In this document: one piece after another, positions 1 to 64,000 of the stretch
Position numbering within the stretch: position 1 is the first letter of the stretch
Layout of the letters: each line of letters opens with the position of its first letter
Source of the DNA: Flavisolibacter longurius
GTDB lineage: Bacteria > Bacteroidota > Bacteroidia > Chitinophagales > Chitinophagaceae
Assembly: GCA_013327885.1 (NCBI GenBank)
Contig: JABUMY010000007.1
Coordinates: 124,001-188,000 of the forward strand
Direction: 5' to 3'
Length of the DNA: 64,000 nucleotides
Position numbers and translations under genes: made by a program
The notes under the pieces: generated by a model
What the model was told of the DNA's origin: nothing
Seen by the model: only the letters and a program-made list of their open reading frames with translations
Database searches by the model: none

Positions 1-233
1 CTGTACAGCAGGAGATCAGCCTGGAAAAGAACCAGGAAAAGGTTGGACAGATCTTCAAGGTGCTGGTTGATAAAAAAGAAGCCGGTCGCTACCTGGGCCG
101 TACCGAGTTTGACAGCGTAGAAGTTGACAACGAAGTCATTATTCAATCACCCGGGAAGCTTGCCATCGGTGACTTTGGCAATGTTAAGATCACCAAAGCC
201 TACGATTACGACCTGGAAGGCGTAGTGGTGTAA
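1..233 (+). CDS. rimO: RimO C-terminus (ribosomal protein S12 methylthiotransferase), cut by window edge
   Basis: The window opens inside this gene. Reading from base 3 gives 76 residues to the TAA at 231-233. They form a TRAM domain with the stretch GRTEFDSVEVDNEV followed by GDFGNVKITKAYDYDL, which is characteristic of RimO. RimO is a radical-SAM enzyme that adds a beta-methylthio group to an aspartate of ribosomal protein S12; the TRAM domain contacts the substrate. The iron-sulfur and radical-SAM domains lie upstream of the window. MiaB also carries a TRAM domain, but the DSVEVDNEV core and the GDF...YDL ending fit RimO better. Confidence 0.9.
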   Translation, partial: VQQEISLEKNQEKVGQIFKVLVDKKEAGRYLGRTEFDSVEVDNEVIIQSPGKLAIGDFGNVKITKAYDYDLEGVVV

Positions 234-262
234 TTTCCTGCTTTTGAAGTAAATAAATCGAA

Positions 263-312
263 GGGTTGAAGGGGATGAAGGAACAAAAGCATCCCTTTCA
301 ACCCATTTTTTA
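263..312 (+). terminator. Rho-independent terminator of rimO
   Basis: Long hairpin with arms gggttgaaggggatg (263-277) and catccctttcaaccc (290-304), one internal G-T pair, followed by a run of T at 306-311. It starts 30 bases after the rimO stop. Confidence 0.75.
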
Positions 313-335
313 TGTGCAGCCTTGGGGAAATAAAA

Positions 336-363
336 AGAGCCGGTCACTTTTCGGACGGCTCTT
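336..363 (-). terminator. Terminator of the minus-strand gene at 427-720
   Basis: Inverted repeat agagccg...cggctct. On the minus strand it is followed by a T-rich tract (complement of aaataaaaa at 328-336). Placed 60-90 bases beyond the stop of the 97-residue gene. Confidence 0.6.
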
Positions 364-426
364 GCTTTAAAAATAGTTTTCTTTTAGTTGTACGCAACCG
401 GGAGAGAACATGGTATGTTCCGGCTT

Positions 427-720
427 TTAGCTTAACTGCTTAGTGGAAACGACAATTTCCAGTGCATCATCATCGGTTTCCATGGCCCATTGTTTCAGCA
501 GGGTGCTGGGAATGGGTTCATAAACATCTTTCTGGTCCTGTGCGATCGGTAATTCCTTCATCGGCACCAATACAAGGAAGTGAGGCTCAACATAGTCGTA
601 ATGCTTATCAAGCGTCAATCCTTTAACCTGAACGAACTTAAAGCCCTCATCCTCAATCTTGCGTAGCATCTGCAAAGTAAGGGGAGTAGTCGAATTGCTT
701 TCCGTGATTCCTTTACGCAT
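427..720 (-). CDS. Small conserved-looking protein of unknown function (97 aa)
   Basis: I do not recognise a domain. The protein is soluble and has no signal peptide. It opens MRKGITESNSTTPLTLQML and has a mixed alpha/beta composition with a PHFLVLVPMKELPIA strand segment and an acidic end (METDDDALEIVV). It is flanked by its own terminator, and upstream bases 721-800 are A+T-rich, as expected of a promoter region. The start is the first ATG of the open frame. It is probably a real short gene of the Chitinophagaceae accessory core; its function cannot be inferred. Confidence 0.6.
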   Translation of the reverse strand: MRKGITESNSTTPLTLQMLRKIEDEGFKFVQVKGLTLDKHYDYVEPHFLVLVPMKELPIAQDQKDVYEPIPSTLLKQWAMETDDDALEIVVSTKQLS

Positions 721-917
721 GTATTTCTATGTTTTTTTCCTTAATTAAATAAACGAATAAACGACAATTTAGTTGTTTAATCAACCAATCAATCTATCAT
801 TTAACAAGTCCGAAATTCTTAGCAAGCAAACGCTGGGTGGGTTCGTGCATAGATAACGAAAAAGCTAATCATTGCAAAAAGCGGGCAGTTAAAAAGTGCA
901 GAGGTAAGAGTAAAGTA

Positions 918-1664
918 CTACCAAACGTCTTTTGGACAGTCGATGCGGCCACGATCGCCCATGGCATTTCCTAAGCGAAAGCTTAATCCGAAGATGAGAC
1001 TGGAAAAGCCATCGCGTTCGTTGCGGTTGGCCGATTTGCTGAAACCGTCGAGGTATTCGGTGGAAACAAGGCGCTTGGTGGCCTCGGCGTAAAGCGCAAC
1101 ATTTTCCCCAATCTGGTAGCGCAGGCCAGCGCCAACCGGGAACGTAAAGATAGAAGAGGGTATATTGGTTAGGGAGTCTTGCGCCAAACCCGGTAAAACC
1201 CAGGATTGCCAATAAGGAAACGAATAATTAAACCGGCTCCAGTCCCTTTCCACCTGCAAAAGCGCAACGCCGGCACCGGCAAAAAAATAAGGTCGGAGAT
1301 TACCCGGTTCTTCCCAGCCATTGTTAAAGGTTGGATTGATAAGGACTTGCGCCGAAAGTTCGTTGACGGATGCCTTGAATGAAAAGTTGCGGACCTGGTG
1401 AACCCCACCGGTGTAGGAATCCTCATTGTCGCTGATGGATGCATGTGCATACCCCACCCGGATGGCAATAAAGGAATTGATATTTCGCTGGCCGGTAAGT
1501 TGAAAGCTGACACCGGGTTTTGTGTACGATCCAATCCAGTGGGGAGAAAGGTCGCCCTGGTAAATAGCGGCGCCCAAACCAAAGCCAACTTCCGAAAGCA
1601 GTTGCGCAGCCCCTTGCCGTCCTAAAAAGATCAGGACAAATGTGACAGCGATGTACTTTTTCAT
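918..1664 (-). CDS. Outer-membrane beta-barrel protein (DUF6089-like)
   Basis: The start is set at the ATG giving MKKYIAVTFVLIFLG...AQ, a clear Sec signal peptide; an upstream in-frame ATG at 1724 would add 20 non-signal residues. The mature part begins SEVGFGLGAAIYQGDLSP, the GxxxYxGDL signature of DUF6089 barrels. Alternating aromatic strands follow (LRPYFFAGAGVALLQ, GAGLRYQIGENVALYAEATKR), and it closes near FGLSFRLG. Length 248 residues, about eight strands. These proteins sit in the Bacteroidota outer membrane; their ligands are mostly unknown. It is divergent from ddl. Confidence 0.8.
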   Translation of the reverse strand: MKKYIAVTFVLIFLGRQGAAQLLSEVGFGLGAAIYQGDLSPHWIGSYTKPGVSFQLTGQRNINSFIAIRVGYAHASISDNEDSYTGGVHQVRNFSFKASVNELSAQVLINPTFNNGWEEPGNLRPYFFAGAGVALLQVERDWSRFNYSFPYWQSWVLPGLAQDSLTNIPSSIFTFPVGAGLRYQIGENVALYAEATKRLVSTEYLDGFSKSANRNERDGFSSLIFGLSFRLGNAMGDRGRIDCPKDVW

Positions 1665-1838
1665 CTTCCGGGTCAATGGCAGCTTAGTTTTTCGGGTTTG
1701 ATGCGAATTTGGACAGGCTAACATACATTATTTTGGATTCTTCCCACAAGAATTCAGGTGAAACCGGGGCTTCCCGCGGGTGAAGCATTGCCTGGTCCAG
1801 ATTAAACGCTCTGTTTTCGTTGCTATTGTATTTCCATT

Positions 1839-1846
1839 TAGTTTTG
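1839..1846 (+). promoter_or_regulatory. Bacteroidota -7 promoter box for ddl
   Basis: TAGTTTTG matches the TAnnTTTG consensus exactly and ends 4 bases before the ddl ATG. A T-rich stretch (ttttc, 1814-1818) lies 20 bases upstream where the -33 element is expected. With this spacing, transcription would start at or next to the ATG, suggesting a leaderless mRNA. Confidence 0.55.
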
Positions 1847-1850
1847 AAGG

Positions 1851-2837
1851 ATGAAGAAAAAAATAGCCCTTGTCACCGGCGGCTACTCCGGCGAAGCCGT
1901 CATTTCGTACCGGTCGGCCAACACCATCTACAACCACCTCGATAAAAATTTATACGACGTTTACCTGGTGGATGTGACGGCCGAAGGCTGGTTTTACAAA
2001 ACCGGTGATGACACCCGCATTCCCGTCAATAAAAATGATTTTACCATTCCCGTCAACGGCGAAAATGTTTCCTTCGATGCCGTTTTTATCGGGATGCACG
2101 GCACACCGGGAGAAGATGGAAAACTGCAGGGCTATTTTGACATGCTGGGACTGCCTTATACATCGTGCAATGCGGCGGCTTCGGCACTCACCTTCAACAA
2201 ACGCTATACAACCGCGGTAGCCGGCGCCTCTGGCATCAACGTGGCCAAATCCCTGTTGTTTTTTAAAGACGGTGCCCAAACGGCTGCAAAGGAAGCGGCC
2301 AGTCTTCAATTTCCGGTTTTTGTAAAGCCCAACAACGGTGGTTCCAGCATTGGTATGTCCAAGGTAAACAGCGCCGATGGGCTGGAAGCTGCCATTGAGA
2401 AAGCGTTCAGGGAAGACAACCAGGTGCTGGTGGAAGAAATGATCCAGGGCCGGGAGTTTACCGTAGGTGTATTTCGTACCAAGGGCGAAGTGATTGTGCT
2501 GCCAATCACCGAGGTTGTTACTCACAACGAGTTTTTTGATTTTGAAGCCAAGTACCAGGGAAAATCTTCGGAAACGACGCCGGCAGAAATGCCGGAGGCT
2601 TGGCAGGTTCGGCTGGAAGAAACCGCGGCAAGGGTGTATAAGGTTTTCAATTGTCGTGGCGTGGTACGCATGGACTTTATTTTTAACGAAGAAAAGAACG
2701 AGCCTTTCCTCCTGGAGATCAATACCATTCCCGGGCAAAGCGATGCCAGCGTAATTCCGCAGCAGGTAAGGGCCAAAGGCTGGAACCTGACCGGTTTTTA
2801 CACCTTGCTGGTAGAAGAAGCGCTGGAGAACCTGTAG
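1851..2837 (+). CDS. ddl: D-alanine--D-alanine ligase
   Basis: ATP-dependent joining of two D-alanines for peptidoglycan precursors, in the cytoplasm. At 328 residues it has normal family length. The N-terminal domain opens KKKIALVTGGYSGEAVIS; the lid and ATP-grasp part shows HGTPGEDGKLQGYFDMLGLPYT, then FVKPNNGGSSIGMSKV (ATP-binding lysine and glycine loop) and FLLEINTIPGQS with the metal-binding E and N. The start follows a perfect -7 box. The PASTA and rhodanese genes follow on the same strand, though 207 bases separate ddl from the PASTA gene. Confidence 0.95.
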   Translation: MKKKIALVTGGYSGEAVISYRSANTIYNHLDKNLYDVYLVDVTAEGWFYKTGDDTRIPVNKNDFTIPVNGENVSFDAVFIGMHGTPGEDGKLQGYFDMLGLPYTSCNAAASALTFNKRYTTAVAGASGINVAKSLLFFKDGAQTAAKEAASLQFPVFVKPNNGGSSIGMSKVNSADGLEAAIEKAFREDNQVLVEEMIQGREFTVGVFRTKGEVIVLPITEVVTHNEFFDFEAKYQGKSSETTPAEMPEAWQVRLEETAARVYKVFNCRGVVRMDFIFNEEKNEPFLLEINTIPGQSDASVIPQQVRAKGWNLTGFYTLLVEEALENL

Positions 2838-3044
2838 GTTTCGAACCGCAGAACAGATGAATAAGGAAAAAGGAATGAAGAAGTAAGTTTTGTTCATCTT
2901 TTGCTTCTAATACCAGACGGACTGCCAGCGCATGGGAAGGTTGAACAAAGGTCACCATTCGTGCAATTCGTGCTAAAATTTGTGTTTACGGGTTCGATAT
3001 TCAATCCCTATATTGCAGCCCTCAAACAGTAAAACAATCATTCA

Positions 3045-3875
3045 TTGACGTTACTATCTAAAAAACCTCTTTGGTTTCACATATTGCTGGCATTGGCACT
3101 GGTGTTCACCCTGCTGTTCCTGTTTGTGGTTTCGCTCAACTGGATCACCAAGCACGGCGAATCCAGCACGGTTCCCATGGTGACCGGTAAAAAGCTTGAC
3201 GACGTACAGGCCCTGCTCGAAGAAAAAGGTTTTGAGCTGATCATCCAGGATTCGGTTTTTTATGATTCTATTCCGCGTGGCATGGTGCTTCGCCAGGTAC
3301 CCGAAGCAGATGATGTAGTAAAAGTGAACCGCACTGTATATGTTACGATCAACCGCTTTATTGCGCCGGATATCGAGCTGCCCAAGCTGAGTGGCCTTAG
3401 CTACCGCAACGCCGAAATGGTGATACGGAACATTGGCCTTAAGATTGGCGATACCACCTTCCGCACCGATTTTGCAAAGAATACGGTTTTGGAAGTGCTG
3501 TACCAGGGAAAGTCCATACAACCGGGCGCCACCATCAAAGTGGGTACACCCATTGACCTCGTTATTGGGAGCGGCGTTGGCAATGAAGCCATCCTGGTTC
3601 CAAAACTGATGGGACTTACGTACGAAGAAGCCAGGGCGTTGCTGGATGCACAGGGCATTATCCTGGGAGCACCGATTTTTATGCCCGGTGTGCAGGATTC
3701 GGCAAATGCCTATGTTTACCGCCAGCGGCCTGCGCCAACAACGCTTGATGGCAAGCGGCTGACCATGCGGGCCGGCCAGATGATCGACATCTGGCTGCAA
3801 ACCGAAAAGCCCAACGTGGATTCACTGGAAAAGGCTGCGCTGCCGCCTCCTGTTGATCAACCCAACGAATATTAA
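3045..3875 (+). CDS. PASTA-domain membrane protein (276 aa)
   Basis: A short cytoplasmic start is followed by one membrane helix (about residues 10-32, FHILLALALVFTLLFLFVVSL) and three PASTA repeats of about 70 residues (around 40-110, 112-182 and 184-255). Each has the VPMVTGKKLDDVQALLEEKG or PKLMGLTYEEARALLDAQG type of core. PASTA domains bind uncrosslinked peptidoglycan, but no kinase domain is attached here. The location next to ddl fits a cell-wall role. The only start before the membrane helix is TTG at 3045. Its stop is 5 bases before the rhodanese ATG, so the two are co-transcribed. Confidence 0.85.
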   Translation: MTLLSKKPLWFHILLALALVFTLLFLFVVSLNWITKHGESSTVPMVTGKKLDDVQALLEEKGFELIIQDSVFYDSIPRGMVLRQVPEADDVVKVNRTVYVTINRFIAPDIELPKLSGLSYRNAEMVIRNIGLKIGDTTFRTDFAKNTVLEVLYQGKSIQPGATIKVGTPIDLVIGSGVGNEAILVPKLMGLTYEEARALLDAQGIILGAPIFMPGVQDSANAYVYRQRPAPTTLDGKRLTMRAGQMIDIWLQTEKPNVDSLEKAALPPPVDQPNEY

Positions 3876-3880
3876 ACGAT

Positions 3881-4195
3881 ATGAAACAGATCACCGTTGA
3901 AGAATTAAAAGCCCGCATCGACAGCGGCGAAAAGATCAACCTTATTGATTGCCGCGAACCCCACGAGTACGAAGAAGCCAACCTGGGTGGCAAGCTGGTA
4001 CCGCTTGGCAAATTCCAGATGATGGACCTTGACGAACTGGAAGACCTGAAAGAGGAAGAAGTGATCATTCATTGCCGCAGCGGCAAACGCAGCGCCATGG
4101 CCTGCACCATTCTGGATCAAATGGGATATTCCAACACCGTAAACGTAGAAGGCGGTATTCTTGCCTGGATAGACAAATACGGGCGACCGAAATAA
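3881..4195 (+). CDS. Rhodanese-like sulfurtransferase domain protein (104 aa)
   Basis: Single-domain rhodanese. It contains the first conserved block LIDCREPHEYEEANLGG and the active-site loop HCRSGKRSA with the catalytic cysteine, followed by VNVEGGILAW. This is the cytoplasmic GlpE/PspE-like type that carries persulfide sulfur; its acceptor is unknown. It begins 5 bases after the PASTA gene and ends just before a strong terminator, closing the transcript. Confidence 0.9.
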   Translation: MKQITVEELKARIDSGEKINLIDCREPHEYEEANLGGKLVPLGKFQMMDLDELEDLKEEEVIIHCRSGKRSAMACTILDQMGYSNTVNVEGGILAWIDKYGRPK

Positions 4196-4206
4196 GTTTT
4201 ACAGCC

Positions 4207-4236
4207 ACCGGCCTCTTGTAAGATGGCCGGTTTTTT
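4207..4236 (+). terminator. Rho-independent terminator after the rhodanese gene
   Basis: Perfect 7-base stem accggcc (4207-4213) / ggccggt (4225-4231) with an 11-base loop and a T run immediately after. Confidence 0.85.
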
Positions 4237-4399
4237 ATTTGTGTCTTTTGAAAATTGGCAGGCAGATTTCCGTTGCGAATTGCAAAAGTAAGGTGCCGTG
4301 AAAATGATTTATTGTAATGCGTGAATCATAGGTAGAGCAAGGTACTCTTCAGTATTTTTTAAAGCTATCGAAAGGCGGTCAACAGCTTGCAAACCTCTT

Positions 4400-4602
4400 A
4401 AAGGCCTGAAAGGCCGACACATATTAGCCAAGGGTGCAAGCCATGAGTAAAGAATGAACCCAGGTGTAAGGGGGCCCTGAAAGGGCGAAACAAATTGGAT
4501 AATGTCTTTTGCTGTTTCGCCCTTTCAGGGCTCAGTTCTAATGAGGTAATTTTTTTCCCGGCCCTTGCAGGCCGGGCTGATTTATGACGCCCTTTCAGGG
4601 CT
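4400..4602. repeat. Cluster of GC-rich intergenic palindromes (CCCTGAAAGGGC family)
   Basis: Four hairpin units lie in 200 bases: ggcctgaaaggcc at 4403-4415; an exact 19-base inverted pair at 4474-4492 (gccctgaaagggcgaaaca) and 4513-4531; cccggcc/ggccggg at 4557-4576; and gccctttcagggc at 4589-4601. Together with the terminator they fill the 620-base gap between the rhodanese and DUF3667 genes, and no gene is visible there. They resemble the dispersed REP-like palindromes of Bacteroidota. Units are irregularly spaced and differ in sequence, so this is not a CRISPR array. Confidence 0.7.
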
Positions 4603-4816
4603 ACTTATATTATTCCGTTTCGTTTTCTTTCTAAGCGTTTGTTGTTCATTCTTATGACCGTTGTAAACATCTGTAAATGCAAAATTGTTTGCAACGACAC
4701 ATATAAATTTTCTCAATAAAGCGTGTAAATTGTACGCTACAAAACAAAACACTTCAGGAAAAAAGCCTCACTACTCATTTGCGTTTTCTCCTGTTGACCA
4801 TGGCCAAAACCTTTCT

Positions 4817-5623
4817 ATGCACCATTCCTCCCATTGCACCAACTGCGGCACTTTGTTGCTAACAAAACAAAATTTTTGCGGGCACTGCGGACAAACCACG
4901 CATGCTCACCGCATCAGCATGCCGCATCTTTTGCACGAGGTGGTCCACTTCTTCACGCATGCCGACAAGGGCATATTTTACCTCGTCCGCCAGTTGGCTG
5001 TCCGGCCGGGCATTGTGGCCCGTGAATATGTACAGGGCAGGCGAAAGAAATATTTTAGCCCGCTGAATTTCTTTTTTATCGTGGTGGGATTGTTCCTGTT
5101 TGTGCAAACAACATTAAAGCCAATGCAGGGTGGCAACATGTCGGCGCTAAAAGAATCAGTGCGAAAGATTCCCGATCCCACCGTCCGCGAACGCAGGCTG
5201 GCCAAGCTCGAAAGGGCAGAAGCCGCCACCAACTTTATGGCCCGTTATTCCAATTACGTTAACATGGCCGTTACACCGCTCGTCGCCCTCATCTTCTTCC
5301 TCTTTTTTTACAAGGCGGGTTACAACTACACCGAACACCTGGTGGCTAATCTTTACATCGCCGGCTTTAATGCCTTGGTCTTTATCCTTGTCATTACCCC
5401 TATCCTTTTACTGGCAAAAGGAACTGGGTGGCACCTTTACGGCATTTATTTTTTCCTTTTGTGGGAAGCTTTTTATCGTGCCTTTACCTATTACCGTTTT
5501 CTCCCCCGCAAAGGATTCTGGCATTTATTGTCGGTTTCGTTGGTGGCCTTGCTAACGGTTATAGCCTGGAGCTTTTTGTCGCGTGGCCTGATCGGCTGGT
5601 ACATCGAAACCGGGTTTCAATAA
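4817..5623 (+). CDS. DUF3667 zinc-ribbon membrane protein
   Basis: The ATG at 4817 gives MHHSSHCTNCG, placing a CxxC...CxxC zinc ribbon (C7, C10, C21, C24) at the N-terminus as usual for DUF3667; the longer frame from 4685 adds 44 unlikely residues. The family hallmark follows: FFTHADKGIFYLVRQL then RPGIVAREYVQGRRKKYFSP. Three to four membrane helices come next (FFFIVVGLFLFVQTT, AVTPLVALIFFLFFYK, FNALVFILVITPILLLA, LSVSLVALLTVIAWSF). The function of the family is unknown. It converges on the APC permease gene with an 18-base gap. Confidence 0.85.
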   Translation: MHHSSHCTNCGTLLLTKQNFCGHCGQTTHAHRISMPHLLHEVVHFFTHADKGIFYLVRQLAVRPGIVAREYVQGRRKKYFSPLNFFFIVVGLFLFVQTTLKPMQGGNMSALKESVRKIPDPTVRERRLAKLERAEAATNFMARYSNYVNMAVTPLVALIFFLFFYKAGYNYTEHLVANLYIAGFNALVFILVITPILLLAKGTGWHLYGIYFFLLWEAFYRAFTYYRFLPRKGFWHLLSVSLVALLTVIAWSFLSRGLIGWYIETGFQ

Positions 5624-5641
5624 TGATCAAGCAAAACGTTG

Positions 5642-6970
5642 TTAACGACTCACTTTTTTTGTCTGCAGAAAGTAAATGAGTATTCCTGCTGAAAGCAGGA
5701 TCGCCACATTACGTAACTCCACTAACTTGGCTGTAGAAAGCAGCCAAAGGCAAAGCAGGATACCGGCGCCGGCAAAATATGTTCCTCCTTTCAGTTTGAA
5801 ATGATCCCCTTGATCTGGAGACTTTTTCCGTAGTTGTAACAGCGATGCACACACGAAAAGGTAAACCGATACGCGAATGATAACCGCAAACTGGAGAGCG
5901 GTAAGGAACGACCAGGCAATGGAGGCAAAGGCCGTTACCACCGCGACACTCAGGAGCGACAGGGTAGGTGTGTGATACCTCCGGTGAACGGCCGCAAAGG
6001 GTTTGGGGAACTGTCCTTCCTGGCTAAAGGCAAACGGCAGCCGGGAGCCGCTGAACAGCAAAATGTTCAGTGTGCCCAGGATAGAGATCAGCGCACCGGC
6101 AGCAATGAGTTTACCTCCAGCCGGTCCCACAAACTGCGTAGCGGCATCGGCCAGCGGCCGTTCGGAACTGGCGAGAGCAGGCAAGGTGCCGATGCTGGTA
6201 ATTTGAATGAGGACATAAAATATAGCTACAATGGTGGTGGCTGTCAGCAGTCCAAATGGAATGATGCGGGAGGGCTGCCTGATCTCACCGGTATTCACCA
6301 GCACCGATTCAAAGCCGCCAAAGGCAAAGATCAACAGCAGGATGGCCGATGAAAAATCTGAAACAGCCGGCACCTGTGCTGCCTCGAAAGCATCAGCTTG
6401 CAGAAAGAACATACCAACAAGGATAAAAAGTGCCAGGGGCACCAGCTTGGCTATGGTCAGTACATTACTCAGGCGGGTGGTGCTCTTGGCCCCAACATGG
6501 TTTATATAGGTTAAACCGCCGGTGACGGTGAGTATCGTCAGTGCTCTTGGAACGGCATCGGTCAAGGCCGGGTAAAACAGGGCCATATAGGTTACCAACA
6601 GGTTGATCAGCGTAGCATAATTAAAGATCCGGCTCAGCAGCAACAACCAGCCTACCGTAAACGCAGGTAATTTGCCAAAAGCAGCCAGCACATAGGTGTA
6701 CGGACCGCCCGTGGTTTGAAAACGGCTGCCGACTTCGGCAAAACAAAGAATAAACACCAGTACAATAGCTGCACAAACAAAAAAGGCAAGAATGCTGTAC
6801 ACACCGGTCAGTTGGTAGATGCGGGAAGGCAAGCCAAAGATGCCGGCACCGATGATGCTGTTGATGATCATCAGCACAAGGTCCCATTTGCCGATGGCCC
6901 GTTTTAATCCCTGCGGGGATTCCGTCGATGCTGATCCTGACAAACCGGGTCGAACATTTTCTTTCTGCAT
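5642..6970 (-). CDS. APC-superfamily amino-acid permease
   Basis: Integral membrane transporter of about 442 residues with roughly 12 hydrophobic helices. The first helix holds the APC signature INSIIGAGIFGLPS (unwound GAGIFG substrate-binding motif). Helix 6 shows FAFGGFESVLVNTGEI, matching the conserved FxGFE motif of amino-acid/polyamine antiporters. The ATG at 6970 (MQKENVRPG) is preferred; an in-frame ATG at 6997 adds nine residues. The substrate cannot be fixed from sequence. It is a single gene with no operon partners. Confidence 0.88.
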   Translation of the reverse strand: MQKENVRPGLSGSASTESPQGLKRAIGKWDLVLMIINSIIGAGIFGLPSRIYQLTGVYSILAFFVCAAIVLVFILCFAEVGSRFQTTGGPYTYVLAAFGKLPAFTVGWLLLLSRIFNYATLINLLVTYMALFYPALTDAVPRALTILTVTGGLTYINHVGAKSTTRLSNVLTIAKLVPLALFILVGMFFLQADAFEAAQVPAVSDFSSAILLLIFAFGGFESVLVNTGEIRQPSRIIPFGLLTATTIVAIFYVLIQITSIGTLPALASSERPLADAATQFVGPAGGKLIAAGALISILGTLNILLFSGSRLPFAFSQEGQFPKPFAAVHRRYHTPTLSLLSVAVVTAFASIAWSFLTALQFAVIIRVSVYLFVCASLLQLRKKSPDQGDHFKLKGGTYFAGAGILLCLWLLSTAKLVELRNVAILLSAGILIYFLQTKKVSR

Positions 6971-6997
6971 GCAATGGGATAAAGAACCAAGATACAC

Positions 6998-7339
6998 ATT
7001 ACCGTTAGACCGCAGTTTTCCTGTTACATTTTTCCGTATGATAATGAAAAAAAATTCCTGTCATTGAGTAACTGCCAGTTTTCTCTGGTTCACATTTCTG
7101 TTCAGGCTGGATTTTTCATTTGCTCCTGATCGTTATTTTTCCCTGAAATCCTTTCCTAGCCATCAGTTTGCTTCTGTCGCTATGGCTGAGATGGTGTCGA
7201 ACTTCTTTTTGAAAACAGCTTATACGGCATATTTTTTTACTGTGTAAGAAACGGCCTATGTGGTCCCTTTCAGCAGATGGAATTTCCTCATTTTGTTGAA
7301 AGAAAAAACAGTTGTTGGTTTTCTAAAAATGAAAGAAGT
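6998..7339. other. Intergenic region with no recognisable gene
   Basis: A+T-rich divergent spacer between the permease and the alcohol dehydrogenase. It should hold both promoters, but no perfect TAnnTTTG box was found. No RNA structure was recognised. Confidence 0.4.
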
Positions 7340-8500
7340 ATGATAGCAATGAATTTTCGAGGCCCATTCCGGGTCAGGGCAGACCGTAACAAGCCAATGC
7401 CCGAAATCCTGCATCCCTACGATGCCATCGTCCAGGTAACAAGGTCCTGCATTTGCGGCTCTGATCTTCACCTCTACCATGGCCTTGTGCCAGATACAAG
7501 AGTGGGAACAACCTTTGGCCACGAGTTCACGGGTATCGTGGTAGAGACGGGTTCCGGTGTTCAGAACCTGAAAGTGGGTGATCATGTGCTGGTGCCGTTC
7601 AACATTGCCTGTGGTAGTTGCCCGTTCTGCAAGCAGGAATTGTTTGGCAATTGTCATGAATCCAATCCCATGGCAACAGCGGTAGGCGGCATTTTTGGCT
7701 ACTCGCATACGGCCGGCGGCTACGATGGTGGCCAAGCCGAATATGTTCGGGTGCCTTATGCCGATGTGGGTCCAACCATTATTCCTGCCGGCATGGACCT
7801 CGACGATGCCGTGATGCTCACCGACGTAACCCCAACCGGCTACCAGGCAGCGGAGATGGGCGGCATTCAAATGGGTGATACCGTGGTGGTTTTTGGCGCC
7901 GGTCCTGTTGGCATTATGGCCGCACGTTGTGCCTGGCTCTTTGGTGCAGGCCGGGTGATCATCATCGACCATATTGATTACCGGCTTGAATTTGCCCGCA
8001 ATTATGCCTACTGCGAAGCCTACAACTTTAAAGACATGCACGACCCAGTTGTGTTCCTGAAAAAGGAAACCGGCGGTCTTGGTGCCGATGTGTGCATCGA
8101 TGCGGTAGGCTGCGATGCGGCCGGTAATTTTTTCCAGTCGTTGGTTGGCCGCAAAATGCCGCTTACGGGCGGGGCTGCAACAGCGCTTCACTGGGCGATC
8201 AACGCTGTGAAAAAAAGCGGGATTGTTTCCATCGTTGGGGTTTATGGGCCGCTGGATGCCCTGGTGCCCATCGGCAATGTGGTAAACAAAGGACTGACGC
8301 TGCGGGCCAACCAGGCATCGGTAAAACGCCTCCTGCCCAAGCTCATCGATCATGTAATGGCAGGAAGGCTAAACCCCAAAGGACTGATCACACATCGCAT
8401 TCCGCTGGAAGAAGTAGCCGAAGGCTATCACATCTTCTCCGCCAAGCGTGACAACTGTATCAAACCGGTATTGATTCCTTCATCCGCTTACGCGGCTTAA
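7340..8500 (+). CDS. Zinc-dependent alcohol dehydrogenase, formaldehyde-dehydrogenase-like
   Basis: MDR-type zinc alcohol dehydrogenase of 386 residues. The start is the ATG at 7340 (MIAMNFRGPFRVR), matching how the family begins; the frame extends to 7277 without conserved sequence. It shows the catalytic-zinc block SCICGSDLHLYHG, GHEFTG, a structural-zinc cysteine series (CGSCPFCKQELFGNC) and the NAD-binding VFGAGPVGIMAARCAWLFGA. The insertion AVGGIFGYSHTAGGYDGGQAEYVRVP is typical of the glutathione-independent formaldehyde dehydrogenase-like group. The likely substrate is a short alcohol or aldehyde. It ends 10 bases before the next gene. Confidence 0.92.
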   Translation: MIAMNFRGPFRVRADRNKPMPEILHPYDAIVQVTRSCICGSDLHLYHGLVPDTRVGTTFGHEFTGIVVETGSGVQNLKVGDHVLVPFNIACGSCPFCKQELFGNCHESNPMATAVGGIFGYSHTAGGYDGGQAEYVRVPYADVGPTIIPAGMDLDDAVMLTDVTPTGYQAAEMGGIQMGDTVVVFGAGPVGIMAARCAWLFGAGRVIIIDHIDYRLEFARNYAYCEAYNFKDMHDPVVFLKKETGGLGADVCIDAVGCDAAGNFFQSLVGRKMPLTGGAATALHWAINAVKKSGIVSIVGVYGPLDALVPIGNVVNKGLTLRANQASVKRLLPKLIDHVMAGRLNPKGLITHRIPLEEVAEGYHIFSAKRDNCIKPVLIPSSAYAA

Positions 8501-8510
8501 AAACATTTTT

Positions 8511-9059
8511 ATGAGTGAAGCACTGGAAGACAAAAACACGTTTGAATCGGAACTGGACCGGCAGATCGCCAACAGTCCGAAAGACATACCCGGGTGGGGC
8601 GTGGATGCGGATCCTGAAAACGATCCTACGTATCCCATGAAGCACCGCAACGGTGCCGATTACGAACGGCTGAACTATGCACGTCCGCCGCTGCAGCCGC
8701 TGACCGTGGAAGTTTTGCATTCCAATGAGCGGCCTAACGTTACCGCCGCTTTTGGTGCTACGCTGCCACCAAAAGGTGTAAGTGGCGCCATTCGTCGGTA
8801 TGCGTTCAAGCACAGCGAATCGACCTACCTGCATTGGGTGCCTCTCGTGCTGGCCGACCGGATCAACGTTGTGGAAGGCATCATCGACGACATCAAGAAC
8901 GGGCACTTTCCCAACCTCATCGGCGAAAGGGGATGGGCGGCAGAATGGAGATACAACAAGGCCGGCTTGATCAAGAATGTAGCCATCGGCGCAGCCATAA
9001 CCGCGGGCATTGTGATGCTGATCCGCAACCGGCGCAAAGTGGCTCACGAAGATGAATAA
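8511..9059 (+). CDS. Protein of unknown function paired with the alcohol dehydrogenase (182 aa)
   Basis: It starts 10 bases after the dehydrogenase stop and shares its terminator, so both are one transcript. The N-terminal half is polar, with proline and aspartate (DIPGWGVDADPENDPTYPMKH). A central helical part follows (LVLADRINVVEGIIDDI), then a membrane helix near the end (about residues 153-172, IKNVAIGAAITAGIVMLI) and a basic tail RNRRK. It could anchor or accompany the dehydrogenase at the membrane, but this is inference from context; I recognise no domain. Confidence 0.75.
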   Translation: MSEALEDKNTFESELDRQIANSPKDIPGWGVDADPENDPTYPMKHRNGADYERLNYARPPLQPLTVEVLHSNERPNVTAAFGATLPPKGVSGAIRRYAFKHSESTYLHWVPLVLADRINVVEGIIDDIKNGHFPNLIGERGWAAEWRYNKAGLIKNVAIGAAITAGIVMLIRNRRKVAHEDE

Positions 9060-9078
9060 ACAATCGACACAGAAACAT

Positions 9079-9110
9079 AAAGGCTGTCCGCACGGACAGC
9101 CTTTATGTTT
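9079..9110 (+). terminator. Terminator of the dehydrogenase operon
   Basis: Perfect stem aaaggctgtccg / cggacagccttt with loop ca (9079-9104), followed by a T-rich tail. It starts 20 bases after the stop codon. Confidence 0.85.
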
Positions 9111-9229
9111 AACAGGAATACCAACTATCTCAAACAATGCCCCATATTTTCAGCATGCAGATATACTGCACCGGGCTGAAGGCTTTTTGTTTAAATTGCA
9201 GTAACTTATCTACTACTTAACCTTGAACA

Positions 9230-10051
9230 ATGACAGGAATAAAGCAAAGCCAATCGGTACTTGTCCGGAACAATGTGAACATAACCGGCAAGGGAAAAAA
9301 GCCAATGGTGTTTGCCCATGGTTTTGGTTGTGATCAGCATATGTGGCGTCACCTGGTTCCTGCATTTGAAAACGACTTTAAAATTATCCTGTTCGATTAT
9401 GTCGGCGCAGGCAAATCAGACATTACAGCGTATAATCCTGAACGTTATTCCTCGCTGCAGGGCTATGCGCAAGATGTGCTGGATATTTGCGAAGCATTAG
9501 ACCTGCAGGATGTCATTTTTGTCGGCCATTCGGTCAGTGCGATGATTGGCTTGCTGGCAGCCAACAAAGAACCCCGCTATTTCAACCGGCTGATCATGGT
9601 AGGACCTTCTCCCGGCTATATCAATGACGGCGACTACATCGGTGGTTTTGAACGCAGGGACATTGAAGGCTTGCTGGAGACAATGGAAAAAAATTACATT
9701 GGCTGGGCTAACTTCCTGGCACCGGCCATCATGGGCCACAAGGAACGTCCGCACCTTGGCGAAGAACTGGCGGAAAGCTTTTGCTCTACCGACCCGGTGA
9801 TTGCAATTCAATTTGCACAGGCGACGTTTTTTTCCGACAACCGCCGCGATCTGAAGCAGGTCAAAGTGCCCTCGCTGGTGCTACAGTGTTCCGATGATAT
9901 CATTGCCCCACTATCCGTGGGAGCTTTTCTCGAAAAAAATCTACCGCACAGCACGGTCAAGGTTATGAAGGCAACCGGGCATTGCCCGCATTTAAGTGAG
10001 CCCGAAGAAACCATCACCCTCATTCGTGAATACCTTGCTGAAGTAGCATGA
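9230..10051 (+). CDS. RsbQ/KAI2-family alpha/beta hydrolase
   Basis: Small-molecule receptor-type hydrolase of 273 residues with catalytic Ser101 in GHSVS, Asp223 in CSDDIIAP and His251 in TGHCPH. The FAHGFGCDQHMW oxyanion block, the FDYVGAGKSD segment and the GHCPHLSEP ending are hallmarks of the RsbQ/KAI2/D14 subfamily rather than generic lipases. In Bacillus, RsbQ works with the PAS domain of the phosphatase RsbP in energy-stress signalling. Here the stop codon overlaps the start of a PAS-domain histidine kinase (ATGA at 10048-10051), so the pair is translationally coupled. Confidence 0.88.
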   Translation: MTGIKQSQSVLVRNNVNITGKGKKPMVFAHGFGCDQHMWRHLVPAFENDFKIILFDYVGAGKSDITAYNPERYSSLQGYAQDVLDICEALDLQDVIFVGHSVSAMIGLLAANKEPRYFNRLIMVGPSPGYINDGDYIGGFERRDIEGLLETMEKNYIGWANFLAPAIMGHKERPHLGEELAESFCSTDPVIAIQFAQATFFSDNRRDLKQVKVPSLVLQCSDDIIAPLSVGAFLEKNLPHSTVKVMKATGHCPHLSEPEETITLIREYLAEVA

Positions 10052-11286
10052 TGCCACCCTCTTTACAAGATGCGCCCTGCCTTTATTTTTCCGCCACCGA
10101 TGAGGGCATGCTCGTGTCTGTGAACAAAATGCTTTGTATACAATTGGGCTATACGGCTGATGAACTCGTCGGCAGAAAACAGGACCTTATTTTTTCGCTG
10201 CCTACCCGCATCTTTCAGCAAACACATCTTTTCCCGCTCCTGCAAATGCAGGGACATACAGAGGAAATCTATATCACCTTGCTGACAAAGCATGGCGAAT
10301 GGCTGCCGGTTCTGTTAAATGCGGCGCGAACGGAAAAGGATGGCGAGGGAATAACGGAATATGTTGCCATCGTTGTACATAACCGGAAAAAATTTGAGGA
10401 CGAACTGGTAGCAGCCAAAAAAGCTGCGGAAGCCGCCCTGCACGAAAATACAAGCCTCCTACACGCAAAACAGGAACTGCAGCAGCATACCGAAATGCTG
10501 GACCGGCAAATGGCGGTGGTAAAGGAACAGAACGAAGAGTTGCGACAGTTTAACCACGTAGTGACTCACGACATGCAGGAACCGCTGCGGAAACTTCTCC
10601 TGTTTGCCAATATGCTGCTGGAGGAAGCCGGCGATACCAATGCCAAAACGGTCCGGAAGATCAAATCAGTAACGGAGCAGATGCGGCAGATACTTTCGGG
10701 CCTGCAGCAATATGTTTGGCTGGTAGAGGCGCCGGTGGTGCCTTCCCGTTTTTCGCTGGGCGAGGTCATAGCTTCCCTGGTGGAAGAAGTAAAGGAGGAA
10801 AACCCGCTTGTATCCATTTCCGTGCAATGCGAGGACCTGCCACACCTAAGAGCCGACAAAACACAGGTGATCTACCTGCTGAAAGAACTGCTGACAAATG
10901 CAGTCCGGTTCCGGAAAGATCCGGATGCCGCAACCATCCGGTTTTCGGCTTCACTGGTGCAGGAGAATAATTTCCGCAATGTCGAAGACAAATACCAGTA
11001 CACAGATTACCTCCGTATTGTTTGCACCGATGACGGTATGGGATTTGACGCAACTTATAAAGACCAGGTTTTTGAATTGTTCAAACGTCTCCACCCGGAA
11101 AGTGGTCGTGGTGTGGGACTGGCCCTTTGTAAAAAGATCGTGCAAAAACACGGCGGCCTGCTAAAGATCGATAGCAAACAGGGCCAGGGCACCAGCATCG
11201 CTATTTTGCTGCCCCAACAGGAGAGCAACCTGCAGGAGACAAGAATTGTGAAAGAAGGAACAGAAATCAAGCAAAATGAAAGCTGA
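10048..11286 (+). CDS. PAS-domain sensor histidine kinase
   Basis: Soluble 412-residue kinase: PAS domain (about 8-115, with FSATDEGMLVSVNKMLCIQL), coiled coil (120-165), HisKA with phospho-acceptor His174 in VTHDMQEPLRK, and HATPase (about 255-395) with the N box ELLTNAVRF, the G1 box DDGMGFD and GRGVGLALCKKI. It has no membrane helix, so it senses inside the cell. ATG at 10048 overlaps the RsbQ-like gene by four bases, and its end overlaps the response-regulator start. It probably takes its cue from the hydrolase, as RsbP does from RsbQ, but signals by phosphotransfer. Confidence 0.9.
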   Translation: MMPPSLQDAPCLYFSATDEGMLVSVNKMLCIQLGYTADELVGRKQDLIFSLPTRIFQQTHLFPLLQMQGHTEEIYITLLTKHGEWLPVLLNAARTEKDGEGITEYVAIVVHNRKKFEDELVAAKKAAEAALHENTSLLHAKQELQQHTEMLDRQMAVVKEQNEELRQFNHVVTHDMQEPLRKLLLFANMLLEEAGDTNAKTVRKIKSVTEQMRQILSGLQQYVWLVEAPVVPSRFSLGEVIASLVEEVKEENPLVSISVQCEDLPHLRADKTQVIYLLKELLTNAVRFRKDPDAATIRFSASLVQENNFRNVEDKYQYTDYLRIVCTDDGMGFDATYKDQVFELFKRLHPESGRGVGLALCKKIVQKHGGLLKIDSKQGQGTSIAILLPQQESNLQETRIVKEGTEIKQNES

Positions 11287-11701
11287 CAAAAAAAAGATCT
11301 TATACGTGGATGATGATGCGGACGACAGGGAACTACTAACCGACGCCATCTCCCATGCCGACCCCAACATAGATGTTGTGCTAACGGTAAACGGGGTGGA
11401 AGCGCTGACCTACCTATACACCTTAAAAAGTAAAGGCGATAATTATCCAGGCGTTATTATCCTGGACCTGAACATGCCTTACATGGATGGCAAAACAACC
11501 TTTGAAAAACTGCGCAGCGATAAAGACATGCAGGGTATACCGGTGGTGGTGCTTTCATCCAGTGAAAAGAAGGCGGACAAAACGCTTTTTACCGACATGG
11601 GGGTGGTCTTTCATACCAAACCTACCACGCTGTCCGGCCTGGGTCAGATCGTGGACCAGGTGATCGGTGTTTGCCGTAATAATTCCACTGCGGAAGCATG
11701 A
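11276..11701 (+). CDS. Single-domain response regulator (Rcp1/CheY-like)
   Basis: A 141-residue receiver with the acidic pair in ILYVDDDADDRE, phospho-acceptor Asp64 in ILDLNMPYMDG, SS in VVVLSSSEKKAD and the conserved Lys in FHTKP. There is no output domain, so it acts by protein contact or as a relay, as Rcp1-type regulators do with this class of kinase. The ATG lies 10 bases inside the end of the kinase gene, making it the third gene of a coupled operon. Confidence 0.92.
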   Translation: MKADKKKILYVDDDADDRELLTDAISHADPNIDVVLTVNGVEALTYLYTLKSKGDNYPGVIILDLNMPYMDGKTTFEKLRSDKDMQGIPVVVLSSSEKKADKTLFTDMGVVFHTKPTTLSGLGQIVDQVIGVCRNNSTAEA

Positions 11702-11743
11702 TTGTGATAGAAGAAGCCTGGCATCGTCAGACTATAGAAATAA

Positions 11744-12889
11744 TTATCCCGTTACGGTAGTATCTTCTTTCTCTCCTTCAGCGCTGCTTTCCACCCACAC
11801 TCTTTTTTTGGGTAAGCTATTCGGATAGACTTCCTGTATGCGGGCTATCAGCGTTTCTCGTACATGGCACCGCAGGTCAAAGGCCCGGCCGGATGAATAG
11901 GCAGAAACAAGGGCCCTTAGTTCCATTACCTCCTGCTTAAAATCCGTGACCATCAGGTTGGCCACACGCTTGTCCCACAGCGGATGGTCCTGTACGATCT
12001 TCATCAATTCTTCCCGCAGCCAGGCCACCGGTATGGAATAATCAACATAGAGATAGACGGTTCCCAGCATCTCTGTTGTTTTGCGGGTCCAGTTCTGAAA
12101 AGGTTTTTCAATAAAATAATTAATGGGAACGATCATGCGCCGGTTATCCCAGATACGCACCACCACATAGGTGAGTGTCAGTTCTTCTATCCGCCCGAAT
12201 TCTCCTTCAATGATCACTTCATCATCGATGCGGATAGGTTGAGTAAAAGCGATTTGAAATCCTGCCAGCAGGTTGCCCAGTGATTTCTGCGCCGCAAAGC
12301 CGATGATGATACCGCCAATGCCAACACCGGTCAGTAAGCCCGTGCCTACCTTGCGCATGGTTTCAAAGGTGAGCAGCACTGCGCCAATGGCCAGCAGCAC
12401 AATGATAAAAACAACCACCCGCCGGATGTAAATCAGTTGCGTGATGATTTGTCGTTGCCGGAAGTTATCGGGAGTGTTGATGTCGATCTTGCGGTGAATG
12501 ATATCCTGCGCTACGCGGATGCTGCGAATCACCAGCCAGGCAAAAATGACGATCAGGAAAACTTCCGTCCACTTGCTGATAAAAGACCGCACACCAGAGG
12601 GCAGTTGCAGCAAAGGAATAATGTTGTTGAAACAAAACAGGGGCACTAAAAACGAAAGGGGTGTGGTAAGGTGCGTCAGGAGCGATTGCACCAGGCCTCG
12701 CTGTGACCGATCCTCGCCTTTTTTGCGAATGAAAAAAGAAAGAAAGGTGCTGATGAGCAAGCCGGCCAGTACAGCGGCAGCAATTAACAGGATGTTCCAG
12801 AGATAAGGTGGCAAATGCCATTGGCGTAGCAGGTCCTGCACAAATTTTTGCATAGCCCAATTGGCAGCAAAAACTGTACTTGGCAACAT
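11744..12889 (-). CDS. MscS-family mechanosensitive ion channel
   Basis: 381 residues with four to five membrane helices between about 26 and 200. The pore helix region is GTGLLTGVGIGGIIIGFAAQ followed by KSLGNLLAGFQIAFTQPIRI, the diagnostic MscS block. A cytoplasmic beta domain follows (VIIEGEFGRIEELTLTYVVV, then NYFIEKPFQNWTR). It opens under membrane tension to release solutes on hypo-osmotic shock. The start (MLPSTVFAANW) lies only 2 bases after the stop of the cyanophycinase region, so the two are read together. A second ATG at residue 13 is possible. Confidence 0.9.
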   Translation of the reverse strand: MLPSTVFAANWAMQKFVQDLLRQWHLPPYLWNILLIAAAVLAGLLISTFLSFFIRKKGEDRSQRGLVQSLLTHLTTPLSFLVPLFCFNNIIPLLQLPSGVRSFISKWTEVFLIVIFAWLVIRSIRVAQDIIHRKIDINTPDNFRQRQIITQLIYIRRVVVFIIVLLAIGAVLLTFETMRKVGTGLLTGVGIGGIIIGFAAQKSLGNLLAGFQIAFTQPIRIDDEVIIEGEFGRIEELTLTYVVVRIWDNRRMIVPINYFIEKPFQNWTRKTTEMLGTVYLYVDYSIPVAWLREELMKIVQDHPLWDKRVANLMVTDFKQEVMELRALVSAYSSGRAFDLRCHVRETLIARIQEVYPNSLPKKRVWVESSAEGEKEDTTVTG

Positions 12890-12891
12890 CG

Positions 12892-13353
12892 TTATTTATG
12901 TAGCGGACTGATCTGCGGAATATGATAATGGTCGCCATCGGAAATCAAGTGCACTTTCAGATTCCATGCAGAAATGGGTTTGTCAGAAGTAAAGTCATCA
13001 ATGTTTGTTTTTTCAATGTCAAAACCTTCTATCACGATGATCATCCCTGTGCCCACCACTTCGGCCTGCACGCCATTTTGCACAACCAGGGCCGTATCTT
13101 CTTCAATGCCGATGCCGATGCAGGTAGGATTGGTAACGATCACCTGCGCCATGCGAACAAAGCGGCCACGATGAACAAAATGCGTATCCACGGTGACGTC
13201 TTTTAAAAACTCAAGCCCGGTGGTGATTTTGATGGCGCCACCTTTTTCCTGCACTTCTTCATTGCCGGCATAGATCATGGGAGTAGACAAGGCCATGGCG
13301 CCGGCGCTGGTGCCTGCGATCACTATTTTTTCAGTGATGTAGCGTTCTTTCAA
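12892..13353 (-). CDS. Cyanophycinase C-terminal fragment
   Basis: Same frame as the N-terminal fragment, beginning directly after the TAA at a TTG codon that could act as a start. It carries GTSAGAMALSTPMIY (nucleophile elbow), THFVHRGRFVRMAQ and GIGIEEDTALVV, all conserved in the C-terminal half of cyanophycinases. Reinitiation after the stop could make this half as a separate chain, but no evidence for that is visible. Confidence 0.55.
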   Translation of the reverse strand: MKERYITEKIVIAGTSAGAMALSTPMIYAGNEEVQEKGGAIKITTGLEFLKDVTVDTHFVHRGRFVRMAQVIVTNPTCIGIGIEEDTALVVQNGVQAEVVGTGMIIVIEGFDIEKTNIDDFTSDKPISAWNLKVHLISDGDHYHIPQISPLHK

Positions 13354-13770
13354 TTATAGTAAGAACGGTGTGCCGCCATACAGCGCAGTCAACTTTAACT
13401 GGTCGCCACCCGTAAAGAAAAGGGCATCCGCTTTTTTCACTCTTTGTTCAAGGTCTTCGTCCAGGACGTCTTTGCGCACCTTGTGATGGATATGTCCTAA
13501 TTGGGCGATACCAATTTTTTCAAATGCCCGTTGGTAACGCCGGAACATTTCCGGCCCGTTATCGCTGGCCGTTGTCACTACCTCTACAACCGGATCTTTT
13601 TTGTGCGTAAGCTTTTTGAACGTTTCCAGTACTTTCAGGGCAACAAAGTCCGACGGCTCTTCTTTGTTTTCGGGGTGCTTTTCACCTTTGTTTTCTTTCC
13701 CACCGATCAGCAGCAGCGTACCTTTTGGTATGGGACAATGATTTTCTTTGCCATTTCGTTTGTCTTTCAT
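13354..13770 (-). CDS. Cyanophycinase N-terminal fragment
   Basis: The translatable first part, ending ...ALYGGTPFLL before the TAA. It has the glycine-rich first strand and the TGGDQ loop but lacks the nucleophile serine and most of the catalytic site, so alone it should be inactive. ATG at 13770 is preferred over a TTG at 13800. Confidence 0.6.
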   Translation of the reverse strand: MKDKRNGKENHCPIPKGTLLLIGGKENKGEKHPENKEEPSDFVALKVLETFKKLTHKKDPVVEVVTTASDNGPEMFRRYQRAFEKIGIAQLGHIHHKVRKDVLDEDLEQRVKKADALFFTGGDQLKLTALYGGTPFLL

Positions 13771-13993
13771 GCAAGCTTTTTCCAGGTTTATGGTTTGCAA
13801 TTTTTACACCAGCAACTCAAAGCTGAGCTCAGGGAAAGGGCATAACGGTACCGTATAGGTGAAAAATGGTCGCCGCTGTTTTTTGAAATGCATCTCTAAT
13901 GCGTAACTCGTGTTATTATCCCTATCGATTGCTTAAACCAACGGTAAACCGCATTTGTGCAGGATTGTTTATTTTTCAGGTAAAACAACGCGT

Positions 13994-14725
13994 ATGATAC
14001 GGACAGGTTTTTTCGTTGGATTTGTACTGGCCACCGCGGTGCTGGCGCTGGCTTTTCGCAAACCGGTTACAGCCGAAGCAGTTTCCGGTGCCTGGCAATT
14101 GCAGAAAGGGGCTGAACAACAAGTATTGCTGATCCAGGACGGGTATGTTACCCATACCACCTTTGATAAAGCGGGCAAGCGTTTTTTGCAAACAAGAGGC
14201 GGCACCCTTGCACTGGCTTCCGGCAAGCTGGAAGTGGCGTATGAATTTGATACAAAAGAAAAAGAAAACGTGGGCACCAAGACAGGTTATTCCTATAGCC
14301 TGCAAGGGGACAAATTGACAACAAATTTGAGCGGGACTGAAGAAACCTGGCAGCGGGTTGATGAAGGCAAGGACGGGCTTTCGGGCCTGTGGGAAATTAC
14401 GGCACGCAAAGGGGAAAGCGGTCTCACACCGATCCACAGGACAGGTACCCGCAAAACCATAAAGATCCTTTCCGGCACACGGTTCCAGTGGGCGGCTATC
14501 GACCCGGGCGCCAAGCAATTTATGGGAACCGGCGGCGGTACCTATACCTTCCGCGACGGCAAGTACACCGAGAACATCGAGTTTTTTTCAAGGGACAGCA
14601 GTAGGGTAGGAAGCTCCCTATCGTTTGATGGAAAGCTGGAGGCTGGCGACTGGCACCACAGCGGCTTAAGCTCACGCGGCGAACCGATCTACGAGGTCTG
14701 GAGCAGGGGGAAGAAGAGTCAATAG
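13994..14725 (+). CDS. Secreted protein with two lipocalin-like halves (243 aa)
   Basis: MIRTGFFVGFVLATAVLALAF is a signal peptide or anchor; ATG 13994 is chosen over the in-frame ATG at 13955 because it puts the signal at the N-terminus. Two similar halves follow: one starts VSGAWQLQKGAEQQVLL (about 30-125), the other LSGLWEITARKGE (about 130-243) with GGGTYTFRDGKYTE. The GxW openings and strand pattern suggest lipocalin-like barrels, but the function is unknown. It converges on sodC across a strong shared terminator. Confidence 0.75.
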   Translation: MIRTGFFVGFVLATAVLALAFRKPVTAEAVSGAWQLQKGAEQQVLLIQDGYVTHTTFDKAGKRFLQTRGGTLALASGKLEVAYEFDTKEKENVGTKTGYSYSLQGDKLTTNLSGTEETWQRVDEGKDGLSGLWEITARKGESGLTPIHRTGTRKTIKILSGTRFQWAAIDPGAKQFMGTGGGTYTFRDGKYTENIEFFSRDSSRVGSSLSFDGKLEAGDWHHSGLSSRGEPIYEVWSRGKKSQ

Positions 14726-14763
14726 GCAATAAACAATAGGCAATAAGCAATGGGCAATAAGCA

Positions 14764-14806
14764 AAAAGCCGGGGTGTTGATAAATCATCAACACCCCGGC
14801 TTTTTA
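14764..14806. terminator. Bidirectional terminator between convergent genes
   Basis: Long perfect hairpin: arms aaaaagccggggtgttgat (14765-14783) and the exact complement atcaacaccccggcttttt (14788-14806), with loop aaat. It has A runs on the left and T runs on the right, so it works for both the 14725 end and the sodC end. It is embedded in short A+T-rich repeats of the type caataggcaataagc on both sides. Confidence 0.85.
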
Positions 14807-14860
14807 TTTTATTCATAAGCAAATGGCATTGTCAATTTCCCATTGCTTATTGCCTATTGT

Positions 14861-15505
14861 TTACTGCGTTTTCGCTGTGATCACACCACAGCCAATCCGT
14901 CCGCCGGAGTTGCCGGTAGGTTGCGACTTGTAGTCGTCAACACCGCCATGCACCATCACAGTTTTGTTGAGAATATTCTTTTGTGCATCGCTGCCGCCAA
15001 TGGCCCACAGGTCGGTTTCCACATCCATTTTACCATTACCTTGTGCATCCAGTTTTACGTTGCCAATGTCGCCGGCATGAAACTGTCCTTCACCCCATTT
15101 GCCATGGGCTGTATTGGTAGGGTTCCAGTGGCCACCGGCTGCTTTTGCCGTATCGGCACAGGTGCCGTGCTCGTGCAGGTGCACCGCCACGCTTTTGTTG
15201 GCTTTGGCAGGAATGGCCAGGTTCAGCAACAGTTTCACTTTGCCGTTGTTCTGGCGCTCAAAACGTGCCGTACCGCTTACGGTCGTATCGGCATAAGTTC
15301 CAGAAAGAGGCGCTTCCGCCACCATAGCGCTGGTGGTGTCGGCAGTAACCATACCACCATGCCCACCGGAATCATGTGCTGTAGTTGTGGTGGTGTCAGT
15401 GTCAGTGGTAGTGGTTTCGCTGGTATTGTCTGCACAAGCCGTAAGAATGGCCAGGGGACAGGCAAGCAGTAACATGGTCTTAAATGAAAGCATTGTTTTT
15501 TTCAT
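14861..15505 (-). CDS. sodC: Cu-Zn superoxide dismutase, lipoprotein
   Basis: It converts superoxide to oxygen and peroxide outside the cytoplasm. The start is set at MKKTMLSFKT (15505); the frame continues to 15619 without signal features. The lipobox is LTAC. A Thr/Asp-rich linker (about 27-60) precedes the enzyme domain. Metal ligands are visible in VAVHLHEHGTC, GGHWNPTNTAHG, GQFHAGDIGN and VMVHGGVDDY, and the active-site arginine in GGRIGCGVI. Two cysteines (GTC and GCG) should form the conserved disulfide. The length of 214 residues is normal. Confidence 0.95.
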   Translation of the reverse strand: MKKTMLSFKTMLLLACPLAILTACADNTSETTTTDTDTTTTTAHDSGGHGGMVTADTTSAMVAEAPLSGTYADTTVSGTARFERQNNGKVKLLLNLAIPAKANKSVAVHLHEHGTCADTAKAAGGHWNPTNTAHGKWGEGQFHAGDIGNVKLDAQGNGKMDVETDLWAIGGSDAQKNILNKTVMVHGGVDDYKSQPTGNSGGRIGCGVITAKTQ

Positions 15506-15631
15506 ATTCCTTGATTTTTGTAAGAGGAAGCGTTTTGAATGGTGGAAAATTCTATAAAATCCATGCCATTGCCGGGCTATATACCTGCTTTTTACAAAGT
15601 AAGGGAAACAGCCTGGCAACAGCGACGGTCC

Positions 15632-16348
15632 TTAGCCTTTGCCCGGTTTTGAGGGACGTACTTCTATTTTGCTAGGCAGGGTGCGGGGGTGCATGCTGAG
15701 CAGGTCTTTAACCATCTGCCCAATGTCTTCCGGCTGGATCTTCCAGGCATCGGCTTCCGATGGCGTGTGGTCGTTAAAATGGGTGGCTACAGAGCCTGGC
15801 ATAATGGTAGTTACCTTGATGCCGTACTTGCGAAGGTCAAGCATGATGGCCTGCGAAAAACCAACGAGACCAAATTTGCTGGCATTGTAGGCTGCGCCGT
15901 TCTCAAAAAAGTTGGTGCCGGCCAAACTGGCCACCGTAATGATATAGCCTTCTGATTTTTTCAGCGCATCAATACTGGCTTTTACGCTGTTAAAAACGCC
16001 GGTCAGGTTGGTGTCGATGGTCGCTTTCCAATCTTCTTCCGAAAGTTGGTCAATGGGTGCAAAATGACCAACGCCGGCGTTGGCGACCAATACGTCGAGT
16101 TGGCCAAATTTTTCAAGGATGGCTGCCACTGTCTTTGTTTCATCTTCCAGCGTTCCTACGTTCGATTGCAAAGCCAGGATCCTGGAAGGATCGGCACCCA
16201 GCGACTGCGCAGCTTTGTCGGCTGCTTCCTGCTGCCGGCTGGTGATCACAACCCGCATGCCTGCGTCCAACAATGTTTTGGCCACACCATACCCAATTCC
16301 TTTGCTACCGCCTGTGATGTAGGCTACTTTGTTTTTCAAATCTGTCAT
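15632..16348 (-). CDS. Short-chain dehydrogenase/reductase (SDR)
   Basis: Classical SDR of 238 residues with cofactor motif TGGSKGIG (residues 12-19), NAG in VLVANAGVG, catalytic Ser in ITVASLAG and YNASK with the active Tyr and Lys. The Arg after the second strand (TSRQQ) suggests NADP(H). The substrate is unknown; it resembles FabG-type and 3-ketoacyl reductase-like enzymes, but not closely enough to name. It ends downstream of sodC on the same strand, with 126 bases between. Confidence 0.9.
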   Translation of the reverse strand: MTDLKNKVAYITGGSKGIGYGVAKTLLDAGMRVVITSRQQEAADKAAQSLGADPSRILALQSNVGTLEDETKTVAAILEKFGQLDVLVANAGVGHFAPIDQLSEEDWKATIDTNLTGVFNSVKASIDALKKSEGYIITVASLAGTNFFENGAAYNASKFGLVGFSQAIMLDLRKYGIKVTTIMPGSVATHFNDHTPSEADAWKIQPEDIGQMVKDLLSMHPRTLPSKIEVRPSKPGKG

Positions 16349-16642
16349 ATCCGTTTCGTTTAACTGTTATTGATCTGTTGTTGCGTTCTCAACAGCAAAG
16401 TAAAGCATACGAGGAGGAAAAAGAAACAGGTTCATGCATGGGCAGTGGAAAACTTTTTCCTGGATGGTCTTGCTGAAAAGAAACTATTCGTATACCCTGC
16501 TACACAACTGAAGTGTTCTTACAGCCTACATCCCTGCGGCTGAAAGCGGAACTTGCTGCGGTGTTTTCGGCATTTCATACGCAATGCGCTGGCCTTTGCT
16601 TTCTGGGCCTTCTATTTTTATGGCAAGTAAATTATAACCAAC

Positions 16643-17242
16643 ATGCGTAAACTAATTTTTGCCGCCTGCGTTTTGATCTCACTCGCCGGGTGGTCGCAGG
16701 GAAAAGGAGGCGATACGGTTCCCAAAGAATTGCTGACCGAAGACTCCACGGCCTGGTCGTTTTCAACGCTGTCGAACCTGCAGTATGTAAATACCCAACC
16801 GGGTGCTTATTATGGTACCACCACAAGTGGCGGCGGCATGATCGCAAAGTTTAAATTTTTCCCCAACAACCGGTACCGGTTCCAGTTGCTGGTGCAGGTG
16901 AATACGTATGGCATGCGTACCGAAACCTGGACGGAAGTGGAGGGAAACGTTCAGTTTACAAAAGACGACAAAGGACAGCCCATTTTTATAACGACAGCCG
17001 AAAAAGGCCATTATCGCATCAACAAAAATGGCAACATGACAAGGCGTGCTATCACAGCCGATGAATTACAGCGTCAGCATTCGGGTCGCTATCTCTGGGA
17101 AAAGACAATGATGAAGGACGATACGAGAAATGTTTATTTCCTGACCGTTGACCTCAAGGCGCATCCCAATGCCGATGCCAATACTCCCGGCACTATCGAT
17201 GCTTCCTGGATTACAAAATTTCATATCCCGTTATCTCAATAG
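16643..17242 (+). CDS. Secreted protein of unknown function (199 aa)
   Basis: Signal peptide MRKLIFAACVLISLAGWSQ. The mature part contains GGGMIAKFKFFPNNRYRFQ and VEGNVQFTKDDKGQPI strands, suggesting a lipocalin-like beta fold, and ends ITKFHIPLSQ. No catalytic motif was seen. It is a single gene followed 100 bases later by a terminator. Confidence 0.7.
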   Translation: MRKLIFAACVLISLAGWSQGKGGDTVPKELLTEDSTAWSFSTLSNLQYVNTQPGAYYGTTTSGGGMIAKFKFFPNNRYRFQLLVQVNTYGMRTETWTEVEGNVQFTKDDKGQPIFITTAEKGHYRINKNGNMTRRAITADELQRQHSGRYLWEKTMMKDDTRNVYFLTVDLKAHPNADANTPGTIDASWITKFHIPLSQ

Positions 17243-17341
17243 TTTCTGTTGTGGTGAAGAAATGATTGTTGACCAGGCAATGATTTTTCCTTGATCGATC
17301 ACCCTTTTTCTGTACGGTAACATTATCTGATTTATATTGAA

Positions 17342-17386
17342 GACGTCTTCCTGTATTGCCGCCAAAAGCAATACAGGAAGACTTTT
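17342..17386 (+). terminator. Rho-independent terminator
   Basis: Stem gtcttcctgtattgc (17345-17359) / gcaatacaggaagac (17368-17382), perfect over 15 bases, followed by six T. It lies 100 bases after the 199-residue gene and before A+T-rich DNA. The rest of 17243-17678 shows no gene I can support. Confidence 0.85.
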
Positions 17387-17678
17387 TTCTGCATTACAGA
17401 TAAAAAATAAAACGGAAAATTTTCGTTTGAAAATCCGTCTTTTCTTTTTGCAATATTTTTCTTAAATTGATATTGCTGGCAAAAAATTCCGTCTGTTTCC
17501 GACCGTACGAAGCGCTTTGAGCCGCATAAAAAGAATCGTAAAACAGTCCTTTACTATCCGGAACAGACCTGCATTGGTCGTCTACTTGCGCAATGGTTTT
17601 TAATTGGTCAGGCAATGCTTCGCTGCTGCCAACAGTATCATCACCTATTGCACCTGCATCACCATTAAAACCACAGAT

Positions 17679-18110
17679 ATGAAAAAAGAAAACACCTCCT
17701 TTTTTGGCAATCTGTTTGGCGCAAAAGGAAAGAAGGCTACCACAGCGCCTTCAACGACTGTTGTATTGACGCCGTCTTCACAGCCGCATGTACTGCGCCA
17801 GCGGATGGAAGAAGAAAGTCTCACCCATGGCAAAACCGTGATGGCCAATCTTTCACCGGTGCGGTTAGACGCCAGCATGCGCTCGGAAGCCATACTGTAT
17901 TTCTGCCCTATGAAAACGATTGAAGTGCTGGCCGTAACGGCAGCCGGTGACGGCGGTGCCCTGCCCGCAGAGGCAACCGTGGAAGGACTTTCCGTACCGC
18001 AAACTTACCGGTCGGGTTTTTACCGCCTGTGCAACGTGGTACTTTCTTCTAACGGCACCATGCAGGTAAAAGCAACCGAGCAAACGGTTTGGGAAAAAAT
18101 AGAAGCCTAA
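17679..18110 (+). CDS. Protein of unknown function (143 aa)
   Basis: The start is the ATG giving MKKENTSFFGNLFGAKGKK; the open frame before it (from 17604) has no coding character. A basic, low-complexity N-terminus and a Thr/Ser/Pro stretch (about 20-40) precede a folded part containing ILYFCPMKTIEVLAVTAAGD and FYRLCNVVLSSNGT. No signal peptide. It is probably cytoplasmic and not recognised. It is followed by a strong terminator. Confidence 0.6.
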   Translation: MKKENTSFFGNLFGAKGKKATTAPSTTVVLTPSSQPHVLRQRMEEESLTHGKTVMANLSPVRLDASMRSEAILYFCPMKTIEVLAVTAAGDGGALPAEATVEGLSVPQTYRSGFYRLCNVVLSSNGTMQVKATEQTVWEKIEA

Positions 18111-18123
18111 AGAAAAGGGGAGC

Positions 18124-18186
18124 GTGGTGTACTGGGCCTCAACGGAAGGTGTTGCTTCCGTTGTGGGTTGGTACACCACTATTTTT
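18124..18186 (+). terminator. Two-part hairpin terminator
   Basis: Outer stem gtggtgtac (18124-18132) / gtacaccac (18171-18179), inner stem aacggaag (18141-18148) / cttccgtt (18155-18162), then a T run from 18182. It begins 14 bases after the 143-residue gene. Confidence 0.8.
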
Positions 18187-18362
18187 TACAATAGAAAAAG
18201 TGTTTTGCAGGAAGCTTTTTAAGGCAAACTTCCGTACATCCAATTTTTCCAGCGTGCCTTACCGCTGCTAACCGGCTGAGAAAAAATCGAGAACAGCTTT
18301 CCCAGCAATTTCTTTCGGTTGATTTTTGTTGCTTCAAATGCTCTCTAATAAATCAACTGGTT

Positions 18363-19391
18363 TTACCGCAGCTTCACCCGTACGATTTGGCTGTCGTTGG
18401 TAATGTAAAGTGTTTTTTCATCGGCGGACAGTGCACAGTTAGAAGCCGCTTGTTCCAGCCTTATCCTGCCCAGCAGCTTTGCCTCTTTGGTAAGGATCCA
18501 AACGCCGCCGGGACCTGTGGCAAACACCGTCCCGGACTGGTCAACCTTTAAGCCATCGCCACCGCCTTTCAGGGTACCGCCGACCGTGCTGTAAAAAATG
18601 CGCATGTTGCTAACGGCGCCATTTTCAGTAAAATCAATAGCATACCAGGTGGGTTTGGCGCCATCCGAATTGGCCACGAGCAAGGTTTTTTCTCCGGGTA
18701 AAAAGGCTACGCCATTGGGGCGGGTGATCGTATCCGTTAGCAACACCACCTCGCCGTTAACTGTTCGTTTGTACACACCCTGGAAAGGCATTTCCTTTAA
18801 CGGGTCTTTGATGTATTTCTCCAACCCATACGGCGGATCGGTGAAAAACAATTCGCCTTTGCTATTGTACACGGCGTCGTTCGGACTATCAAATTTTTTT
18901 CCTTTATAAGACCCCGCCAGCGTGGTAAACCTGGCCTGGGGTTTCTCCAGTGGTGCGTCCATGCGGGCCAGGCGGCGGTCGCCGTGCTGGCAAAGCACAA
19001 GCCTGCCCTGCGGGTCAAGCAGCAGCCCGTTGCTGCCAGTTTCGCCACCCCGTTTGGCCGTGCCGGTATAGCCCGATGGTGTCAGGTAAACCGTTGTGCC
19101 CGCAGCCTCCGTCCATTTGTAAATGGTGTTGCGGGGAACATCGGAAAAAAGCAAAGCCTGTTCTTTTTCAAGCCACAAAGGGCCTTCGCTCCAGTCAAAA
19201 CCGGTTGCAATCACCTCTGCTTTTGCTCCCGGTGAAACAATGGCATTGAGCGCACTGTCCAGCCGTTCAATGTAGCCGACTGTAGGATATTGTTTCTGTG
19301 CCGACGCAAGGGTTGCCAGCAGGAGCAGGCTTAGTGCTACAGGAAAATGTTGCCGGTTTCTTCTTTTACATTTTATAAAGCGATGCTGCAT
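18363..19391 (-). CDS. SMP-30/gluconolactonase-family secreted lactonase
   Basis: Six-bladed propeller protein of 342 residues, exported: ATG 19391 begins MQHRFIKCKRRNRQHF and leads into LSLLLLATLASAQ. Metal-site residues of the SMP-30/LRE family are visible: Glu in WSEGPLW, Asn in DSPNDAVY, Asn in TRPNGVAF and Asp in GGGDGLKVD. FFTDPPYGLE is also typical. It likely opens sugar lactones in the periplasm, but the substrate is not determinable. The longer frame to 19460 is not supported by a signal sequence. Confidence 0.88.
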   Translation of the reverse strand: MQHRFIKCKRRNRQHFPVALSLLLLATLASAQKQYPTVGYIERLDSALNAIVSPGAKAEVIATGFDWSEGPLWLEKEQALLFSDVPRNTIYKWTEAAGTTVYLTPSGYTGTAKRGGETGSNGLLLDPQGRLVLCQHGDRRLARMDAPLEKPQARFTTLAGSYKGKKFDSPNDAVYNSKGELFFTDPPYGLEKYIKDPLKEMPFQGVYKRTVNGEVVLLTDTITRPNGVAFLPGEKTLLVANSDGAKPTWYAIDFTENGAVSNMRIFYSTVGGTLKGGGDGLKVDQSGTVFATGPGGVWILTKEAKLLGRIRLEQAASNCALSADEKTLYITNDSQIVRVKLR

Positions 19392-19541
19392 GGTTTGTTT
19401 TTCTGTATTAAACTTATTGAAAACAAAGCAGAACCTGTTTAAAAAAAGAAAAGGCCACAAAACGTTTATCAGTTTTGCAGCCTGTTGTTGTTAGTATGGT
19501 TTAAAGTGAAATGCTATTTATTTCACACGATGCGATTCAGC

Positions 19542-20789
19542 TTACCAGCTTTTCCGCACCCGGAACTTTCCTTCAAGTGTGGTTGTGCTACGCAGCATAT
19601 CGCCATACCCAGCAGGGTTGGCAACAAATGTTCCTTTTATAAAGCCATCTTCTTCGCCCATACTGGTGATGGTAACCCCACCTCCGCTGGCAACAAATTC
19701 GTCGCTGGCATTGATGTAAGCGCAGGTATAATTGTTGCCACCGGTAATCAGGTAATGCACATGGGTGCCGGTTGGGCTTGTAGGTTGCTTATAGCCATGC
19801 GTTCCCACACCTCCCATCCATTGTATCAGCACATATTTTCCGTATTCATCGCCATCACTGTCTGCCATTGCATAATAGCCGTTTGCCAATTTAACGGCAG
19901 GAGAGGCCAGGTGTTTAAACCAGGCACCACCGGCAACCCGCACTTCAATTTCGCCGTCGTTCTGAATGGCAATGTGGGTAATCAACAGGTGAAGCCCTGC
20001 TTTGGGGAGGTACAACTTAACGGCGATGGCAACAGGGTTGGGTGCCGTAGGAACCGTTGCCGGCGCTTTGTACACCGCTGTGGCGCCATTGGGCTGCAGC
20101 TTGCCTGCACCGGTGAGTTTCCATTCCTGGATATATTTTCCCGGTAGGGTGATCTTTTTTCCCATGGGTTGTTGTTGTCCTTGTGTGAGTGGTCCCAACA
20201 TGTCGTCGGTGGTAACTACCTCCAGGTCAGCCGAGCCGCTTACCGCCAGTGATTTGGCCGACGTAAGGAGATAGAATTTTTCAAACAGCGTCCAGTCGCT
20301 AAAATGGGTAGTGGTAACCGTTACTGTTTTTGCCGCTTTGTCTACAACCGCAGCACCCTGTGCCTGCCAGATGCCTTCCTCATCTTGGTAAGCAATGCCA
20401 AGGGCTTCGGGCAATGTGTTGGCAATGTCATCTTCAGCAAAGGAAAACAAGAGGGAAACGGGCTTGGCAAATTCAACACCGTGTGGCTCGATACGATAGG
20501 CTTTTTTAACGGCCAGCGGGTTGTGATTGGAAATGGCTTGTATGCTGACCTCTTGTGCCGTAGCCAGTGCACCGGCAGGAATCGTGAGCTTCAGCCTGCC
20601 ATCGCGACTGGTGAGGGTGCCACCTGCGGCACCTATGCTCTTTTTAACACTGGCGCTGCCGTCAGGAGTGCCAACAGCCGTAGCCACACCACCGGAAAAT
20701 ACAACATCGGGTTCTGATGTATCTTTTTTACAAGCTACTAGAAAAGAGAAAAGGAATAAGGCCCACAGGGGAGCAAAAAATCGTTTCAT
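19542..20789 (-). CDS. Lipoprotein with ZU5-like domain (415 aa)
   Basis: MKRFFAPLWALFLFSFLVACKKD is a lipoprotein signal with lipobox LVAC. A ZU5-like module follows (about 50-165): IGAAGGTLTSRDGRLKLTIP, AYRIEPHGVEFAKPVSLLFS and HFSDWTLFEKF, as seen in many Bacteroidota surface lipoproteins. The C-terminal half carries an Ig-like stretch and a region ending TLEGKFRVRKSW. ATG 20789 is chosen over 20831. The role is unknown; ZU5 modules are usually structural or autoproteolytic. Confidence 0.78.
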   Translation of the reverse strand: MKRFFAPLWALFLFSFLVACKKDTSEPDVVFSGGVATAVGTPDGSASVKKSIGAAGGTLTSRDGRLKLTIPAGALATAQEVSIQAISNHNPLAVKKAYRIEPHGVEFAKPVSLLFSFAEDDIANTLPEALGIAYQDEEGIWQAQGAAVVDKAAKTVTVTTTHFSDWTLFEKFYLLTSAKSLAVSGSADLEVVTTDDMLGPLTQGQQQPMGKKITLPGKYIQEWKLTGAGKLQPNGATAVYKAPATVPTAPNPVAIAVKLYLPKAGLHLLITHIAIQNDGEIEVRVAGGAWFKHLASPAVKLANGYYAMADSDGDEYGKYVLIQWMGGVGTHGYKQPTSPTGTHVHYLITGGNNYTCAYINASDEFVASGGGVTITSMGEEDGFIKGTFVANPAGYGDMLRSTTTLEGKFRVRKSW

Positions 20790-20828
20790 GGTTTGGGTTA
20801 TGGTTTTGTTTTCGCAATACATGTGTGA

Positions 20829-20836
20829 CAAAACTA
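20829..20836 (-). promoter_or_regulatory. Candidate -7 box for the ZU5 lipoprotein gene
   Basis: CAAAACTA on the plus strand reads TAGTTTTG on the minus strand, an exact TAnnTTTG match 39 bases upstream of the ATG at 20789. Confidence 0.4.
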
Positions 20837-21080
20837 TCTGTCACGAACCCTTGCCTGCTGGCAGAAACGCATGAAACGGAGGAAGTGCCGGATGAAATGC
20901 AACCCCACCATTTTGTGCAAAAGCGGAGATGGTTTTTTTGAACATGTTGATCGGCCTCAAATTTTTTTCCTGCCGCTTTTCTTTTTTAAACGGCACATCG
21001 GCCTATTTAAGTTTTCGTTCACAGTCTACGGGAAATAAAATGCCCGTATGTCGTTGTATAGGGAGTAAATGCAATACCTG

Positions 21081-21644
21081 ATGAAAAAATTGACCCTGCT
21101 CGCAGCACTGGTTGGCATTACCATTCTTTCTTCTTCCTTTGCCCCTTCGCCCGTGCCGCCCGCAAAAAAACTCCTGGCGTTTCCCGTAGCCGGCAAAAAA
21201 AGTAATATTGGTAGTTTCTGGGGTGCTTCCCGCGATGGCGGCAGGCGCAAACACCAGGGCATCGATATTTTTGCTAAGAAGGGGACAGCTGTTGTTGCCA
21301 TCACCGACGGTGTGATCATAGAAAGTGGTGATACACCGATTGGCGGCAAAGTGTTGTGGTTGAAATCCGCCACGCATGGCTGGACGGCTTATTATGCTCA
21401 CCTCGATAAAAAGGCGGTAAAAGAAGGACAATACGTTCGTAAGGGCCAGGTGCTTGGCACCGTTGGCAACACCGGAAATGCCAGGTACACACCGGCCCAC
21501 CTGCATTTTGGTATTTACAAAAGCAGTGGTCCTATCAACCCTTTGCCTTATGTAAAAAATGCGCCGAAAGTACTCCTGAAGCAGGCACCGGTGAAGCGCA
21601 AGGTGAGCAGTGCTAAAAAAGCCGTTCGCAAAAGAAGGGCATAA
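21081..21644 (+). CDS. M23-family metallopeptidase (LytM-type)
   Basis: Exported peptidoglycan endopeptidase. Signal peptide MKKLTLLAALVGITILSSSF; an ATG at 21069 with ggag 4 bases before it would add MQYL. The zinc site is complete: HQGIDIF (His and Asp), the catalytic-loop His in YYAHLDKK and HLHFGIY. A basic tail (KRKVSSAKKAVRKRR) may bind the envelope. About 187 residues with a single catalytic domain. Confidence 0.92.
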   Translation: MKKLTLLAALVGITILSSSFAPSPVPPAKKLLAFPVAGKKSNIGSFWGASRDGGRRKHQGIDIFAKKGTAVVAITDGVIIESGDTPIGGKVLWLKSATHGWTAYYAHLDKKAVKEGQYVRKGQVLGTVGNTGNARYTPAHLHFGIYKSSGPINPLPYVKNAPKVLLKQAPVKRKVSSAKKAVRKRRA

Positions 21645-21941
21645 GCAAGAGGCGAAGAGTAGTACACGTTCAAAAGCTGTTTTCAAAACAGGAGCGGGGT
21701 TGCTTTATGTTTCAACCTGCCGTTGCTGTTTTGCAGAGATAAGATTGTCCTTTGCACAGTGAAGTTGAATGTATCTAAAGCAACTACTACAATGTATCTT
21801 GTAGTTTCTCTTTTTCTATTGTGATTGCGTCCGCCCGGTTGATCCGTTTTTCCTAATTTTTCCTTGTACGCTCAGAAAACAATTATTTTGGGACGGTGCA
21901 ACGGTTTTGCTGCACCGTTTGTCAACCAAAAAAAAAGAAGG

Positions 21942-22400
21942 ATGCGTTTTCTACTCATATCACTGCTTGCTGTTTTTTTATTTGCCTGTAAGAAAGAAAA
22001 GGATGCCCTTTCTGCAGAAGAAGACAACACCCCGGGTTCGATACAAGGGACATGGGAACTAAAGGAAACCTACAGCGGTATGTCGCCTTACATGCAGCAC
22101 CCGCCTGGCAACGGCAATATTTTAACGTTTACGGACAACAGCTATCAAATTATAATAGGGGGCGAAGTAAGACAGGAGGGAACCTACAGCCTGTCGAACG
22201 ATTCGGTCACCAATGTCAATACCTGTGCCCTGGAGGCTCCTGTCTCTAGTACGCCCAACCGCATTGTTTTCGACAACGAAGTTTTCCTTCACCGGGGCTT
22301 CTCCGTCACCAGTAAAACCATGACGCTTACTACCGGTTGTATTCCTGCAGACGGCGGTGTTTCAAAATACCGGCGGATTGATGGTTCACAGGTGCGGTAA
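21942..22400 (+). CDS. Lipocalin-like lipoprotein (152 aa)
   Basis: MRFLLISLLAVFLFACKKEKD is a lipoprotein signal (lipobox LFAC). The mature domain begins IQGTWELKETYSG with the GxW lipocalin opening, then ILTFTDNSYQIIIGG and YRRIDGS, the usual pattern of short Bacteroidota lipocalin-like proteins. ATG 21942 is preferred over 21864. Ligand unknown. Confidence 0.75.
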   Translation: MRFLLISLLAVFLFACKKEKDALSAEEDNTPGSIQGTWELKETYSGMSPYMQHPPGNGNILTFTDNSYQIIIGGEVRQEGTYSLSNDSVTNVNTCALEAPVSSTPNRIVFDNEVFLHRGFSVTSKTMTLTTGCIPADGGVSKYRRIDGSQVR

Positions 22401-22574
22401 GCAAAGCGTTAACTAACTGACAAGTGTAGTTGTTTTTTACTTTCATTGATGCATTGTTCAAAGACAAACCGCTTCATCTCTAGGGCCGGTCAAATCTGCC
22501 ACAATGCTTGCCCTTTTTCTTTCGGCGCTAACCCGGCAACAGTTATCCTTTTTGGTTGTAATTTTCAGGCCAGA

Positions 22575-23384
22575 ATGAGGAAACAAATTTTGGCCGTTGG
22601 AACAGCGATTTTTCTTTTTTCCTGTGCCGGTCAGCAAAAAACAAATACGGTTTCGGCTGTGAACAACAACCCTGTTATTGCGCATCGCGGTGCTTTTAAA
22701 ATGAACGGTTTTCCTGAAAACTCATTGGCAGCTTTGCAGGAAGCCATCCGCCTAAAATGCGCCGGTTCTGAATTTGATGTGCGGATGACAGCCGATGATT
22801 CACTGATCGTCAACCACGACCCACATTACAATGGACTGGAGATTGAAAAGGTAACCTACCAGCAACTGGCCCAGACCAAATTGTCCAACGGCGAAATGCT
22901 GCCCACCCTGCGGCAATACCTGATGCTTGGCAAAGCAGCCAACAAAACAACTTTGCTTGTGCTGGAGATCAAGCCATCGGGCATCAGCAAGGAAAGAGGG
23001 CAAAAGCTTGCTGAAAAATGCGTGGCCATGGTGCGGGAAACCGGCGTAGCACCAATGACGGTTTATATCAGCTTTGATTATGATATCCTGAAAAAGGTTC
23101 GCCAGGTTGAGCCTTCGGCTATTACACAGCACCTGAATGGCGACAAAACGCCGGCACAGCTAAAAGCCGATGGTATTACCGGTGCCGATTATCACTATTC
23201 GGTGTTCAAAAAAAATCCCGACTGGATCGCCCAGGCCAAAACCCAAGGTATTGTGTTGAACGCCTGGACGGTGAATGCAAAGGAAGACATGACCTGGCTT
23301 CTCGATAACGGTTTTGAATACATTACCACCAACGAGCCAGAACTGCTGTTCCAGGTACTGGAAGAGCGAAAAGCCAAAAAGTAA
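22575..23384 (+). CDS. Glycerophosphodiester phosphodiesterase, lipoprotein
   Basis: It hydrolyses glycerophosphodiesters to an alcohol and glycerol-3-phosphate, probably on the periplasmic side. Lipoprotein signal with FLFSC (MRKQILAVGTAIFLFSCAG); the frame from 22446 is extended by non-coding sequence. GDPD motifs: IAHRGAFKMNGFPENSLAAL (catalytic HRG and ENS), GSEFDVRMTADD and VNHDPHYNG, then LVLEIKP, with the C-terminal NAWTVN and YITTNEPELL. 269 residues, full length. Confidence 0.92.
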   Translation: MRKQILAVGTAIFLFSCAGQQKTNTVSAVNNNPVIAHRGAFKMNGFPENSLAALQEAIRLKCAGSEFDVRMTADDSLIVNHDPHYNGLEIEKVTYQQLAQTKLSNGEMLPTLRQYLMLGKAANKTTLLVLEIKPSGISKERGQKLAEKCVAMVRETGVAPMTVYISFDYDILKKVRQVEPSAITQHLNGDKTPAQLKADGITGADYHYSVFKKNPDWIAQAKTQGIVLNAWTVNAKEDMTWLLDNGFEYITTNEPELLFQVLEERKAKK

Positions 23385-23426
23385 ATGGGAAGTGTAGTAA
23401 GCCACCTTTCTCCTGACAAATTACAG

Positions 23427-23466
23427 CAGCCAGTCAGCTTTCATAAAAACTGACTGGCTGTTTTCG
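23427..23466 (+). terminator. Rho-independent terminator
   Basis: Stem cagccagtcag (23427-23437) / ctgactggctg (23450-23460) with four T following; 40 bases after the phosphodiesterase stop. Confidence 0.8.
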
Positions 23467-23578
23467 TTTCCAACGATCTAAACCAAGAGTGATAAATTTC
23501 CCCTGTTAATGGGAGAATAAAATCGTTAACTGGCTTCCCTGCGATAGCCTGCAGGTAATGCCAAAGCTGGTGCAATGC

Positions 23579-23971
23579 CTATTTGTATTTTAGAAAGAAG
23601 ACAACCACTTCCGGTGATGCAGCCTGCACCTGTGCCGGGTTGTTGATGGAAATGGTCACGCCGGTGCTGTCTTTTTTTGTGCGGGTCTGTGTCTGTGCAA
23701 CCGGTACAAAATAATCTTTGAACAACACGGCATCGGCACCTTTTTGCTTTGCTTTTGAAATGGCCTTTCGCTGAACACTTTCGGGCACCGCACCTGTATA
23801 AAAATGCACGTAACCTTTGCCCATAACGGTGTATTCTTTTGTGATGGCCGTTTCATCCACGTAAACGTCCACTGCGTTTGTGGGCTGGTAACTGTTTCCG
23901 AGGTAATTGAGGGTAGGGGAACAAGAAGTGAAAAAAGCAATCGATAAAAGGGAGGTGTAGATCTTCGTCAT
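23579..23971 (-). CDS. Small lipoprotein of unknown function (130 aa)
   Basis: Lipoprotein signal MTKIYTSLLSIAFFTSCSP. The mature part includes YVDETAITKEYTVMGKGYVH and RKAISKAKQKGADAVLFKDYF, a pattern recalling small periplasmic domains that gather lysine and alanine before GADAV (YdgH/SHOCT-neighbour type). Assignment is not secure. Monocistronic. Confidence 0.7.
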   Translation of the reverse strand: MTKIYTSLLSIAFFTSCSPTLNYLGNSYQPTNAVDVYVDETAITKEYTVMGKGYVHFYTGAVPESVQRKAISKAKQKGADAVLFKDYFVPVAQTQTRTKKDSTGVTISINNPAQVQAASPEVVVFFLKYK

Positions 23972-24265
23972 AAGGGAGGTTTTAGATTAGGAAATTAGGA
24001 ACACGGTTTTTAAAGCGGCGTTAAGGGAAGGCGAAAGCGACGTTAATAATGGCAACACCTTTAGGAGTAAAATTTGTTGTGAAGAAACGCAGTGGGTAAC
24101 GATGTTTTGTTGCTAGAAAACAGAAGTGCATTTTGTTTTTCCGGCATTATTACCACAACAATGCCATGCAAATCCCATCGCTTAAATATTTGGAATAATC
24201 TTCAATTAGTGGCAACGTTTCTTCAATTGATGCAGGCCTGTATTGACTTTCGTGTTGTGTGCCGG
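23972..24265. other. Intergenic region, no gene seen
   Basis: About 300 A+T-rich bases between divergent genes. No hairpin, RNA or open frame stands out; the right end carries the promoter box listed separately. Confidence 0.4.
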
Positions 24266-24273
24266 TAGCTTTG
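24266..24273 (+). promoter_or_regulatory. Bacteroidota -7 promoter box
   Basis: TAGCTTTG, an exact TAnnTTTG match, ending 7 bases before the ATG at 24281; attg at 24242-24245 lies where a -33 element is expected. Confidence 0.45.
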
Positions 24274-24280
24274 TGTTGTT

Positions 24281-24505
24281 ATGAAACAGAAACCAACGCG
24301 TAGCATTGAGCCCACTTCTCCAAAGCAAGCTTTATCACATCAAAGCGTTAACCGCAAGCTGGCTGTGATACCCAGTTTTTCGCCTGTAAAAGCCGAATGT
24401 AAAGATTTGTATGGGGCTGAATCGCTGATGTTTTATTTCTATTATGCACAGCTTTTCAGTGCAGCAAAAGACAAGGCAATGGTCTTCTTGAACGAAGCCG
24501 TGTAA
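24281..24505 (+). CDS. Possible small protein (74 aa)
   Basis: Short open frame directly behind a good -7 box. The protein is basic at the N-terminus and has a helical end (LMFYFYYAQLFSAAKDKAMVF). No recognisable domain. The promoter position is the main support; it overlaps nothing else. It could be spurious. Confidence 0.35.
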   Translation: MKQKPTRSIEPTSPKQALSHQSVNRKLAVIPSFSPVKAECKDLYGAESLMFYFYYAQLFSAAKDKAMVFLNEAV

Positions 24506-24627
24506 TGCTAGTTTCCATCTTCCCAGATGTAAATAAAACATGGTTGGTATTCAGTAGCTCTCTGATTTTTAATCCCTTCCTTATTATCTTCCGGCAACAA
24601 AAGTGCTGTAGAAAAACAGACTGTTCT

Positions 24628-25359
24628 CTAAAAATATTTGTCCACCACAAGCCCGTAGGTAAACAACAGGTTTTCGGAACCGGTACGGTTAAACCGGTTG
24701 TAGCTGATAGTGGTGCCAACAGAGATCCAGGTGTTCAACTTTACACCCAAACTGTTGTTGCTGCGAATGGTATAATCGCTGCTATTGCCCAAAGCCGGCT
24801 GCCAGAAATTGGTGCCGCTAAAGGTCAGGGCATTACCCATCACAAACTTATAGGCAAGACGGAGCGAATTGCGAAACGTCTGGTATTGGTTTTTTTCAGG
24901 GTCAGCCGTGTTCAATCGGCTGGCTTCATAAATGATTCCCTCGCTTAGGTTTAACCAGGCCGTTGGCGTATTGACAAAATTATAAGCCGCACCCACACCA
25001 ACCTGTTGCTGGTTGCGAATGCGAAGCGAATAGCTGCTGGTAAAATTGGCAAGTCCCCAGTAATACAGTTTGGAAGAATCGGGATAAAAATTAAAATCTG
25101 CCGTGGCAGAAAAATCGTTGTTGGTCAATCGTGCACCTTGTTCACCATAAAGCCAGGTGGCCACCGTGTTAAGCGTAGTGCGTTTGTTGCGAATGCTGTA
25201 CCGGGCATCGTTGGTAAGCAGGTAGGCCGTGGTGTTGTTCGACCGGTTAAGGTTACCCGAAGCAGAAAAGCGGACATGCTGGGTAATGCTGTCGGTAAAC
25301 TGTGCATGACATACAAGCGTGACAAAAAAGCAATAGACAGTAATCAAAACTCGCTTCAT
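24628..25359 (-). CDS. DUF481-like outer-membrane protein (243 aa)
   Basis: MKRVLITVYCFFVTLVCHAQ is a Sec signal (ATG 25359; the frame runs on to 25653 without support). The mature protein is a beta-barrel pattern with FSASGNLNRSNNTTAYLLTN at the start, as in DUF481 (the YdiY-like family of salt-induced outer-membrane proteins). It ends LLFTYGLVVDKYF with a C-terminal Phe typical of outer-membrane insertion. Function unknown. Confidence 0.8.
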   Translation of the reverse strand: MKRVLITVYCFFVTLVCHAQFTDSITQHVRFSASGNLNRSNNTTAYLLTNDARYSIRNKRTTLNTVATWLYGEQGARLTNNDFSATADFNFYPDSSKLYYWGLANFTSSYSLRIRNQQQVGVGAAYNFVNTPTAWLNLSEGIIYEASRLNTADPEKNQYQTFRNSLRLAYKFVMGNALTFSGTNFWQPALGNSSDYTIRSNNSLGVKLNTWISVGTTISYNRFNRTGSENLLFTYGLVVDKYF

Positions 25360-25467
25360 GGCAAAGGGGCAATTTGCGCTGCAAGATAGGAAAGCCTGGC
25401 GGCGATAGATGGCTCGCCAGGTATTGCCCAGTCTAACCGAAGGATAAAACCTCCCCGGTTTTTTGAC

Positions 25468-25500
25468 AAAACAAAAGGCCCGGTAAAAGGCCTTTTGCTT
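25468..25500 (-). terminator. Terminator of the 160-residue membrane protein gene
   Basis: Stem caaaaggcc (25472-25480) / ggccttttg (25489-25497). On the minus strand it is followed by a T-rich tract (complement of acaaaa and the A run at 25464-25471). Confidence 0.6.
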
Positions 25501-25534
25501 CGAAGTAAGCTGCTTCAAATGAGCAATTAATCTT

Positions 25535-26017
25535 TCACTGCACAACGGCATTGTTGCGATAATAAAACCGCACGGCGGCAATGATCTCTTCTTCTGATTT
25601 ATCCTGTGTATTGGTAAGTGGGATCTTTCGGCCAAAACAACCCGGCTGGTCAAGCTTGTGGTATTTTATGTAAAGCGAAAACTTATCGGAAAGTCCTGCC
25701 GACCCGCTTAGTAAAACCGGCATTTCATCCATGAATTCTGCCGATACAAAATGGTTCCAGTCCGTCAGCAATTTTCCATAATAAAAAAAGCCGGTTTTGT
25801 TGATCTTCATGATTACCTGGTTCCGGGTACTGGCCAGGAGCGATGCGGTGCCGGGAATGGCTACAACAAGGGCCATCCAGATATAATCTTTGGCAATAAC
25901 AGCCGCAAACGCCAGCAGGAAAATGCCAATGATCAGGCGCATCTTTTTGGATTCCTTCACCACAAAATCTGCGTCGGCACTGAACTGTTCTTCCGAAACC
26001 TTTTGAAAAAATGACAT
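25535..26017 (-). CDS. YcxB-like membrane protein (160 aa)
   Basis: Two adjacent membrane helices (about 27-62: LIIGIFLLAFAAVIA, WMALVVAIPGTASLLA) precede a cytoplasmic beta domain with TGFFYYGKLLTDWNHFVSAE, the layout of the YcxB/DUF304 bPH-like group. Function unknown. It sits 26 bases downstream of the DinB-like gene on the same strand and may be co-transcribed. Confidence 0.7.
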   Translation of the reverse strand: MSFFQKVSEEQFSADADFVVKESKKMRLIIGIFLLAFAAVIAKDYIWMALVVAIPGTASLLASTRNQVIMKINKTGFFYYGKLLTDWNHFVSAEFMDEMPVLLSGSAGLSDKFSLYIKYHKLDQPGCFGRKIPLTNTQDKSEEEIIAAVRFYYRNNAVVQ

Positions 26018-26043
26018 GCGGGCAAATTACAATTTATTGCTTG

Positions 26044-26601
26044 TTAAAACAGCCGCTCTTGCGGTGGCTTTACATTATTCAACCGGATGTAGATGGTGGT
26101 CTGTCCCCGGTGGTGGTCCTGATGCTCAAAGGTTTTGTTCATCATGGCATGCCGGGTTACGTCATACATGTTGAAGACCTTGACCTTTTCACCCCATTTG
26201 TTCATGTCCGCATTCTGCACGGCATCGCGGCAATAATCATAGCTGGTCGTAATGTAATACATCACCGAATCTTTGGATTGTGCCGATGAACGCTGTTCCA
26301 TATCCATCGAAAGCCAGGAAAGGGGCGCTGCACCGGTTGCTGTCATCATTAAAAAAACATTGGCGCCGGCAATGTGCAGCATTTGCTGTGCAAACGTGCG
26401 GGTACTGTCGTTAGGCCGGAAGTTGTATTTATCTGCCGGCATGGTGTTGAGGTAATCCACCGTGTAGGCTTTGGCCCGTTCCCAGTCTTTTACCATCTGG
26501 GCTTTGATGTCTGTTGTGGTAATGGCCTGGCTGTGTGCTGACGACGTAAAGAGTGTGGTTAAAAGACAAAGCGATGCTGTTGTGAAAAGAAGCTTTTTCA
26601 T
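26044..26601 (-). CDS. Exported DinB-family protein
   Basis: Signal peptide MKKLLFTTASLCLLTTLFTSSAHSQ, then a four-helix DinB/YfiT-like domain. The putative metal-binding histidines are in FAQQMLHIAGAN, YDVTRHAMMNKTFEHQDHHRGQ (the HxxxH cluster typical of the family). DinB-like domains often act as metal-dependent thiol transferases; an exported version is common in Bacteroidota, but its substrate is unknown. 185 residues. Confidence 0.82.
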   Translation of the reverse strand: MKKLLFTTASLCLLTTLFTSSAHSQAITTTDIKAQMVKDWERAKAYTVDYLNTMPADKYNFRPNDSTRTFAQQMLHIAGANVFLMMTATGAAPLSWLSMDMEQRSSAQSKDSVMYYITTSYDYCRDAVQNADMNKWGEKVKVFNMYDVTRHAMMNKTFEHQDHHRGQTTIYIRLNNVKPPQERLF

Positions 26602-26781
26602 AAACAGAGATTTTCATATAAGGTAAGTATATTATGGGAAAAGGCAATAAAAACAGGTGTTCTGCAGATTGTAAATATCAAGTCCGGACGATTTTGCTTA
26701 CGGCAGAGCTGTGATGACAGAAAGAAGAAGACGTGACTTGCAAAAGAAAATTATGGCGTTACCATCAATCGTTATTCCTTC

Positions 26782-26789
26782 TAGATTTG
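26782..26789 (+). promoter_or_regulatory. -7 promoter box for the metallo-beta-lactamase
   Basis: TAGATTTG matches TAnnTTTG exactly and ends 4 bases before the ATG at 26794, implying a leaderless transcript. No clear -33 TTTG is seen. Confidence 0.5.
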
Positions 26790-26793
26790 TTGC

Positions 26794-27531
26794 ATGAAAC
26801 GGCAGTTGCTTTTAAGCTTTACCTTGCTTTTTTTTCTTTTTCTTTCTGCGCAGCAGCGCCAAAAAATCACGGAGGATCTTTCTATTGTTCCCCTTTCAAA
26901 ACATACATTTCTGCATGTGGGTATGTTGCAAACGGAAAGCTTCGGTAGGGTTGATTGCAACGGCCTGGTATATGTAAAAAATGGCGAAGCGGTGGTGATC
27001 GATACGCCGCCAGATTCGACACAGTCCCTGGCATTGCTGCAATGGATCGAAAAAAGCTTTCCCGGCACAACTGTCAAGGCCGTTATCGTTACTCATTTTC
27101 ATGACGACTGCCTGGCAGGACTGCCCGTGTTTCACCGGAGGGGCATTCCTTCCTATGCCAACAACCTCACCATTACGCTGGCTGCCAGCCGCGGCGTAAC
27201 GGTTCCGCAAAACGGCTTCCAGGAGCAGTTGGAGCTAAACGTGGGTGGAGAAAAAATAAGCAGCCGGTTTTTTGGCGAAGCCCATACCAAAGACAATATT
27301 GTTAGCTGGATACCATCGGAAAAGATCCTGTTTGGCGGTTGCCAGGTAAAAGCGTTGGGCAGCGGGAAAGGCAACCTTGCCGATGCCAATGAAGGGGCGT
27401 GGAGCCAAACCAGCCTTGCCATCAAAAACGCTTACCGCAACGCAACGATCGTTGTGCCGGGACATGGAAAGGTGGGAGATACGACACTTCTCGACTTTAC
27501 CATCAGCCTTTTTGAAACCGGTAAAAAATAA
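26794..27531 (+). CDS. Subclass B1 metallo-beta-lactamase
   Basis: Periplasmic zinc hydrolase of 245 residues with signal peptide MKRQLLLSFTLLFFLFLSAQ. All B1 ligands are present: HFHDDC (H101, H103, D105; C106 extra), H164 in GEAHTKDN, C183 in FGGCQ and H224 in PGHGK. The cysteine ligand is diagnostic for B1, and KGNLADAN carries the conserved Asn. It resembles the chromosomal B1 enzymes of environmental Bacteroidota, which usually confer carbapenem hydrolysis; actual spectrum cannot be read from sequence. No mobile element is adjacent, so it appears intrinsic. Confidence 0.92.
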   Translation: MKRQLLLSFTLLFFLFLSAQQRQKITEDLSIVPLSKHTFLHVGMLQTESFGRVDCNGLVYVKNGEAVVIDTPPDSTQSLALLQWIEKSFPGTTVKAVIVTHFHDDCLAGLPVFHRRGIPSYANNLTITLAASRGVTVPQNGFQEQLELNVGGEKISSRFFGEAHTKDNIVSWIPSEKILFGGCQVKALGSGKGNLADANEGAWSQTSLAIKNAYRNATIVVPGHGKVGDTTLLDFTISLFETGKK

Positions 27532-27538
27532 GCGACGA

Positions 27539-28360
27539 CTACTTTAATTTTTTGAGGAAAAGATTGCGAAATAAGATAGGCTGTCCTTCGCTTTGCAGGG
27601 CAATGTAACCTTCTTTCAGCGGCTTGCCCGGTTGCCACAAGGCCGGGTTGTAACGGTTGGCCACGCCACCGCCCATCGAAGGCTTGCTGTATTGCAGCAC
27701 GGTATCGCCGTTGATGATGTGTTGCACCAGCGAATCATTCCACACGATCAATTCTGCTTTTACCCATTCGTTTTTGTCGTAGGTTTTGGAGGTGGAGTTG
27801 AGGCAATGCCCGCCGTATTGTTTACCCTTGTAAACGATCTCTGTTCCCGGTGAGCACATGTTGCCGGTTGGTCGGGGGTTGCCATCGCCCAAACCGGCCA
27901 GGAACTGCATTTCCACCGAAATCGGCCAGTCCTGTTCTTTGGGCATGGTTCGCGGGTCCTGCGAATGGAACATAACACCGCTGTTCAGGAGTGTATAAGA
28001 GGGAGCGCCTTTTTGCAATTCACCGGTAAAACGGTATTCCAGTTTCAGGTGGTAATTGGAAAAAGGTGTTTTGTAATACAGGTGGCCAAACTGGTCGTTG
28101 AAGTCGCCGTACTGGTCATAGCTAACCTTTATCACGCTGTCCTCCACACGAAAGGTGTTGCCAAAGTTCTCGCCTACCTCATGGCGATGAATTTTTACGA
28201 TCCAGTCGTTTAAGTTGGTACCGTTGAACAATGACAGCCATTCCTGCGGTTTATCGTTTTGAGCCGAATCAGCTGTAGCTTTCTGTGTTGAGCAACCCAA
28301 AAAAAAACAGCCCGTTGCCAGCGAAAGAAAAAGAAATAGGGAGCCGATCGTTTGTTTCAT
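27539..28360 (-). CDS. DUF1080 (3-keto-disaccharide hydrolase-like) lipoprotein
   Basis: ATG 28360 gives MKQTIGSLFLFLSLATGCFF with a following FLGCS lipobox. The domain is a concanavalin-like jelly roll: EWLSLFNGTNLNDWIVK (LFNGxxLxxW signature), LKLEYRF, SGVMFHSQDP and EGYIALQSEGQPILFRNLFLKK. The DUF1080 family includes enzymes acting on 3-keto-glycosides. 273 residues. It converges on the beta-lactamase gene with 7 bases between. Confidence 0.88.
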   Translation of the reverse strand: MKQTIGSLFLFLSLATGCFFLGCSTQKATADSAQNDKPQEWLSLFNGTNLNDWIVKIHRHEVGENFGNTFRVEDSVIKVSYDQYGDFNDQFGHLYYKTPFSNYHLKLEYRFTGELQKGAPSYTLLNSGVMFHSQDPRTMPKEQDWPISVEMQFLAGLGDGNPRPTGNMCSPGTEIVYKGKQYGGHCLNSTSKTYDKNEWVKAELIVWNDSLVQHIINGDTVLQYSKPSMGGGVANRYNPALWQPGKPLKEGYIALQSEGQPILFRNLFLKKLK

Positions 28361-28778
28361 TTTACAACAAAATAGTTCGGCTAAAGATAGACGTTTGTTT
28401 GGGTGAAGCAGAGAAATGGAGCACCGAAAAATTGTACGCTGCAGGCTTCTTCTTAGTGTGCAATCGATTGTCCATAGCGGATAAAATGGCCAAAGCGCTA
28501 CCATGCAGGGCAATCACAAACGCCTGCTGACAATCGCCGGTAAACAAGTTGTCTGGCTTTCGCTCGAGGTATTATCCTACCATCCTTTTTATTTTATGCG
28601 TATGTTTGTTTTCAACAACTGCCTGTGACGGAACTTTTGGATCGATTCAAAATTTTATTTCAGTAACTGCGTTTGGCACCCTCTTGCTAACAAAGCCTCT
28701 GGATGCCTAGCGATAATTTCAGCGGATCATCTGACTGCTTTCCCGGCACGCCGGCGTCGTGAATAAAATCCGTGATCC
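28361..28778. other. Intergenic region, 418 bases
   Basis: Divergent spacer holding presumed promoters of the DUF1080 and CHASE3 kinase genes. No open frame, hairpin or RNA I can support. Confidence 0.4.
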
Positions 28779-30188
28779 ATGCAATTATCCGCGAAAGCAG
28801 CAAAACTGGTCTTTCTGCTGGCAACCATTGTCCTACTTGGGCTGTCGGCACTTCTGTATATGCAGATCACGTCCCTGCTCGACTCACAAAAGCAGGTAAA
28901 CAAAACCAACCTAATCAAACTTAAGCTGGAGCGATTGCTAACGGCCCTGGTGGATACGGAAACGGCACAACGTGGTTTTTTACTGACCAATGATTCGGCT
29001 TTTTTATACCCCTATTATGGTGCGTCTGCCCGGGCAAAAGAATTGCTGGGTGAGATCGACAGCCTGACATCGCCTGCCGAATACGAGCAGGCTAATTTCA
29101 ATGCACTGCAAACATTTGTGGCTGTTAAATTCGGCTCTTTTTATCACCCTTTTTCTCATTACAACGATACAACACTCACACCGGAACTTCGGAACATTTA
29201 CCTGGTCCGGGCGAAGGCTACCATGGATAGCCTGCGCCATTATGTGGGTGAAATTGAAAGCAGGGCGGATAAAATGCTGGCCATAAAAGAAGAAGAAAAC
29301 AGGAAGTACACTTTCCTGACGCCTGTTTTTGCCATCCTGCTCATGCTGTTTTCTATTGGCATACTTGTGTTTTCCTACGAACGGATTTTAAAGCAATTAA
29401 AGCGGACCAAAAAGCTGCTCTTCCGGCTTAAAAAACTCAACAGCATGCTCCGGCAAAACAATTTCCAGCTGGAGATATCCAACAGGGAATTGGAGCAGTT
29501 CACCTATATTGCCTCACATGATCTGAAAGAACCGCTCCGCAAGATCATTACGTATTCTTCGCTGGTGACGGATGAAGGCGAAAACCTGTCGCCGGCAGAC
29601 CGTTCGCTTTACCTGCAAAAAATTTCTTCTTTTGCCGACCGGATGCAAAACCTGCTCGACGACCTGTTGGTGTACTCACATGCAAGCCAAAACGAAACGG
29701 CCCGGGAAACAACAGACCTGGGTGTGATTGTGACTGAGGTTGTACAAGGCCTGCAGGAAGAGATTGTGGAAACAGGTGCCGTTATCCGTTATGGACAATT
29801 GCCCGTTATCAAAGGCATCCCGCACCAGTTGCGACAGCTTTTTCACAACCTGCTTAGCAATGCCTTAAAATACAGGCAGGCAAACAGCCGCACCGTTATC
29901 ACCATTGAAAGCTGCCTGGTAACGGAGAAAGCGCTGGGCAACCTGCCGCACAAAACCAGCGGACGCTATCACTGCCTGCTGGTGAAAGACAACGGTATTG
30001 GCTTTAACCAGGACTATGCCGACAGGATCTTCCGCCCGTTTCAGCGACTGCACACCAACGAAGGCTATGCGGGTACGGGCATAGGGCTGGCCATTTGCAA
30101 AAAAGTGGTGGACAACCATCTTGGCTTTATCCAGGTGCAAAGTGCCGTGAATGAAGGCACTGCCTTTACGATCTTTTTTCCTGCCTAA
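28779..30188 (+). CDS. CHASE3-domain membrane histidine kinase
   Basis: 469 residues: N-terminal helix (about 8-30), periplasmic CHASE3 sensor (about 35-175, with LVDTETAQRGFLLTNDSAFL), second helix (178-200), coiled coil, HisKA with His247 in IASHDLKEPLRK, and HATPase with NLLSNALKYR, DNGIGFN and GTGIGLAICKKV. The dimerisation domain belongs to the same subclass as the kinase at 10048. No response regulator is adjacent, so the partner is elsewhere. Confidence 0.92.
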   Translation: MQLSAKAAKLVFLLATIVLLGLSALLYMQITSLLDSQKQVNKTNLIKLKLERLLTALVDTETAQRGFLLTNDSAFLYPYYGASARAKELLGEIDSLTSPAEYEQANFNALQTFVAVKFGSFYHPFSHYNDTTLTPELRNIYLVRAKATMDSLRHYVGEIESRADKMLAIKEEENRKYTFLTPVFAILLMLFSIGILVFSYERILKQLKRTKKLLFRLKKLNSMLRQNNFQLEISNRELEQFTYIASHDLKEPLRKIITYSSLVTDEGENLSPADRSLYLQKISSFADRMQNLLDDLLVYSHASQNETARETTDLGVIVTEVVQGLQEEIVETGAVIRYGQLPVIKGIPHQLRQLFHNLLSNALKYRQANSRTVITIESCLVTEKALGNLPHKTSGRYHCLLVKDNGIGFNQDYADRIFRPFQRLHTNEGYAGTGIGLAICKKVVDNHLGFIQVQSAVNEGTAFTIFFPA

Positions 30189-30266
30189 GTTTTACGGCTA
30201 TACGGCGGCGTTAGGTTATAGCGACGACCATTGAAAAGGAAGGAAGTACAACCAGCATCCGCATTG

Positions 30267-31991
30267 TCAGTTATAATCGGCGTAGAGCTTTATCTGATTG
30301 GATTGTTGCAGTCCCTGCAACGGGAAGCGAACCGAAATATAACAGCCCTGACCCGGTGCCGAATCAATGGTGAATTCGCCTTTATACAGTTCCGCACGAC
30401 TGATCATATTGGTGAGGCCAACACCTTTCTTTCGTTGTTTTGGCTGAAAGCCTACACCGTCATCCGTTGTAAACAGGTGGAGATGGTTGTCTTTGATGGC
30501 AAAGCGGACCTCGATGGTTTTTGCCTTAGCATATTTCAACGTGTTGTTGATCTGTTCCTGCACAATACGAAAAAGATTCAGCTTGAATTTTTCATCAAAA
30601 TCATCTTCATCCATGTTCACATTGGTAAACCGTATCTGGATCTCGTGTACCGCCATGATGTCTTCGGCCAGCCCGCGCAGGGAGTTCATCAACCCAAAAT
30701 CATTCAGTCGCGGTGTGACGATCTTTTTTGCAAGGGTTCTTATTTCTTCAATGGCCGTTTGCGTGTAGCTTATTGATGTGGCCAGCAGCGTATCGCTGTC
30801 ATCAGCGGTTCTGGCCGTTTGCATGTACAAGGCCGATGCGGCCAGTAACTGGTTGACATTGTCGTGCAGTTCGCGGCCCAGTTCCGACCGCTCTTTTTCC
30901 TGCGCCGCAAAAACCGCTTCCGTTATCTGTTCCTGTTTCAAGGCTCTTTCCATGGCAACCTGCTCCTGCAGCCGCTTGCTCTCCGAAATATCGGTCATGG
31001 AAATATTCATCCCAATGAGTTGCTGCTGTTCGTCCGTCACCGGGTACATACTCACCTGTACCCAAATTTTTTCACCCGTATGAAAATGAGGATAGCAAAC
31101 CTGGTATTGCAGGATTTCCCGGTTAGCTACTCGTTCCACAGCGGCCAGCACCAGGTGCTTCCTGTTGTCCGCTATGTAATCGAGGTATTGGGTGCCCGCC
31201 TGCATGGGCCGGTTATGGATGCGCAACGAAAGCGCACTGGCATTTTCATTGAACGAAACGATCTTGTACGTTGTATCCAGTAAAAAAAACGCAACGTCAG
31301 TGTTGTTAACAACAGCACGCAGGTTGGCTTCCGACTGCATCACCCGTTCCTGGGTCTTTCGCTCTTCTGCCGTATGCCGCTCTTTTTCCTGTAAAAGACC
31401 CAACTGAAAGGTCTGCTCCATGTGGGCGGTTCTGACCCGGTTGAACTGGTAAGCCCAAAGACCGCAAATAAAAAAAATGGCGCAGGCCAACAGGATATGA
31501 ATGACAAATGTTCCCAGCTCCATGTATGGAAAAACGGTGAAATAAATGTTGTCGACACCCGCAAACTGCAGGTAGCTAAAGGCAGCATGGTGCACCACCA
31601 CCACGATGGTCAGCGGAATCTGCAGTTTCCAGTTTTGATAGGTGATCAGAACCGCGCTGCTGATAAAAGCAGCAAAATGCATTTCAAACATGCCGTGCAT
31701 TTGGTAGATGTATTGGGCCATAAAGATGCCCAACACAACACCCAACACGTATTGGTACGCATTGGATTCCGGCAGCAGCCATTTGGTTGCATAATAAGCC
31801 AGCAGCGAAAGGCTCCCTACGCCAAGGGCAATCAGCCAGGTTTCGTAAAAAAACGAAAGCAGGAGACCGCCGGTGAAATAGGCGGCAAGAAAATAATTCA
31901 TCATCCGGTCGGACGCCTGCCGGTTTTGAAGAACAAGCTGGCGGACTTGCTCCGACTTTAGCGATTGCTGGTAAGCGATTTCTTTTTCCAT
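30267..31991 (-). CDS. PAS sensor kinase of the NarL-partner (HisKA_3) class
   Basis: 574 residues: a membrane region of about six helices (30-185), a PAS domain (about 225-340, with VFFLLDTTYKIVSFNENAS-type core), then HisKA_3 with the phosphohistidine in ELGRELHDNVNQLL, and HATPase ending KGVGLTNMISRAELYKGE. HisKA_3 kinases normally pair with LuxR-type response regulators, none of which is nearby. It starts 2 bases after the stop of the thioredoxin-fold gene, so both are one transcript. Confidence 0.88.
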   Translation of the reverse strand: MEKEIAYQQSLKSEQVRQLVLQNRQASDRMMNYFLAAYFTGGLLLSFFYETWLIALGVGSLSLLAYYATKWLLPESNAYQYVLGVVLGIFMAQYIYQMHGMFEMHFAAFISSAVLITYQNWKLQIPLTIVVVVHHAAFSYLQFAGVDNIYFTVFPYMELGTFVIHILLACAIFFICGLWAYQFNRVRTAHMEQTFQLGLLQEKERHTAEERKTQERVMQSEANLRAVVNNTDVAFFLLDTTYKIVSFNENASALSLRIHNRPMQAGTQYLDYIADNRKHLVLAAVERVANREILQYQVCYPHFHTGEKIWVQVSMYPVTDEQQQLIGMNISMTDISESKRLQEQVAMERALKQEQITEAVFAAQEKERSELGRELHDNVNQLLAASALYMQTARTADDSDTLLATSISYTQTAIEEIRTLAKKIVTPRLNDFGLMNSLRGLAEDIMAVHEIQIRFTNVNMDEDDFDEKFKLNLFRIVQEQINNTLKYAKAKTIEVRFAIKDNHLHLFTTDDGVGFQPKQRKKGVGLTNMISRAELYKGEFTIDSAPGQGCYISVRFPLQGLQQSNQIKLYADYN

Positions 31992-31993
31992 TC

Positions 31994-32629
31994 TTATTTT
32001 TTACAAACAGGAAGTTCGCAGCCGTAGGCCTTGAAGGCAACGGGGTTTAATGTTAAGCTTCCGGTGCGGAGCAACAAGGAGTCAAGGGCCATTTGCGCAT
32101 AATTGCTGGCCGGGTCGGTGCAATAACGGCTCTTGTTGTAATTTCCCCGGAAGTACAACTTGTCCTTGTCGATAATCACAGCTTGCGGCGTGGCATACAC
32201 ACCGCACCGGGCTGTCAGGGTACTGTCAAACGAAACGGGAATATCCAGGTCAAACTTGTCGCGGATCTCCTGTGCGGTGGTTGGTTGGCCGGGCACAAGG
32301 GCCACAATGACAAACTCTACCTCTTTGCCATAAGTTTTTACCAGGGATTTAAAATGTTTTGTATTGAAGCGGGAGCAGGGGCAATCGGGGTTAAAAAAGT
32401 GCAGGAAAAGGGGCTTGTCTGGATTGGTGCCAAAAACCGAAGACAAGGCAAGTGGCGTACCCGGTTTTACATCGTTGTAGCCTTGCGGAACAGGCGTTGG
32501 CAACTGGTACTTTAATTCGTGATACCAAAAAAGAGAAGAGATGCCAGTGATCACAAGCAGGAGGATACCGGCCAGGTAACCTGTTCGCAATCGTTTATTT
32601 TTTCCATGCCGCAGCAAGACAGCTTTCAT
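31994..32629 (-). CDS. Membrane-anchored thioredoxin-fold protein (211 aa)
   Basis: N-terminal membrane anchor (about 18-36, LAGILLLVITGISSLFW), then a redoxin/TlpA-like domain facing the periplasm. The active site is FFNPDCPCSRFN, a CPC-type variant of CxxC, and the cis-proline loop is YATPQAVIID. The pairing with the PAS kinase just downstream suggests a link between thiol redox state and signalling, which is inference. A C-terminal VCKK cysteine may take part. Confidence 0.82.
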   Translation of the reverse strand: MKAVLLRHGKNKRLRTGYLAGILLLVITGISSLFWYHELKYQLPTPVPQGYNDVKPGTPLALSSVFGTNPDKPLFLHFFNPDCPCSRFNTKHFKSLVKTYGKEVEFVIVALVPGQPTTAQEIRDKFDLDIPVSFDSTLTARCGVYATPQAVIIDKDKLYFRGNYNKSRYCTDPASNYAQMALDSLLLRTGSLTLNPVAFKAYGCELPVCKK

Positions 32630-33129
32630 AGGTTTTTCTATTCCGTGTACAATTGATTGATCCCATGTGGGAAATTGGCCTGGCAGGTGTAAGGGGAAAG
32701 GCTTTTCTTATAAGAAAAAACCGTTGGCAAATCTACAGAGCAGCCTTTAAAATGCTGCAGGTTTTCGATGAAAACCCGGAGGTAAGCCGTTACCGGCACC
32801 TGTTTAACCAAAAATGCTTTCGGTTGAAAGTTGAATCGATGTTTTAAAACAAAACGCAAACAGGGGAGAGGAGAAGGTTTTTCGGCAAAAAATCACAGCA
32901 TTTATTTTCTCATTTCGCTGACATTAGGGAGATGGAGAGAAAAAAGTTCCCTTGCTTAGCCGTACTGTATTGAGTAAAGGTTAGCGGCTTTCGTGTATTG
33001 ATTCGGGTGGGTTAGTTCAAATTTGAATACGGAGACGGCCCGGAATAATGCCTGCATAAGTTTTTCTGCCTCGCAAATGTTATCATAAAAAGATATTGGT
33101 TTTTGATTGCAATTGTAAGAACTGGAAAA
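32630..33129. other. Intergenic region, about 500 bases
   Basis: A 64-residue frame (32653-32847, plus strand) and an antisense frame overlap here, but neither has recognisable protein character. The remainder is A+T-rich with no hairpin or RNA gene I can support. Confidence 0.35.
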
Positions 33130-33137
33130 TACATTTG
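33130..33137 (+). promoter_or_regulatory. -7 promoter box
   Basis: TACATTTG, an exact TAnnTTTG match, 17 bases upstream of the ATG at 33155; attg at 33106-33109 lies 20 bases before it. Confidence 0.5.
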
Positions 33138-33154
33138 CGCCATAACCGTAAACT

Positions 33155-33967
33155 ATGAGAATAACGACCCTATTTTTTTGTGCCCTCTTTTTCGTGTCTG
33201 CCAATGCCCAAACCAAGGAAGCAGAATTTAAAAAAACGGAAGCCATCCTGAAAAAATCAAATGGGCTGCAAACAACCGAATTCAAAATTGTTGACTACAC
33301 GTTCTCGGAGAAAGGCCTGAAAATGGATGCTGTTTCCAATGGCAAAAACTTTTCCGTACTGGCCACTCCCGATTGGGCAAGCTTTTCTTATTACATAAAA
33401 AAAGTAAAAGACAATGAAAAGTTGTCGAATGTTGTTTTTTCATTTGATGATGAATTTTCCATGACTGTTTTTGAAAATAAAAAGCAGGTGGATAAGATGA
33501 AAGAGGAGGAGATGCAGATCTTCATTAACACGGCTGATACCAAAGAACTGGAAGAACAACTCGATGAGTTAAAATCCTACACAGACAAATCCCTGAATAG
33601 CCTGCGTACAGCCGACCAGTCAACGCTCATCCGCTACATCAGCAAAAACCTGAATGCCGCGGCCGAGGAAGATGGTGGAAAAATAAAATCGGTGAACGAA
33701 TGCGAGATCACATTTGACTATGGTGATGAGATCATAACCGTGCCGGTGAAAAGACTCAACATTCATTCTAAAGGTCTGGTGAGTAGTGAACATCTTCTTT
33801 GTTTCGGAAAGCAAGGCGCACCGGTTAAAACAACAAAAGCCACCGGCGCCACCACTACAAAAACAATGGAGCACCCGGAAATTGAACTTTTTTACGAAGG
33901 CCCCGATGATGATGTAACGCCGGTTAAATTCGCCATCCGCAGGCTGGCCACATTTTGCAGTAGGTAG
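33155..33967 (+). CDS. Secreted protein of unknown function (270 aa)
   Basis: Signal peptide MRITTLFFCALFFVSANAQ. The mature protein is rich in Lys, Asp and Glu, with a helical centre (DTKELEEQLDELKSYTDKSL) and strands such as ITFDYGDEIITVPVKRLNI. No known motif. The upstream -7 box supports this start. Confidence 0.7.
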   Translation: MRITTLFFCALFFVSANAQTKEAEFKKTEAILKKSNGLQTTEFKIVDYTFSEKGLKMDAVSNGKNFSVLATPDWASFSYYIKKVKDNEKLSNVVFSFDDEFSMTVFENKKQVDKMKEEEMQIFINTADTKELEEQLDELKSYTDKSLNSLRTADQSTLIRYISKNLNAAAEEDGGKIKSVNECEITFDYGDEIITVPVKRLNIHSKGLVSSEHLLCFGKQGAPVKTTKATGATTTKTMEHPEIELFYEGPDDDVTPVKFAIRRLATFCSR

Positions 33968-34135
33968 TTATTTTACTGAAGCTTTTTCCTTCAATGAAGA
34001 ATGGTAGTGAGTAGCACCATTGTGCAGGGGTATTGCTCCCGTTGCAGTGAAATATGTCTGGTTAGAAATATGAGAGCACCATAATATTAACAAATCTAAC
34101 AGCAACCGACAGTGGCAAATGCAGGGAATGATGTG

Positions 34136-34143
34136 TAGCTTTG
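34136..34143 (+). promoter_or_regulatory. -7 promoter box
   Basis: TAGCTTTG, an exact TAnnTTTG match, about 85 bases upstream of the small gene at 34229. Confidence 0.4.
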
Positions 34144-34228
34144 CGGCCTGCCAAAATGTGGATGCTTCCAGTATTTTCCATACGACGCGAGGGTCATACT
34201 ACCGGTTACTTCTATATGGATAAAGAGT

Positions 34229-34417
34229 ATGATGACGAACAAAGAGCCCCAAGCGGGGACCGTATCAACAGATACACGAGTAGAAAGCGGCAAGGACGAA
34301 AAGCAATTTTCAAATGAAGTTGCAAACCCGGACCGTCGATTTGGCGTAATGGATCTATGGAAGATCCGGAGCAATGCCCGGACATTTAGAATTCATAACA
34401 GGCTTTCCCGGCTCTGA
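34229..34417 (+). CDS. Small basic protein with a RRFGVMDLWKIR tail (62 aa)
   Basis: A charged, disordered first half leads to a basic, helix-prone end, RRFGVMDLWKIRSNARTF. Short proteins ending with this type of DLWxI...R motif recur in Chitinophagaceae, as I recall it. It lies between a good promoter box and a clear terminator, which supports a real transcript. An overlapping frame from 34157 (53 aa) is the alternative. Confidence 0.5.
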   Translation: MMTNKEPQAGTVSTDTRVESGKDEKQFSNEVANPDRRFGVMDLWKIRSNARTFRIHNRLSRL

Positions 34418-34450
34418 TGTCGGTGAGTGAACCTTTACCGCTTTTTTATA

Positions 34451-34483
34451 AACCGGCCCGCATCGTAGCAGGCCGGTTTTTTA
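34451..34483 (+). terminator. Rho-independent terminator
   Basis: Stem aaccggcc (34451-34458) / ggccggtt (34471-34478), then a T run. It ends the small-gene transcript. Confidence 0.8.
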
Positions 34484-34597
34484 GATTTTTGTTGTAAATG
34501 AATTTAGCGGCAGGTGCAGTTACGGCGAAGAACAAACGTTTTTCAACGCTGACAGAAAAGGCGTTTGAAAGAAATTCATTCTCTTGAAAAAAAACTG

Positions 34598-35383
34598 CTA
34601 TTTATTGCATCCGCAGCCCCAGGTATAATTCGGCCGCATTTCAACCTTTATCGAAGCTACTTTTTCGCCACTGATGTAGCGGGTGCTTACCGGTTTGCTT
34701 TTGGCAAAATAACCCGACAGCCAGGTGATCTTCCCTGTTTTTGCATCGTACTTGTATTTGCCTGTTTCCCCGTTGTCGAGCCAGCGGTAAGTGCCGTTGG
34801 CATTTAGCCGGAAATACCCTTGCGGAATGGATTTGTAGGCAACAATGGCACCGGCACCCTGGTACTGCTGGTAGTGGCAATTGTAATTGCCAAACACCAG
34901 CGGCCCGCCTGCCGATTCCGCAGTTGGTTTCTCTTCTTTTTTGACGGGTGTGGTTTCGTTTCTTTTCACTTGCGCAGCGACTGTAGTGGTTGTCCCTTTT
35001 TTGCTGTACAGTGCTATGTCGCCGTCTCGCCGTTGCTTTAGTTCCGGCAGCAGTGCAATGGCCTTTTCCAGCGATGCTTTTCCAGCCGCATCCTTGCCCA
35101 TGGCAAGCTGGCAAAGACCCAGTAGGTAATAGGAGATGGAATGGTTGGCATCCATGCGCAGGATGGCTTCAAACCGCCAGGAGGCGTAGTCGTAGGATTT
35201 GGCCTCAAAGCTTTCCAGGCCGTAGACCATCTCGTAACCGATCGTACCCATGCTGGTTTCGGCAGAACGTTTTTCATAAGCTGCTTTTATATGCGCCATG
35301 TAGTTGGTCAGCGTGTCGGATTGTGCCTTGCCGGTAAGGGAGAAAAAAACGGCCAGTAGTAGGGTGCAGAGTTTTGTTTTCAT
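34598..35383 (-). CDS. Secreted TPR-like protein (261 aa)
   Basis: Signal peptide MKTKLCTLLLAVFFSLTGKAQ. Residues about 45-115 form TPR-like helices (ASWRFEAILRMDANHSISYYLLG, of which LGLCQLAMGKDAAGKASLEKA is typical). A Lys/Thr-rich linker follows, then a C-terminal beta domain (YNCHYQQYQGAGAIVAYKS, GYFRLNANGTYRWLDNGETG) ending in WGCGCNK. The end domain resembles the one in the ankyrin protein at 39257. Function unknown. Confidence 0.72.
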   Translation of the reverse strand: MKTKLCTLLLAVFFSLTGKAQSDTLTNYMAHIKAAYEKRSAETSMGTIGYEMVYGLESFEAKSYDYASWRFEAILRMDANHSISYYLLGLCQLAMGKDAAGKASLEKAIALLPELKQRRDGDIALYSKKGTTTTVAAQVKRNETTPVKKEEKPTAESAGGPLVFGNYNCHYQQYQGAGAIVAYKSIPQGYFRLNANGTYRWLDNGETGKYKYDAKTGKITWLSGYFAKSKPVSTRYISGEKVASIKVEMRPNYTWGCGCNK

Positions 35384-35556
35384 AACGTTAGTTTCTGCGC
35401 CCCAAAATAGGTTTTATTCTGGTTAAATCCGAATGGCAAAAGGGAAGGAGCCTGCTGCCAGTTTTTGCTTTGAGTGAAAAAACCTCAGTCAATTTTTAAC
35501 GATTGCAATTGAAAGCTGGATAGGTGAAATGCCATTGAATTTTCATCCAAGCATTG

Positions 35557-36039
35557 TCAGATGTTTAAGCTGTCATAGGCCCAATGCAAGAGTGCCTGGC
35601 GCTGTTTTCGCCGGCAGGAAGTATCACCGGGACGACAGCCTTTTTTTATTTGTGCAATGTGCCGTACCATGGCTTTCCAGCGACCGATCTGCCGGAGATC
35701 ATCTTCTGATCTTCGCCCCATAAAGTACCGGCAATACCACTGAAACCAACCCCTGGGATCTTGTGGGTTGATCCAGCCTTTCTTTTTCCAAACCGAAAGC
35801 GGCTGCGACGCATCTACTTTAAAATAGTTTAATTGGGCATCGCCCCTTGGCGAGGGGCCGTGGTAAAGTTTTGCTTTGGCAAACCAAGCCGCCGGGAATT
35901 CCGCCTTGCAGTCGGTAAGGTAACGGCCGCCAAATACACCCAGCTCCAGCATGTCGGCGGGGGTAAGCTGCGGCGTGAAGTCGGGATGAAAGTTTTTTCC
36001 CACCGGCTCGGTAAGAAGGTAGGTGTAACTTCTCTGCAT
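35557..36039 (-). CDS. Conserved protein of unknown function (160 aa, GWFQWYCRYFMGRRS family)
   Basis: It contains the block DPRGWFQWYCRYFMGRRSED and RQIGRW with a distal LLHWAYDS, which I recognise as a conserved family spread through bacteria and fungi without an assigned function. FGGRYLTDCKAEFPAAWF at about 39-56 is also typical. Rich in Trp, Arg and Tyr, cytoplasmic. The ATG at 36039 (MQRSYTYLL) is chosen; an in-frame ATG at 36129 would extend it by 30 residues. Confidence 0.72.
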   Translation of the reverse strand: MQRSYTYLLTEPVGKNFHPDFTPQLTPADMLELGVFGGRYLTDCKAEFPAAWFAKAKLYHGPSPRGDAQLNYFKVDASQPLSVWKKKGWINPQDPRGWFQWYCRYFMGRRSEDDLRQIGRWKAMVRHIAQIKKGCRPGDTSCRRKQRQALLHWAYDSLNI

Positions 36040-36190
36040 TTTATCATGAACGGTTACGGTCCGTTTTGTTACGATTGTGGACGAAGGCATGCGAATGAAA
36101 CAAACAGTGCTAAAAAAAGTTGGGGTCAAAATCTCCCGGCTGCATCTGCGATCAGCGCATTCGGTTTACAGGCGAGTATGCGAAAAGCGA

Positions 36191-36217
36191 AAGGCCACAA
36201 TTATAAACTGCGGCCTT
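36191..36217 (-). terminator. Probable terminator of the 85-residue gene
   Basis: Stem aaggccaca / tgcggcctt with one G-T pair, 40 bases beyond the stop of the minus-strand gene at 36256; a short T-rich tail is on the minus strand. Confidence 0.45.
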
Positions 36218-36255
36218 TTCCATACTACTTCAATTTTGCGCTAAAAAATGTCTGC

Positions 36256-36513
36256 TTAGCGGTCGGGTCGCATTGTTGTTTCGTTGCGGTTTTCTTCCCT
36301 GCTATCCATGTCTTCATCACTGCCTGCCCTGCCGGTGGCGGCAGCTTCGCCGGCATCCTGCACAGGGATGCCCATCTGGTCGGCCACATTCATTCTTTCT
36401 TCGAGCGACAATTCCGATAATTCATTGAATTGCTCTACCCGGTCATGGCCGGTTGTTTCTTCATTTTCCCGGCCCGGTCCAAGTGGTTCAGTTATATCCC
36501 TTTCATTTGTCAT
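36256..36513 (-). CDS. Small acidic protein of unknown function (85 aa)
   Basis: A strongly acidic, probably disordered protein (MTNERDITEPLGPGRENEE at the start) with a short helical centre LSELSLEERMNVADQMGI. Asp/Glu/Asn-rich ending. Such proteins are common in Chitinophagaceae near stress genes, but no function can be inferred. Confidence 0.5.
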   Translation of the reverse strand: MTNERDITEPLGPGRENEETTGHDRVEQFNELSELSLEERMNVADQMGIPVQDAGEAAATGRAGSDEDMDSREENRNETTMRPDR

Positions 36514-36806
36514 GATCATCGTTTTTTATAACTGCACAACCTTGGTGCCACAAAGGACAAAACCATTTTTTTAAGCGCTTTACTTTTATGAATGTGGTAA
36601 ACATCTTCTAACCAGTCGTGAGAATAATTGGGATCGCCGCATGCTATTCCTTTTACATTTTGGGCATTGCAAAGGAGAAAAAACGATTTCTAAGAGAGAA
36701 GCCAAAATTTTTGTTGATACACCTTTACACCGGTGGCTGGCAAAGTCTTTGTAAATCATTGCTGGGCGAACGACGGGCCCGCAACTATTATTTTTAAAAC
36801 ACAACG

Positions 36807-37355
36807 ATGAAAACGAACAACAATTTTCGCTTTCCGGCGATCTCACTTTTTTTGATTGGACTAATGATCTCTGTGACTGGTATAGCGCAAACGGAAAAAG
36901 AGGCCAGCCTGATCGAGGACAGTAAAAATGCAAAAGCCGAGTTTGTGAAAAGCGATGACCTGATGCAAAGCTTGTTTGACAATGCCTATGCCTACGTTAT
37001 TTTTCCCAACATTGGCAAAGGCGCCATTGGTATTGGTGGTGCAGCAGGAAATGGCATTGTTTACCAAGGTGGCAATCCAATTGGCAGTGCAAAGATGAAA
37101 CAGGTGAGTATCGGTTTCCAGTTTGGCGGACAAACCTACCGCGAGGTGATCTTTTTTGAAAACGAAGCGGCGCTTGATCGCTTTAAGTCCGACAATTTTG
37201 AGTTTGCTGCACAGGCTTCTGCCGTGGCCGTTGACAAAGGAAAATCTGCCAATGTAAAATACCGTGATGGTGTAATGGTATTTACACAGGAAAAAAAGGG
37301 CTTGATGTACGAGGCTTCCATCGGCGGGCAGAAGTTTGATTACTCCGCTTTTTAA
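36807..37355 (+). CDS. Secreted SYLF/YSC84-like lipid-binding protein
   Basis: Signal peptide up to about residue 28 (FLIGLMISVTGIAQ). The SYLF domain shows AKAEFVKSDDLMQSLFDNAY, AYVIFPNIGKGAIGIGGAAG, GFQFGGQTYREVIFFE and KGLMYEASIGGQKF. SYLF domains bind phospholipid membranes, and bacterial exported versions are of unclear role. 182 residues, full length. Confidence 0.88.
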   Translation: MKTNNNFRFPAISLFLIGLMISVTGIAQTEKEASLIEDSKNAKAEFVKSDDLMQSLFDNAYAYVIFPNIGKGAIGIGGAAGNGIVYQGGNPIGSAKMKQVSIGFQFGGQTYREVIFFENEAALDRFKSDNFEFAAQASAVAVDKGKSANVKYRDGVMVFTQEKKGLMYEASIGGQKFDYSAF

Positions 37356-37386
37356 AAATTTGCAGGAATAACGTTGCTCTTATTTT

Positions 37387-37424
37387 ACACAAAGACCCGG
37401 GTGGACAGCCCGGGTCTTTGTGTT
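37387..37424 (+). terminator. Rho-independent terminator
   Basis: Stem cacaaagacccgggt / acccgggctttgtg-type inverted repeat: cacaaagacccggg (37388-37401) pairs with cccgggtctttgtg (37410-37423). It lies 30 bases beyond the YSC84 stop. The T tail is weak. Confidence 0.65.
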
Positions 37425-37641
37425 GACGGGATTTAGCAAAACGGTAAAGAGGCTTGCCTAGCAAAGTCCGTCACAACAAGTCATTCGCGTTTTCTGGCAG
37501 TTAGCCATTGCTCTTTGCCGCTTTACCCGTATTCGTTTTTATTTAAGCCAACAAGTGCTGAAGATTTGCAACCGGATCAGATCGTTTAACAAGCATTGCT
37601 TGCACTGATCAACCCTTTTTCACCTTTAACCATTACCAGGA

Positions 37642-38394
37642 ATGAATTGCAAATCCTTTTTTACCGCAACTGTTTTAGGCACCTTGTTTATCGCTTGTGG
37701 AAAAGACCCGGAAAACCACCCGCCACCTGCGCCACCTGTAGAAGAAGCTGCAAGGGTGGCTGTGAAGCTTAACGCCGGCTACCTGGCTGCTGATAAAGTT
37801 GATTCGGCCCTGCTTATTTGGGAAACTACCGGTAAGCAACAAACCGAAAAAATGCAGCTTTCCGGCGATACCCTATTTGTGGAAATGAAAAAGCTGGAAC
37901 AGGGCGCAGGCCTGCTGACGATCCAGGTTTTTTCAAAGCTTGCGATACGGCAACGTGACCTGCAATTTGAAAGCCGTTCCGAAAAAACAGTAAGCGGCAA
38001 CACCTCGCTCAACCTCGCGGCGCCAACGGGCTACGACGACCCGGCCTGGATGCCAAGAGTGATCATGATTGACAACCAAACGGGGCTGACCGCCATCGTT
38101 GGGTTGCGGCCAGTGGACCCTTATTTTATGTTGAAAAACATTCCGCCTGGATTTAAAATTGAACACGAACGAAATTACACAGCCATCCCCGGCGGCGCCG
38201 TAATTGTTGGTGGCGGTTTGTGGAAGTGCAATGCCGTTTGCACCGACAGTCGTGGCATCATTGAAAACCGCGAATATTTTAAACCGTTGGCAGCGCAGGT
38301 AGGCAACAAATCGTGGAAGATGGTAGAAACCGGCATTGGCCTTTTTGGCCCGAACAACAGTTCCGGCGGTGTGCTCTATTTCAATCACTGGTAA
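37642..38394 (+). CDS. Lipoprotein of unknown function (250 aa)
   Basis: MNCKSFFTATVLGTLFIACGK is a lipoprotein signal (lipobox FIAC), followed by a Pro-rich linker HPPPAPPVEE. The mature part is beta-rich, with LLIWETTGKQQTEKMQLSGD and AAPTGYDDPAWMPRVIMIDN. No family recognised. Confidence 0.7.
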   Translation: MNCKSFFTATVLGTLFIACGKDPENHPPPAPPVEEAARVAVKLNAGYLAADKVDSALLIWETTGKQQTEKMQLSGDTLFVEMKKLEQGAGLLTIQVFSKLAIRQRDLQFESRSEKTVSGNTSLNLAAPTGYDDPAWMPRVIMIDNQTGLTAIVGLRPVDPYFMLKNIPPGFKIEHERNYTAIPGGAVIVGGGLWKCNAVCTDSRGIIENREYFKPLAAQVGNKSWKMVETGIGLFGPNNSSGGVLYFNHW

Positions 38395-38437
38395 CACTTC
38401 TTCCGATCGCAACAAATCGTAAATCAGTTGTAATTCT

Positions 38438-39190
38438 TTAAGCCACTTGTTGCGTTACCAATGCATTCAGGGTGTCTAAATTTTTTAGAGCATCGCCAAG
38501 CGTATTGTTGAAATAAACATAGACCTCCCGGCCCTCTGCCATCCACGCAGCAATGCGTTTTGCATGGCCGGCTAAAAAGCTGTCGGTATAACCACCGCGA
38601 TAGGTGCCTTCGGGGCCGTGAAAACGCAGGTAAGAAAAATTGCTTGCTACCGAAACTTTTGGCGCGGCGGATCTGGGAAGATCCTGTTCCACCATGCCCG
38701 CACCATAATGTTGCAACACCCGGTAGATGGCGCTGTTGTACCAGGAGTTATCGCGAAACTCCACGGCAATCTTCCAGCCTTTGGCATCGCTGTGCAGGCT
38801 TTCCAGGATTCCTTCCAACTCTTCCCGCTTATCGCTTTTGACCGATGGCGGCAACTGCACCAGCAAGCAGCCTTTTTTATCACCTGCCGCCGCCACAGCT
38901 TCGGTAAAAAGGGCCAGTTCTTTTGCATCAAACTGCAGGCCTTTGGCATGGGTTACGGCCTTTGGCACCTTGAACGTAAACCGGAAATGTGGCGGCACAC
39001 TTTCCCGCCATTTATCCACCGTGACGGGCCTGGGCACTTTGTAAAAGGAGGCATTGATCTCCACAGAAGAATACAGCGTAGCGTAATAACGTAACCGGCT
39101 AAAGCCTTTGGCTTCAGGCGGAAAATCCGCTTGTTTCAGGGGCAAAACAATGTTACTGGTACCGGAATAAAACAAGGGCTTTTCCTCCAT
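38438..39190 (-). CDS. DUF72 (YecE-like) protein
   Basis: 250-residue TIM-barrel-like protein with the DUF72 landmarks YYATLYSSVEINASFYKVPR, FTFKVPKAVTHAKG, LLVQLPPSVKSD, KIAVEFRDNSWYN and VYVYFNNTLGDAL. The family is widespread, cytoplasmic and without established biochemical function. Monocistronic. Confidence 0.9.
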   Translation of the reverse strand: MEEKPLFYSGTSNIVLPLKQADFPPEAKGFSRLRYYATLYSSVEINASFYKVPRPVTVDKWRESVPPHFRFTFKVPKAVTHAKGLQFDAKELALFTEAVAAAGDKKGCLLVQLPPSVKSDKREELEGILESLHSDAKGWKIAVEFRDNSWYNSAIYRVLQHYGAGMVEQDLPRSAAPKVSVASNFSYLRFHGPEGTYRGGYTDSFLAGHAKRIAAWMAEGREVYVYFNNTLGDALKNLDTLNALVTQQVA

Positions 39191-39256
39191 GATGGGAAGC
39201 GTACAAAATGTTTGCCTTGAAAGCTTTTTCCTTCGTTTAGAATTCTTGCAGATAGT

Positions 39257-40330
39257 TTACAAAGTTGTTTTCCGTTGGCCCCTGGTACCACCCACAACAG
39301 CCGATGGCTGCAGGTCGATGATATCCAGTTTACGGACACGCAGGTCATCAAGCGTAGTGGCATTGCGAAGCGTCCAGTCAAAATTGCGGTAACCCTTTTT
39401 CAGCACAATGCCAGGCTGGCCGTTTGCCGGCTCCCATTTGCCCGTAACCCGTTTGCCATCGGTCAGCTTCCAGCTATAGGTGCCGTTTTTATTTACCACC
39501 AACAATTCTGTCGCACCCATCTGGTAATAGGTATCAGTCTCTTTCCCGTTTTTCACTTCGTTGTGGTGGGCCTGCACTTCGCCAATCTTCCATTCGCCTA
39601 CAAACCAGGCCGTCCAGAAAGGCTGCCGTGCTGTGGTTACCACACCGGTCCAGGGGTACCAATCGTTGCCAAGTGCATAGGCATCGGGGTCCACCAGGTA
39701 TTTGCGTTCCGAAAAATCAACCGAGATCTTCCCTGTTGGTTTGGCTACACCCAGCTCTTTCACCACGCCTTTTCGCCAGCCGCCGGGCACCCAGTAAAGG
39801 ATCGAATCGCCGGTGCGGTAGGAGCCAAAAAGCGGCCAGGCCGTGGGGCCGTTTTTTACCACTTGTTGGGGTGTTTCTTTCACCGGCTCTTTGGCTGGCG
39901 GTGTTGCCGGTTCTTTGGGCTTGGGTGAAGGCACCGGCTTTGGTGTTTTGCTGTCCATTGCTGCCTGCAGCAGTTCTACAATATCGTTGGCGCCAACCGA
40001 GCGGGCTTTGTCAATGGCAGTCTGGTTCCACCAGTCTTTTGCGGTGGGGTCAGCGCCGAGGGAGAGAAGATAGCGGACTACCTCGATCTTGCCGCTTCCG
40101 GCAGCCGCCATCAGGATAGTAAATTTTTGCTGGGCCGACTGGTAGTGCACATTGCCGCCGCCCTGGATAATGCTTTTTACTTCCGGCAGGTTGCCGGCAC
40201 TGGCTTCGCGGTACAGGGCGCCGTCTTTTAGTTCCTGGTCGTACTTGGCCCAGGGTCCCGATTGGGCAAATGTTAGTTGGCAAATAAAAAAGAGCAGGAG
40301 GGTAGGTAGGATCGTTTTGGTCGTTTTCAT
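39257..40330 (-). CDS. Secreted ankyrin-repeat protein (357 aa)
   Basis: Signal peptide MKTTKTILPTLLLFFICQLTFAQ. Ankyrin repeats cover about 35-120 (ALYREASAGNLPEVKSII, TILMAAAGSGKIEVVRYLLS, QTAIDKARSVGANDIVELLQ). A Pro/Lys linker (KPVPSPKPKEPATPPAKEP) leads to a beta domain (170-340) with GDSILYWVPGGWRKGVV and a W-rich segment. Similar to the end of the TPR protein at 34598. Probably a periplasmic interaction protein; partner unknown. Confidence 0.8.
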   Translation of the reverse strand: MKTTKTILPTLLLFFICQLTFAQSGPWAKYDQELKDGALYREASAGNLPEVKSIIQGGGNVHYQSAQQKFTILMAAAGSGKIEVVRYLLSLGADPTAKDWWNQTAIDKARSVGANDIVELLQAAMDSKTPKPVPSPKPKEPATPPAKEPVKETPQQVVKNGPTAWPLFGSYRTGDSILYWVPGGWRKGVVKELGVAKPTGKISVDFSERKYLVDPDAYALGNDWYPWTGVVTTARQPFWTAWFVGEWKIGEVQAHHNEVKNGKETDTYYQMGATELLVVNKNGTYSWKLTDGKRVTGKWEPANGQPGIVLKKGYRNFDWTLRNATTLDDLRVRKLDIIDLQPSAVVGGTRGQRKTTL

Positions 40331-40560
40331 GGGGTAAATATAATAGGCAGATGGGATGAAAAGAAGTGGGTTGCGTGGGAATTAAAATGGCGGGAATCCG
40401 ATTGGATTTGCACAAGAAAACTTCCCATGTACAAATATTGAGAAAGATCGATGGCATCCTTGTTTATGCCCAACGTTCCAGAATAGCATACGATAGTATT
40501 TATTGTAAATTTTCAGTACCGCAAAACGTGGTACGCCTTTTTTACACAAAATTGTTACGT

Positions 40561-40836
40561 ATGGACAACAACGAAAAACTTAGAATCATGGATAAGATCA
40601 TCCGTGAGCTGGAAGACATCAACAACAGCAGTACTTCTTTGCTTAAAAAAGTGGCGCAGGTAGAAGCGGAGAACATCAACCTGGGCGACAAATTGCTGGA
40701 AGATAAGCTTCCCGACCTGCACGAAAAGATCGATGCCATGGTAACGGAAAGTGCTACGCTGATAGCCGATTACACCGAAGTGCGGGAGAAATTTTTTAGT
40801 GATAACAACTTGGGTGCGACACCGGAAGGTTCGTAA
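40561..40836 (+). CDS. Small coiled-coil protein (91 aa)
   Basis: ATG 40561 gives MDNNEKLRIMDKIIRELEDI with long amphipathic helices to the end (heptad-like Leu/Ile pattern in LLKKVAQVEAENINLGDKLL). The open frame upstream to 40366 is not coding-like. No domain. Cytoplasmic. Confidence 0.55.
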   Translation: MDNNEKLRIMDKIIRELEDINNSSTSLLKKVAQVEAENINLGDKLLEDKLPDLHEKIDAMVTESATLIADYTEVREKFFSDNNLGATPEGS

Positions 40837-41125
40837 GTGAAATTTTTATCACCAAAACCTTTCTGTAGCAAAACTTACATGGATACAGCTTTGCAAAATT
40901 TTTTTTGCAAGCATAATTGCCATGCTTTCACTACGTACGCCGCACGAAAGCGGTAAGGATCAAAAAGGAATTGGCCAGGCTTCCGCGTGACCGCTAACGG
41001 ATTACAGCGCCCTTTTCCGGTTCTCATACCCTTTTCAACTCGTCTGTGGCATCACATCTGGCGGAATGATTGCCAGGACTGTTTTGCCTGCTTGTCGATT
41101 GCAGATTGCCCATGGCAAACTGGTA

Positions 41126-42400
41126 TTACTTCGGCTGGCAAGTCCCATAGATCGCATCGCGAAAACGCTTGTGCAGCTTTACCCGGTCAAAGGGCAGCAG
41201 TTGGGTAAAGAGCACGGCTGTCAACTCATTTTCGGGATCTACCCAAAACAAGGTGCTGGCAGCACCATCCCAAAAAAACTCACCCACTTTACCATGGTTT
41301 TCTTCGCTATTGGCCGGCGGACGGGTACGCACCGCGAAGTCGATGCCGAATCCCACCGATCCTTTGCTGGGCAGCCACATGCGCTGCGATACCGTATCGG
41401 AAAGATGGCTGGTGGCCATCAGTTTCACCGTTTCTGGTTTCAAAATTTTCACCTTACCCAGCGAGCCTTTGTTCACCAGCATTTGCGCAAACCTGGCATA
41501 ATCATCCAGCGTGGATGTAAGGCCCCAACCACCCGGTTTCAGCGGCCATGCCTTTGCGTTGAAACCGTTGGCCATGCTGTCGGGAATGCGGCTTAGCTGG
41601 CCCACATCGCTGCGGTTGTACAGCGCTGCCAACTGCGGCATATTTTCTGCCGACACCACATAACCGGTATGCGTCATGCCCAACGGGGTAAAAATGGTTT
41701 CCTGCAAATATTGGTCAAAAGGTTTGCCGGAAAGCTGCTCCACCAGCCGGGCCTGCACATCCACCGAAGGGCCATAATTCCATTGGTCGCCGGGATGAAA
41801 CAGGAGGGGAAGCGTAGCCAGCTTTTTAGTCATTTCACCCAACGTGTTTGTCGGGTTCATGGCGTCCGCTTGCTTTACAAGCTCACCCAGTCCGGGCAGT
41901 GTATTGTCAGAAGCAAAACCGGCCGTATGGCGGGTAATGTCCCGGATAGTAATGGGCCGTTTGGCCGGCTCGGTAATTATTTTGCCCGAGGCATCCACGC
42001 CTTTGTACACTTGCATGTCGGTAAACTCAGTCAGGTATTTCGAAAGCGGTTCATCTAATTGAAACAGTCCTTTGTCATACAACGTCATCAGGGCCACGCC
42101 GGTCACCGGTTTGGTCATAGAGAAAATACGCACTAGCGTGTTGCGGTCCATCGGCTTTTGGGCCTCCCGGTCGGCAAAGCCAACGGCGTTGTAATACACT
42201 TCTTTTCCCTTTTCAAATATGAGGGCCGATACACCGGCTGTTTTATTGGAGTCAATAAAGCTTTTTAGGGTGGCATCGATGCGGGCCTTTACCGCTTTGT
42301 CAACGACGGGGGAAAGATTGGGATTGGCTTTGGGCTGGGAACTAGCGAAGATTGAAGCCAGGAGAAAGGTGGTTAGGAATGGGAGAACTGATCTGTTCAT
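41126..42400 (-). CDS. Serine beta-lactamase-fold hydrolase (class C-like), secreted
   Basis: Signal peptide MNRSVLPFLTTFLLASIFASS. Beta-lactamase/transpeptidase-fold: SxxK motif in IFSMTKPVTG, YGP in QWNYGPSVDVQ (Y-x-N position) and HGKVGEFFWDG near the HxG-type third motif. LGMTHTGYVVS is typical of EstB-like esterases and D-aminopeptidase-like family members. At 424 residues it is more likely an esterase or peptidase than an antibiotic resistance enzyme. Confidence 0.88.
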   Translation of the reverse strand: MNRSVLPFLTTFLLASIFASSQPKANPNLSPVVDKAVKARIDATLKSFIDSNKTAGVSALIFEKGKEVYYNAVGFADREAQKPMDRNTLVRIFSMTKPVTGVALMTLYDKGLFQLDEPLSKYLTEFTDMQVYKGVDASGKIITEPAKRPITIRDITRHTAGFASDNTLPGLGELVKQADAMNPTNTLGEMTKKLATLPLLFHPGDQWNYGPSVDVQARLVEQLSGKPFDQYLQETIFTPLGMTHTGYVVSAENMPQLAALYNRSDVGQLSRIPDSMANGFNAKAWPLKPGGWGLTSTLDDYARFAQMLVNKGSLGKVKILKPETVKLMATSHLSDTVSQRMWLPSKGSVGFGIDFAVRTRPPANSEENHGKVGEFFWDGAASTLFWVDPENELTAVLFTQLLPFDRVKLHKRFRDAIYGTCQPK

Positions 42401-42423
42401 TGGTTGCCGTTTAGAGGTATCAA

Positions 42424-42431
42424 CAAATCTA
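42424..42431 (-). promoter_or_regulatory. Candidate -7 box for the serine hydrolase
   Basis: CAAATCTA on the plus strand reads TAGATTTG on the minus strand (exact TAnnTTTG), 24 bases upstream of the ATG at 42400. Confidence 0.45.
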
Positions 42432-42526
42432 AGCTATCCCGAACAGGAAAATGCGTGTTGATGAAACCTGCGGAAAACGGGGCAAGCCTTAACGAATCGA
42501 TAGTAGGCCAGAAAGCAGAAATTAAA

Positions 42527-42534
42527 TAATTTTG
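42527..42534 (+). promoter_or_regulatory. -7 promoter box for the 94-residue gene
   Basis: TAATTTTG (exact TAnnTTTG) ends 4 bases before the ATG at 42539, again suggesting a leaderless mRNA. Confidence 0.5.
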
Positions 42535-42538
42535 CGCC

Positions 42539-42823
42539 ATGATAAAGTTCGGCTCCCGTGTTATTTGTGTCAATGACCAGTTTAGCGACGAGCAGATCGC
42601 TATGATCCCCAACCGCCCGGTGAGGGACCAGGAATACACCATTGATGAAGTAATGATCACACGCAGGGGTAAAGCCGTAACGCTTGTTGAGATCGACAAC
42701 CCGCCGTTAAAACACCCGACCGGTCTTGGCACCTTTATTCCCTCGTTTGACATTAACCGCTTTAAAGAGATGGAAGAGCTGCCAGCAGAAGAAGTAAAAA
42801 AGGCTGAAGAAGCGCTGGCCTGA
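42539..42823 (+). CDS. Small conserved-looking protein (94 aa)
   Basis: MIKFGSRVICVNDQFSDEQI starts a compact beta-rich protein with YTIDEVMITRRGKAVTLVEI, suggesting a small SH3-like barrel, followed by an acidic helical tail. The start is fixed by the adjoining promoter box. The family is unrecognised; cytoplasmic. It diverges from the serine hydrolase gene. Confidence 0.62.
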   Translation: MIKFGSRVICVNDQFSDEQIAMIPNRPVRDQEYTIDEVMITRRGKAVTLVEIDNPPLKHPTGLGTFIPSFDINRFKEMEELPAEEVKKAEEALA

Positions 42824-43204
42824 TAAGCCCCGAAAATTTACTGGATTGTATCAGCTTGTCCACTGGCTGTAGCTATGCAGTTGTTATACTTCTGCCTATA
42901 ACATTGATAAAGGCATGGGATGCACATCCCGTCAATTTTACATTTCCCCAGCTATACAGTCGTGCATTACTAAATAGAAATTAAAGCCAAATGGAAAACT
43001 GGTGGTGCAACAGGTATGGATATACGTAAATAAGGAAATGTTGTATGTCGGTTTAAGCAGATACTCTTATCATCGAAAATAAAAGCAGTCAAATTTTAAA
43101 GCAGAAGGATTGCATTCGGCTTGAGAAATTAATTTGCAGCTCATCAGTTCATCGTAATAAAACCAGGCGCATGAACGGATGATTTTTTCAACCAACCAAT
43201 ATCT
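42824..43204. other. Intergenic region, 381 bases
   Basis: No gene seen. A short palindrome gggatgcacatccc at 42917-42930 resembles a REP-like element. The rest is A+T-rich and should hold the promoter of the T9SS cargo gene. Confidence 0.4.
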
Positions 43205-44521
43205 ATGAGAAAAATGCTACACTACTGCTGTGCAGGCTTTCGTAAATCCTTCCTTGCACTTTTTCTTTTCTTGTTTTCATTTTCGTTTGCCGCAACTGCC
43301 AATACCATCACCGCAGGTGATATGGCTATTATTGGCATGAATGCTCTGACCGATGAAATAAAGGTGGTCACCCTTGTGCCCCTGCCTGCCGGTACCGTTA
43401 TTCATTTTACCGACAGGGGCTGGAACCAGGCGACCAATTCATTTACCGCTTTAACAAGTGGCGATGGTACTATTACCTGGACAGTGGCGGCTCCCATTCC
43501 GAGAGGTACAGTGTTGCGCTTTTACCTGGGTGGCAGCGATGCTACAACCACACTGACGAACCTGACAACGGGTGCCAGTCTTACTGCCAACATTAGCGTT
43601 AGCGGCTATACTGTAATTGACCCATTGACTATCTCCGGGGACCAGTTTTACATTTATCAGGATAGCGACACCAACCCCTATTTTATTTTTGCCATGAATA
43701 ACAGCAGCGGCCCTGTAGATGGCAATAATTGGAATTTAAGTGCAACAACCACCTTACGGGATGGCATGCTGCCAAATGGTACCGGCAGCCAAAATGCGCT
43801 GACCAACGGCGTAAATGCTGTAGGCTTGCCAGGCGCAGGTTTGCAAATGGACAATGTGCAGTACAACGGCACCACAACGGTTACCAACAAGGCGGGATGG
43901 TTAACACGTTTTGCCAGTGTAGCCAATTGGGCCGGCGACAATACAGGAACCATAACTGGTACCATTGCCAACACCACGGGAGCATTTGTGGTCCTTCCCA
44001 TACGCCTGATTAATTTTACAGCAAAGGCATTGAACAATGGCTCGGTGAGCCTGCAATGGACCATCGCCGCAAATGACGAACATAGCCTCTTCGAAATTGA
44101 ACACAGCCTGGATGGTACAAATTTTACGGTGATCAGCACCCAACATGGCACACCTTCTGTCTCAGAATCCTCTTACCAGTTTAGTGCCACCCAAACGCCA
44201 GGCGACAATTACTACCGTCTGCGCTACACCGACGCCAAAGGTGTTGTCGGGTACAGTAAAACAGTAGCCATTACCGGTAGGAAAAACAATTTGTCGCTGC
44301 AGGTTTATCCCAATCCTGTTCGTGGCAGCAGCATCATGCTAGCGGTAAAAGGCACACAGGCAGCGAACATGATTTACCAGGTAGTAAACAGTGTTGGCCA
44401 TCGGGTTTCTGGCGGCACACTTAAAAATAATGTGCAGCAACTACCACTTGGTGCATTACCGGCAGGCGTGTACATCCTGCAACTGGCCAGTGGAGAATCG
44501 ATTGCATTTGAAAAAAAATAA
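43205..44521 (+). CDS. T9SS cargo protein with C-terminal sorting domain (438 aa)
   Basis: Signal peptide up to about residue 33 (LFLFSFSFAATA). A lamin-tail-like beta domain begins ITAGDMAIIGMNALTDEIKV and contains TVIHFTDRGWNQATN, a layout used by many secreted Bacteroidota proteins. A fibronectin-like segment (LQWTIAANDEHSLFEIEHSL) follows. The end is a type A sorting domain: VYPNPVRGSSIMLAV, then LPAGVYILQLASGESIAFEKK (21-residue tail, here split for reading as LPAGVYILQL and ASGESIAFEKK). It is exported by the type IX system to the cell surface. Confidence 0.85.
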   Translation: MRKMLHYCCAGFRKSFLALFLFLFSFSFAATANTITAGDMAIIGMNALTDEIKVVTLVPLPAGTVIHFTDRGWNQATNSFTALTSGDGTITWTVAAPIPRGTVLRFYLGGSDATTTLTNLTTGASLTANISVSGYTVIDPLTISGDQFYIYQDSDTNPYFIFAMNNSSGPVDGNNWNLSATTTLRDGMLPNGTGSQNALTNGVNAVGLPGAGLQMDNVQYNGTTTVTNKAGWLTRFASVANWAGDNTGTITGTIANTTGAFVVLPIRLINFTAKALNNGSVSLQWTIAANDEHSLFEIEHSLDGTNFTVISTQHGTPSVSESSYQFSATQTPGDNYYRLRYTDAKGVVGYSKTVAITGRKNNLSLQVYPNPVRGSSIMLAVKGTQAANMIYQVVNSVGHRVSGGTLKNNVQQLPLGALPAGVYILQLASGESIAFEKK

Positions 44522-44543
44522 AACATCTGATTGAGTACATTTA

Positions 44544-44574
44544 AAAAGCCCTCCTGCTAAACAGGAGGGCTTTT
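44544..44574 (+). terminator. Rho-independent terminator
   Basis: Perfect stem aaaagccctcctg (44544-44556) / caggagggctttt (44562-44574) ending in T's, 22 bases after the T9SS cargo stop. Confidence 0.85.
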
Positions 44575-44817
44575 GCATTCATACGCCACTGCCAGTTCTC
44601 CACAAAGAGTTTTCAAAAAAATTGTCCTGTGGAGCTGTCTTTCTGTTTAAAATTTTTTTAGGTCTTTGCTTTTTAGAGTATTTGATTTGCTATGCATTTG
44701 TTGGTGGGCTATTTCCGAAATCCTTGACTAAATACCAACGACGGCGCGGCAACTTGAAAAGCTTTTTTGCCCATGGCTGCAATGAAAGCGTACAGTTGCA
44801 CAACCTTTACATTTGTT

Positions 44818-45813
44818 TTATTGGAATTTATCAATGCCAGGTACGGCCTTGATCGTGTAGTCCGATTGGCCAACGGTTCTCCGGTTCAGGTAAGCGTACA
44901 ATACATAGACTGCTTTTCCATCGGTGGTAGCCGTGGTTGGGAAAACCGGCCCGGTTTCAAAAGTTGTCAGGGCTGTACCGGTGCGCCACTGATCCTTCGA
45001 TGCAAAACGTATCACTTTACCATTGCCGCCACCGGCGTTGTTTACCACAACAAGGTCTTTTCCATTTTTGCTCAGCAACAAACCATCAGGACCGGCCAGC
45101 GTTGCATCCAGGCTCACCACGCTGTAAGACGAAGGTGCCACTACTGGAAATTTGACTACTTGGTTGGCCGCACTGTAGGTCACCAATAGGAAGCCGCCAC
45201 CTTGATTTCCGTATTCAATCCCGTTGAAGCCAAAGCCGGATGTGGCAAAAGCAGGGTCATAGTAAAAAATGCTGGCAACGCCATCGGTGCTGATTTTGTA
45301 AATAACCGGTGTGCGGCTGTTGGTGACATAAGCGTTGCCTTGCGGATCAAGCGCAATGTCATTGATAAAAACAGGAGCACCGGGTAATAGGGGCTTCAAG
45401 TCAACAAAAGCCGTACGCTGGCCGGTATTGATGTCATAAATGCCCACGCTGCCGTCGGTGGCGTTGGATACAAACAACTGCTTTCGGGCTTCATCTATTT
45501 CAAGCCCGGTGGTACTGGTGAGTACCGGGTCGGTGATAAACGGCATGTAGTTGCCATTGCGGTCAACAATGCCGATATCGCCAACAGTGGTGGAGCTGAC
45601 ATAAAACCTGTTGTTGAATTTGTCATACACCACACCCTCGGGAAAGAGGTTGGTTTGCGTAAACAGGAGGTCGGTTCCCGTGCCTGATTTAACCCTTGCG
45701 GCCGCGGTTTCGGACAGGTTGCTAATAACAACTGGTTCATCTGTTAAGGTTGATTTGGTGCAGGCTGCCAGGGAAATGGCCATGCCAAACAGGAGTAGAT
45801 TTGATGGTTTCAT
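44818..45813 (-). CDS. SMP-30/NHL-like propeller lipoprotein (331 aa)
   Basis: MKPSNLLLFGMAISLAACTKS is a lipoprotein signal (lipobox LAAC). The mature part is a beta-propeller with repeats such as LFPEGVVYDKFNNRFYVSST, INDIALDPQGNAYVTNS and GPDGLLLSKNGKDLVVVNN, matching the SMP-30/gluconolactonase-like group. Metal-site residues are E in FPEGV, N in INDI and D in GPDG. Function probably a lactonase or a binding protein; undetermined. Confidence 0.8.
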   Translation of the reverse strand: MKPSNLLLFGMAISLAACTKSTLTDEPVVISNLSETAAARVKSGTGTDLLFTQTNLFPEGVVYDKFNNRFYVSSTTVGDIGIVDRNGNYMPFITDPVLTSTTGLEIDEARKQLFVSNATDGSVGIYDINTGQRTAFVDLKPLLPGAPVFINDIALDPQGNAYVTNSRTPVIYKISTDGVASIFYYDPAFATSGFGFNGIEYGNQGGGFLLVTYSAANQVVKFPVVAPSSYSVVSLDATLAGPDGLLLSKNGKDLVVVNNAGGGNGKVIRFASKDQWRTGTALTTFETGPVFPTTATTDGKAVYVLYAYLNRRTVGQSDYTIKAVPGIDKFQ

Positions 45814-46090
45814 ACAATGGTTTTGGGTAATGAAAAATGAGTATTTAAAAAAGCTGTTGCCGCAAGTATAGGGCCACTGCTGTAAAAGGAAACAAGGATG
45901 GTGTAAATAGGTTCAGCGGATGGAACTAGAAAATGTTTTGATGATGAGCAACATGATGAACAGCAGGCAAAGGAAATGCCTGACGGTACGAAGTATAAAA
46001 AGCGTGTTAACCGACCATCGCTAATAACGTGGCAGGGTTATTATAGAATTACCTGCGATAACCAATTATTGACCTCTTAACATCTAGTTT
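45814..46090. other. Intergenic region, 277 bases
   Basis: Nothing beyond A+T-rich promoter-like DNA is seen; just before 46091 the sequence tagtttat resembles a degenerate -7 box. Confidence 0.35.
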
Positions 46091-46246
46091 ATGGGTAACC
46101 TACTTTACATCCTCGTTGTTATTTTAATCATTGCATGGCTCCTCGGCATGTTTGCCTTTAACGTAACCGGCGGGCTAATTCATGCATTGCTGGTGATTGC
46201 TGTTATTTTGATCATTATTAAGCTGGTGTCCGGACGAAGAATTTAA
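46091..46246 (+). CDS. lmo0937-family small membrane protein (51 aa)
   Basis: ATG 46091 to TAA 46244-46246. The protein starts MGNLLYILVVILIIAWLLG, has a short GGLIHALLVIAVILIIIK second helix and ends GRRI. This is the two-helix lmo0937 family, found across bacteria and often induced by stress; molecular role unknown. It was located by reading the sequence directly. Confidence 0.85.
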   Translation: MGNLLYILVVILIIAWLLGMFAFNVTGGLIHALLVIAVILIIIKLVSGRRI

Positions 46247-46319
46247 GCATTGAAAGCCAGTGCACTGGCTTTTTAAGAATGTTTACGTTCGGAAGAGGAA
46301 GCAACGCAGTCCATTCGCA

Positions 46320-46700
46320 ATGACGGCTGCATTTATTGTGAGAACACTTTTTATCTACCTGATGGCCGCTGCTTACATTGCTGCCGGCATCAATCACTTC
46401 GTGCATCCCCAAACCTATATGGCTATCATGCCACCCTGGCTTCCCGCCCATTTAGCTTTGGTTTTTATCAGCGGTGTGATCGAGGTTTTGCTGGGGATCC
46501 TGCTCGTTCCAAAAATCACCCGGCGCATGGCCGCATGGGGAATCATTCTTTTGCTGCTCGCTGTTTTTCCCGCTAATGTTCACATGCTCCTGAATTTTTA
46601 TAACGAGAAACATCCCTTGATTTGGCTGGCCGTGTTGCGCTTGCCCCTGCAATTCCTGTTGATTTGGTGGGCCTATCAATACACAAAAACAGTGAAGTAA
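46320..46700 (+). CDS. DoxX-family membrane protein (126 aa)
   Basis: Four membrane helices: IVRTLFIYLMAAAYIAAGI, LALVFISGVIEVLLGILLV, WGIILLLLAVFPANVHMLL and LRLPLQFLLIWWAYQYT. The NHFVHPQTYMAIMPPWLP segment after the first helix is typical of DoxX-like proteins. Start ATG 46320; the frame before it has no support. Function unknown, sometimes linked to oxidative or thiol stress. Confidence 0.82.
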   Translation: MTAAFIVRTLFIYLMAAAYIAAGINHFVHPQTYMAIMPPWLPAHLALVFISGVIEVLLGILLVPKITRRMAAWGIILLLLAVFPANVHMLLNFYNEKHPLIWLAVLRLPLQFLLIWWAYQYTKTVK

Positions 46701-46836
46701 ACACAAAAGGCCTTCGTCACAAAAAAGGTCAGTAGTGTTATCATTTCTATTTGTATGGAAGGCTGGAAAACAAGACAAACAACCGGTCCCGAAAACAGAA
46801 CCGAAATGGCTGAACATTCCTTAGTTTCGGATCTCT

Positions 46837-47904
46837 ATGTTGTTTCGTTGCTTTTCTGTTCTTACAATTGTTTTACTCTTTACACTGCCTGTTCTTGCGC
46901 AGCGGGGTCTTGACAGCCTGATGCGAAAACACGGCGTAACAGGCACACAGGTAAGCTTTGTAAAAGGCGGGCAGGAAAAGCAATATTTCTACGGTTATAG
47001 TAACGCCGATACAAAAGAGAAAGTAACCGCTTCCACTGTTTTCGAAGCCGCTTCGTTAAGCAAGGTGGTGCTGGCTTATATCACCTTGCGGCTGGTGGAC
47101 AGGAAACAGTTTTCGCTTGATACACCACTGGTGCACTATTATGCGTACGAACGGATAAAAAATGATTCTGCTGCACAAAAAGTAACGGCCCGGATGGTGC
47201 TTCATCACACCTCCGGCTTTCCAAACTGGGCTGCCAACCCGTTGTCGAAAGGATGGCGCACAGCACCCCTGCATACAGGCTTTGAACCCGGTACCGGGTG
47301 GGCCTATTCTGGTGAAGGTTTTATGTTTTTGCAACTGGCAATAGAGTCGGTGCTAAAGCAATCGCTTGAGACCATTGCAGCAAAGGAAGTGTTTCTTCCG
47401 CTTCAGATGAAAAGCAGCAGCTTTACCTGGCAACCACGGTTTGAAAAGTCCGGCGCTTTTGGCCACAACCGGGATGGTGAAGTAGTAGAACGTACAGAAT
47501 TTTTCCTGCCGGCCGGTGCGTATTCGCTCATGACCACCGCACACGATTACCAGCTTTTTGTACAGGCGATGGCAACCGGCAAGGGCTTGTCTTCCGCTAC
47601 ACACCAACGGTTGCTGCGAGACGCCGTACCGGTAAAGGCAACCGGCGATTCCTCGGCCCTGTACATTTCCTGGGGACTTGGTGTGGGAAAGCTAAAAAAT
47701 GAGCTGGGCACAGGTTTTTGGCATTGGGGCGACAATGGGAATTTCAAATGTTTTTTCCTCTTTTATCCTGCTACACGTTCCGGTATCGTCTGCATGACCA
47801 ACAGCGAAAATGGCCTTGAACTGATGAAGCCCTTATTCACGTATTATTTTGGAAAGGCTTCGTGGTGGAACGCGGCTTGGTTGGAAACGGCATTTAAGAA
47901 ATGA
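46837..47904 (+). CDS. Serine beta-lactamase-fold hydrolase, secreted (355 aa)
   Basis: Signal peptide MLFRCFSVLTIVLLFTLPVLAQ. Catalytic SxxK is in FEAASLSKVVLA, the Tyr motif in WAYSGEGFMFLQ (YxN position is YSG) and the third motif in FWHWGDNGNFK. The VLHHTSGFPNW block is typical of the class C/EstB-like superfamily. Likely an esterase or D-amino-acid peptidase; substrate unknown. It is a second such gene within 5 kb of the one at 41126. Confidence 0.88.
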   Translation: MLFRCFSVLTIVLLFTLPVLAQRGLDSLMRKHGVTGTQVSFVKGGQEKQYFYGYSNADTKEKVTASTVFEAASLSKVVLAYITLRLVDRKQFSLDTPLVHYYAYERIKNDSAAQKVTARMVLHHTSGFPNWAANPLSKGWRTAPLHTGFEPGTGWAYSGEGFMFLQLAIESVLKQSLETIAAKEVFLPLQMKSSSFTWQPRFEKSGAFGHNRDGEVVERTEFFLPAGAYSLMTTAHDYQLFVQAMATGKGLSSATHQRLLRDAVPVKATGDSSALYISWGLGVGKLKNELGTGFWHWGDNGNFKCFFLFYPATRSGIVCMTNSENGLELMKPLFTYYFGKASWWNAAWLETAFKK

Positions 47905-48077
47905 ACGGTATTTTTTATTTTAGGTTTGATGACCCTGATTTGCAACGATCACTACTTTAGATTGACCGTCGCCTCCGACGAAGGCCAGCAATCATGTACT
48001 TTTTGTTTGTACGAAAGGCGGTTGGAGTAAGGTTGTCGAACACAACAGAAAGCGTCGGCAACACGGGTAAAAACCTG
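47905..48077. repeat. REP-like palindrome in the intergenic gap
   Basis: Imperfect hairpin cgtcg...cgacg at 47967-47980 followed by gacgaaggccagcaatc (47977-47993), identical to 49091-49107. This is the tail segment of the same REP-like family that flanks the ATPase-nuclease gene. No gene seen. Confidence 0.5.
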
Positions 48078-48938
48078 TCATTTCTTTAAAACGCCATTTG
48101 TATAATATTCCGTTCTCAACAGTTTCCCATCCGCTGAATAGGTTTTTGCATAACCGTGCATCACGCCGTTTTTGTATTCAATTTCCTGGGCCAGGGTACC
48201 GTCTTCGGCCCAGCTTTTATAAACACCTTCCTGCCTGCCCTTCACATAAAAAGCCTCCTCAATTTTGGTTCCGTTGGCATCAAACCAGGCGCAAACGCCA
48301 TCCATCACATCCTTGCTATTGTCAGTCGGATGAATGTAGCTAAGGCGGCCCTGCCATTGTTTTTTACCATCGATATAATAATCTTTTACCAGTCCTACCG
48401 GCTCACCGGCTGCATTTACCGTTACAACGCGGTAATAGGCGGCCGTAGCCTTGGCACTTACTTTCCAGTTCTTGTCGTAATAGATTGTTTTTTCTTTTGG
48501 CGCCGGTACGTCCAGGCTGTAAGGTTGAAACTCGCAGCCCCTTCGGGTAGGAATGTAAATAACATCGTAAGTTGTCATGCCGGCTTCTGCATAAACGCCA
48601 ATTTTGTCAACCTCGCCTATCTTGTTGATCTCTGTTGTGCCGAGTATGCGTGGCAAGCCATATTTGGCGTATTTTTTTCCATATAAGACTATCTTGTCAT
48701 TGTTGGTAAACCAGCTTTTGGTTTGTGCATAGTGAATGCCTGTTGGCGGGTAAACATCATTAAAGTCTTTCTTTGTACCATTTACCACCAGGGAATAAAT
48801 TCCGGTGGAAGGATCGTAGTCGGTAACAACCGTTTTCAAGGTTCCGTTTTCAATGACGCATTGCTGTACTTTTCGGGCTTGTGCCGTTGCCGTGAGGGTA
48901 ATGGTAAGAAAGGCAGCTACTATCAATAGGGACTTCAT
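48078..48938 (-). CDS. Secreted MORN/YwqK-like repeat protein (286 aa)
   Basis: Signal peptide MKSLLIVAAFLTITLTATAQA (an in-frame ATG one codon earlier, at 48941, is equivalent). The C-terminal part has MORN-type repeats: KIEEAFYVKGRQEGVYKSW, TLAQEIEYKNGVMHGYAKTY and LLRTEYYTNGVLKK, as in the YwqK family, which is often labelled antitoxin. No toxin partner is adjacent; the signal peptide argues against a cytoplasmic antitoxin role. Confidence 0.75.
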   Translation of the reverse strand: MKSLLIVAAFLTITLTATAQARKVQQCVIENGTLKTVVTDYDPSTGIYSLVVNGTKKDFNDVYPPTGIHYAQTKSWFTNNDKIVLYGKKYAKYGLPRILGTTEINKIGEVDKIGVYAEAGMTTYDVIYIPTRRGCEFQPYSLDVPAPKEKTIYYDKNWKVSAKATAAYYRVVTVNAAGEPVGLVKDYYIDGKKQWQGRLSYIHPTDNSKDVMDGVCAWFDANGTKIEEAFYVKGRQEGVYKSWAEDGTLAQEIEYKNGVMHGYAKTYSADGKLLRTEYYTNGVLKK

Positions 48939-49015
48939 CATTTGTTTTTAGAAGAGGCTAAAATAACTGAAAAATGCTTTTTACGCTAGCTGGCGTGGAA
49001 GGGTAGGACTGTTGG

Positions 49016-49107
49016 CTGCGTTTGCAACGCAGGACTGGATAATTTACAATTGGGTATTGGCTGGTTTAAAAAAGATAGGCCTTCGTCAGAGACGAAGGCC
49101 AGCAATC
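49016..49107. repeat. Two REP-like palindromes upstream of the ATPase-nuclease gene
   Basis: ctgcgtt-tgc-aacgcag at 49016-49032, and a perfect 10-base stem ggccttcgtc/gacgaaggcc at 49078-49100 followed by agcaatc. The second plus its tail is a reverse-orientation copy of the tgctggcc-hairpin motif seen at 51414-51439. The gap 48942-49261 holds no gene. Confidence 0.65.
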
Positions 49108-49261
49108 CTATGGTTTGATTTGTACTACCGTTATAAATGCTTATTTAGAACACTGCTGGCAGGGTTAAAGAAGACTACGGACAGCTCTGCGACCCGAGAC
49201 GACCCTTTATATTGATTATAAATCAGCAAATAATCACTTAATTTGTTATCAACCACTAACT

Positions 49262-51265
49262 ATGCAAATCGATCTACTAGGCAAAATCAAAGAAAAACGT
49301 CTCTCTTATAATAATACATTGCTGCCATTGTTTGAGGCTGTTGTTAATTCCATTCAAGCCATTGAAGATGGTAGTGCATCAAGGCCTGGCCTTATTTCAA
49401 TAGAAATTATTCGAGTGCCTCAAACTAATTTGGAGTTCAATGAAGTCACCCTTATAAGTAGACCCCCAGTATTAGACTTCATAATCCGTGATAATGGCAT
49501 TGGTTTCACAGATGAAAATTATGAATCATTTTATTTTGCGCATTCCACCTATAAACAAAACAGAGGCGGTAAAGGAATTGGTCGAATAATTTGGCTTCGT
49601 GCTTTTAATGTCGTGGAAATAGAAAGTGTTTATCCTGTCAATGGCACGTATCAGCACCGGAGATTTCAATTTTTGCCAACTAGAGATGGTGTTGAAAAGC
49701 ACGAACTAATTAAAGACTTAGCAAAACAAAAAAGGTTCACTGAGGTAAGACTTAAAGGCCTAAAGTCAGACTTCCAAAAATGGTGTAATACTGATGCAGA
49801 AGATATTGCTTTTAAAATTATTGAACATTGCTTTATCTACTTTATTCAAAAAGACTGCCCTCGGATATCTATAATAGATGGAGAAAATGAATTGGTCGTG
49901 AATGATTTATTTCACCTGTACACTAAGGACAAAGTCAATTCAAAAAAAATCAAAGTAAAAAAATTAAAGTTTGATGTTAAACTGGTAAAACTATATGGTC
50001 GAAAAGCTGACAATAAAATTCACTACTGTGCTCACACGAGAGAGGTGCAGAACGATAAAATTAGCTTAGAAATACCAGAACTTGACACCTTCTATACAGA
50101 TGAAAATGGAGAAAAATATTCTCTAGCAGCATATGTTACTGGAGATTATTTAAATACCAATGTTAATGAAGAAAGGACTGAAATTAATTTTATTAAGACT
50201 AATGACATGTATCCTGATGAAATTACCATAAGCGAATTGCGGGAAGCAGTTTGTGAGGTAATTCGAAAAGAATTCTCTAAACTAATAGAAAGTCTATCTG
50301 AAAACAGGCAATCAAAAATCAAACGATTTATCTCTGAACATCCACGTTACAGGCAACTTCTAAAATACAAGCCGAATGAAGTGAACAAAATTCCAAGTTC
50401 TTTTGACGGCGAAAAGCTTGAACTAGAGTTATTTAAAATTTTACAGAAACTAGAATTGGAAGTAAAGTCAGAAGCAGATGATCTTTTGAAAGGGCTAGAC
50501 AAGTTTGATAATCAAGCGGACTTCAAAAAAAGATATTCGGACTATTATAAAAAAATAATTGATGTTGGAAATGCTAAGCTATCCGAGTATATCGTATACA
50601 GAAAAGTTGTGCTTGACATTTTAGAAAAACAGTTGCAAAAGACAGACAATGGAAAGTTTGTTCCGGAGGCTAGCATACATAAACTTGTCTTTCCTTTGAA
50701 AAAGGAATCGGACGATATAGGATATGATGAACATAACCTTTGGATCATCGATGAAAGACTTGCATTTCACAAATATTTAGCTTCAGACAAAACATTTAAG
50801 CAACTTGATGAACTAGAGTCAATCTCTGATGACAGAGCAGATTTGATTGTATTTAATAAGCCGTTTGCTTTTTCTGATAATGAAAAACCTTACAGCTCAA
50901 TTGTATTGGTTGAATTTAAACGTCCAATGAGAGATGATTATGACGATGAAGAAAATCCGATAACTCAAGTTAACCGTTATGCTAGGCATATTATTGAAGG
51001 GAAAATAACTGATAAAAACGGTCGACAATTTGATATAAGAGAAAAGACACCAATATATGCTTATATCATTTGCGATCTCACGCCAAAGTTGCGCCTTTTT
51101 GCAAAGGACGCTGCGTATAAGGAATTGCCAGACAACGACGGCTTTTTTAATTACAATGACAATTATTCAATGTATGTTGAGATAATTAGCTTTGATAAAC
51201 TGGTAAGGGATTCTAAGCATAGAAATAAAGTACTTTTTGAAAAGCTTAACTTATCAAGTTTATAG
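49262..51265 (+). CDS. GHKL ATPase fused to a RecB-like PD-(D/E)XK nuclease (667 aa), candidate defence protein
   Basis: The N-terminal 110 residues carry a Bergerat ATP-binding fold: N box E25AVVN29SIQA, G1 D77NGIGF and G2 GGKGIG (102-107). A long charged helical region (about 385-480) follows. The C-terminal domain (about 480-650) has the nuclease pattern D527 in RADLIVF, E551-F-K553 in LVEFKRP and Q569VNRY573, matching the D...ExK...QxxxY signature of RecB/Cas4-type PD-(D/E)XK enzymes. Base composition differs from the neighbours (two sampled 60-base lines hold 16 and 18 G+C against 34 in a line at 47461), indicating horizontal origin. Flanked by REP-like hairpins, next to a Doc toxin pair. 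I do not recognise a named family. Confidence 0.85.
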   Translation: MQIDLLGKIKEKRLSYNNTLLPLFEAVVNSIQAIEDGSASRPGLISIEIIRVPQTNLEFNEVTLISRPPVLDFIIRDNGIGFTDENYESFYFAHSTYKQNRGGKGIGRIIWLRAFNVVEIESVYPVNGTYQHRRFQFLPTRDGVEKHELIKDLAKQKRFTEVRLKGLKSDFQKWCNTDAEDIAFKIIEHCFIYFIQKDCPRISIIDGENELVVNDLFHLYTKDKVNSKKIKVKKLKFDVKLVKLYGRKADNKIHYCAHTREVQNDKISLEIPELDTFYTDENGEKYSLAAYVTGDYLNTNVNEERTEINFIKTNDMYPDEITISELREAVCEVIRKEFSKLIESLSENRQSKIKRFISEHPRYRQLLKYKPNEVNKIPSSFDGEKLELELFKILQKLELEVKSEADDLLKGLDKFDNQADFKKRYSDYYKKIIDVGNAKLSEYIVYRKVVLDILEKQLQKTDNGKFVPEASIHKLVFPLKKESDDIGYDEHNLWIIDERLAFHKYLASDKTFKQLDELESISDDRADLIVFNKPFAFSDNEKPYSSIVLVEFKRPMRDDYDDEENPITQVNRYARHIIEGKITDKNGRQFDIREKTPIYAYIICDLTPKLRLFAKDAAYKELPDNDGFFNYNDNYSMYVEIISFDKLVRDSKHRNKVLFEKLNLSSL

Positions 51266-51410
51266 TTAGAAGCTTTCGGAAAAGTCTAAACGTATTTGAT
51301 CAGTATTCCAAACCATACAAGTGTGCGACGCAACAACAGCCTAATAGTAGCACTTCAGCTAAGTACATAAAAAGCCCCCCTGCTGACTGTAGTGTTCTGA
51401 ATCGATTAGG

Positions 51411-51439
51411 AATGCTGGCCGCAGTTTGCAACTGCGGCC
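51411..51439. repeat. REP-like palindrome downstream of the ATPase-nuclease gene
   Basis: aatgctggcc leads into a perfect stem ggccgcagtt (51417-51426) / aactgcggcc (51430-51439) with loop tgc. It is the same tgctggcc-plus-hairpin design as the element at 49078-49107, in opposite orientation. Confidence 0.65.
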
Positions 51440-51465
51440 CGATATTTCAGGAAGAAAAATTGCTA

Positions 51466-51852
51466 TTACGCATTTTCCACGGTTTTTGTAAACTGCTTCA
51501 ACCAAGCCACTATTTCATCAAAAGTGATAGCCCCAGTTGAAATGTTGACGATAAATGAATAGAGTTCTTTAGAAGACGCCTGAAATGTATATTGGTGGTT
51601 GATCAGGAAACTCGCCATTGCCAACAAACCGGTTCGTTTATTGCCATCAACAAAAGGATGGTTTTTAATCAGGCTTTCACCAAGTGCAGCAGCTTTTTCA
51701 ATGGGGGTGGGGTACAAATCTTTGCCGCCAAAGGTTTGGAAAGGGCGGGCAATAGCAGCTTCCAGTAAACCGGCGTCTCTTACGCCATGTGAGCCATCAT
51801 AATCATTAATTGATCTTTCGTGCAGCAGTAAAATATCAGGCAGCAGAATCAT
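51466..51852 (-). CDS. doc: Doc-type Fic-fold toxin
   Basis: 128 residues with the Doc/Fic core motif HPFVDGNKRTG (catalytic His, Asp and the GNKR phosphate-binding loop). SHGVRDAGLLEAAIARPFQTF is typical of Doc-family proteins, which stop translation by phosphorylating EF-Tu. ATG 51852 overlaps the antitoxin stop by 4 bases, so the two genes are coupled and form a type II toxin-antitoxin pair. Confidence 0.88.
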   Translation of the reverse strand: MILLPDILLLHERSINDYDGSHGVRDAGLLEAAIARPFQTFGGKDLYPTPIEKAAALGESLIKNHPFVDGNKRTGLLAMASFLINHQYTFQASSKELYSFIVNISTGAITFDEIVAWLKQFTKTVENA

Positions 51853-52040
51853 TGTGCGAGCTTTTGCAATACATCGCCGTATTGCGCTTTTATGGCATCA
51901 TAGTTCTTCGCCAGGCTGGTATCTCCTATTTCATTTGCCGTTGCTGCTTCCAGCAGGGTTAAAACATCCTGTAATACCGTTTCATTCTCAAGCCTCGTAA
52001 TTTTCTTAATGACTTCCAGTTTCATTTCTGCGACACTCAT
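51849..52040 (-). CDS. Cognate antitoxin of Doc (63 aa)
   Basis: Short helical protein MSVAEMKLEVIKKITRLENE with an acidic, flexible end (YDAIKAQYGDVLQKLAQ). Its position before doc and the 4-base overlap identify it as the antitoxin. It does not look like classical Phd; the first half resembles other Bacteroidota short antitoxins that begin MSVAExKLE. A -7 box lies 18 bases upstream. Confidence 0.72.
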   Translation of the reverse strand: MSVAEMKLEVIKKITRLENETVLQDVLTLLEAATANEIGDTSLAKNYDAIKAQYGDVLQKLAQ

Positions 52041-52058
52041 AACACAAGTTTACTTTCT

Positions 52059-52066
52059 CAAATTTA
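52059..52066 (-). promoter_or_regulatory. -7 box for the toxin-antitoxin pair
   Basis: CAAATTTA on the plus strand is TAAATTTG on the minus strand (exact TAnnTTTG), 18 bases upstream of the antitoxin ATG at 52040. Confidence 0.5.
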
Positions 52067-52097
52067 CTTCTATTCTTTTACGCATCTGCGCAATACA

Positions 52098-52124
52098 AAA
52101 AGCCCCGCATCACTACGGGGCTTC
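52098..52124 (-). terminator. Terminator of ahcY
   Basis: Stem agccccg (52101-52107) / cggggct (52116-52122). On the minus strand it is followed by five T (complement of 52097-52101). It lies 25 bases beyond the ahcY stop. Confidence 0.7.
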
Positions 52125-52147
52125 AATCTATCTAAACAACACGGAAA

Positions 52148-53476
52148 TTAATAACGGTAAGCTTCCGGCTTAAACGGCCCTTCCTTAGAGATACCTAAGT
52201 ACTCCGCTTGCGCAGTGGTCAGTTCATCCAGTTCCACGCCAATTTTAGCCAGGTGCAGGCGGGCTACTTTCTCATCGAGGTGCTTCGGCAGAACGTACAC
52301 TTTGTTCTCGTAGCTGTCGCCGTTTGTCCACAGTTCGATCTGGGCCAGGGTTTGGTTAGAGAAAGAGTTAGACATTACAAAGCTAGGGTGACCGGTAGCG
52401 CAACCCAGGTTCACCAGGCGGCCTTCGGCCAACAGGATGATGTCTTTGCCATCTACATTGTAAATGTCAACCTGCGGCTTCACGGTATCTTTTGTATTGC
52501 CGTAGTTCTCGTTCAACCAGGCTACGTCTATTTCAATATCAAAGTGGCCAATGTTACAAACAATAGCTTTGTCTTTCATCAGCTTGAAGTGTTCGCCGGT
52601 GATCAGGTCGCGGCAACCAGAAGCCGTAACAACAATGTCGGCTTCTTTCACGGCGTCGATCATCTTCTTTACTTCAAATCCGTCCATAGCGGCTTGCAAA
52701 GCGCAGATAGGATCGATCTCGGTAACGATCACACGGCAACCGGCACCAGCCAGGGAAGCCGCAGAGCCCTTACCCACATCGCCATAACCACCAACAACAG
52801 CTACCTTGCCAGCCAGCATCACATCGGTAGCACGACGGATAGAATCCACCAGTGATTCTTTACAGCCGTATTTGTTATCGAACTTGGATTTGGTAACCGA
52901 ATCGTTTACGTTGATCGCAGGCATTGGGAGTGTACCTTTTGCCATTCTCTCGTATAAACGGTGAACACCAGTAGTTGTTTCTTCCGAAATACCTTTTACG
53001 TGTTGCACCAGCTCGGGGTATTTGTCCAGCACCATGTTGGTGAGGTCACCACCATCGTCAAGGATCATGTTTAGCGGACGGTCGGCACCACCAAAGAACA
53101 GGGTTTGCTCAATACACCAATCGGCTTCTTCCTGTGTTTGGCCTTTCCAGGCAAACACACCAATACCGGCAGCAGCAATGGCAGCAGCGGCCTGGTCTTG
53201 CGTAGAGAAGATGTTGCAGGAGCTCCATTTTACTTCGGCGCCCAGGGCAACAAGGGTTTCAATAAGCACCGCTGTTTGAATGGTCATGTGCAGGCAACCG
53301 GCAATGCGGGCACCTTTCAGGGGCTGGCTGGCAGCGTACTCCTGACGGATGGACATCAGGCCGGGCATTTCGGCTTCGGCCAGGCGAATTTCTTTACGGC
53401 CCCATTCGGCAAGGCTCATGTCCTTTACCTTGTAGGCAAGCTTGAAGTCGATGTTTGTGTTTGCGAGAGTTGACAT
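52148..53476 (-). CDS. ahcY: Adenosylhomocysteinase
   Basis: Hydrolyses S-adenosylhomocysteine to adenosine and homocysteine in the methyl cycle; cytoplasmic, NAD-dependent. 442 residues, full length. Signature blocks: [69 protein letters not shown] (NAD-binding) and the C-terminal KPEAYRY, whose Lys-Tyr contacts the cofactor. Divergent from an Lrp-type regulator gene, with 170 bases between the two starts. Confidence 0.97.
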
Positions 53477-53547
53477 ATTTTGAATTTAGAATGTAATTGT
53501 TTGAAGGGCTTGCACCACCGCTTTTTGCCCTTCTTTGTTTTGCTTCG

Positions 53548-53555
53548 CAAAGATA
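53548..53555 (-). promoter_or_regulatory. Candidate -7 box for ahcY
   Basis: CAAAGATA reads TATCTTTG on the minus strand (exact TAnnTTTG), 72 bases upstream of the ahcY ATG, leaving room for a leader. Confidence 0.45.
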
Positions 53556-53646
53556 CACGCCGTAGGAGAATATTCTTTCCAGTATCGAAAATTTAGGAAA
53601 TATGTTCACGTAAACACTATTTTGCAGGAAAATAAACTGTTTGGCA

Positions 53647-54135
53647 ATGGCGAAAGCAACGTCAAAAGAAGAAATGCCTGTACTGGATGCAACGGACCTG
53701 GCCATCCTGAAACTGCTGCAGCAAAACGCAAGGGCCACCATCAAAGAAATTTCGGAAGGCGTACACCTGAGCACCACGCCGGTGCATGAGCGTATCAAGC
53801 GCATGGAGGAAAGCGGTGTGATCAAACAATACGTTACGTTGCTCAACGCTTCCAAAGTAGGCAAGGGGCTGATGGTGATCTGTTATGTATCGTTGCGGCA
53901 ACACAGCAAGAATGCGGGAGAGAAGTTTATTAAAGGCATTCTTGAAATGCCGGAAGTGCTGGAGTGTCTCACCATCTCCGGACAGTTTGATTTTATGTTG
54001 AAAGTAGTCGCCGCCAACATGGACGAATACTATCACTTCCACGTCAACAAACTTAGCTCGATCGAAAATGTAGGCAACGTGCAAAGCGTTTTTGTGATGG
54101 GTATCGTAAAAATGACCCAAAACCTGGTGTGGTAA
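53647..54135 (+). CDS. Lrp/AsnC-family transcriptional regulator
   Basis: 162 residues: N-terminal winged helix (DATDLAILKLLQQNARATIK, with the recognition part STTPVHERIKRMEESGVIKQ) and C-terminal RAM ligand-binding domain (FDFMLKVVAANMDEYYHF). ATG 53647 is chosen over the TTG at 53641. Its divergent placement suggests it may control ahcY or its own promoter; effector likely an amino acid. Confidence 0.92.
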   Translation: MAKATSKEEMPVLDATDLAILKLLQQNARATIKEISEGVHLSTTPVHERIKRMEESGVIKQYVTLLNASKVGKGLMVICYVSLRQHSKNAGEKFIKGILEMPEVLECLTISGQFDFMLKVVAANMDEYYHFHVNKLSSIENVGNVQSVFVMGIVKMTQNLVW

Positions 54136-54307
54136 GAAGGGAGTCAGGAGCAGGGGCAGGCAAGCGTCAGCATAAAGCAAAACCGGGAACAGCCTGCAAC
54201 CGGAAAGAACTTACCATAAACTTCCCGCCTGTCAGAAAACGGCATTTTTTTCCTATCTGCCAACTGCAAAACCAAAACCCCTAACTCCAAACTCCCAATC
54301 CCTAACC

Positions 54308-55147
54308 TTAAATAATAAACGGATCAACGATCGCTGTCACCAGTGCTTGTGTCAACGGCTCATCAAATGATTCGGTAGCAGCATTGGCCGAAATGTTCAT
54401 GCCGTTGATACCGGTGATAGGCACACCGGCCTGCGTGGCGGTTTCTTCGCCTGCATAGATGGCAGCTACACCCGGAATACCACCGGCGTCGTTCCCTGTG
54501 ATCCAGGGTTTGTTGGCAGCGGCGCCACGCTTTTGCCGCAGGTAGCGGATATAAGCCGCATGGCGGGCTTCCACCGAATGGATCTGCAGGGCTGCCGTCA
54601 GTACTTCGTTATTGCTCATCAGGTTCCCGGCTTGTCCTTTGTAGGCTCTTACACCGGTATCTTCAAACGCCTGTGATACGGCCAGCAGGGTATCGTAATT
54701 GGAAAACACGGTGGCATACGGACCGTTCATGCTGCCATTGCCGGCGGTAAAATCAAAAGCGGCTGCAGTTAGTGTTACGGGTGCGCCTCCCAGTTGGGTG
54801 ATCGTTTGGCGTAAAGCGGCTACGTGGGCCACTTCATGATCACGGATAGCAGTCAGCCCGGGAAGATCGGCCGCCGGGATAAGACCTGCCGTGCCTACCG
54901 CTTTTTTATAAAATTCCGATTCGAGGTATTCGAGTGTGAGGGCAAAATTCAGGACAGCAACAATGGAGCCCGTGCTTTGTCCGTAAGCCTTGCGAAAAAG
55001 AGAACTGAGGAACAGCGGGAGAGTAGCCAGGGCGATCTTTCCGCCAAGGTTGGTGAATTGCTTTAAGGCCGATCGCCTGCCATCGAGGCGGTCATACACT
55101 TCCGGGTCTATTTTTTCGATTTCGGTAATAACGTTCGCTACATTCAT
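54308..55147 (-). CDS. Exported ferritin-like protein (279 aa)
   Basis: Ferritin-like four-helix domain with metal-ligand candidates in LEYLESEFYKKA, IRDHEVAHVAAL, AFEDTGVRAYKG and HSVEARHAAYIR. A twin-arginine-like segment, GRRSALKQFTNLGGK then IALATLPLFLSSL, lies near the N-terminus (about 23-50), so it is probably exported. It starts 11 bases after the stop of the paralogous gene upstream. The family (DUF4439-like/desiccation-related) is of unclear function. Confidence 0.85.
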   Translation of the reverse strand: MNVANVITEIEKIDPEVYDRLDGRRSALKQFTNLGGKIALATLPLFLSSLFRKAYGQSTGSIVAVLNFALTLEYLESEFYKKAVGTAGLIPAADLPGLTAIRDHEVAHVAALRQTITQLGGAPVTLTAAAFDFTAGNGSMNGPYATVFSNYDTLLAVSQAFEDTGVRAYKGQAGNLMSNNEVLTAALQIHSVEARHAAYIRYLRQKRGAAANKPWITGNDAGGIPGVAAIYAGEETATQAGVPITGINGMNISANAATESFDEPLTQALVTAIVDPFII

Positions 55148-55158
55148 GATCCTGGTTT

Positions 55159-55875
55159 TTAAGACGTGGGTAAATTGGTGGCATTCACTTTTGATTTCAG
55201 AAAGCCGGCGGCAACCGACAGTACATCCCTGGGCGATTTGGCGAGGTCCAGGCCATTGCTGTCCACCACTTCGGCATTGCCAAAACTGTTGGGTGAGAGC
55301 AGTTCCCTGATCAGTGCCGCATGCCTGGCTTCCACCGAAACAATCTTGCCGGCTGCCAGCAGGTAGTTGACATCGGTGAGCAATTTGCCGGCGCCATTGT
55401 AGGCCGATACGCCAAGGTCTTCAAAAGCTTTGGCCGTGCCCAGCACGCTGGCCCGGTTGCCAAAATCGATGGCGCTGAAGTTGACTTCAAGGGCCGGGAT
55501 GGCATTATTGCCCAGTGCTTTTTTAAAGAACTCGCGGTGGGCAATTTCGTGGTCGCGGATATCGGTGAGGTAAGCGGTTTCGGCAGCGGTAATGTTGGCG
55601 TACTGCGACTGTACCACCTGTGTGTAAAAAGCAGCTTCCAGTTGCTCCAGGGCATATGCATAATTTAGCACGCCAATATCGCCACTGCCAAGGTTGATGC
55701 CATCAACGCCGTCATCGTCTTTGCGGCAGCCGGTAAGTCCACTCATTGAACCAGCGACAACAACCGTGGCGCCAATCGTGCCGCCCCATCGCAGAAAGCT
55801 TCTCCGGTTGATCTGCGATTGCGACAGCGCCTGAGGAATTGTAGCGGCATTGCTTTTTTGTTTCAAGATTTCCAT
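55159..55875 (-). CDS. Tat-exported ferritin-like lipoprotein (238 aa)
   Basis: Clear twin-arginine signal QINRRSFLRWGGTIGATVVV with lipobox LTGC (about residue 49), so it should be a Tat-exported lipoprotein. The helical domain repeats the ligand pattern of the next gene: LEQLEAAFYTQVV, IRDHEIAHREFF, AFEDLGVSAYNG and VSVEARHAALIR. Operon with the gene at 54308; the two are paralogues. Confidence 0.87.
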   Translation of the reverse strand: MEILKQKSNAATIPQALSQSQINRRSFLRWGGTIGATVVVAGSMSGLTGCRKDDDGVDGINLGSGDIGVLNYAYALEQLEAAFYTQVVQSQYANITAAETAYLTDIRDHEIAHREFFKKALGNNAIPALEVNFSAIDFGNRASVLGTAKAFEDLGVSAYNGAGKLLTDVNYLLAAGKIVSVEARHAALIRELLSPNSFGNAEVVDSNGLDLAKSPRDVLSVAAGFLKSKVNATNLPTS

Positions 55876-56089
55876 GTTGACTATTTAAAGGGTGAAATTT
55901 GTTTCCCACCGGTTTTATCCTGCAGTGGTTAATGGACATACGAGACCAGTTGTGGTTTGGATTTTAAACAGGAAGAGAAATTTTATTTTTTTTAGAAACA
56001 GTAGGGTAGAGAGGGGAGAACAAAACTGACAACGCAAAATGAAGTGGGCATTGTTGATACGGAATTACTCAACTGCTGCAGGCCAATGG

Positions 56090-56124
56090 TAAAAAGAAAG
56101 GCCATCTCTAAAAAGGAGATGGCC
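56090..56124 (-). terminator. Terminator of the fasciclin gene
   Basis: Stem ggccatctc (56100-56108) / gagatggcc (56116-56124); on the minus strand it is followed by T-rich sequence. Thirty bases beyond the fasciclin stop. Confidence 0.7.
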
Positions 56125-56153
56125 CGTTTTCACAGAGAAGAAGTTTGCTGCCC

Positions 56154-56702
56154 TTATTTTGCCAGCAGCACACCATCAACAACATGGATAACGCCATTTT
56201 TCTGTACAACATCAGCAATGGTGACAGCGGCTTTGCCACCGGTTTCATCCCAAAGCCATACGGTGCCGTTGGCATCAACAGAAGCGGTAAGCTTGCCGCC
56301 TTGCAGTGTAGTGATCACAGCTTTTCCATTGTTATCGTTGACTAGCTTCAGCAATTGCGCAGCCGACCAGATGCCGGCCACCACATGGTATTTTAGTACG
56401 TTTTGTAATTGGGCTTTGTTGGCCGCTTGCAAAAGATTTTCAACCGTACCAGTCGGTAATTTTTTAAAGGCAGCATCGGTTGGTGCAAATACGGTAAACG
56501 GTCCGTTGGTTTGCAGCACATCCACCAGTCCGGCGGCTTTTACAGCCGCTACCAACGTGGTGTGGTCTTTTGAATTGACGGCATTTTCAATGATATTCTT
56601 TTGGGCATACATCGGTGCACCACCAACGGTTACCGGCTCTTGCGCCTGCAGCGTAGAAAGCAGGAGAAAACTGGCAAGCGATAAAACAGCGATCTTTTTC
56701 AT
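56154..56702 (-). CDS. Secreted fasciclin (FAS1) domain protein (182 aa)
   Basis: Signal peptide MKKIAVLSLASFLLLSTLQA. One FAS1 domain with H1 block NGPFTVFAPTDAAFKKLP and H2-like region NGVIHVVDGVLL, plus the LKYHVVAGIWSA segment. FAS1 proteins mediate adhesion or matrix interactions. It lies downstream of an ECF sigma/RskA-type anti-sigma pair, an order also found with MPT70/MPT83 and SigK in mycobacteria. Confidence 0.92.
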   Translation of the reverse strand: MKKIAVLSLASFLLLSTLQAQEPVTVGGAPMYAQKNIIENAVNSKDHTTLVAAVKAAGLVDVLQTNGPFTVFAPTDAAFKKLPTGTVENLLQAANKAQLQNVLKYHVVAGIWSAAQLLKLVNDNNGKAVITTLQGGKLTASVDANGTVWLWDETGGKAAVTIADVVQKNGVIHVVDGVLLAK

Positions 56703-56763
56703 GCGTTTTGTTTTACCTACTTACGAAAAGAAAATGGGTGCAGATTGGAAAGCGGAAAAATTT

Positions 56764-57612
56764 TTAAGATGTTTTTCCCAGCACCAACAGTTGCTCCATG
56801 GTGGGGGCCGCACTGCCGCCGCTGTTTTCAAGCGTGATGGCAAAGGCATCGGCTTTGTCGAATGCGGTCATTTTTTGCGGCTCATTTTTTTGCCCGGATA
56901 AAAGACCGGCACTTATGGGCTGCCCATTTACGATTGCCCATAACTGGTACTGCTTACCGGCCGGTGCCTGTGGTAGCGAAAGGTCCAGCACAAACACTTC
57001 TTTGCTGGCCCTGTTCCAAAACACCTTGACCGAGGATTGCGGTTTCCCCGGAACCGGCTGCAGGGTTATGGTATTGACAGATGCATCCTGGAGTAACCGG
57101 AGGGTTTGCTCATAAGCAAGCTGCTGTGCCTGCAGGGAATTGTTGTTTGCCGTTATGGTTTGCACCTCCCTCTCCAGCGCCGCGGTGTTGCTTTTCAAGT
57201 TTCGGTTGGAAGACCAGAGAAACAGAACAGCGGCAAGACTTAGCACGAGTCCTGCCACGGAAGCGGCGAGGAGATAATTTTTCCTGCGACTCTGTAAAGG
57301 GATAACCTTTGCCGGGGACGGCTTGTTTTCTTCGATTGAACGCACCGGTGCCGCAACCGGCTTTTCAGCCTCGTTGGGAACATCTTTTAAACCAGCCAGT
57401 GTTTCAAAGATCCGGTCTTTTGCTTCTGCCCGTGGCGCCACTGTTGTCTGCATGGCAAGGGCCTCCAGCGTTTCGCTGATGCGGTCTGCTTCTTCTTTTA
57501 ATTCGGGAAACAGCAGGAGCAATTGTTCCATCTTACGGGCATCTTCCTCCGGAAGCAATCCCATAACGTAAAGCTCCAAATCACCGGATGATATGATACA
57601 ACTGATATCCAC
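56764..57612 (-). CDS. RskA-type anti-sigma factor
   Basis: 282 residues: N-terminal cytoplasmic anti-sigma part (LELYVMGLLPEEDARKMEQL, a short zinc-less domain), Lys-rich linker, one membrane helix (about 109-131, NYLLAASVAGLVLSLAAVLF) and a periplasmic RskA domain with VFWNRASKEVFVLDLSLPQA and GKQYQLWAIVNGQPISAGLL. It starts with GTG at 57612, overlapping the sigma gene stop by one base (TAGTG). It should hold the sigma factor inactive until a signal triggers release. Confidence 0.9.
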   Translation of the reverse strand: MDISCIISSGDLELYVMGLLPEEDARKMEQLLLLFPELKEEADRISETLEALAMQTTVAPRAEAKDRIFETLAGLKDVPNEAEKPVAAPVRSIEENKPSPAKVIPLQSRRKNYLLAASVAGLVLSLAAVLFLWSSNRNLKSNTAALEREVQTITANNNSLQAQQLAYEQTLRLLQDASVNTITLQPVPGKPQSSVKVFWNRASKEVFVLDLSLPQAPAGKQYQLWAIVNGQPISAGLLSGQKNEPQKMTAFDKADAFAITLENSGGSAAPTMEQLLVLGKTS

Positions 57613-58169
57613 TAGGTCTTATTAATGTCAAGTCGTTTTCTAAGTTCAATGATGGTGGTGCGTAACCTTGTTTTTACCGTTCCCAGGGGCAAGTTCAGTA
57701 TTTCCGCCATTTCTTCATGGGTGTAACCCAAAAAATAAGAGAGCTCCAGCAATCTTCGCGATTCCCCCGGCAGGCTGTCAACGATCTTCTTTAACCCCGC
57801 ATCTGGGTAATGGCTTTGCACCGCCTTGCTACCTGAATGTACGTTGTCGGACAGGGAAATGGTTTTGCCGCCCTTGTTAAATTCTTTGGACCGCGTATGA
57901 TCAATGGCACTGTTGCGTGCAATGTTCAATACCCAGGTAAAAAGTCTTCCTTTTGCCGGTTCGTACGTGGCAATGTTCTTCCAGATCTTGACAAACACTT
58001 CCTGTAAGATATCTTCGGCGGCTTCCTGGTTGGGTACCACCTGCATGATCACGCCATAGATCGCCTTGCCATAATGATCGTAAAAATACCGGTACGCCTG
58101 CTCGTCATGCTGCTTCAGGGCTTGCACCAAGGCTTCTTCCGTATATGTTATGGAACGGGATGACGTCAT
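57612..58169 (-). CDS. ECF sigma factor (SigK-like)
   Basis: 185 residues. Region 2: AYRYFYDHYGKAIYGVIMQ, AEDILQEVFVKIWKNI and FTWVLNIARNSAIDHTR. Region 4: LSYFLGYTHEEMAEILNLPL then GTVKTRLRTTIIELRKRL. Its layout is that of the RskA-controlled SigK group. It is the first gene of the sigma/anti-sigma/fasciclin cluster. Confidence 0.92.
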   Translation of the reverse strand: MTSSRSITYTEEALVQALKQHDEQAYRYFYDHYGKAIYGVIMQVVPNQEAAEDILQEVFVKIWKNIATYEPAKGRLFTWVLNIARNSAIDHTRSKEFNKGGKTISLSDNVHSGSKAVQSHYPDAGLKKIVDSLPGESRRLLELSYFLGYTHEEMAEILNLPLGTVKTRLRTTIIELRKRLDINKT

Positions 58170-58191
58170 AAAAGGGACCGCAGTACCGGGA

Positions 58192-58199
58192 CAAACATA
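58192..58199 (-). promoter_or_regulatory. -7 box for the sigma gene
   Basis: CAAACATA reads TATGTTTG on the minus strand (exact TAnnTTTG), 22 bases upstream of the sigma ATG. Confidence 0.5.
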
Positions 58200-58556
58200 C
58201 CACTGTTAAGAATACTTTCTTTCATGCGGGGAAAATGATTTTGGGCAAGCGAACAGAGGTCGGGAACCGTGACATGCCACTACAACAAGCAAATCCAAAA
58301 ATGGTTGAGATATATTTTAGAAGCTATAAATTGTTTTCTACATCGTGCAGGAGTCAATTAAAAATCAGCCAGTGCCGCAAAGCAATAGTTCACTTCTGCA
58401 TTTTCTTCATTTTGTTCAGAAAAAACAATCAGCTGGGAGACTGGCTAAACATGAAGAACGATAACAGAAACACCAACTCGATGGCAGAATTATTTACGGC
58501 CTAGTTCTTGTTTTTAAGCACATTGTACTGATTTGTGAACGTAGAAATGGTGTGTT
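58200..58556. other. Intergenic region, about 360 bases
   Basis: Divergent spacer. A weak 89-residue frame (58235-58504, plus strand) has no coding character that I can support. No RNA or palindrome was seen. Confidence 0.35.
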
Positions 58557-59648
58557 ATGAAAACAGTGATCCGTCAACCGAAAACAGTATTTTTTGCCTT
58601 GTTGTTTACTTTATTGGCAACAGTGGCTTTTGGTCGTTACCCATCGGCACAGATAGGTTCCTCTGCCCAGATCGATTTGTTGCAACAAGAACTAAAACGC
58701 TTTGAAACGATAGAAAAAGAGGGGGGCTGGCCCAGGATCACCCTCGCTAAAAAGCAATACAAAAAAGGTGATGCGGCCCCGGCCATCCGTCAGCTAAAAA
58801 AGCGGCTGAAAGCTTCCGGCGACTATATTTCACTCGATACCACCTCACTTTACACAGAAGAATTGGAAACGGCTGTACGCAAGGCGCAGCGCCGGTTTGG
58901 TTTCCCCGAAAACGGCATTGTGGAAGCTTCGTTTGTACTGGCACTGAATGTACCGGCATCGCAGCGGCGGAAGCAGCTGGAGCGAAATCTGGATCGGTTA
59001 CAAACCGAAAGCCTGGCAGGCGGGGAGCGCCACATCGTAGTAAACATCCCCGAATACAAGTTGCACGTGTACGAAGGCGGCAGCCACCTGTTTGAAATGG
59101 CCGTGGTGGTGGGAAAAGAGGCCAGTCCTACCGAAGCGTTTACCGATGAACTGGAGCATGTGGTGTTTAGTCCGTACTGGAACGTACCGCCAAGCATTGT
59201 GCAAAACGAGATACTGCCGGCGATGCGCAAACGTAAAAATTACCTGGCCGCCAATGGCTACGAGATCACCGGCCGCGAGAACGGCTTGCCGGTTATTCGG
59301 CAAAAGCCGGGAAAGAACAATTCGCTTGGCGGCGTAAAGTTTTTATTCCCCAACGAGCATGCAATCTATTTTCACGATACGCCGGCAAAGACCTTGTTCC
59401 GAAACCGCATCCGGGCTTATAGCCATGGTTGCATACGACTGGCTGAACCGGAAAAGCTTGCGGAATACCTCCTGCAAAACGATCCTTCCTGGAACCCGGG
59501 ACAAATCAGCCGGGCGATGAATAGCGACAAGGAGCAGTGGGTTAAGTTGTCAGCGCCTGTGCCGGTTTCCATCGTGTATTACACGGCCTGGGTGGACAGA
59601 AACGGCGAACTGAATTTTAGAGATGATGTTTATGGAAAGGATATTTAA
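58557..59648 (+). CDS. L,D-transpeptidase (YkuD family)
   Basis: Signal or anchor at the start (TVFFALLFTLLATVAFG), then a peptidoglycan-binding-like segment (about 75-130: DAAPAIRQLKKRLKASGDYI, ETAVRKAQRRFGFPENGIV) and the YkuD catalytic domain with H290-G-C292 in YSHGCIRLAEPEKLAEYLL-type context. It makes 3-3 crosslinks or attaches proteins to peptidoglycan. At 363 residues it is shorter than YcbB-type relatives, lacking much of their N-terminal part. Confidence 0.9.
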   Translation: MKTVIRQPKTVFFALLFTLLATVAFGRYPSAQIGSSAQIDLLQQELKRFETIEKEGGWPRITLAKKQYKKGDAAPAIRQLKKRLKASGDYISLDTTSLYTEELETAVRKAQRRFGFPENGIVEASFVLALNVPASQRRKQLERNLDRLQTESLAGGERHIVVNIPEYKLHVYEGGSHLFEMAVVVGKEASPTEAFTDELEHVVFSPYWNVPPSIVQNEILPAMRKRKNYLAANGYEITGRENGLPVIRQKPGKNNSLGGVKFLFPNEHAIYFHDTPAKTLFRNRIRAYSHGCIRLAEPEKLAEYLLQNDPSWNPGQISRAMNSDKEQWVKLSAPVPVSIVYYTAWVDRNGELNFRDDVYGKDI

Positions 59649-59796
59649 TTATTGATTATTTCGGAGTCCGCATAGCGTCAACAGAATAATGAATAACCAG
59701 TAATCAAATGCACAGGTAGTGTAAAAACGTTAAGATTGAAACCAGCCATTGGCAGGCGGCAAAAGCTTCTCTATATTGGTGTAAATTTTTACCGCC

Positions 59797-60528
59797 ATGC
59801 GTGCTTACATTGGCCACCTTATTATTGCTGTTGCCGTTATCCTTGCTGTCATCATTGCCGCTTCTACACTGAAGTACAAATTCCGCTCAGCGGAAACCAT
59901 CACTGTTACTGGCCTCGCGGAAAAAGATTTTATTTCCGACCAGATCGTTTGGTCGGGCAATTTTGTGCGAAACGGGTATGACCTGAAAACAGTGTACGAC
60001 CAGGTAAAGTCAGATGAAGCCGAGATCAAGCGCTACCTCAATGCTGCCGGCATTCCCGATTCCAGCATTGTCTTTTCGTCGGTGAACATGAACCGCAATT
60101 ACGACCAGCAATACGATCCCAACGGCCGCATGACCGGTTCTACGTTTACCGGTTATACGCTCAGTGAATCGGTGACCGTTGATTCCCGCAACCTGGCACA
60201 GGTGGAAAAAATGTCGCGGGAGATCACCAACCTGCTGCAACGCGGCATTGAGCTTAATTCCTCCACGCCGCGCTATTATTATTCCCGACTGAACGAATTA
60301 AAGATCGACCTCCTTGCCAAGGCTTCTGCCGATGCGCAGCAACGGGCTGAAAGCATTGCCACCAATTCGGGTGCTTCGCTGGGCGGACTGCGCAAAGCCA
60401 ACATGGGTGTGTTCCAGATCACCGGCAAAAACTCAAACGAAGACTACAGTTACGGCGGAGCCTTTAACACCACTTCCAAAGAGAAAACGGCTTCCATTAC
60501 ACTTCGGGTTGATTACGAGGTTCAGTAA
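59797..60528 (+). CDS. SIMPL-domain protein (243 aa)
   Basis: N-terminal membrane anchor (about 5-23, GHLIIAVAVILAVIIAAST), then SIMPL domain: ITVTGLAEKDFISDQIVWSG, AEIKRYLNAAGIPDSSIVFS, SSTPRYYYSRLNELKIDLL, DAQQRAESIATNSGASLGGL and the final TASITLRVDYEVQ. SIMPL proteins face the periplasm; function poorly defined. Flanked by attattgattatttYgga direct repeats. Confidence 0.88.
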   Translation: MRAYIGHLIIAVAVILAVIIAASTLKYKFRSAETITVTGLAEKDFISDQIVWSGNFVRNGYDLKTVYDQVKSDEAEIKRYLNAAGIPDSSIVFSSVNMNRNYDQQYDPNGRMTGSTFTGYTLSESVTVDSRNLAQVEKMSREITNLLQRGIELNSSTPRYYYSRLNELKIDLLAKASADAQQRAESIATNSGASLGGLRKANMGVFQITGKNSNEDYSYGGAFNTTSKEKTASITLRVDYEVQ

Positions 60529-60600
60529 TCGATAATCAATAATTATTAATTACTGATTATTGATTATTTTGGAACTACATTTTTCGCCTATCTTTTTTCC

Positions 60601-63420
60601 ATGATTGGAAGAATTCTCGTGTCGGCGTTGTTGGTAGTGATCGCAGCCAGGTCAGGGGCACAGCAATTCGGCGCCTTTCCGCCTTCCACACGCTGGCAGA
60701 AGATCGACAGCGATACGGCAAGAGTCATTTTTGACGCCAAGGTTTCGCCACAGGCCCAGCGAATTGCGGCCATTCTTCACCGGATGATGCAGGAAAACAG
60801 AGCCTCGCTGGGTGGTGCTGTTCGCAAGATCCATGTGCTGCTTCACCCCAACACCACAGAAGCCAATGGCTATGTGGCCATGGGGCCATTTCGCAGCGAA
60901 TACTACCTGCTGCCACCTTCCAACATTTTTGCTTCCGGCGCCACGCCCTGGAACGAAGACCTGGCCGTACACGAATACCGCCATGTACAGCAATTCAGCA
61001 ATTTCAACAAGGGTCTTTCGAAAGTAGCAGGTTTTATTTTTGGCCAGCAGGGACAGGCGCTTTTTAATGCGCTGGCTGTGCCCAACTGGTTTTGGGAAGG
61101 CGATGCCGTACACAGCGAAACGGCACTAACGGTGCAGGGCAGGGGCAGATCGCCTTATTTTTTTAACGGCTTTCGTGCGCTGTGGCAGGACGGCCGTGAT
61201 TACAACTGGATGAAGCTGCGCAACGGCTCCTTGAAAGATTATGTTCCCAATCATTACCAACTCGGTTACCTGCTGACAAACTATGGCTACCTGCAAAACG
61301 GGCAGGGGTTCTGGGGCAAGGTCACGGATGATGCCGTCAGGTTTCGCATTCCTATTTACCCCTTTCAAAAAGCAATCAAGCAGGCCAGCGGCAGAGACTT
61401 TAAAACCTTTCGGGCAGAGGCTTTGCAGTTTTACAAAGAGGCCAGTGGCCTCAAGCAAACGACGGGTGTGCAGAGAGAAACGGTTAGTGATTTTCTTTTT
61501 CCAAAGATCATTGGGCAAGACTCTGTTCTTTACCTGAAAACCGCTTACAACAAGCTGCCTGCATTTTACGTAAAGGATAAAAAAGGCGAGCACCGCATCC
61601 GGCAGCGCAGCATCAGTTCGGAAGACTGGCTGGCATATTCCAATGGTGTGCTTGCGTACACGGCTTATGCCGTGCACCCACGCTGGGGATTGACCGATTA
61701 CAGTGATATTTATTTATTGGATATTACTACCAAAAAAGAAACAAAGCTTACAAGCCAGGGACGATATTTTACACCGGCTTTCAGCCCCAATGGGGAAACG
61801 CTGGCGGCTGTTGCTTATACCGATTCCGCCGAAAACGAATTACGGTTACTGAACAGGACTGGAAGGGTTTTGGAGAAGATTTCACCACCATCGGCAGGTG
61901 ATCTTTTTGTGCACCCGCAGTTTGTTTCCGATACCTCTCTTGTTGTGGCGGTTCGTCATGCCGATGCAACGATGTCATTACAATTGCTCACCGCCGGAAG
62001 GAGAGAAGGCGGGAGCCGTTTTCAGCCTTTGTTATTAGCCACCAACGCTATCCTGGGTTACCCGGTCGTACGGGGCAACAGGGTATATTTTGTTTCTTCA
62101 TTAACCGGCAGCGATAATATTTTTTCGTTGGATTTGTCGGGCCCTTTGCCGGCGGAAGACATACTACAGCACACCACCGAAACCACCGGCGCTTATTATC
62201 CTACGGTGTACCAAGACTCTTTGCTTTATTCGAACTTTACCAGCAATGGCTTTCGGCTGAAGGGAATAAACCTTACCAACACCAAACCTATTGAATTGAG
62301 CGCAGAAAGTTTCCAGCACCGCGAGGAGCCTTACACGGTGGCCCTGGATTCGGTAAACTACAACCTGCTCGATGCGGCCGGTGATGGTGATTATAAAGTG
62401 AAGCCTTATCGCAACAGCACGGGTCTGTTTAATTTTCACAGCCGGCAGATCAATTATTCCGATCCTGAAATTTCGGCCAGCCTCTTTAGCGACAATATCC
62501 TGAATACGTTTAGCAACGAGATCTTTTACCGTTACAATTCGAATGAGTCATCGCATGGATTTGGTTTCAACACTTATTACGGTGCATTGTTTCCTGTGCT
62601 GAACGGCGGTTTTACGTATACGGCTAACCGTACACGCCGAACAAATACCGGAACGATCAGGCTCGATCAAAAAGAATTGCGTGCAGGATATTACGTTCCG
62701 CTGAATTTCTCAAGGGGGAAAACCTTTAAATCGTTGGTTTTTGGAAATGATTTTGTTTACAACGAAACAACGCCGGTGGGTGACAGCCGGAATGAGGACA
62801 GCGGAATCTCATCTACCTATCTACAGCATTTCCTGCAATGGTCGCAGCAGTTGCCTAGAGCGGTACAGCACATCTTTCCACGGTTTGCTTATACCGTCAA
62901 TCTTTCGCACCGGCACCTGCTCTCTGAAAAAGGATTTCAGTTCCTGGGTGGTGCCACGGTGGCACTGCCTTCCATAAAAAACCACAGCCTTGTGCTGGGC
63001 GCCAACTGGCAGGAAACGGATACGGATACGTCGAATGTTGTTTTCAGCAACCGGTTTGCCAATTCCCGCGGCTATAGCGATTATTATTTTGCCCGCATGT
63101 GGCGACTGACTGCCAACTACCACATGCCGCTTTTTTACCCTGACTGGGGAGTTGGAAACCTCATTTATTTTTTGCGGGTGCGAAGCAATGTTTTTTACGA
63201 CTATACAAGGGTGTATGCACGGAACATTAAGCAGCAGTGGGAGCAGCGCAGTGTAGGCGGGGAGGTTTATTTTGATACAAAGGTCTGGAATGCCTTGCCG
63301 GTGAGTTTTGGGCTGCGGGTGTCAAGGCTGCTGGACAGGGATTTTTCGGGAACGCGGCCAGCGGGGAGTACGGTGTTTGAGTTTGTGTTACCGGTGGGGT
63401 TGATACCGTCGGGGCGGTAG
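60601..63420 (+). CDS. Surface protein: HExxH metallopeptidase, TolB-like propeller and predicted outer-membrane barrel (939 aa)
   Basis: Signal peptide MIGRILVSALLVVIAARSGA. Residues about 50-280 form a gluzincin-like zone: H124-E-Y-R-H128 (HExxH) and E166 in NWFWEGDA, the typical third ligand. About 300-600 is a TolB-like propeller (FTPAFSPNGETLAAVAYTDS, VVRGNRVYFVSSLTGSDNIF). The remainder (about 620-939) is beta-rich with alternating aromatics (YNSNESSHGFGFNTYYGALF, GSTVFEFVLPVGLIPSGR), a barrel-like end. Probably an outer-membrane-anchored peptidase; no substrate known. Confidence 0.82.
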   Translation: MIGRILVSALLVVIAARSGAQQFGAFPPSTRWQKIDSDTARVIFDAKVSPQAQRIAAILHRMMQENRASLGGAVRKIHVLLHPNTTEANGYVAMGPFRSEYYLLPPSNIFASGATPWNEDLAVHEYRHVQQFSNFNKGLSKVAGFIFGQQGQALFNALAVPNWFWEGDAVHSETALTVQGRGRSPYFFNGFRALWQDGRDYNWMKLRNGSLKDYVPNHYQLGYLLTNYGYLQNGQGFWGKVTDDAVRFRIPIYPFQKAIKQASGRDFKTFRAEALQFYKEASGLKQTTGVQRETVSDFLFPKIIGQDSVLYLKTAYNKLPAFYVKDKKGEHRIRQRSISSEDWLAYSNGVLAYTAYAVHPRWGLTDYSDIYLLDITTKKETKLTSQGRYFTPAFSPNGETLAAVAYTDSAENELRLLNRTGRVLEKISPPSAGDLFVHPQFVSDTSLVVAVRHADATMSLQLLTAGRREGGSRFQPLLLATNAILGYPVVRGNRVYFVSSLTGSDNIFSLDLSGPLPAEDILQHTTETTGAYYPTVYQDSLLYSNFTSNGFRLKGINLTNTKPIELSAESFQHREEPYTVALDSVNYNLLDAAGDGDYKVKPYRNSTGLFNFHSRQINYSDPEISASLFSDNILNTFSNEIFYRYNSNESSHGFGFNTYYGALFPVLNGGFTYTANRTRRTNTGTIRLDQKELRAGYYVPLNFSRGKTFKSLVFGNDFVYNETTPVGDSRNEDSGISSTYLQHFLQWSQQLPRAVQHIFPRFAYTVNLSHRHLLSEKGFQFLGGATVALPSIKNHSLVLGANWQETDTDTSNVVFSNRFANSRGYSDYYFARMWRLTANYHMPLFYPDWGVGNLIYFLRVRSNVFYDYTRVYARNIKQQWEQRSVGGEVYFDTKVWNALPVSFGLRVSRLLDRDFSGTRPAGSTVFEFVLPVGLIPSGR

Positions 63421-64000
63421 ATTGATTGTGTTGTTTTTTGTCGTTTTGTTTGTTTTAGGTTGGTCCTTCTTTCCTGTAATTTGTTTTCCACCTTTTCTCT
63501 CCCGAAAAGGTGGAGCCAAAAGTTCAAGGAAAAAGTAAACGCTCCGCTGCTTTTTCCAGGGCCAGCGCACAAAGGTCATTCATTACAGGTTGCACTAGTC
63601 GCTGTAAGTAATCGTTCTCTTTCGTTACAGCATAAAGAAGCATTAGTTCATGCCCAATAAAGCGCTGGTCCAGTGAGCTTAGGGAAATATTTAGGAGTGC
63701 AGTTTCTGATTTTAGAATTGAACATTGCACATTGTCTATTGCACATTTGTATATACGCGTTGATCGCAGCTTACGATTAGCGAAAAGTACATCACCCGAT
63801 AAAGGTCGTGGCAACAAAAACAGAAATGAAGCTGTTTCGGAATTACCTTTTTCTTTTCAAGCCCGGAGGGCTTCAATGTGAATAGCGCCGGGTGAAACCC
63901 GGTGTATAGATTGTATTGATGAGACCAGAACCCCGAATGGGGTTCAATGTTTAATGGCAACCTGCACTTCAACGGTTTCCATAACACCGAATGAATTCCC
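63421..64000. repeat. Repeat-rich intergenic end of the window
   Basis: Palindromes agcccggagggct (63860-63872), ccgggtgaaacccgg (63888-63902) and aaccccgaatggggtt (63929-63944), with gggcttcaatgtgaata and ggggttcaatgtttaat after the first and third as related tails. They resemble the dispersed intergenic repeats common in Bacteroidota. A minus-strand frame (63524-63817, 97 aa) overlaps short A+T repeats such as cattgcacattg and is not supported strongly; its C-terminal half (NDYLQRLVQPVMND) may be a gene remnant. Confidence 0.5.

Follow-up and report, generated by a model that had tools for sequence, protein, structure and literature searches.

The window considered here, a stretch of 64,000 nucleotides analysed as a whole, carries a solitary gene whose landmarks are collected in Table 1. 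The reading frame is intact and real and encodes a single 667-residue protein, in agreement with the preliminary description, and all the motifs listed there (E25xxxN29, DNGIGF, GGKGIG, D527, E551xK553 and Q569xxxY573) were found in the protein.

Table 1. Features of the gene and of its immediate surroundings in the window
Feature	Position	Strand	Basis or remark
Hairpin element (44 nt), first copy	47959..48002		75% alike to the second copy
MORN-repeat gene	48081..48941		between the two element copies
Hairpin element (44 nt), second copy	49073..49116		75% alike to the first copy
Terminator-like hairpin, not REP	49078..49100	-	reads as terminator-like on the - strand
Whole gene	49262..51265	+	667-aa GHKL...PD-(D/E)XK, paraMORC3 architecture; ORF (ATG at 49262, stop ends at 51265), 76-row alignment A2 and plasmid matches
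GHKL (Bergerat) ATPase, residues ~1-212	49262..49897	+	E25, N29, D77, G79, G81, G102, G105, G107; PF02518/PF13589 matches
Probable S5/transducer, residues ~207-320	49880..50221	+	profile A1 vs Mlh1 4p7a; invariant R305
Linker, residues ~321-439, presumed helical	50222..50578	+	poorly conserved, between two conserved modules
Predicted PD-(D/E)XK (Shedu-like) nuclease, residues ~440-667	50579..51262	+	E469, H473, D527, E551, K553, Q569; hhalign vs Shedu
Hairpin seen by eye	51417..51439		sequence differs from the upstream element
Fic/DOC-family neighbour, not part of the system	51469..51852	-	PF02661, E 7.3e-21
Fic/DOC gene with small upstream ORF	51469..52040		possible toxin-antitoxin pair

REP-like hairpins had been described as flanking the gene. 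However, both element copies detected in the 64-kb window with three or fewer mismatches (47977-47993 and 49091-49107) precede it, one before and one after the MORN-repeat gene. Genome-wide, the 17-base core occurs exactly twice and at two further places with 2 mismatches, and a backwards control pattern gave one. REP elements were rejected on the strength of these counts and of the different sequence of the downstream hairpin. The toxin-antitoxin pair that was claimed beside the gene is plausible: the Fic/DOC neighbour is present, but in its small partner no Pfam family passes the cut-off (AHD, E 0.0049), and this partner may be an unrecognised antitoxin.

The MORN-repeat gene occurs in its own genome only (1/18 same-genus genomes), and 13 of the 18, own genome counted, have the SAHH gene that lies beside the Fic pair. 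When the window genes between 43205 and 52040 were compared with the stretches of five relatives, no match was obtained at E 1e-5, ordinary genes included; since the ordinary genes are missing too, the region is to be read as a variable segment and not as an insertion site. Prophage cargo was rejected for this copy, a Pfam search of 8 neighbours having found no integrase. Eleven PADLOC models were matched among the 57 other genes of the window, each in one gene, with no complete system evident. Of five homologue loci compared, L085, L116, L135 and L136 share no neighbours with the present gene and L115 gave one unrelated match.

Conservation and predicted fold of the two modules

Conservation was assessed in an alignment of 76 rows (A2), comprising this protein and 75 homologues, nearly all full length, drawn from the best 80 of at least 515 relatives; L033, L034, L056, L080 and L081, with short, cut or broken frames, were omitted. 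The Bergerat residues E25, N29, D77, G79, G81, G105 and G107, the nuclease residues E469, D527, E551, K553 and Q569, and also R108, R305 and H473 are identical in 76/76 rows, while G102 is conserved in 75/76 and position 573 is tyrosine in 70/76, all within this sample of the best 80 of at least 515 relatives. The invariant E469xxxH473, which was missing from the earlier motif list, can provide the initial E of an E-D-ExK motif. The alignment indicates strong constraint on both the ATPase and the nuclease modules. The proposed union of a GHKL ATPase with a RecB/RE-fold nuclease is thus supported by conservation and by the profile comparisons that follow, as far as sequence can speak for fold.

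The family was further represented by a 14-row profile (A1), with L003 omitted. HMMER gave a weak match of PF02518 (HATPase_c) to the 667-residue protein (E 0.0071) and no meaningful match in NCBIfam; at E 0.1, PF02518 matches 11/14 family members (best E 3e-6), and PF13589 is found in 8/14. A search of PDB sequences returned no match for the protein and none for the profile of its nuclease half. The PHROGs search with the protein found none, and phrog_6203, which has no function assigned, appeared in 2/14 members.

With profile A1, Mlh1 (4p7a) was found at a whole-sequence E of 0.0078, its GHKL start and then its S5 stretch being aligned; taken singly, the two stretches are weak (E 46 and 0.37), the latter value belonging to the S5 stretch, where profile positions 207-318 lie over Mlh1 216-330. 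The larger profile A2 listed PomB (E 0.3) and PMS2 (E 1.2) from PDB, and not Mlh1. In the weak A1 match, R305 sits over the lysine of Mlh1 NVHPTK. In MutL this lysine is a catalytic finger. The A1 alignment suggests that the 667-residue protein may have a MutL-like S5 domain; the MORC-specific GhXhhpXXRhl motif, judged by eye, is absent around R305. The protein shares with MutL, Mlh1 and PMS2 the GHKL module, probably also an S5 domain with an invariant arginine over the Mlh1 lysine, but differs from them in that the sequence match is weak, the nuclease is of another kind and the gene is not a housekeeping one here.

For the nuclease half, residues 430-667 were compared by hhalign with an alignment of 16 Shedu proteins, giving a probability of 92, E 6e-7 and a score of 54.8. 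Against this score, 60 column shuffles reached at most 20.8, the reversed alignment 15.6 and an Mrr_cat alignment 12.3. The shuffles were run on 407 gap-filtered columns, the filter having been introduced because one of the first 30 shuffles gave an artefactual score of 133.5 from 20 columns at one end of the model, where gaps abound. The Mrr_cat control consists of 20 mechanically cut sequences, at least 3 of which are fragments of 67-93 aa and some of which have wrongly cut frames, so it is a weak test of specificity.

In the profile comparison, E469, D527, E551xK553 and Q569 align over the E, D, ExK and Q of Shedu, and the terminal EIISFDKL over Shedu EI-x-TYDEL; the nuclease core and a C-terminal EI-x-S/T-Y/F-D-x-L strand thus correspond by profile. 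There are also differences from Shedu (SduA, PF14082): the likeness is remote only, the N-terminal half has no match to Shedu (hhalign probability 0.1; 16 Shedu proteins sampled), and the Pfam SduA_C/DUF4263 model (PF14082) matches 0/14 members at E 0.1 and finds no match in the own genome at E 1e-5. By profile comparison, the predicted nuclease half is a remote relative of the Shedu nuclease.

Relation to described architectures

The preliminary description recognised no named system with this layout and took the gene for a candidate new one. It looks unnamed because the 2023 library of PADLOC (2.0.0) has no model for it, 0 models matching the 667-residue protein at E 1. The layout was nevertheless described in 2008 as paraMORC3 (PMC2292703), and the same domain order is anti-phage in VcSduA of 2025 (PMC12137116).

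According to Iyer, Abhiman and Aravind (2008), paraMORC3 combines GHKL-S5 with a C-terminal RecB-like RE-fold domain bearing E-D-ExK; its spread is wide but sporadic, prevalent in proteobacteria and Bacteroidetes, with a stand-alone subset lacking conserved neighbours mainly in these same two groups (PMC2292703). The present protein has intact ATP-binding GHKL motifs and a C-terminal E-D-ExK (E469, D527, E551xK553) whose RE fold is predicted from the Shedu profile match, and its gene is stand-alone and sporadic. Compared by the 2008 description, no separating feature was found, S5 being only suggested for the protein studied here.

VcSduA, from V. cholerae VSP-II, is reported by Adams et al. 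(2025) as a single-gene protein with an N-terminal GHKL and a C-terminal PD-(D/E)xK domain, with homologues in about 1.2% of genomes; it protects E. coli against Drexlerviridae and V. cholerae against X29, and with E27A and K557A protection was lost in E. coli (PMC12137116). Domain order and single-gene layout are the same here, with active-site E/K at 25 and 553 as against 27 and 557. The aligned positions are 27/556 in the homologue of a V. fluvialis plasmid (L006) and 27/558 in that of an Acinetobacter plasmid (L005). This closeness of numbering supports the link only mildly, because across the 14 rows of A1 the glutamate ranges from 6 to 35 and the lysine from 530 to 567. VcSduA differs, in a comparison by description, in that its authors assign it DUF4263 and tie it to paraMORC3 and Shedu type I-D (PMC12137116), whereas that Pfam model has no HMMER match in the family here.

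Among other systems, Tiamat shares the GHKL ATPase in a defence setting, and TmtA matched 1/14 members (E 0.0027), but the 667-residue protein itself has no TmtA match. MZA-type defence also uses a GHKL ATPase. No further characterised member of the architecture was found in the open-licence literature.

As the Pfam Shedu model found no match, the profile comparison with Shedu gave one, and both the GHKL motifs and E-D-ExK are present, we file the gene under the paraMORC3 architecture, probably working like VcSduA/Shedu type I-D, and do not call it a Shedu member. Most likely, on this comparison, it adds a further copy to an antiviral nuclease already known and is not a new kind.

Distribution, base composition and company of the homologues

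A scan of genome contigs yielded at least 515 relatives among at least 593 pattern matches, of which the best 80 were kept. These best 80 of at least 515 come from Bacteroidota, Bacillota, Pseudomonadota, Cyanobacteriota, others and two archaeal records (Ethanoperedens and ANME-1; L036, L038), whose homologues are closely similar. The closest among the matches listed, at 70% identity, belongs to a Chitinophagaceae MAG (L085). In the tree drawn from the best 80 of at least 515 relatives, the query falls in a clade of 20 rows, itself and 19 labelled Bacteroidota, with an SH-aLRT of 100. In whole genomes the gene is rare, occurring in 3/58 genomes drawn as relatives and 3/198 of the phylum, own genome counted in both. 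One of the 17 other same-genus genomes (G015) has a copy, which at only about 37% identity is not an orthologue kept by descent.

By tblastn, 57 plasmid records were matched, 48 of them covering 80% or more of the protein at a single site and all below 60% identity, together with one phage record in which the homologue lies beside an integrase. Viral contigs searched with the 667-residue protein gave no relative, a search that sees close relatives only; a comparison of the V. fluvialis gene with E. coli at the DNA level also found no similarity, distant protein homologues being beyond such a comparison.

The gene is A+T-rich, as had been claimed, with a G+C of 0.337, whereas its two flanks of 5 kb have 0.461 and 0.488. 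Of the best 80 of at least 515 relatives, 68 loci had enough flank for the same comparison, and in 67/68 the gene lies below its distal flanks (median difference -0.058); low G+C is therefore a trait of the family across hosts and not of the own genome alone. In the 56 of these 80 loci with enough large genes, G+C is below that of the large distal genes of the same locus in 55/56, against 23/56 for a random control gene, and third-position G+C is lower in 49/56 against 25/56 for the control.

Such patchy occurrence and low G+C are not those of a universally conserved housekeeping gene of normal composition, and they bear upon the reading of the gene as a host DNA-repair or mismatch-processing protein, that is, a MutL-like ATPase acting with its own endonuclease on host lesions. 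The N-terminal half weakly resembles Mlh1/PMS2 and the gene stands alone without fixed partners, both of which would suit this reading, and Iyer et al. raise recruitment to repair for versions in contexts other than restriction-modification (PMC2292703). The rarity of the gene, the divergent G015 copy, the copies on plasmids and a phage, the low G+C and the anti-phage action of VcSduA (PMC12137116) all speak against it, and we regard a repair role as very unlikely.

The preliminary description had proposed counting how often homologues lie beside known defence genes. On plasmids the association is visible: within 10 kb, defence genes (counted as restriction, CBASS, Abi, SIR2, TIR, ABC-three-component or Shedu) occur in 7/9 annotated loci (L005, L006, L008, L010, L011, L013 and L014), while at L004 and L015 the neighbours of this sort are limited to toxin-antitoxin-type or helicase genes. 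This count was made by eye from product names, with a list not fixed beforehand, on nine chosen, non-random records of the 57; two more plasmid loci carry no annotation and stand outside the nine. Control stretches on 7 of the 9 plasmids held defence genes in 0/7 cases, against 5/7 at the homologue on the same plasmids, one Fic gene, one HNH gene and unspecified methyltransferases being left uncounted in the controls.

Around chromosomal homologues, known defence genes are only weakly associated. Among mechanically called ORFs around the best 80 of at least 515 relatives, phage integrases make up 5/149 nearest and 2/107 distal genes, and the PADLOC matches, tallied by family and not by gene, came to 313 models for the nearest genes and 117 for the distal ones. 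The description of the gene as acquired defence cargo is thus supported by patchiness, plasmid and phage copies, low G+C and plasmid neighbours, but only weakly by the chromosomal surroundings.

On the V. fluvialis plasmid (L006:1806-12013), a type I restriction operon and a distinct Shedu gene stand directly before the homologue, which overlaps the end of the Shedu gene by a few nucleotides, so that two nucleases of related fold adjoin.

Proposed function and mechanism

The ATPase and nuclease sites, the Shedu relation, the patchiness, the plasmid and phage copies and the low G+C can all be read from sequence and lead us to regard the gene as mobile defence cargo. Its product is most probably an anti-phage nuclease of paraMORC3 type encoded on its own, similar to VcSduA, controlled by the GHKL module and related to Shedu, an assignment for which our confidence is good and which leans in part on analogy.

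A working mechanism can be proposed. ATP binding would bring the paired GHKL heads of a homodimer together as a clamp that encloses DNA, and R305, at the place of the MutL-family lysine, may read the gamma-phosphate. Closure would be relayed through the S5 stretch and the linker and would place the paired nuclease domains on the DNA. Invading phage DNA would then be cut and host DNA spared by some cue, which could be ends, topology or a phage protein, and ATP hydrolysis would reset the clamp.

A bolder version, which we put forward tentatively and consider rather doubtful, takes the GHKL dimer itself as a topology sensor, by analogy with MutL and type II topoisomerases. Clamp closure would test the geometry of the DNA (crossings, free ends, lack of host supercoiling) and would license the Shedu-type nuclease only on phage DNA, so that a single polypeptide might tell self from non-self by DNA shape, without methylation or a phage protein as trigger.

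Two variants of the defence reading have to be weighed. The protein could cause abortive infection or act as a collateral nuclease: ATP or a phage trigger would then set off indiscriminate DNA cutting, and the infected cell would die. Single-gene defence nucleases of this kind exist, and the layout is compatible with it. VcSduA, however, protected similarly at every MOI tested, from which its authors conclude that phages are targeted directly and the host stays viable (PMC12137116); this variant is in our estimation unlikely. Alternatively, the system may primarily exclude plasmids and other mobile elements rather than phages. The occurrence of copies on plasmids and on a phage, some of them next to integrases or recombinases, is in keeping with such a role, but VcSduA acts on phages (PMC12137116), and we hold this variant to be quite unlikely. 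Being variants of the defence reading, these two are not exclusive of the anti-phage assignment, and the likelihoods given should not be taken as shares of one whole.

With the anti-phage nuclease reading, a Bacteroidota clade is placed within the antiviral architecture of GHKL ATPase and Shedu-like nuclease, for which experimental support exists in one protein. The invariant residues make discrimination between phage and host DNA by the ATPase testable. The architecture is barely catalogued, with no PADLOC 2.0.0 model and no Pfam family beyond the weak HATPase_c, for which reason plasmid copies are often annotated just as 'ATP-binding protein' or 'hypothetical protein'. Given at least 515 relatives in one scan, many of these genes would receive a name from a dedicated profile. 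Annotation has also gone astray in the phage vB_RanS_PJN03, whose homologue (L007:2485-4509; 97% coverage) is labelled N-acetylmuramoyl-L-alanine amidase, probably a mis-annotation of a cargo gene of a temperate phage.
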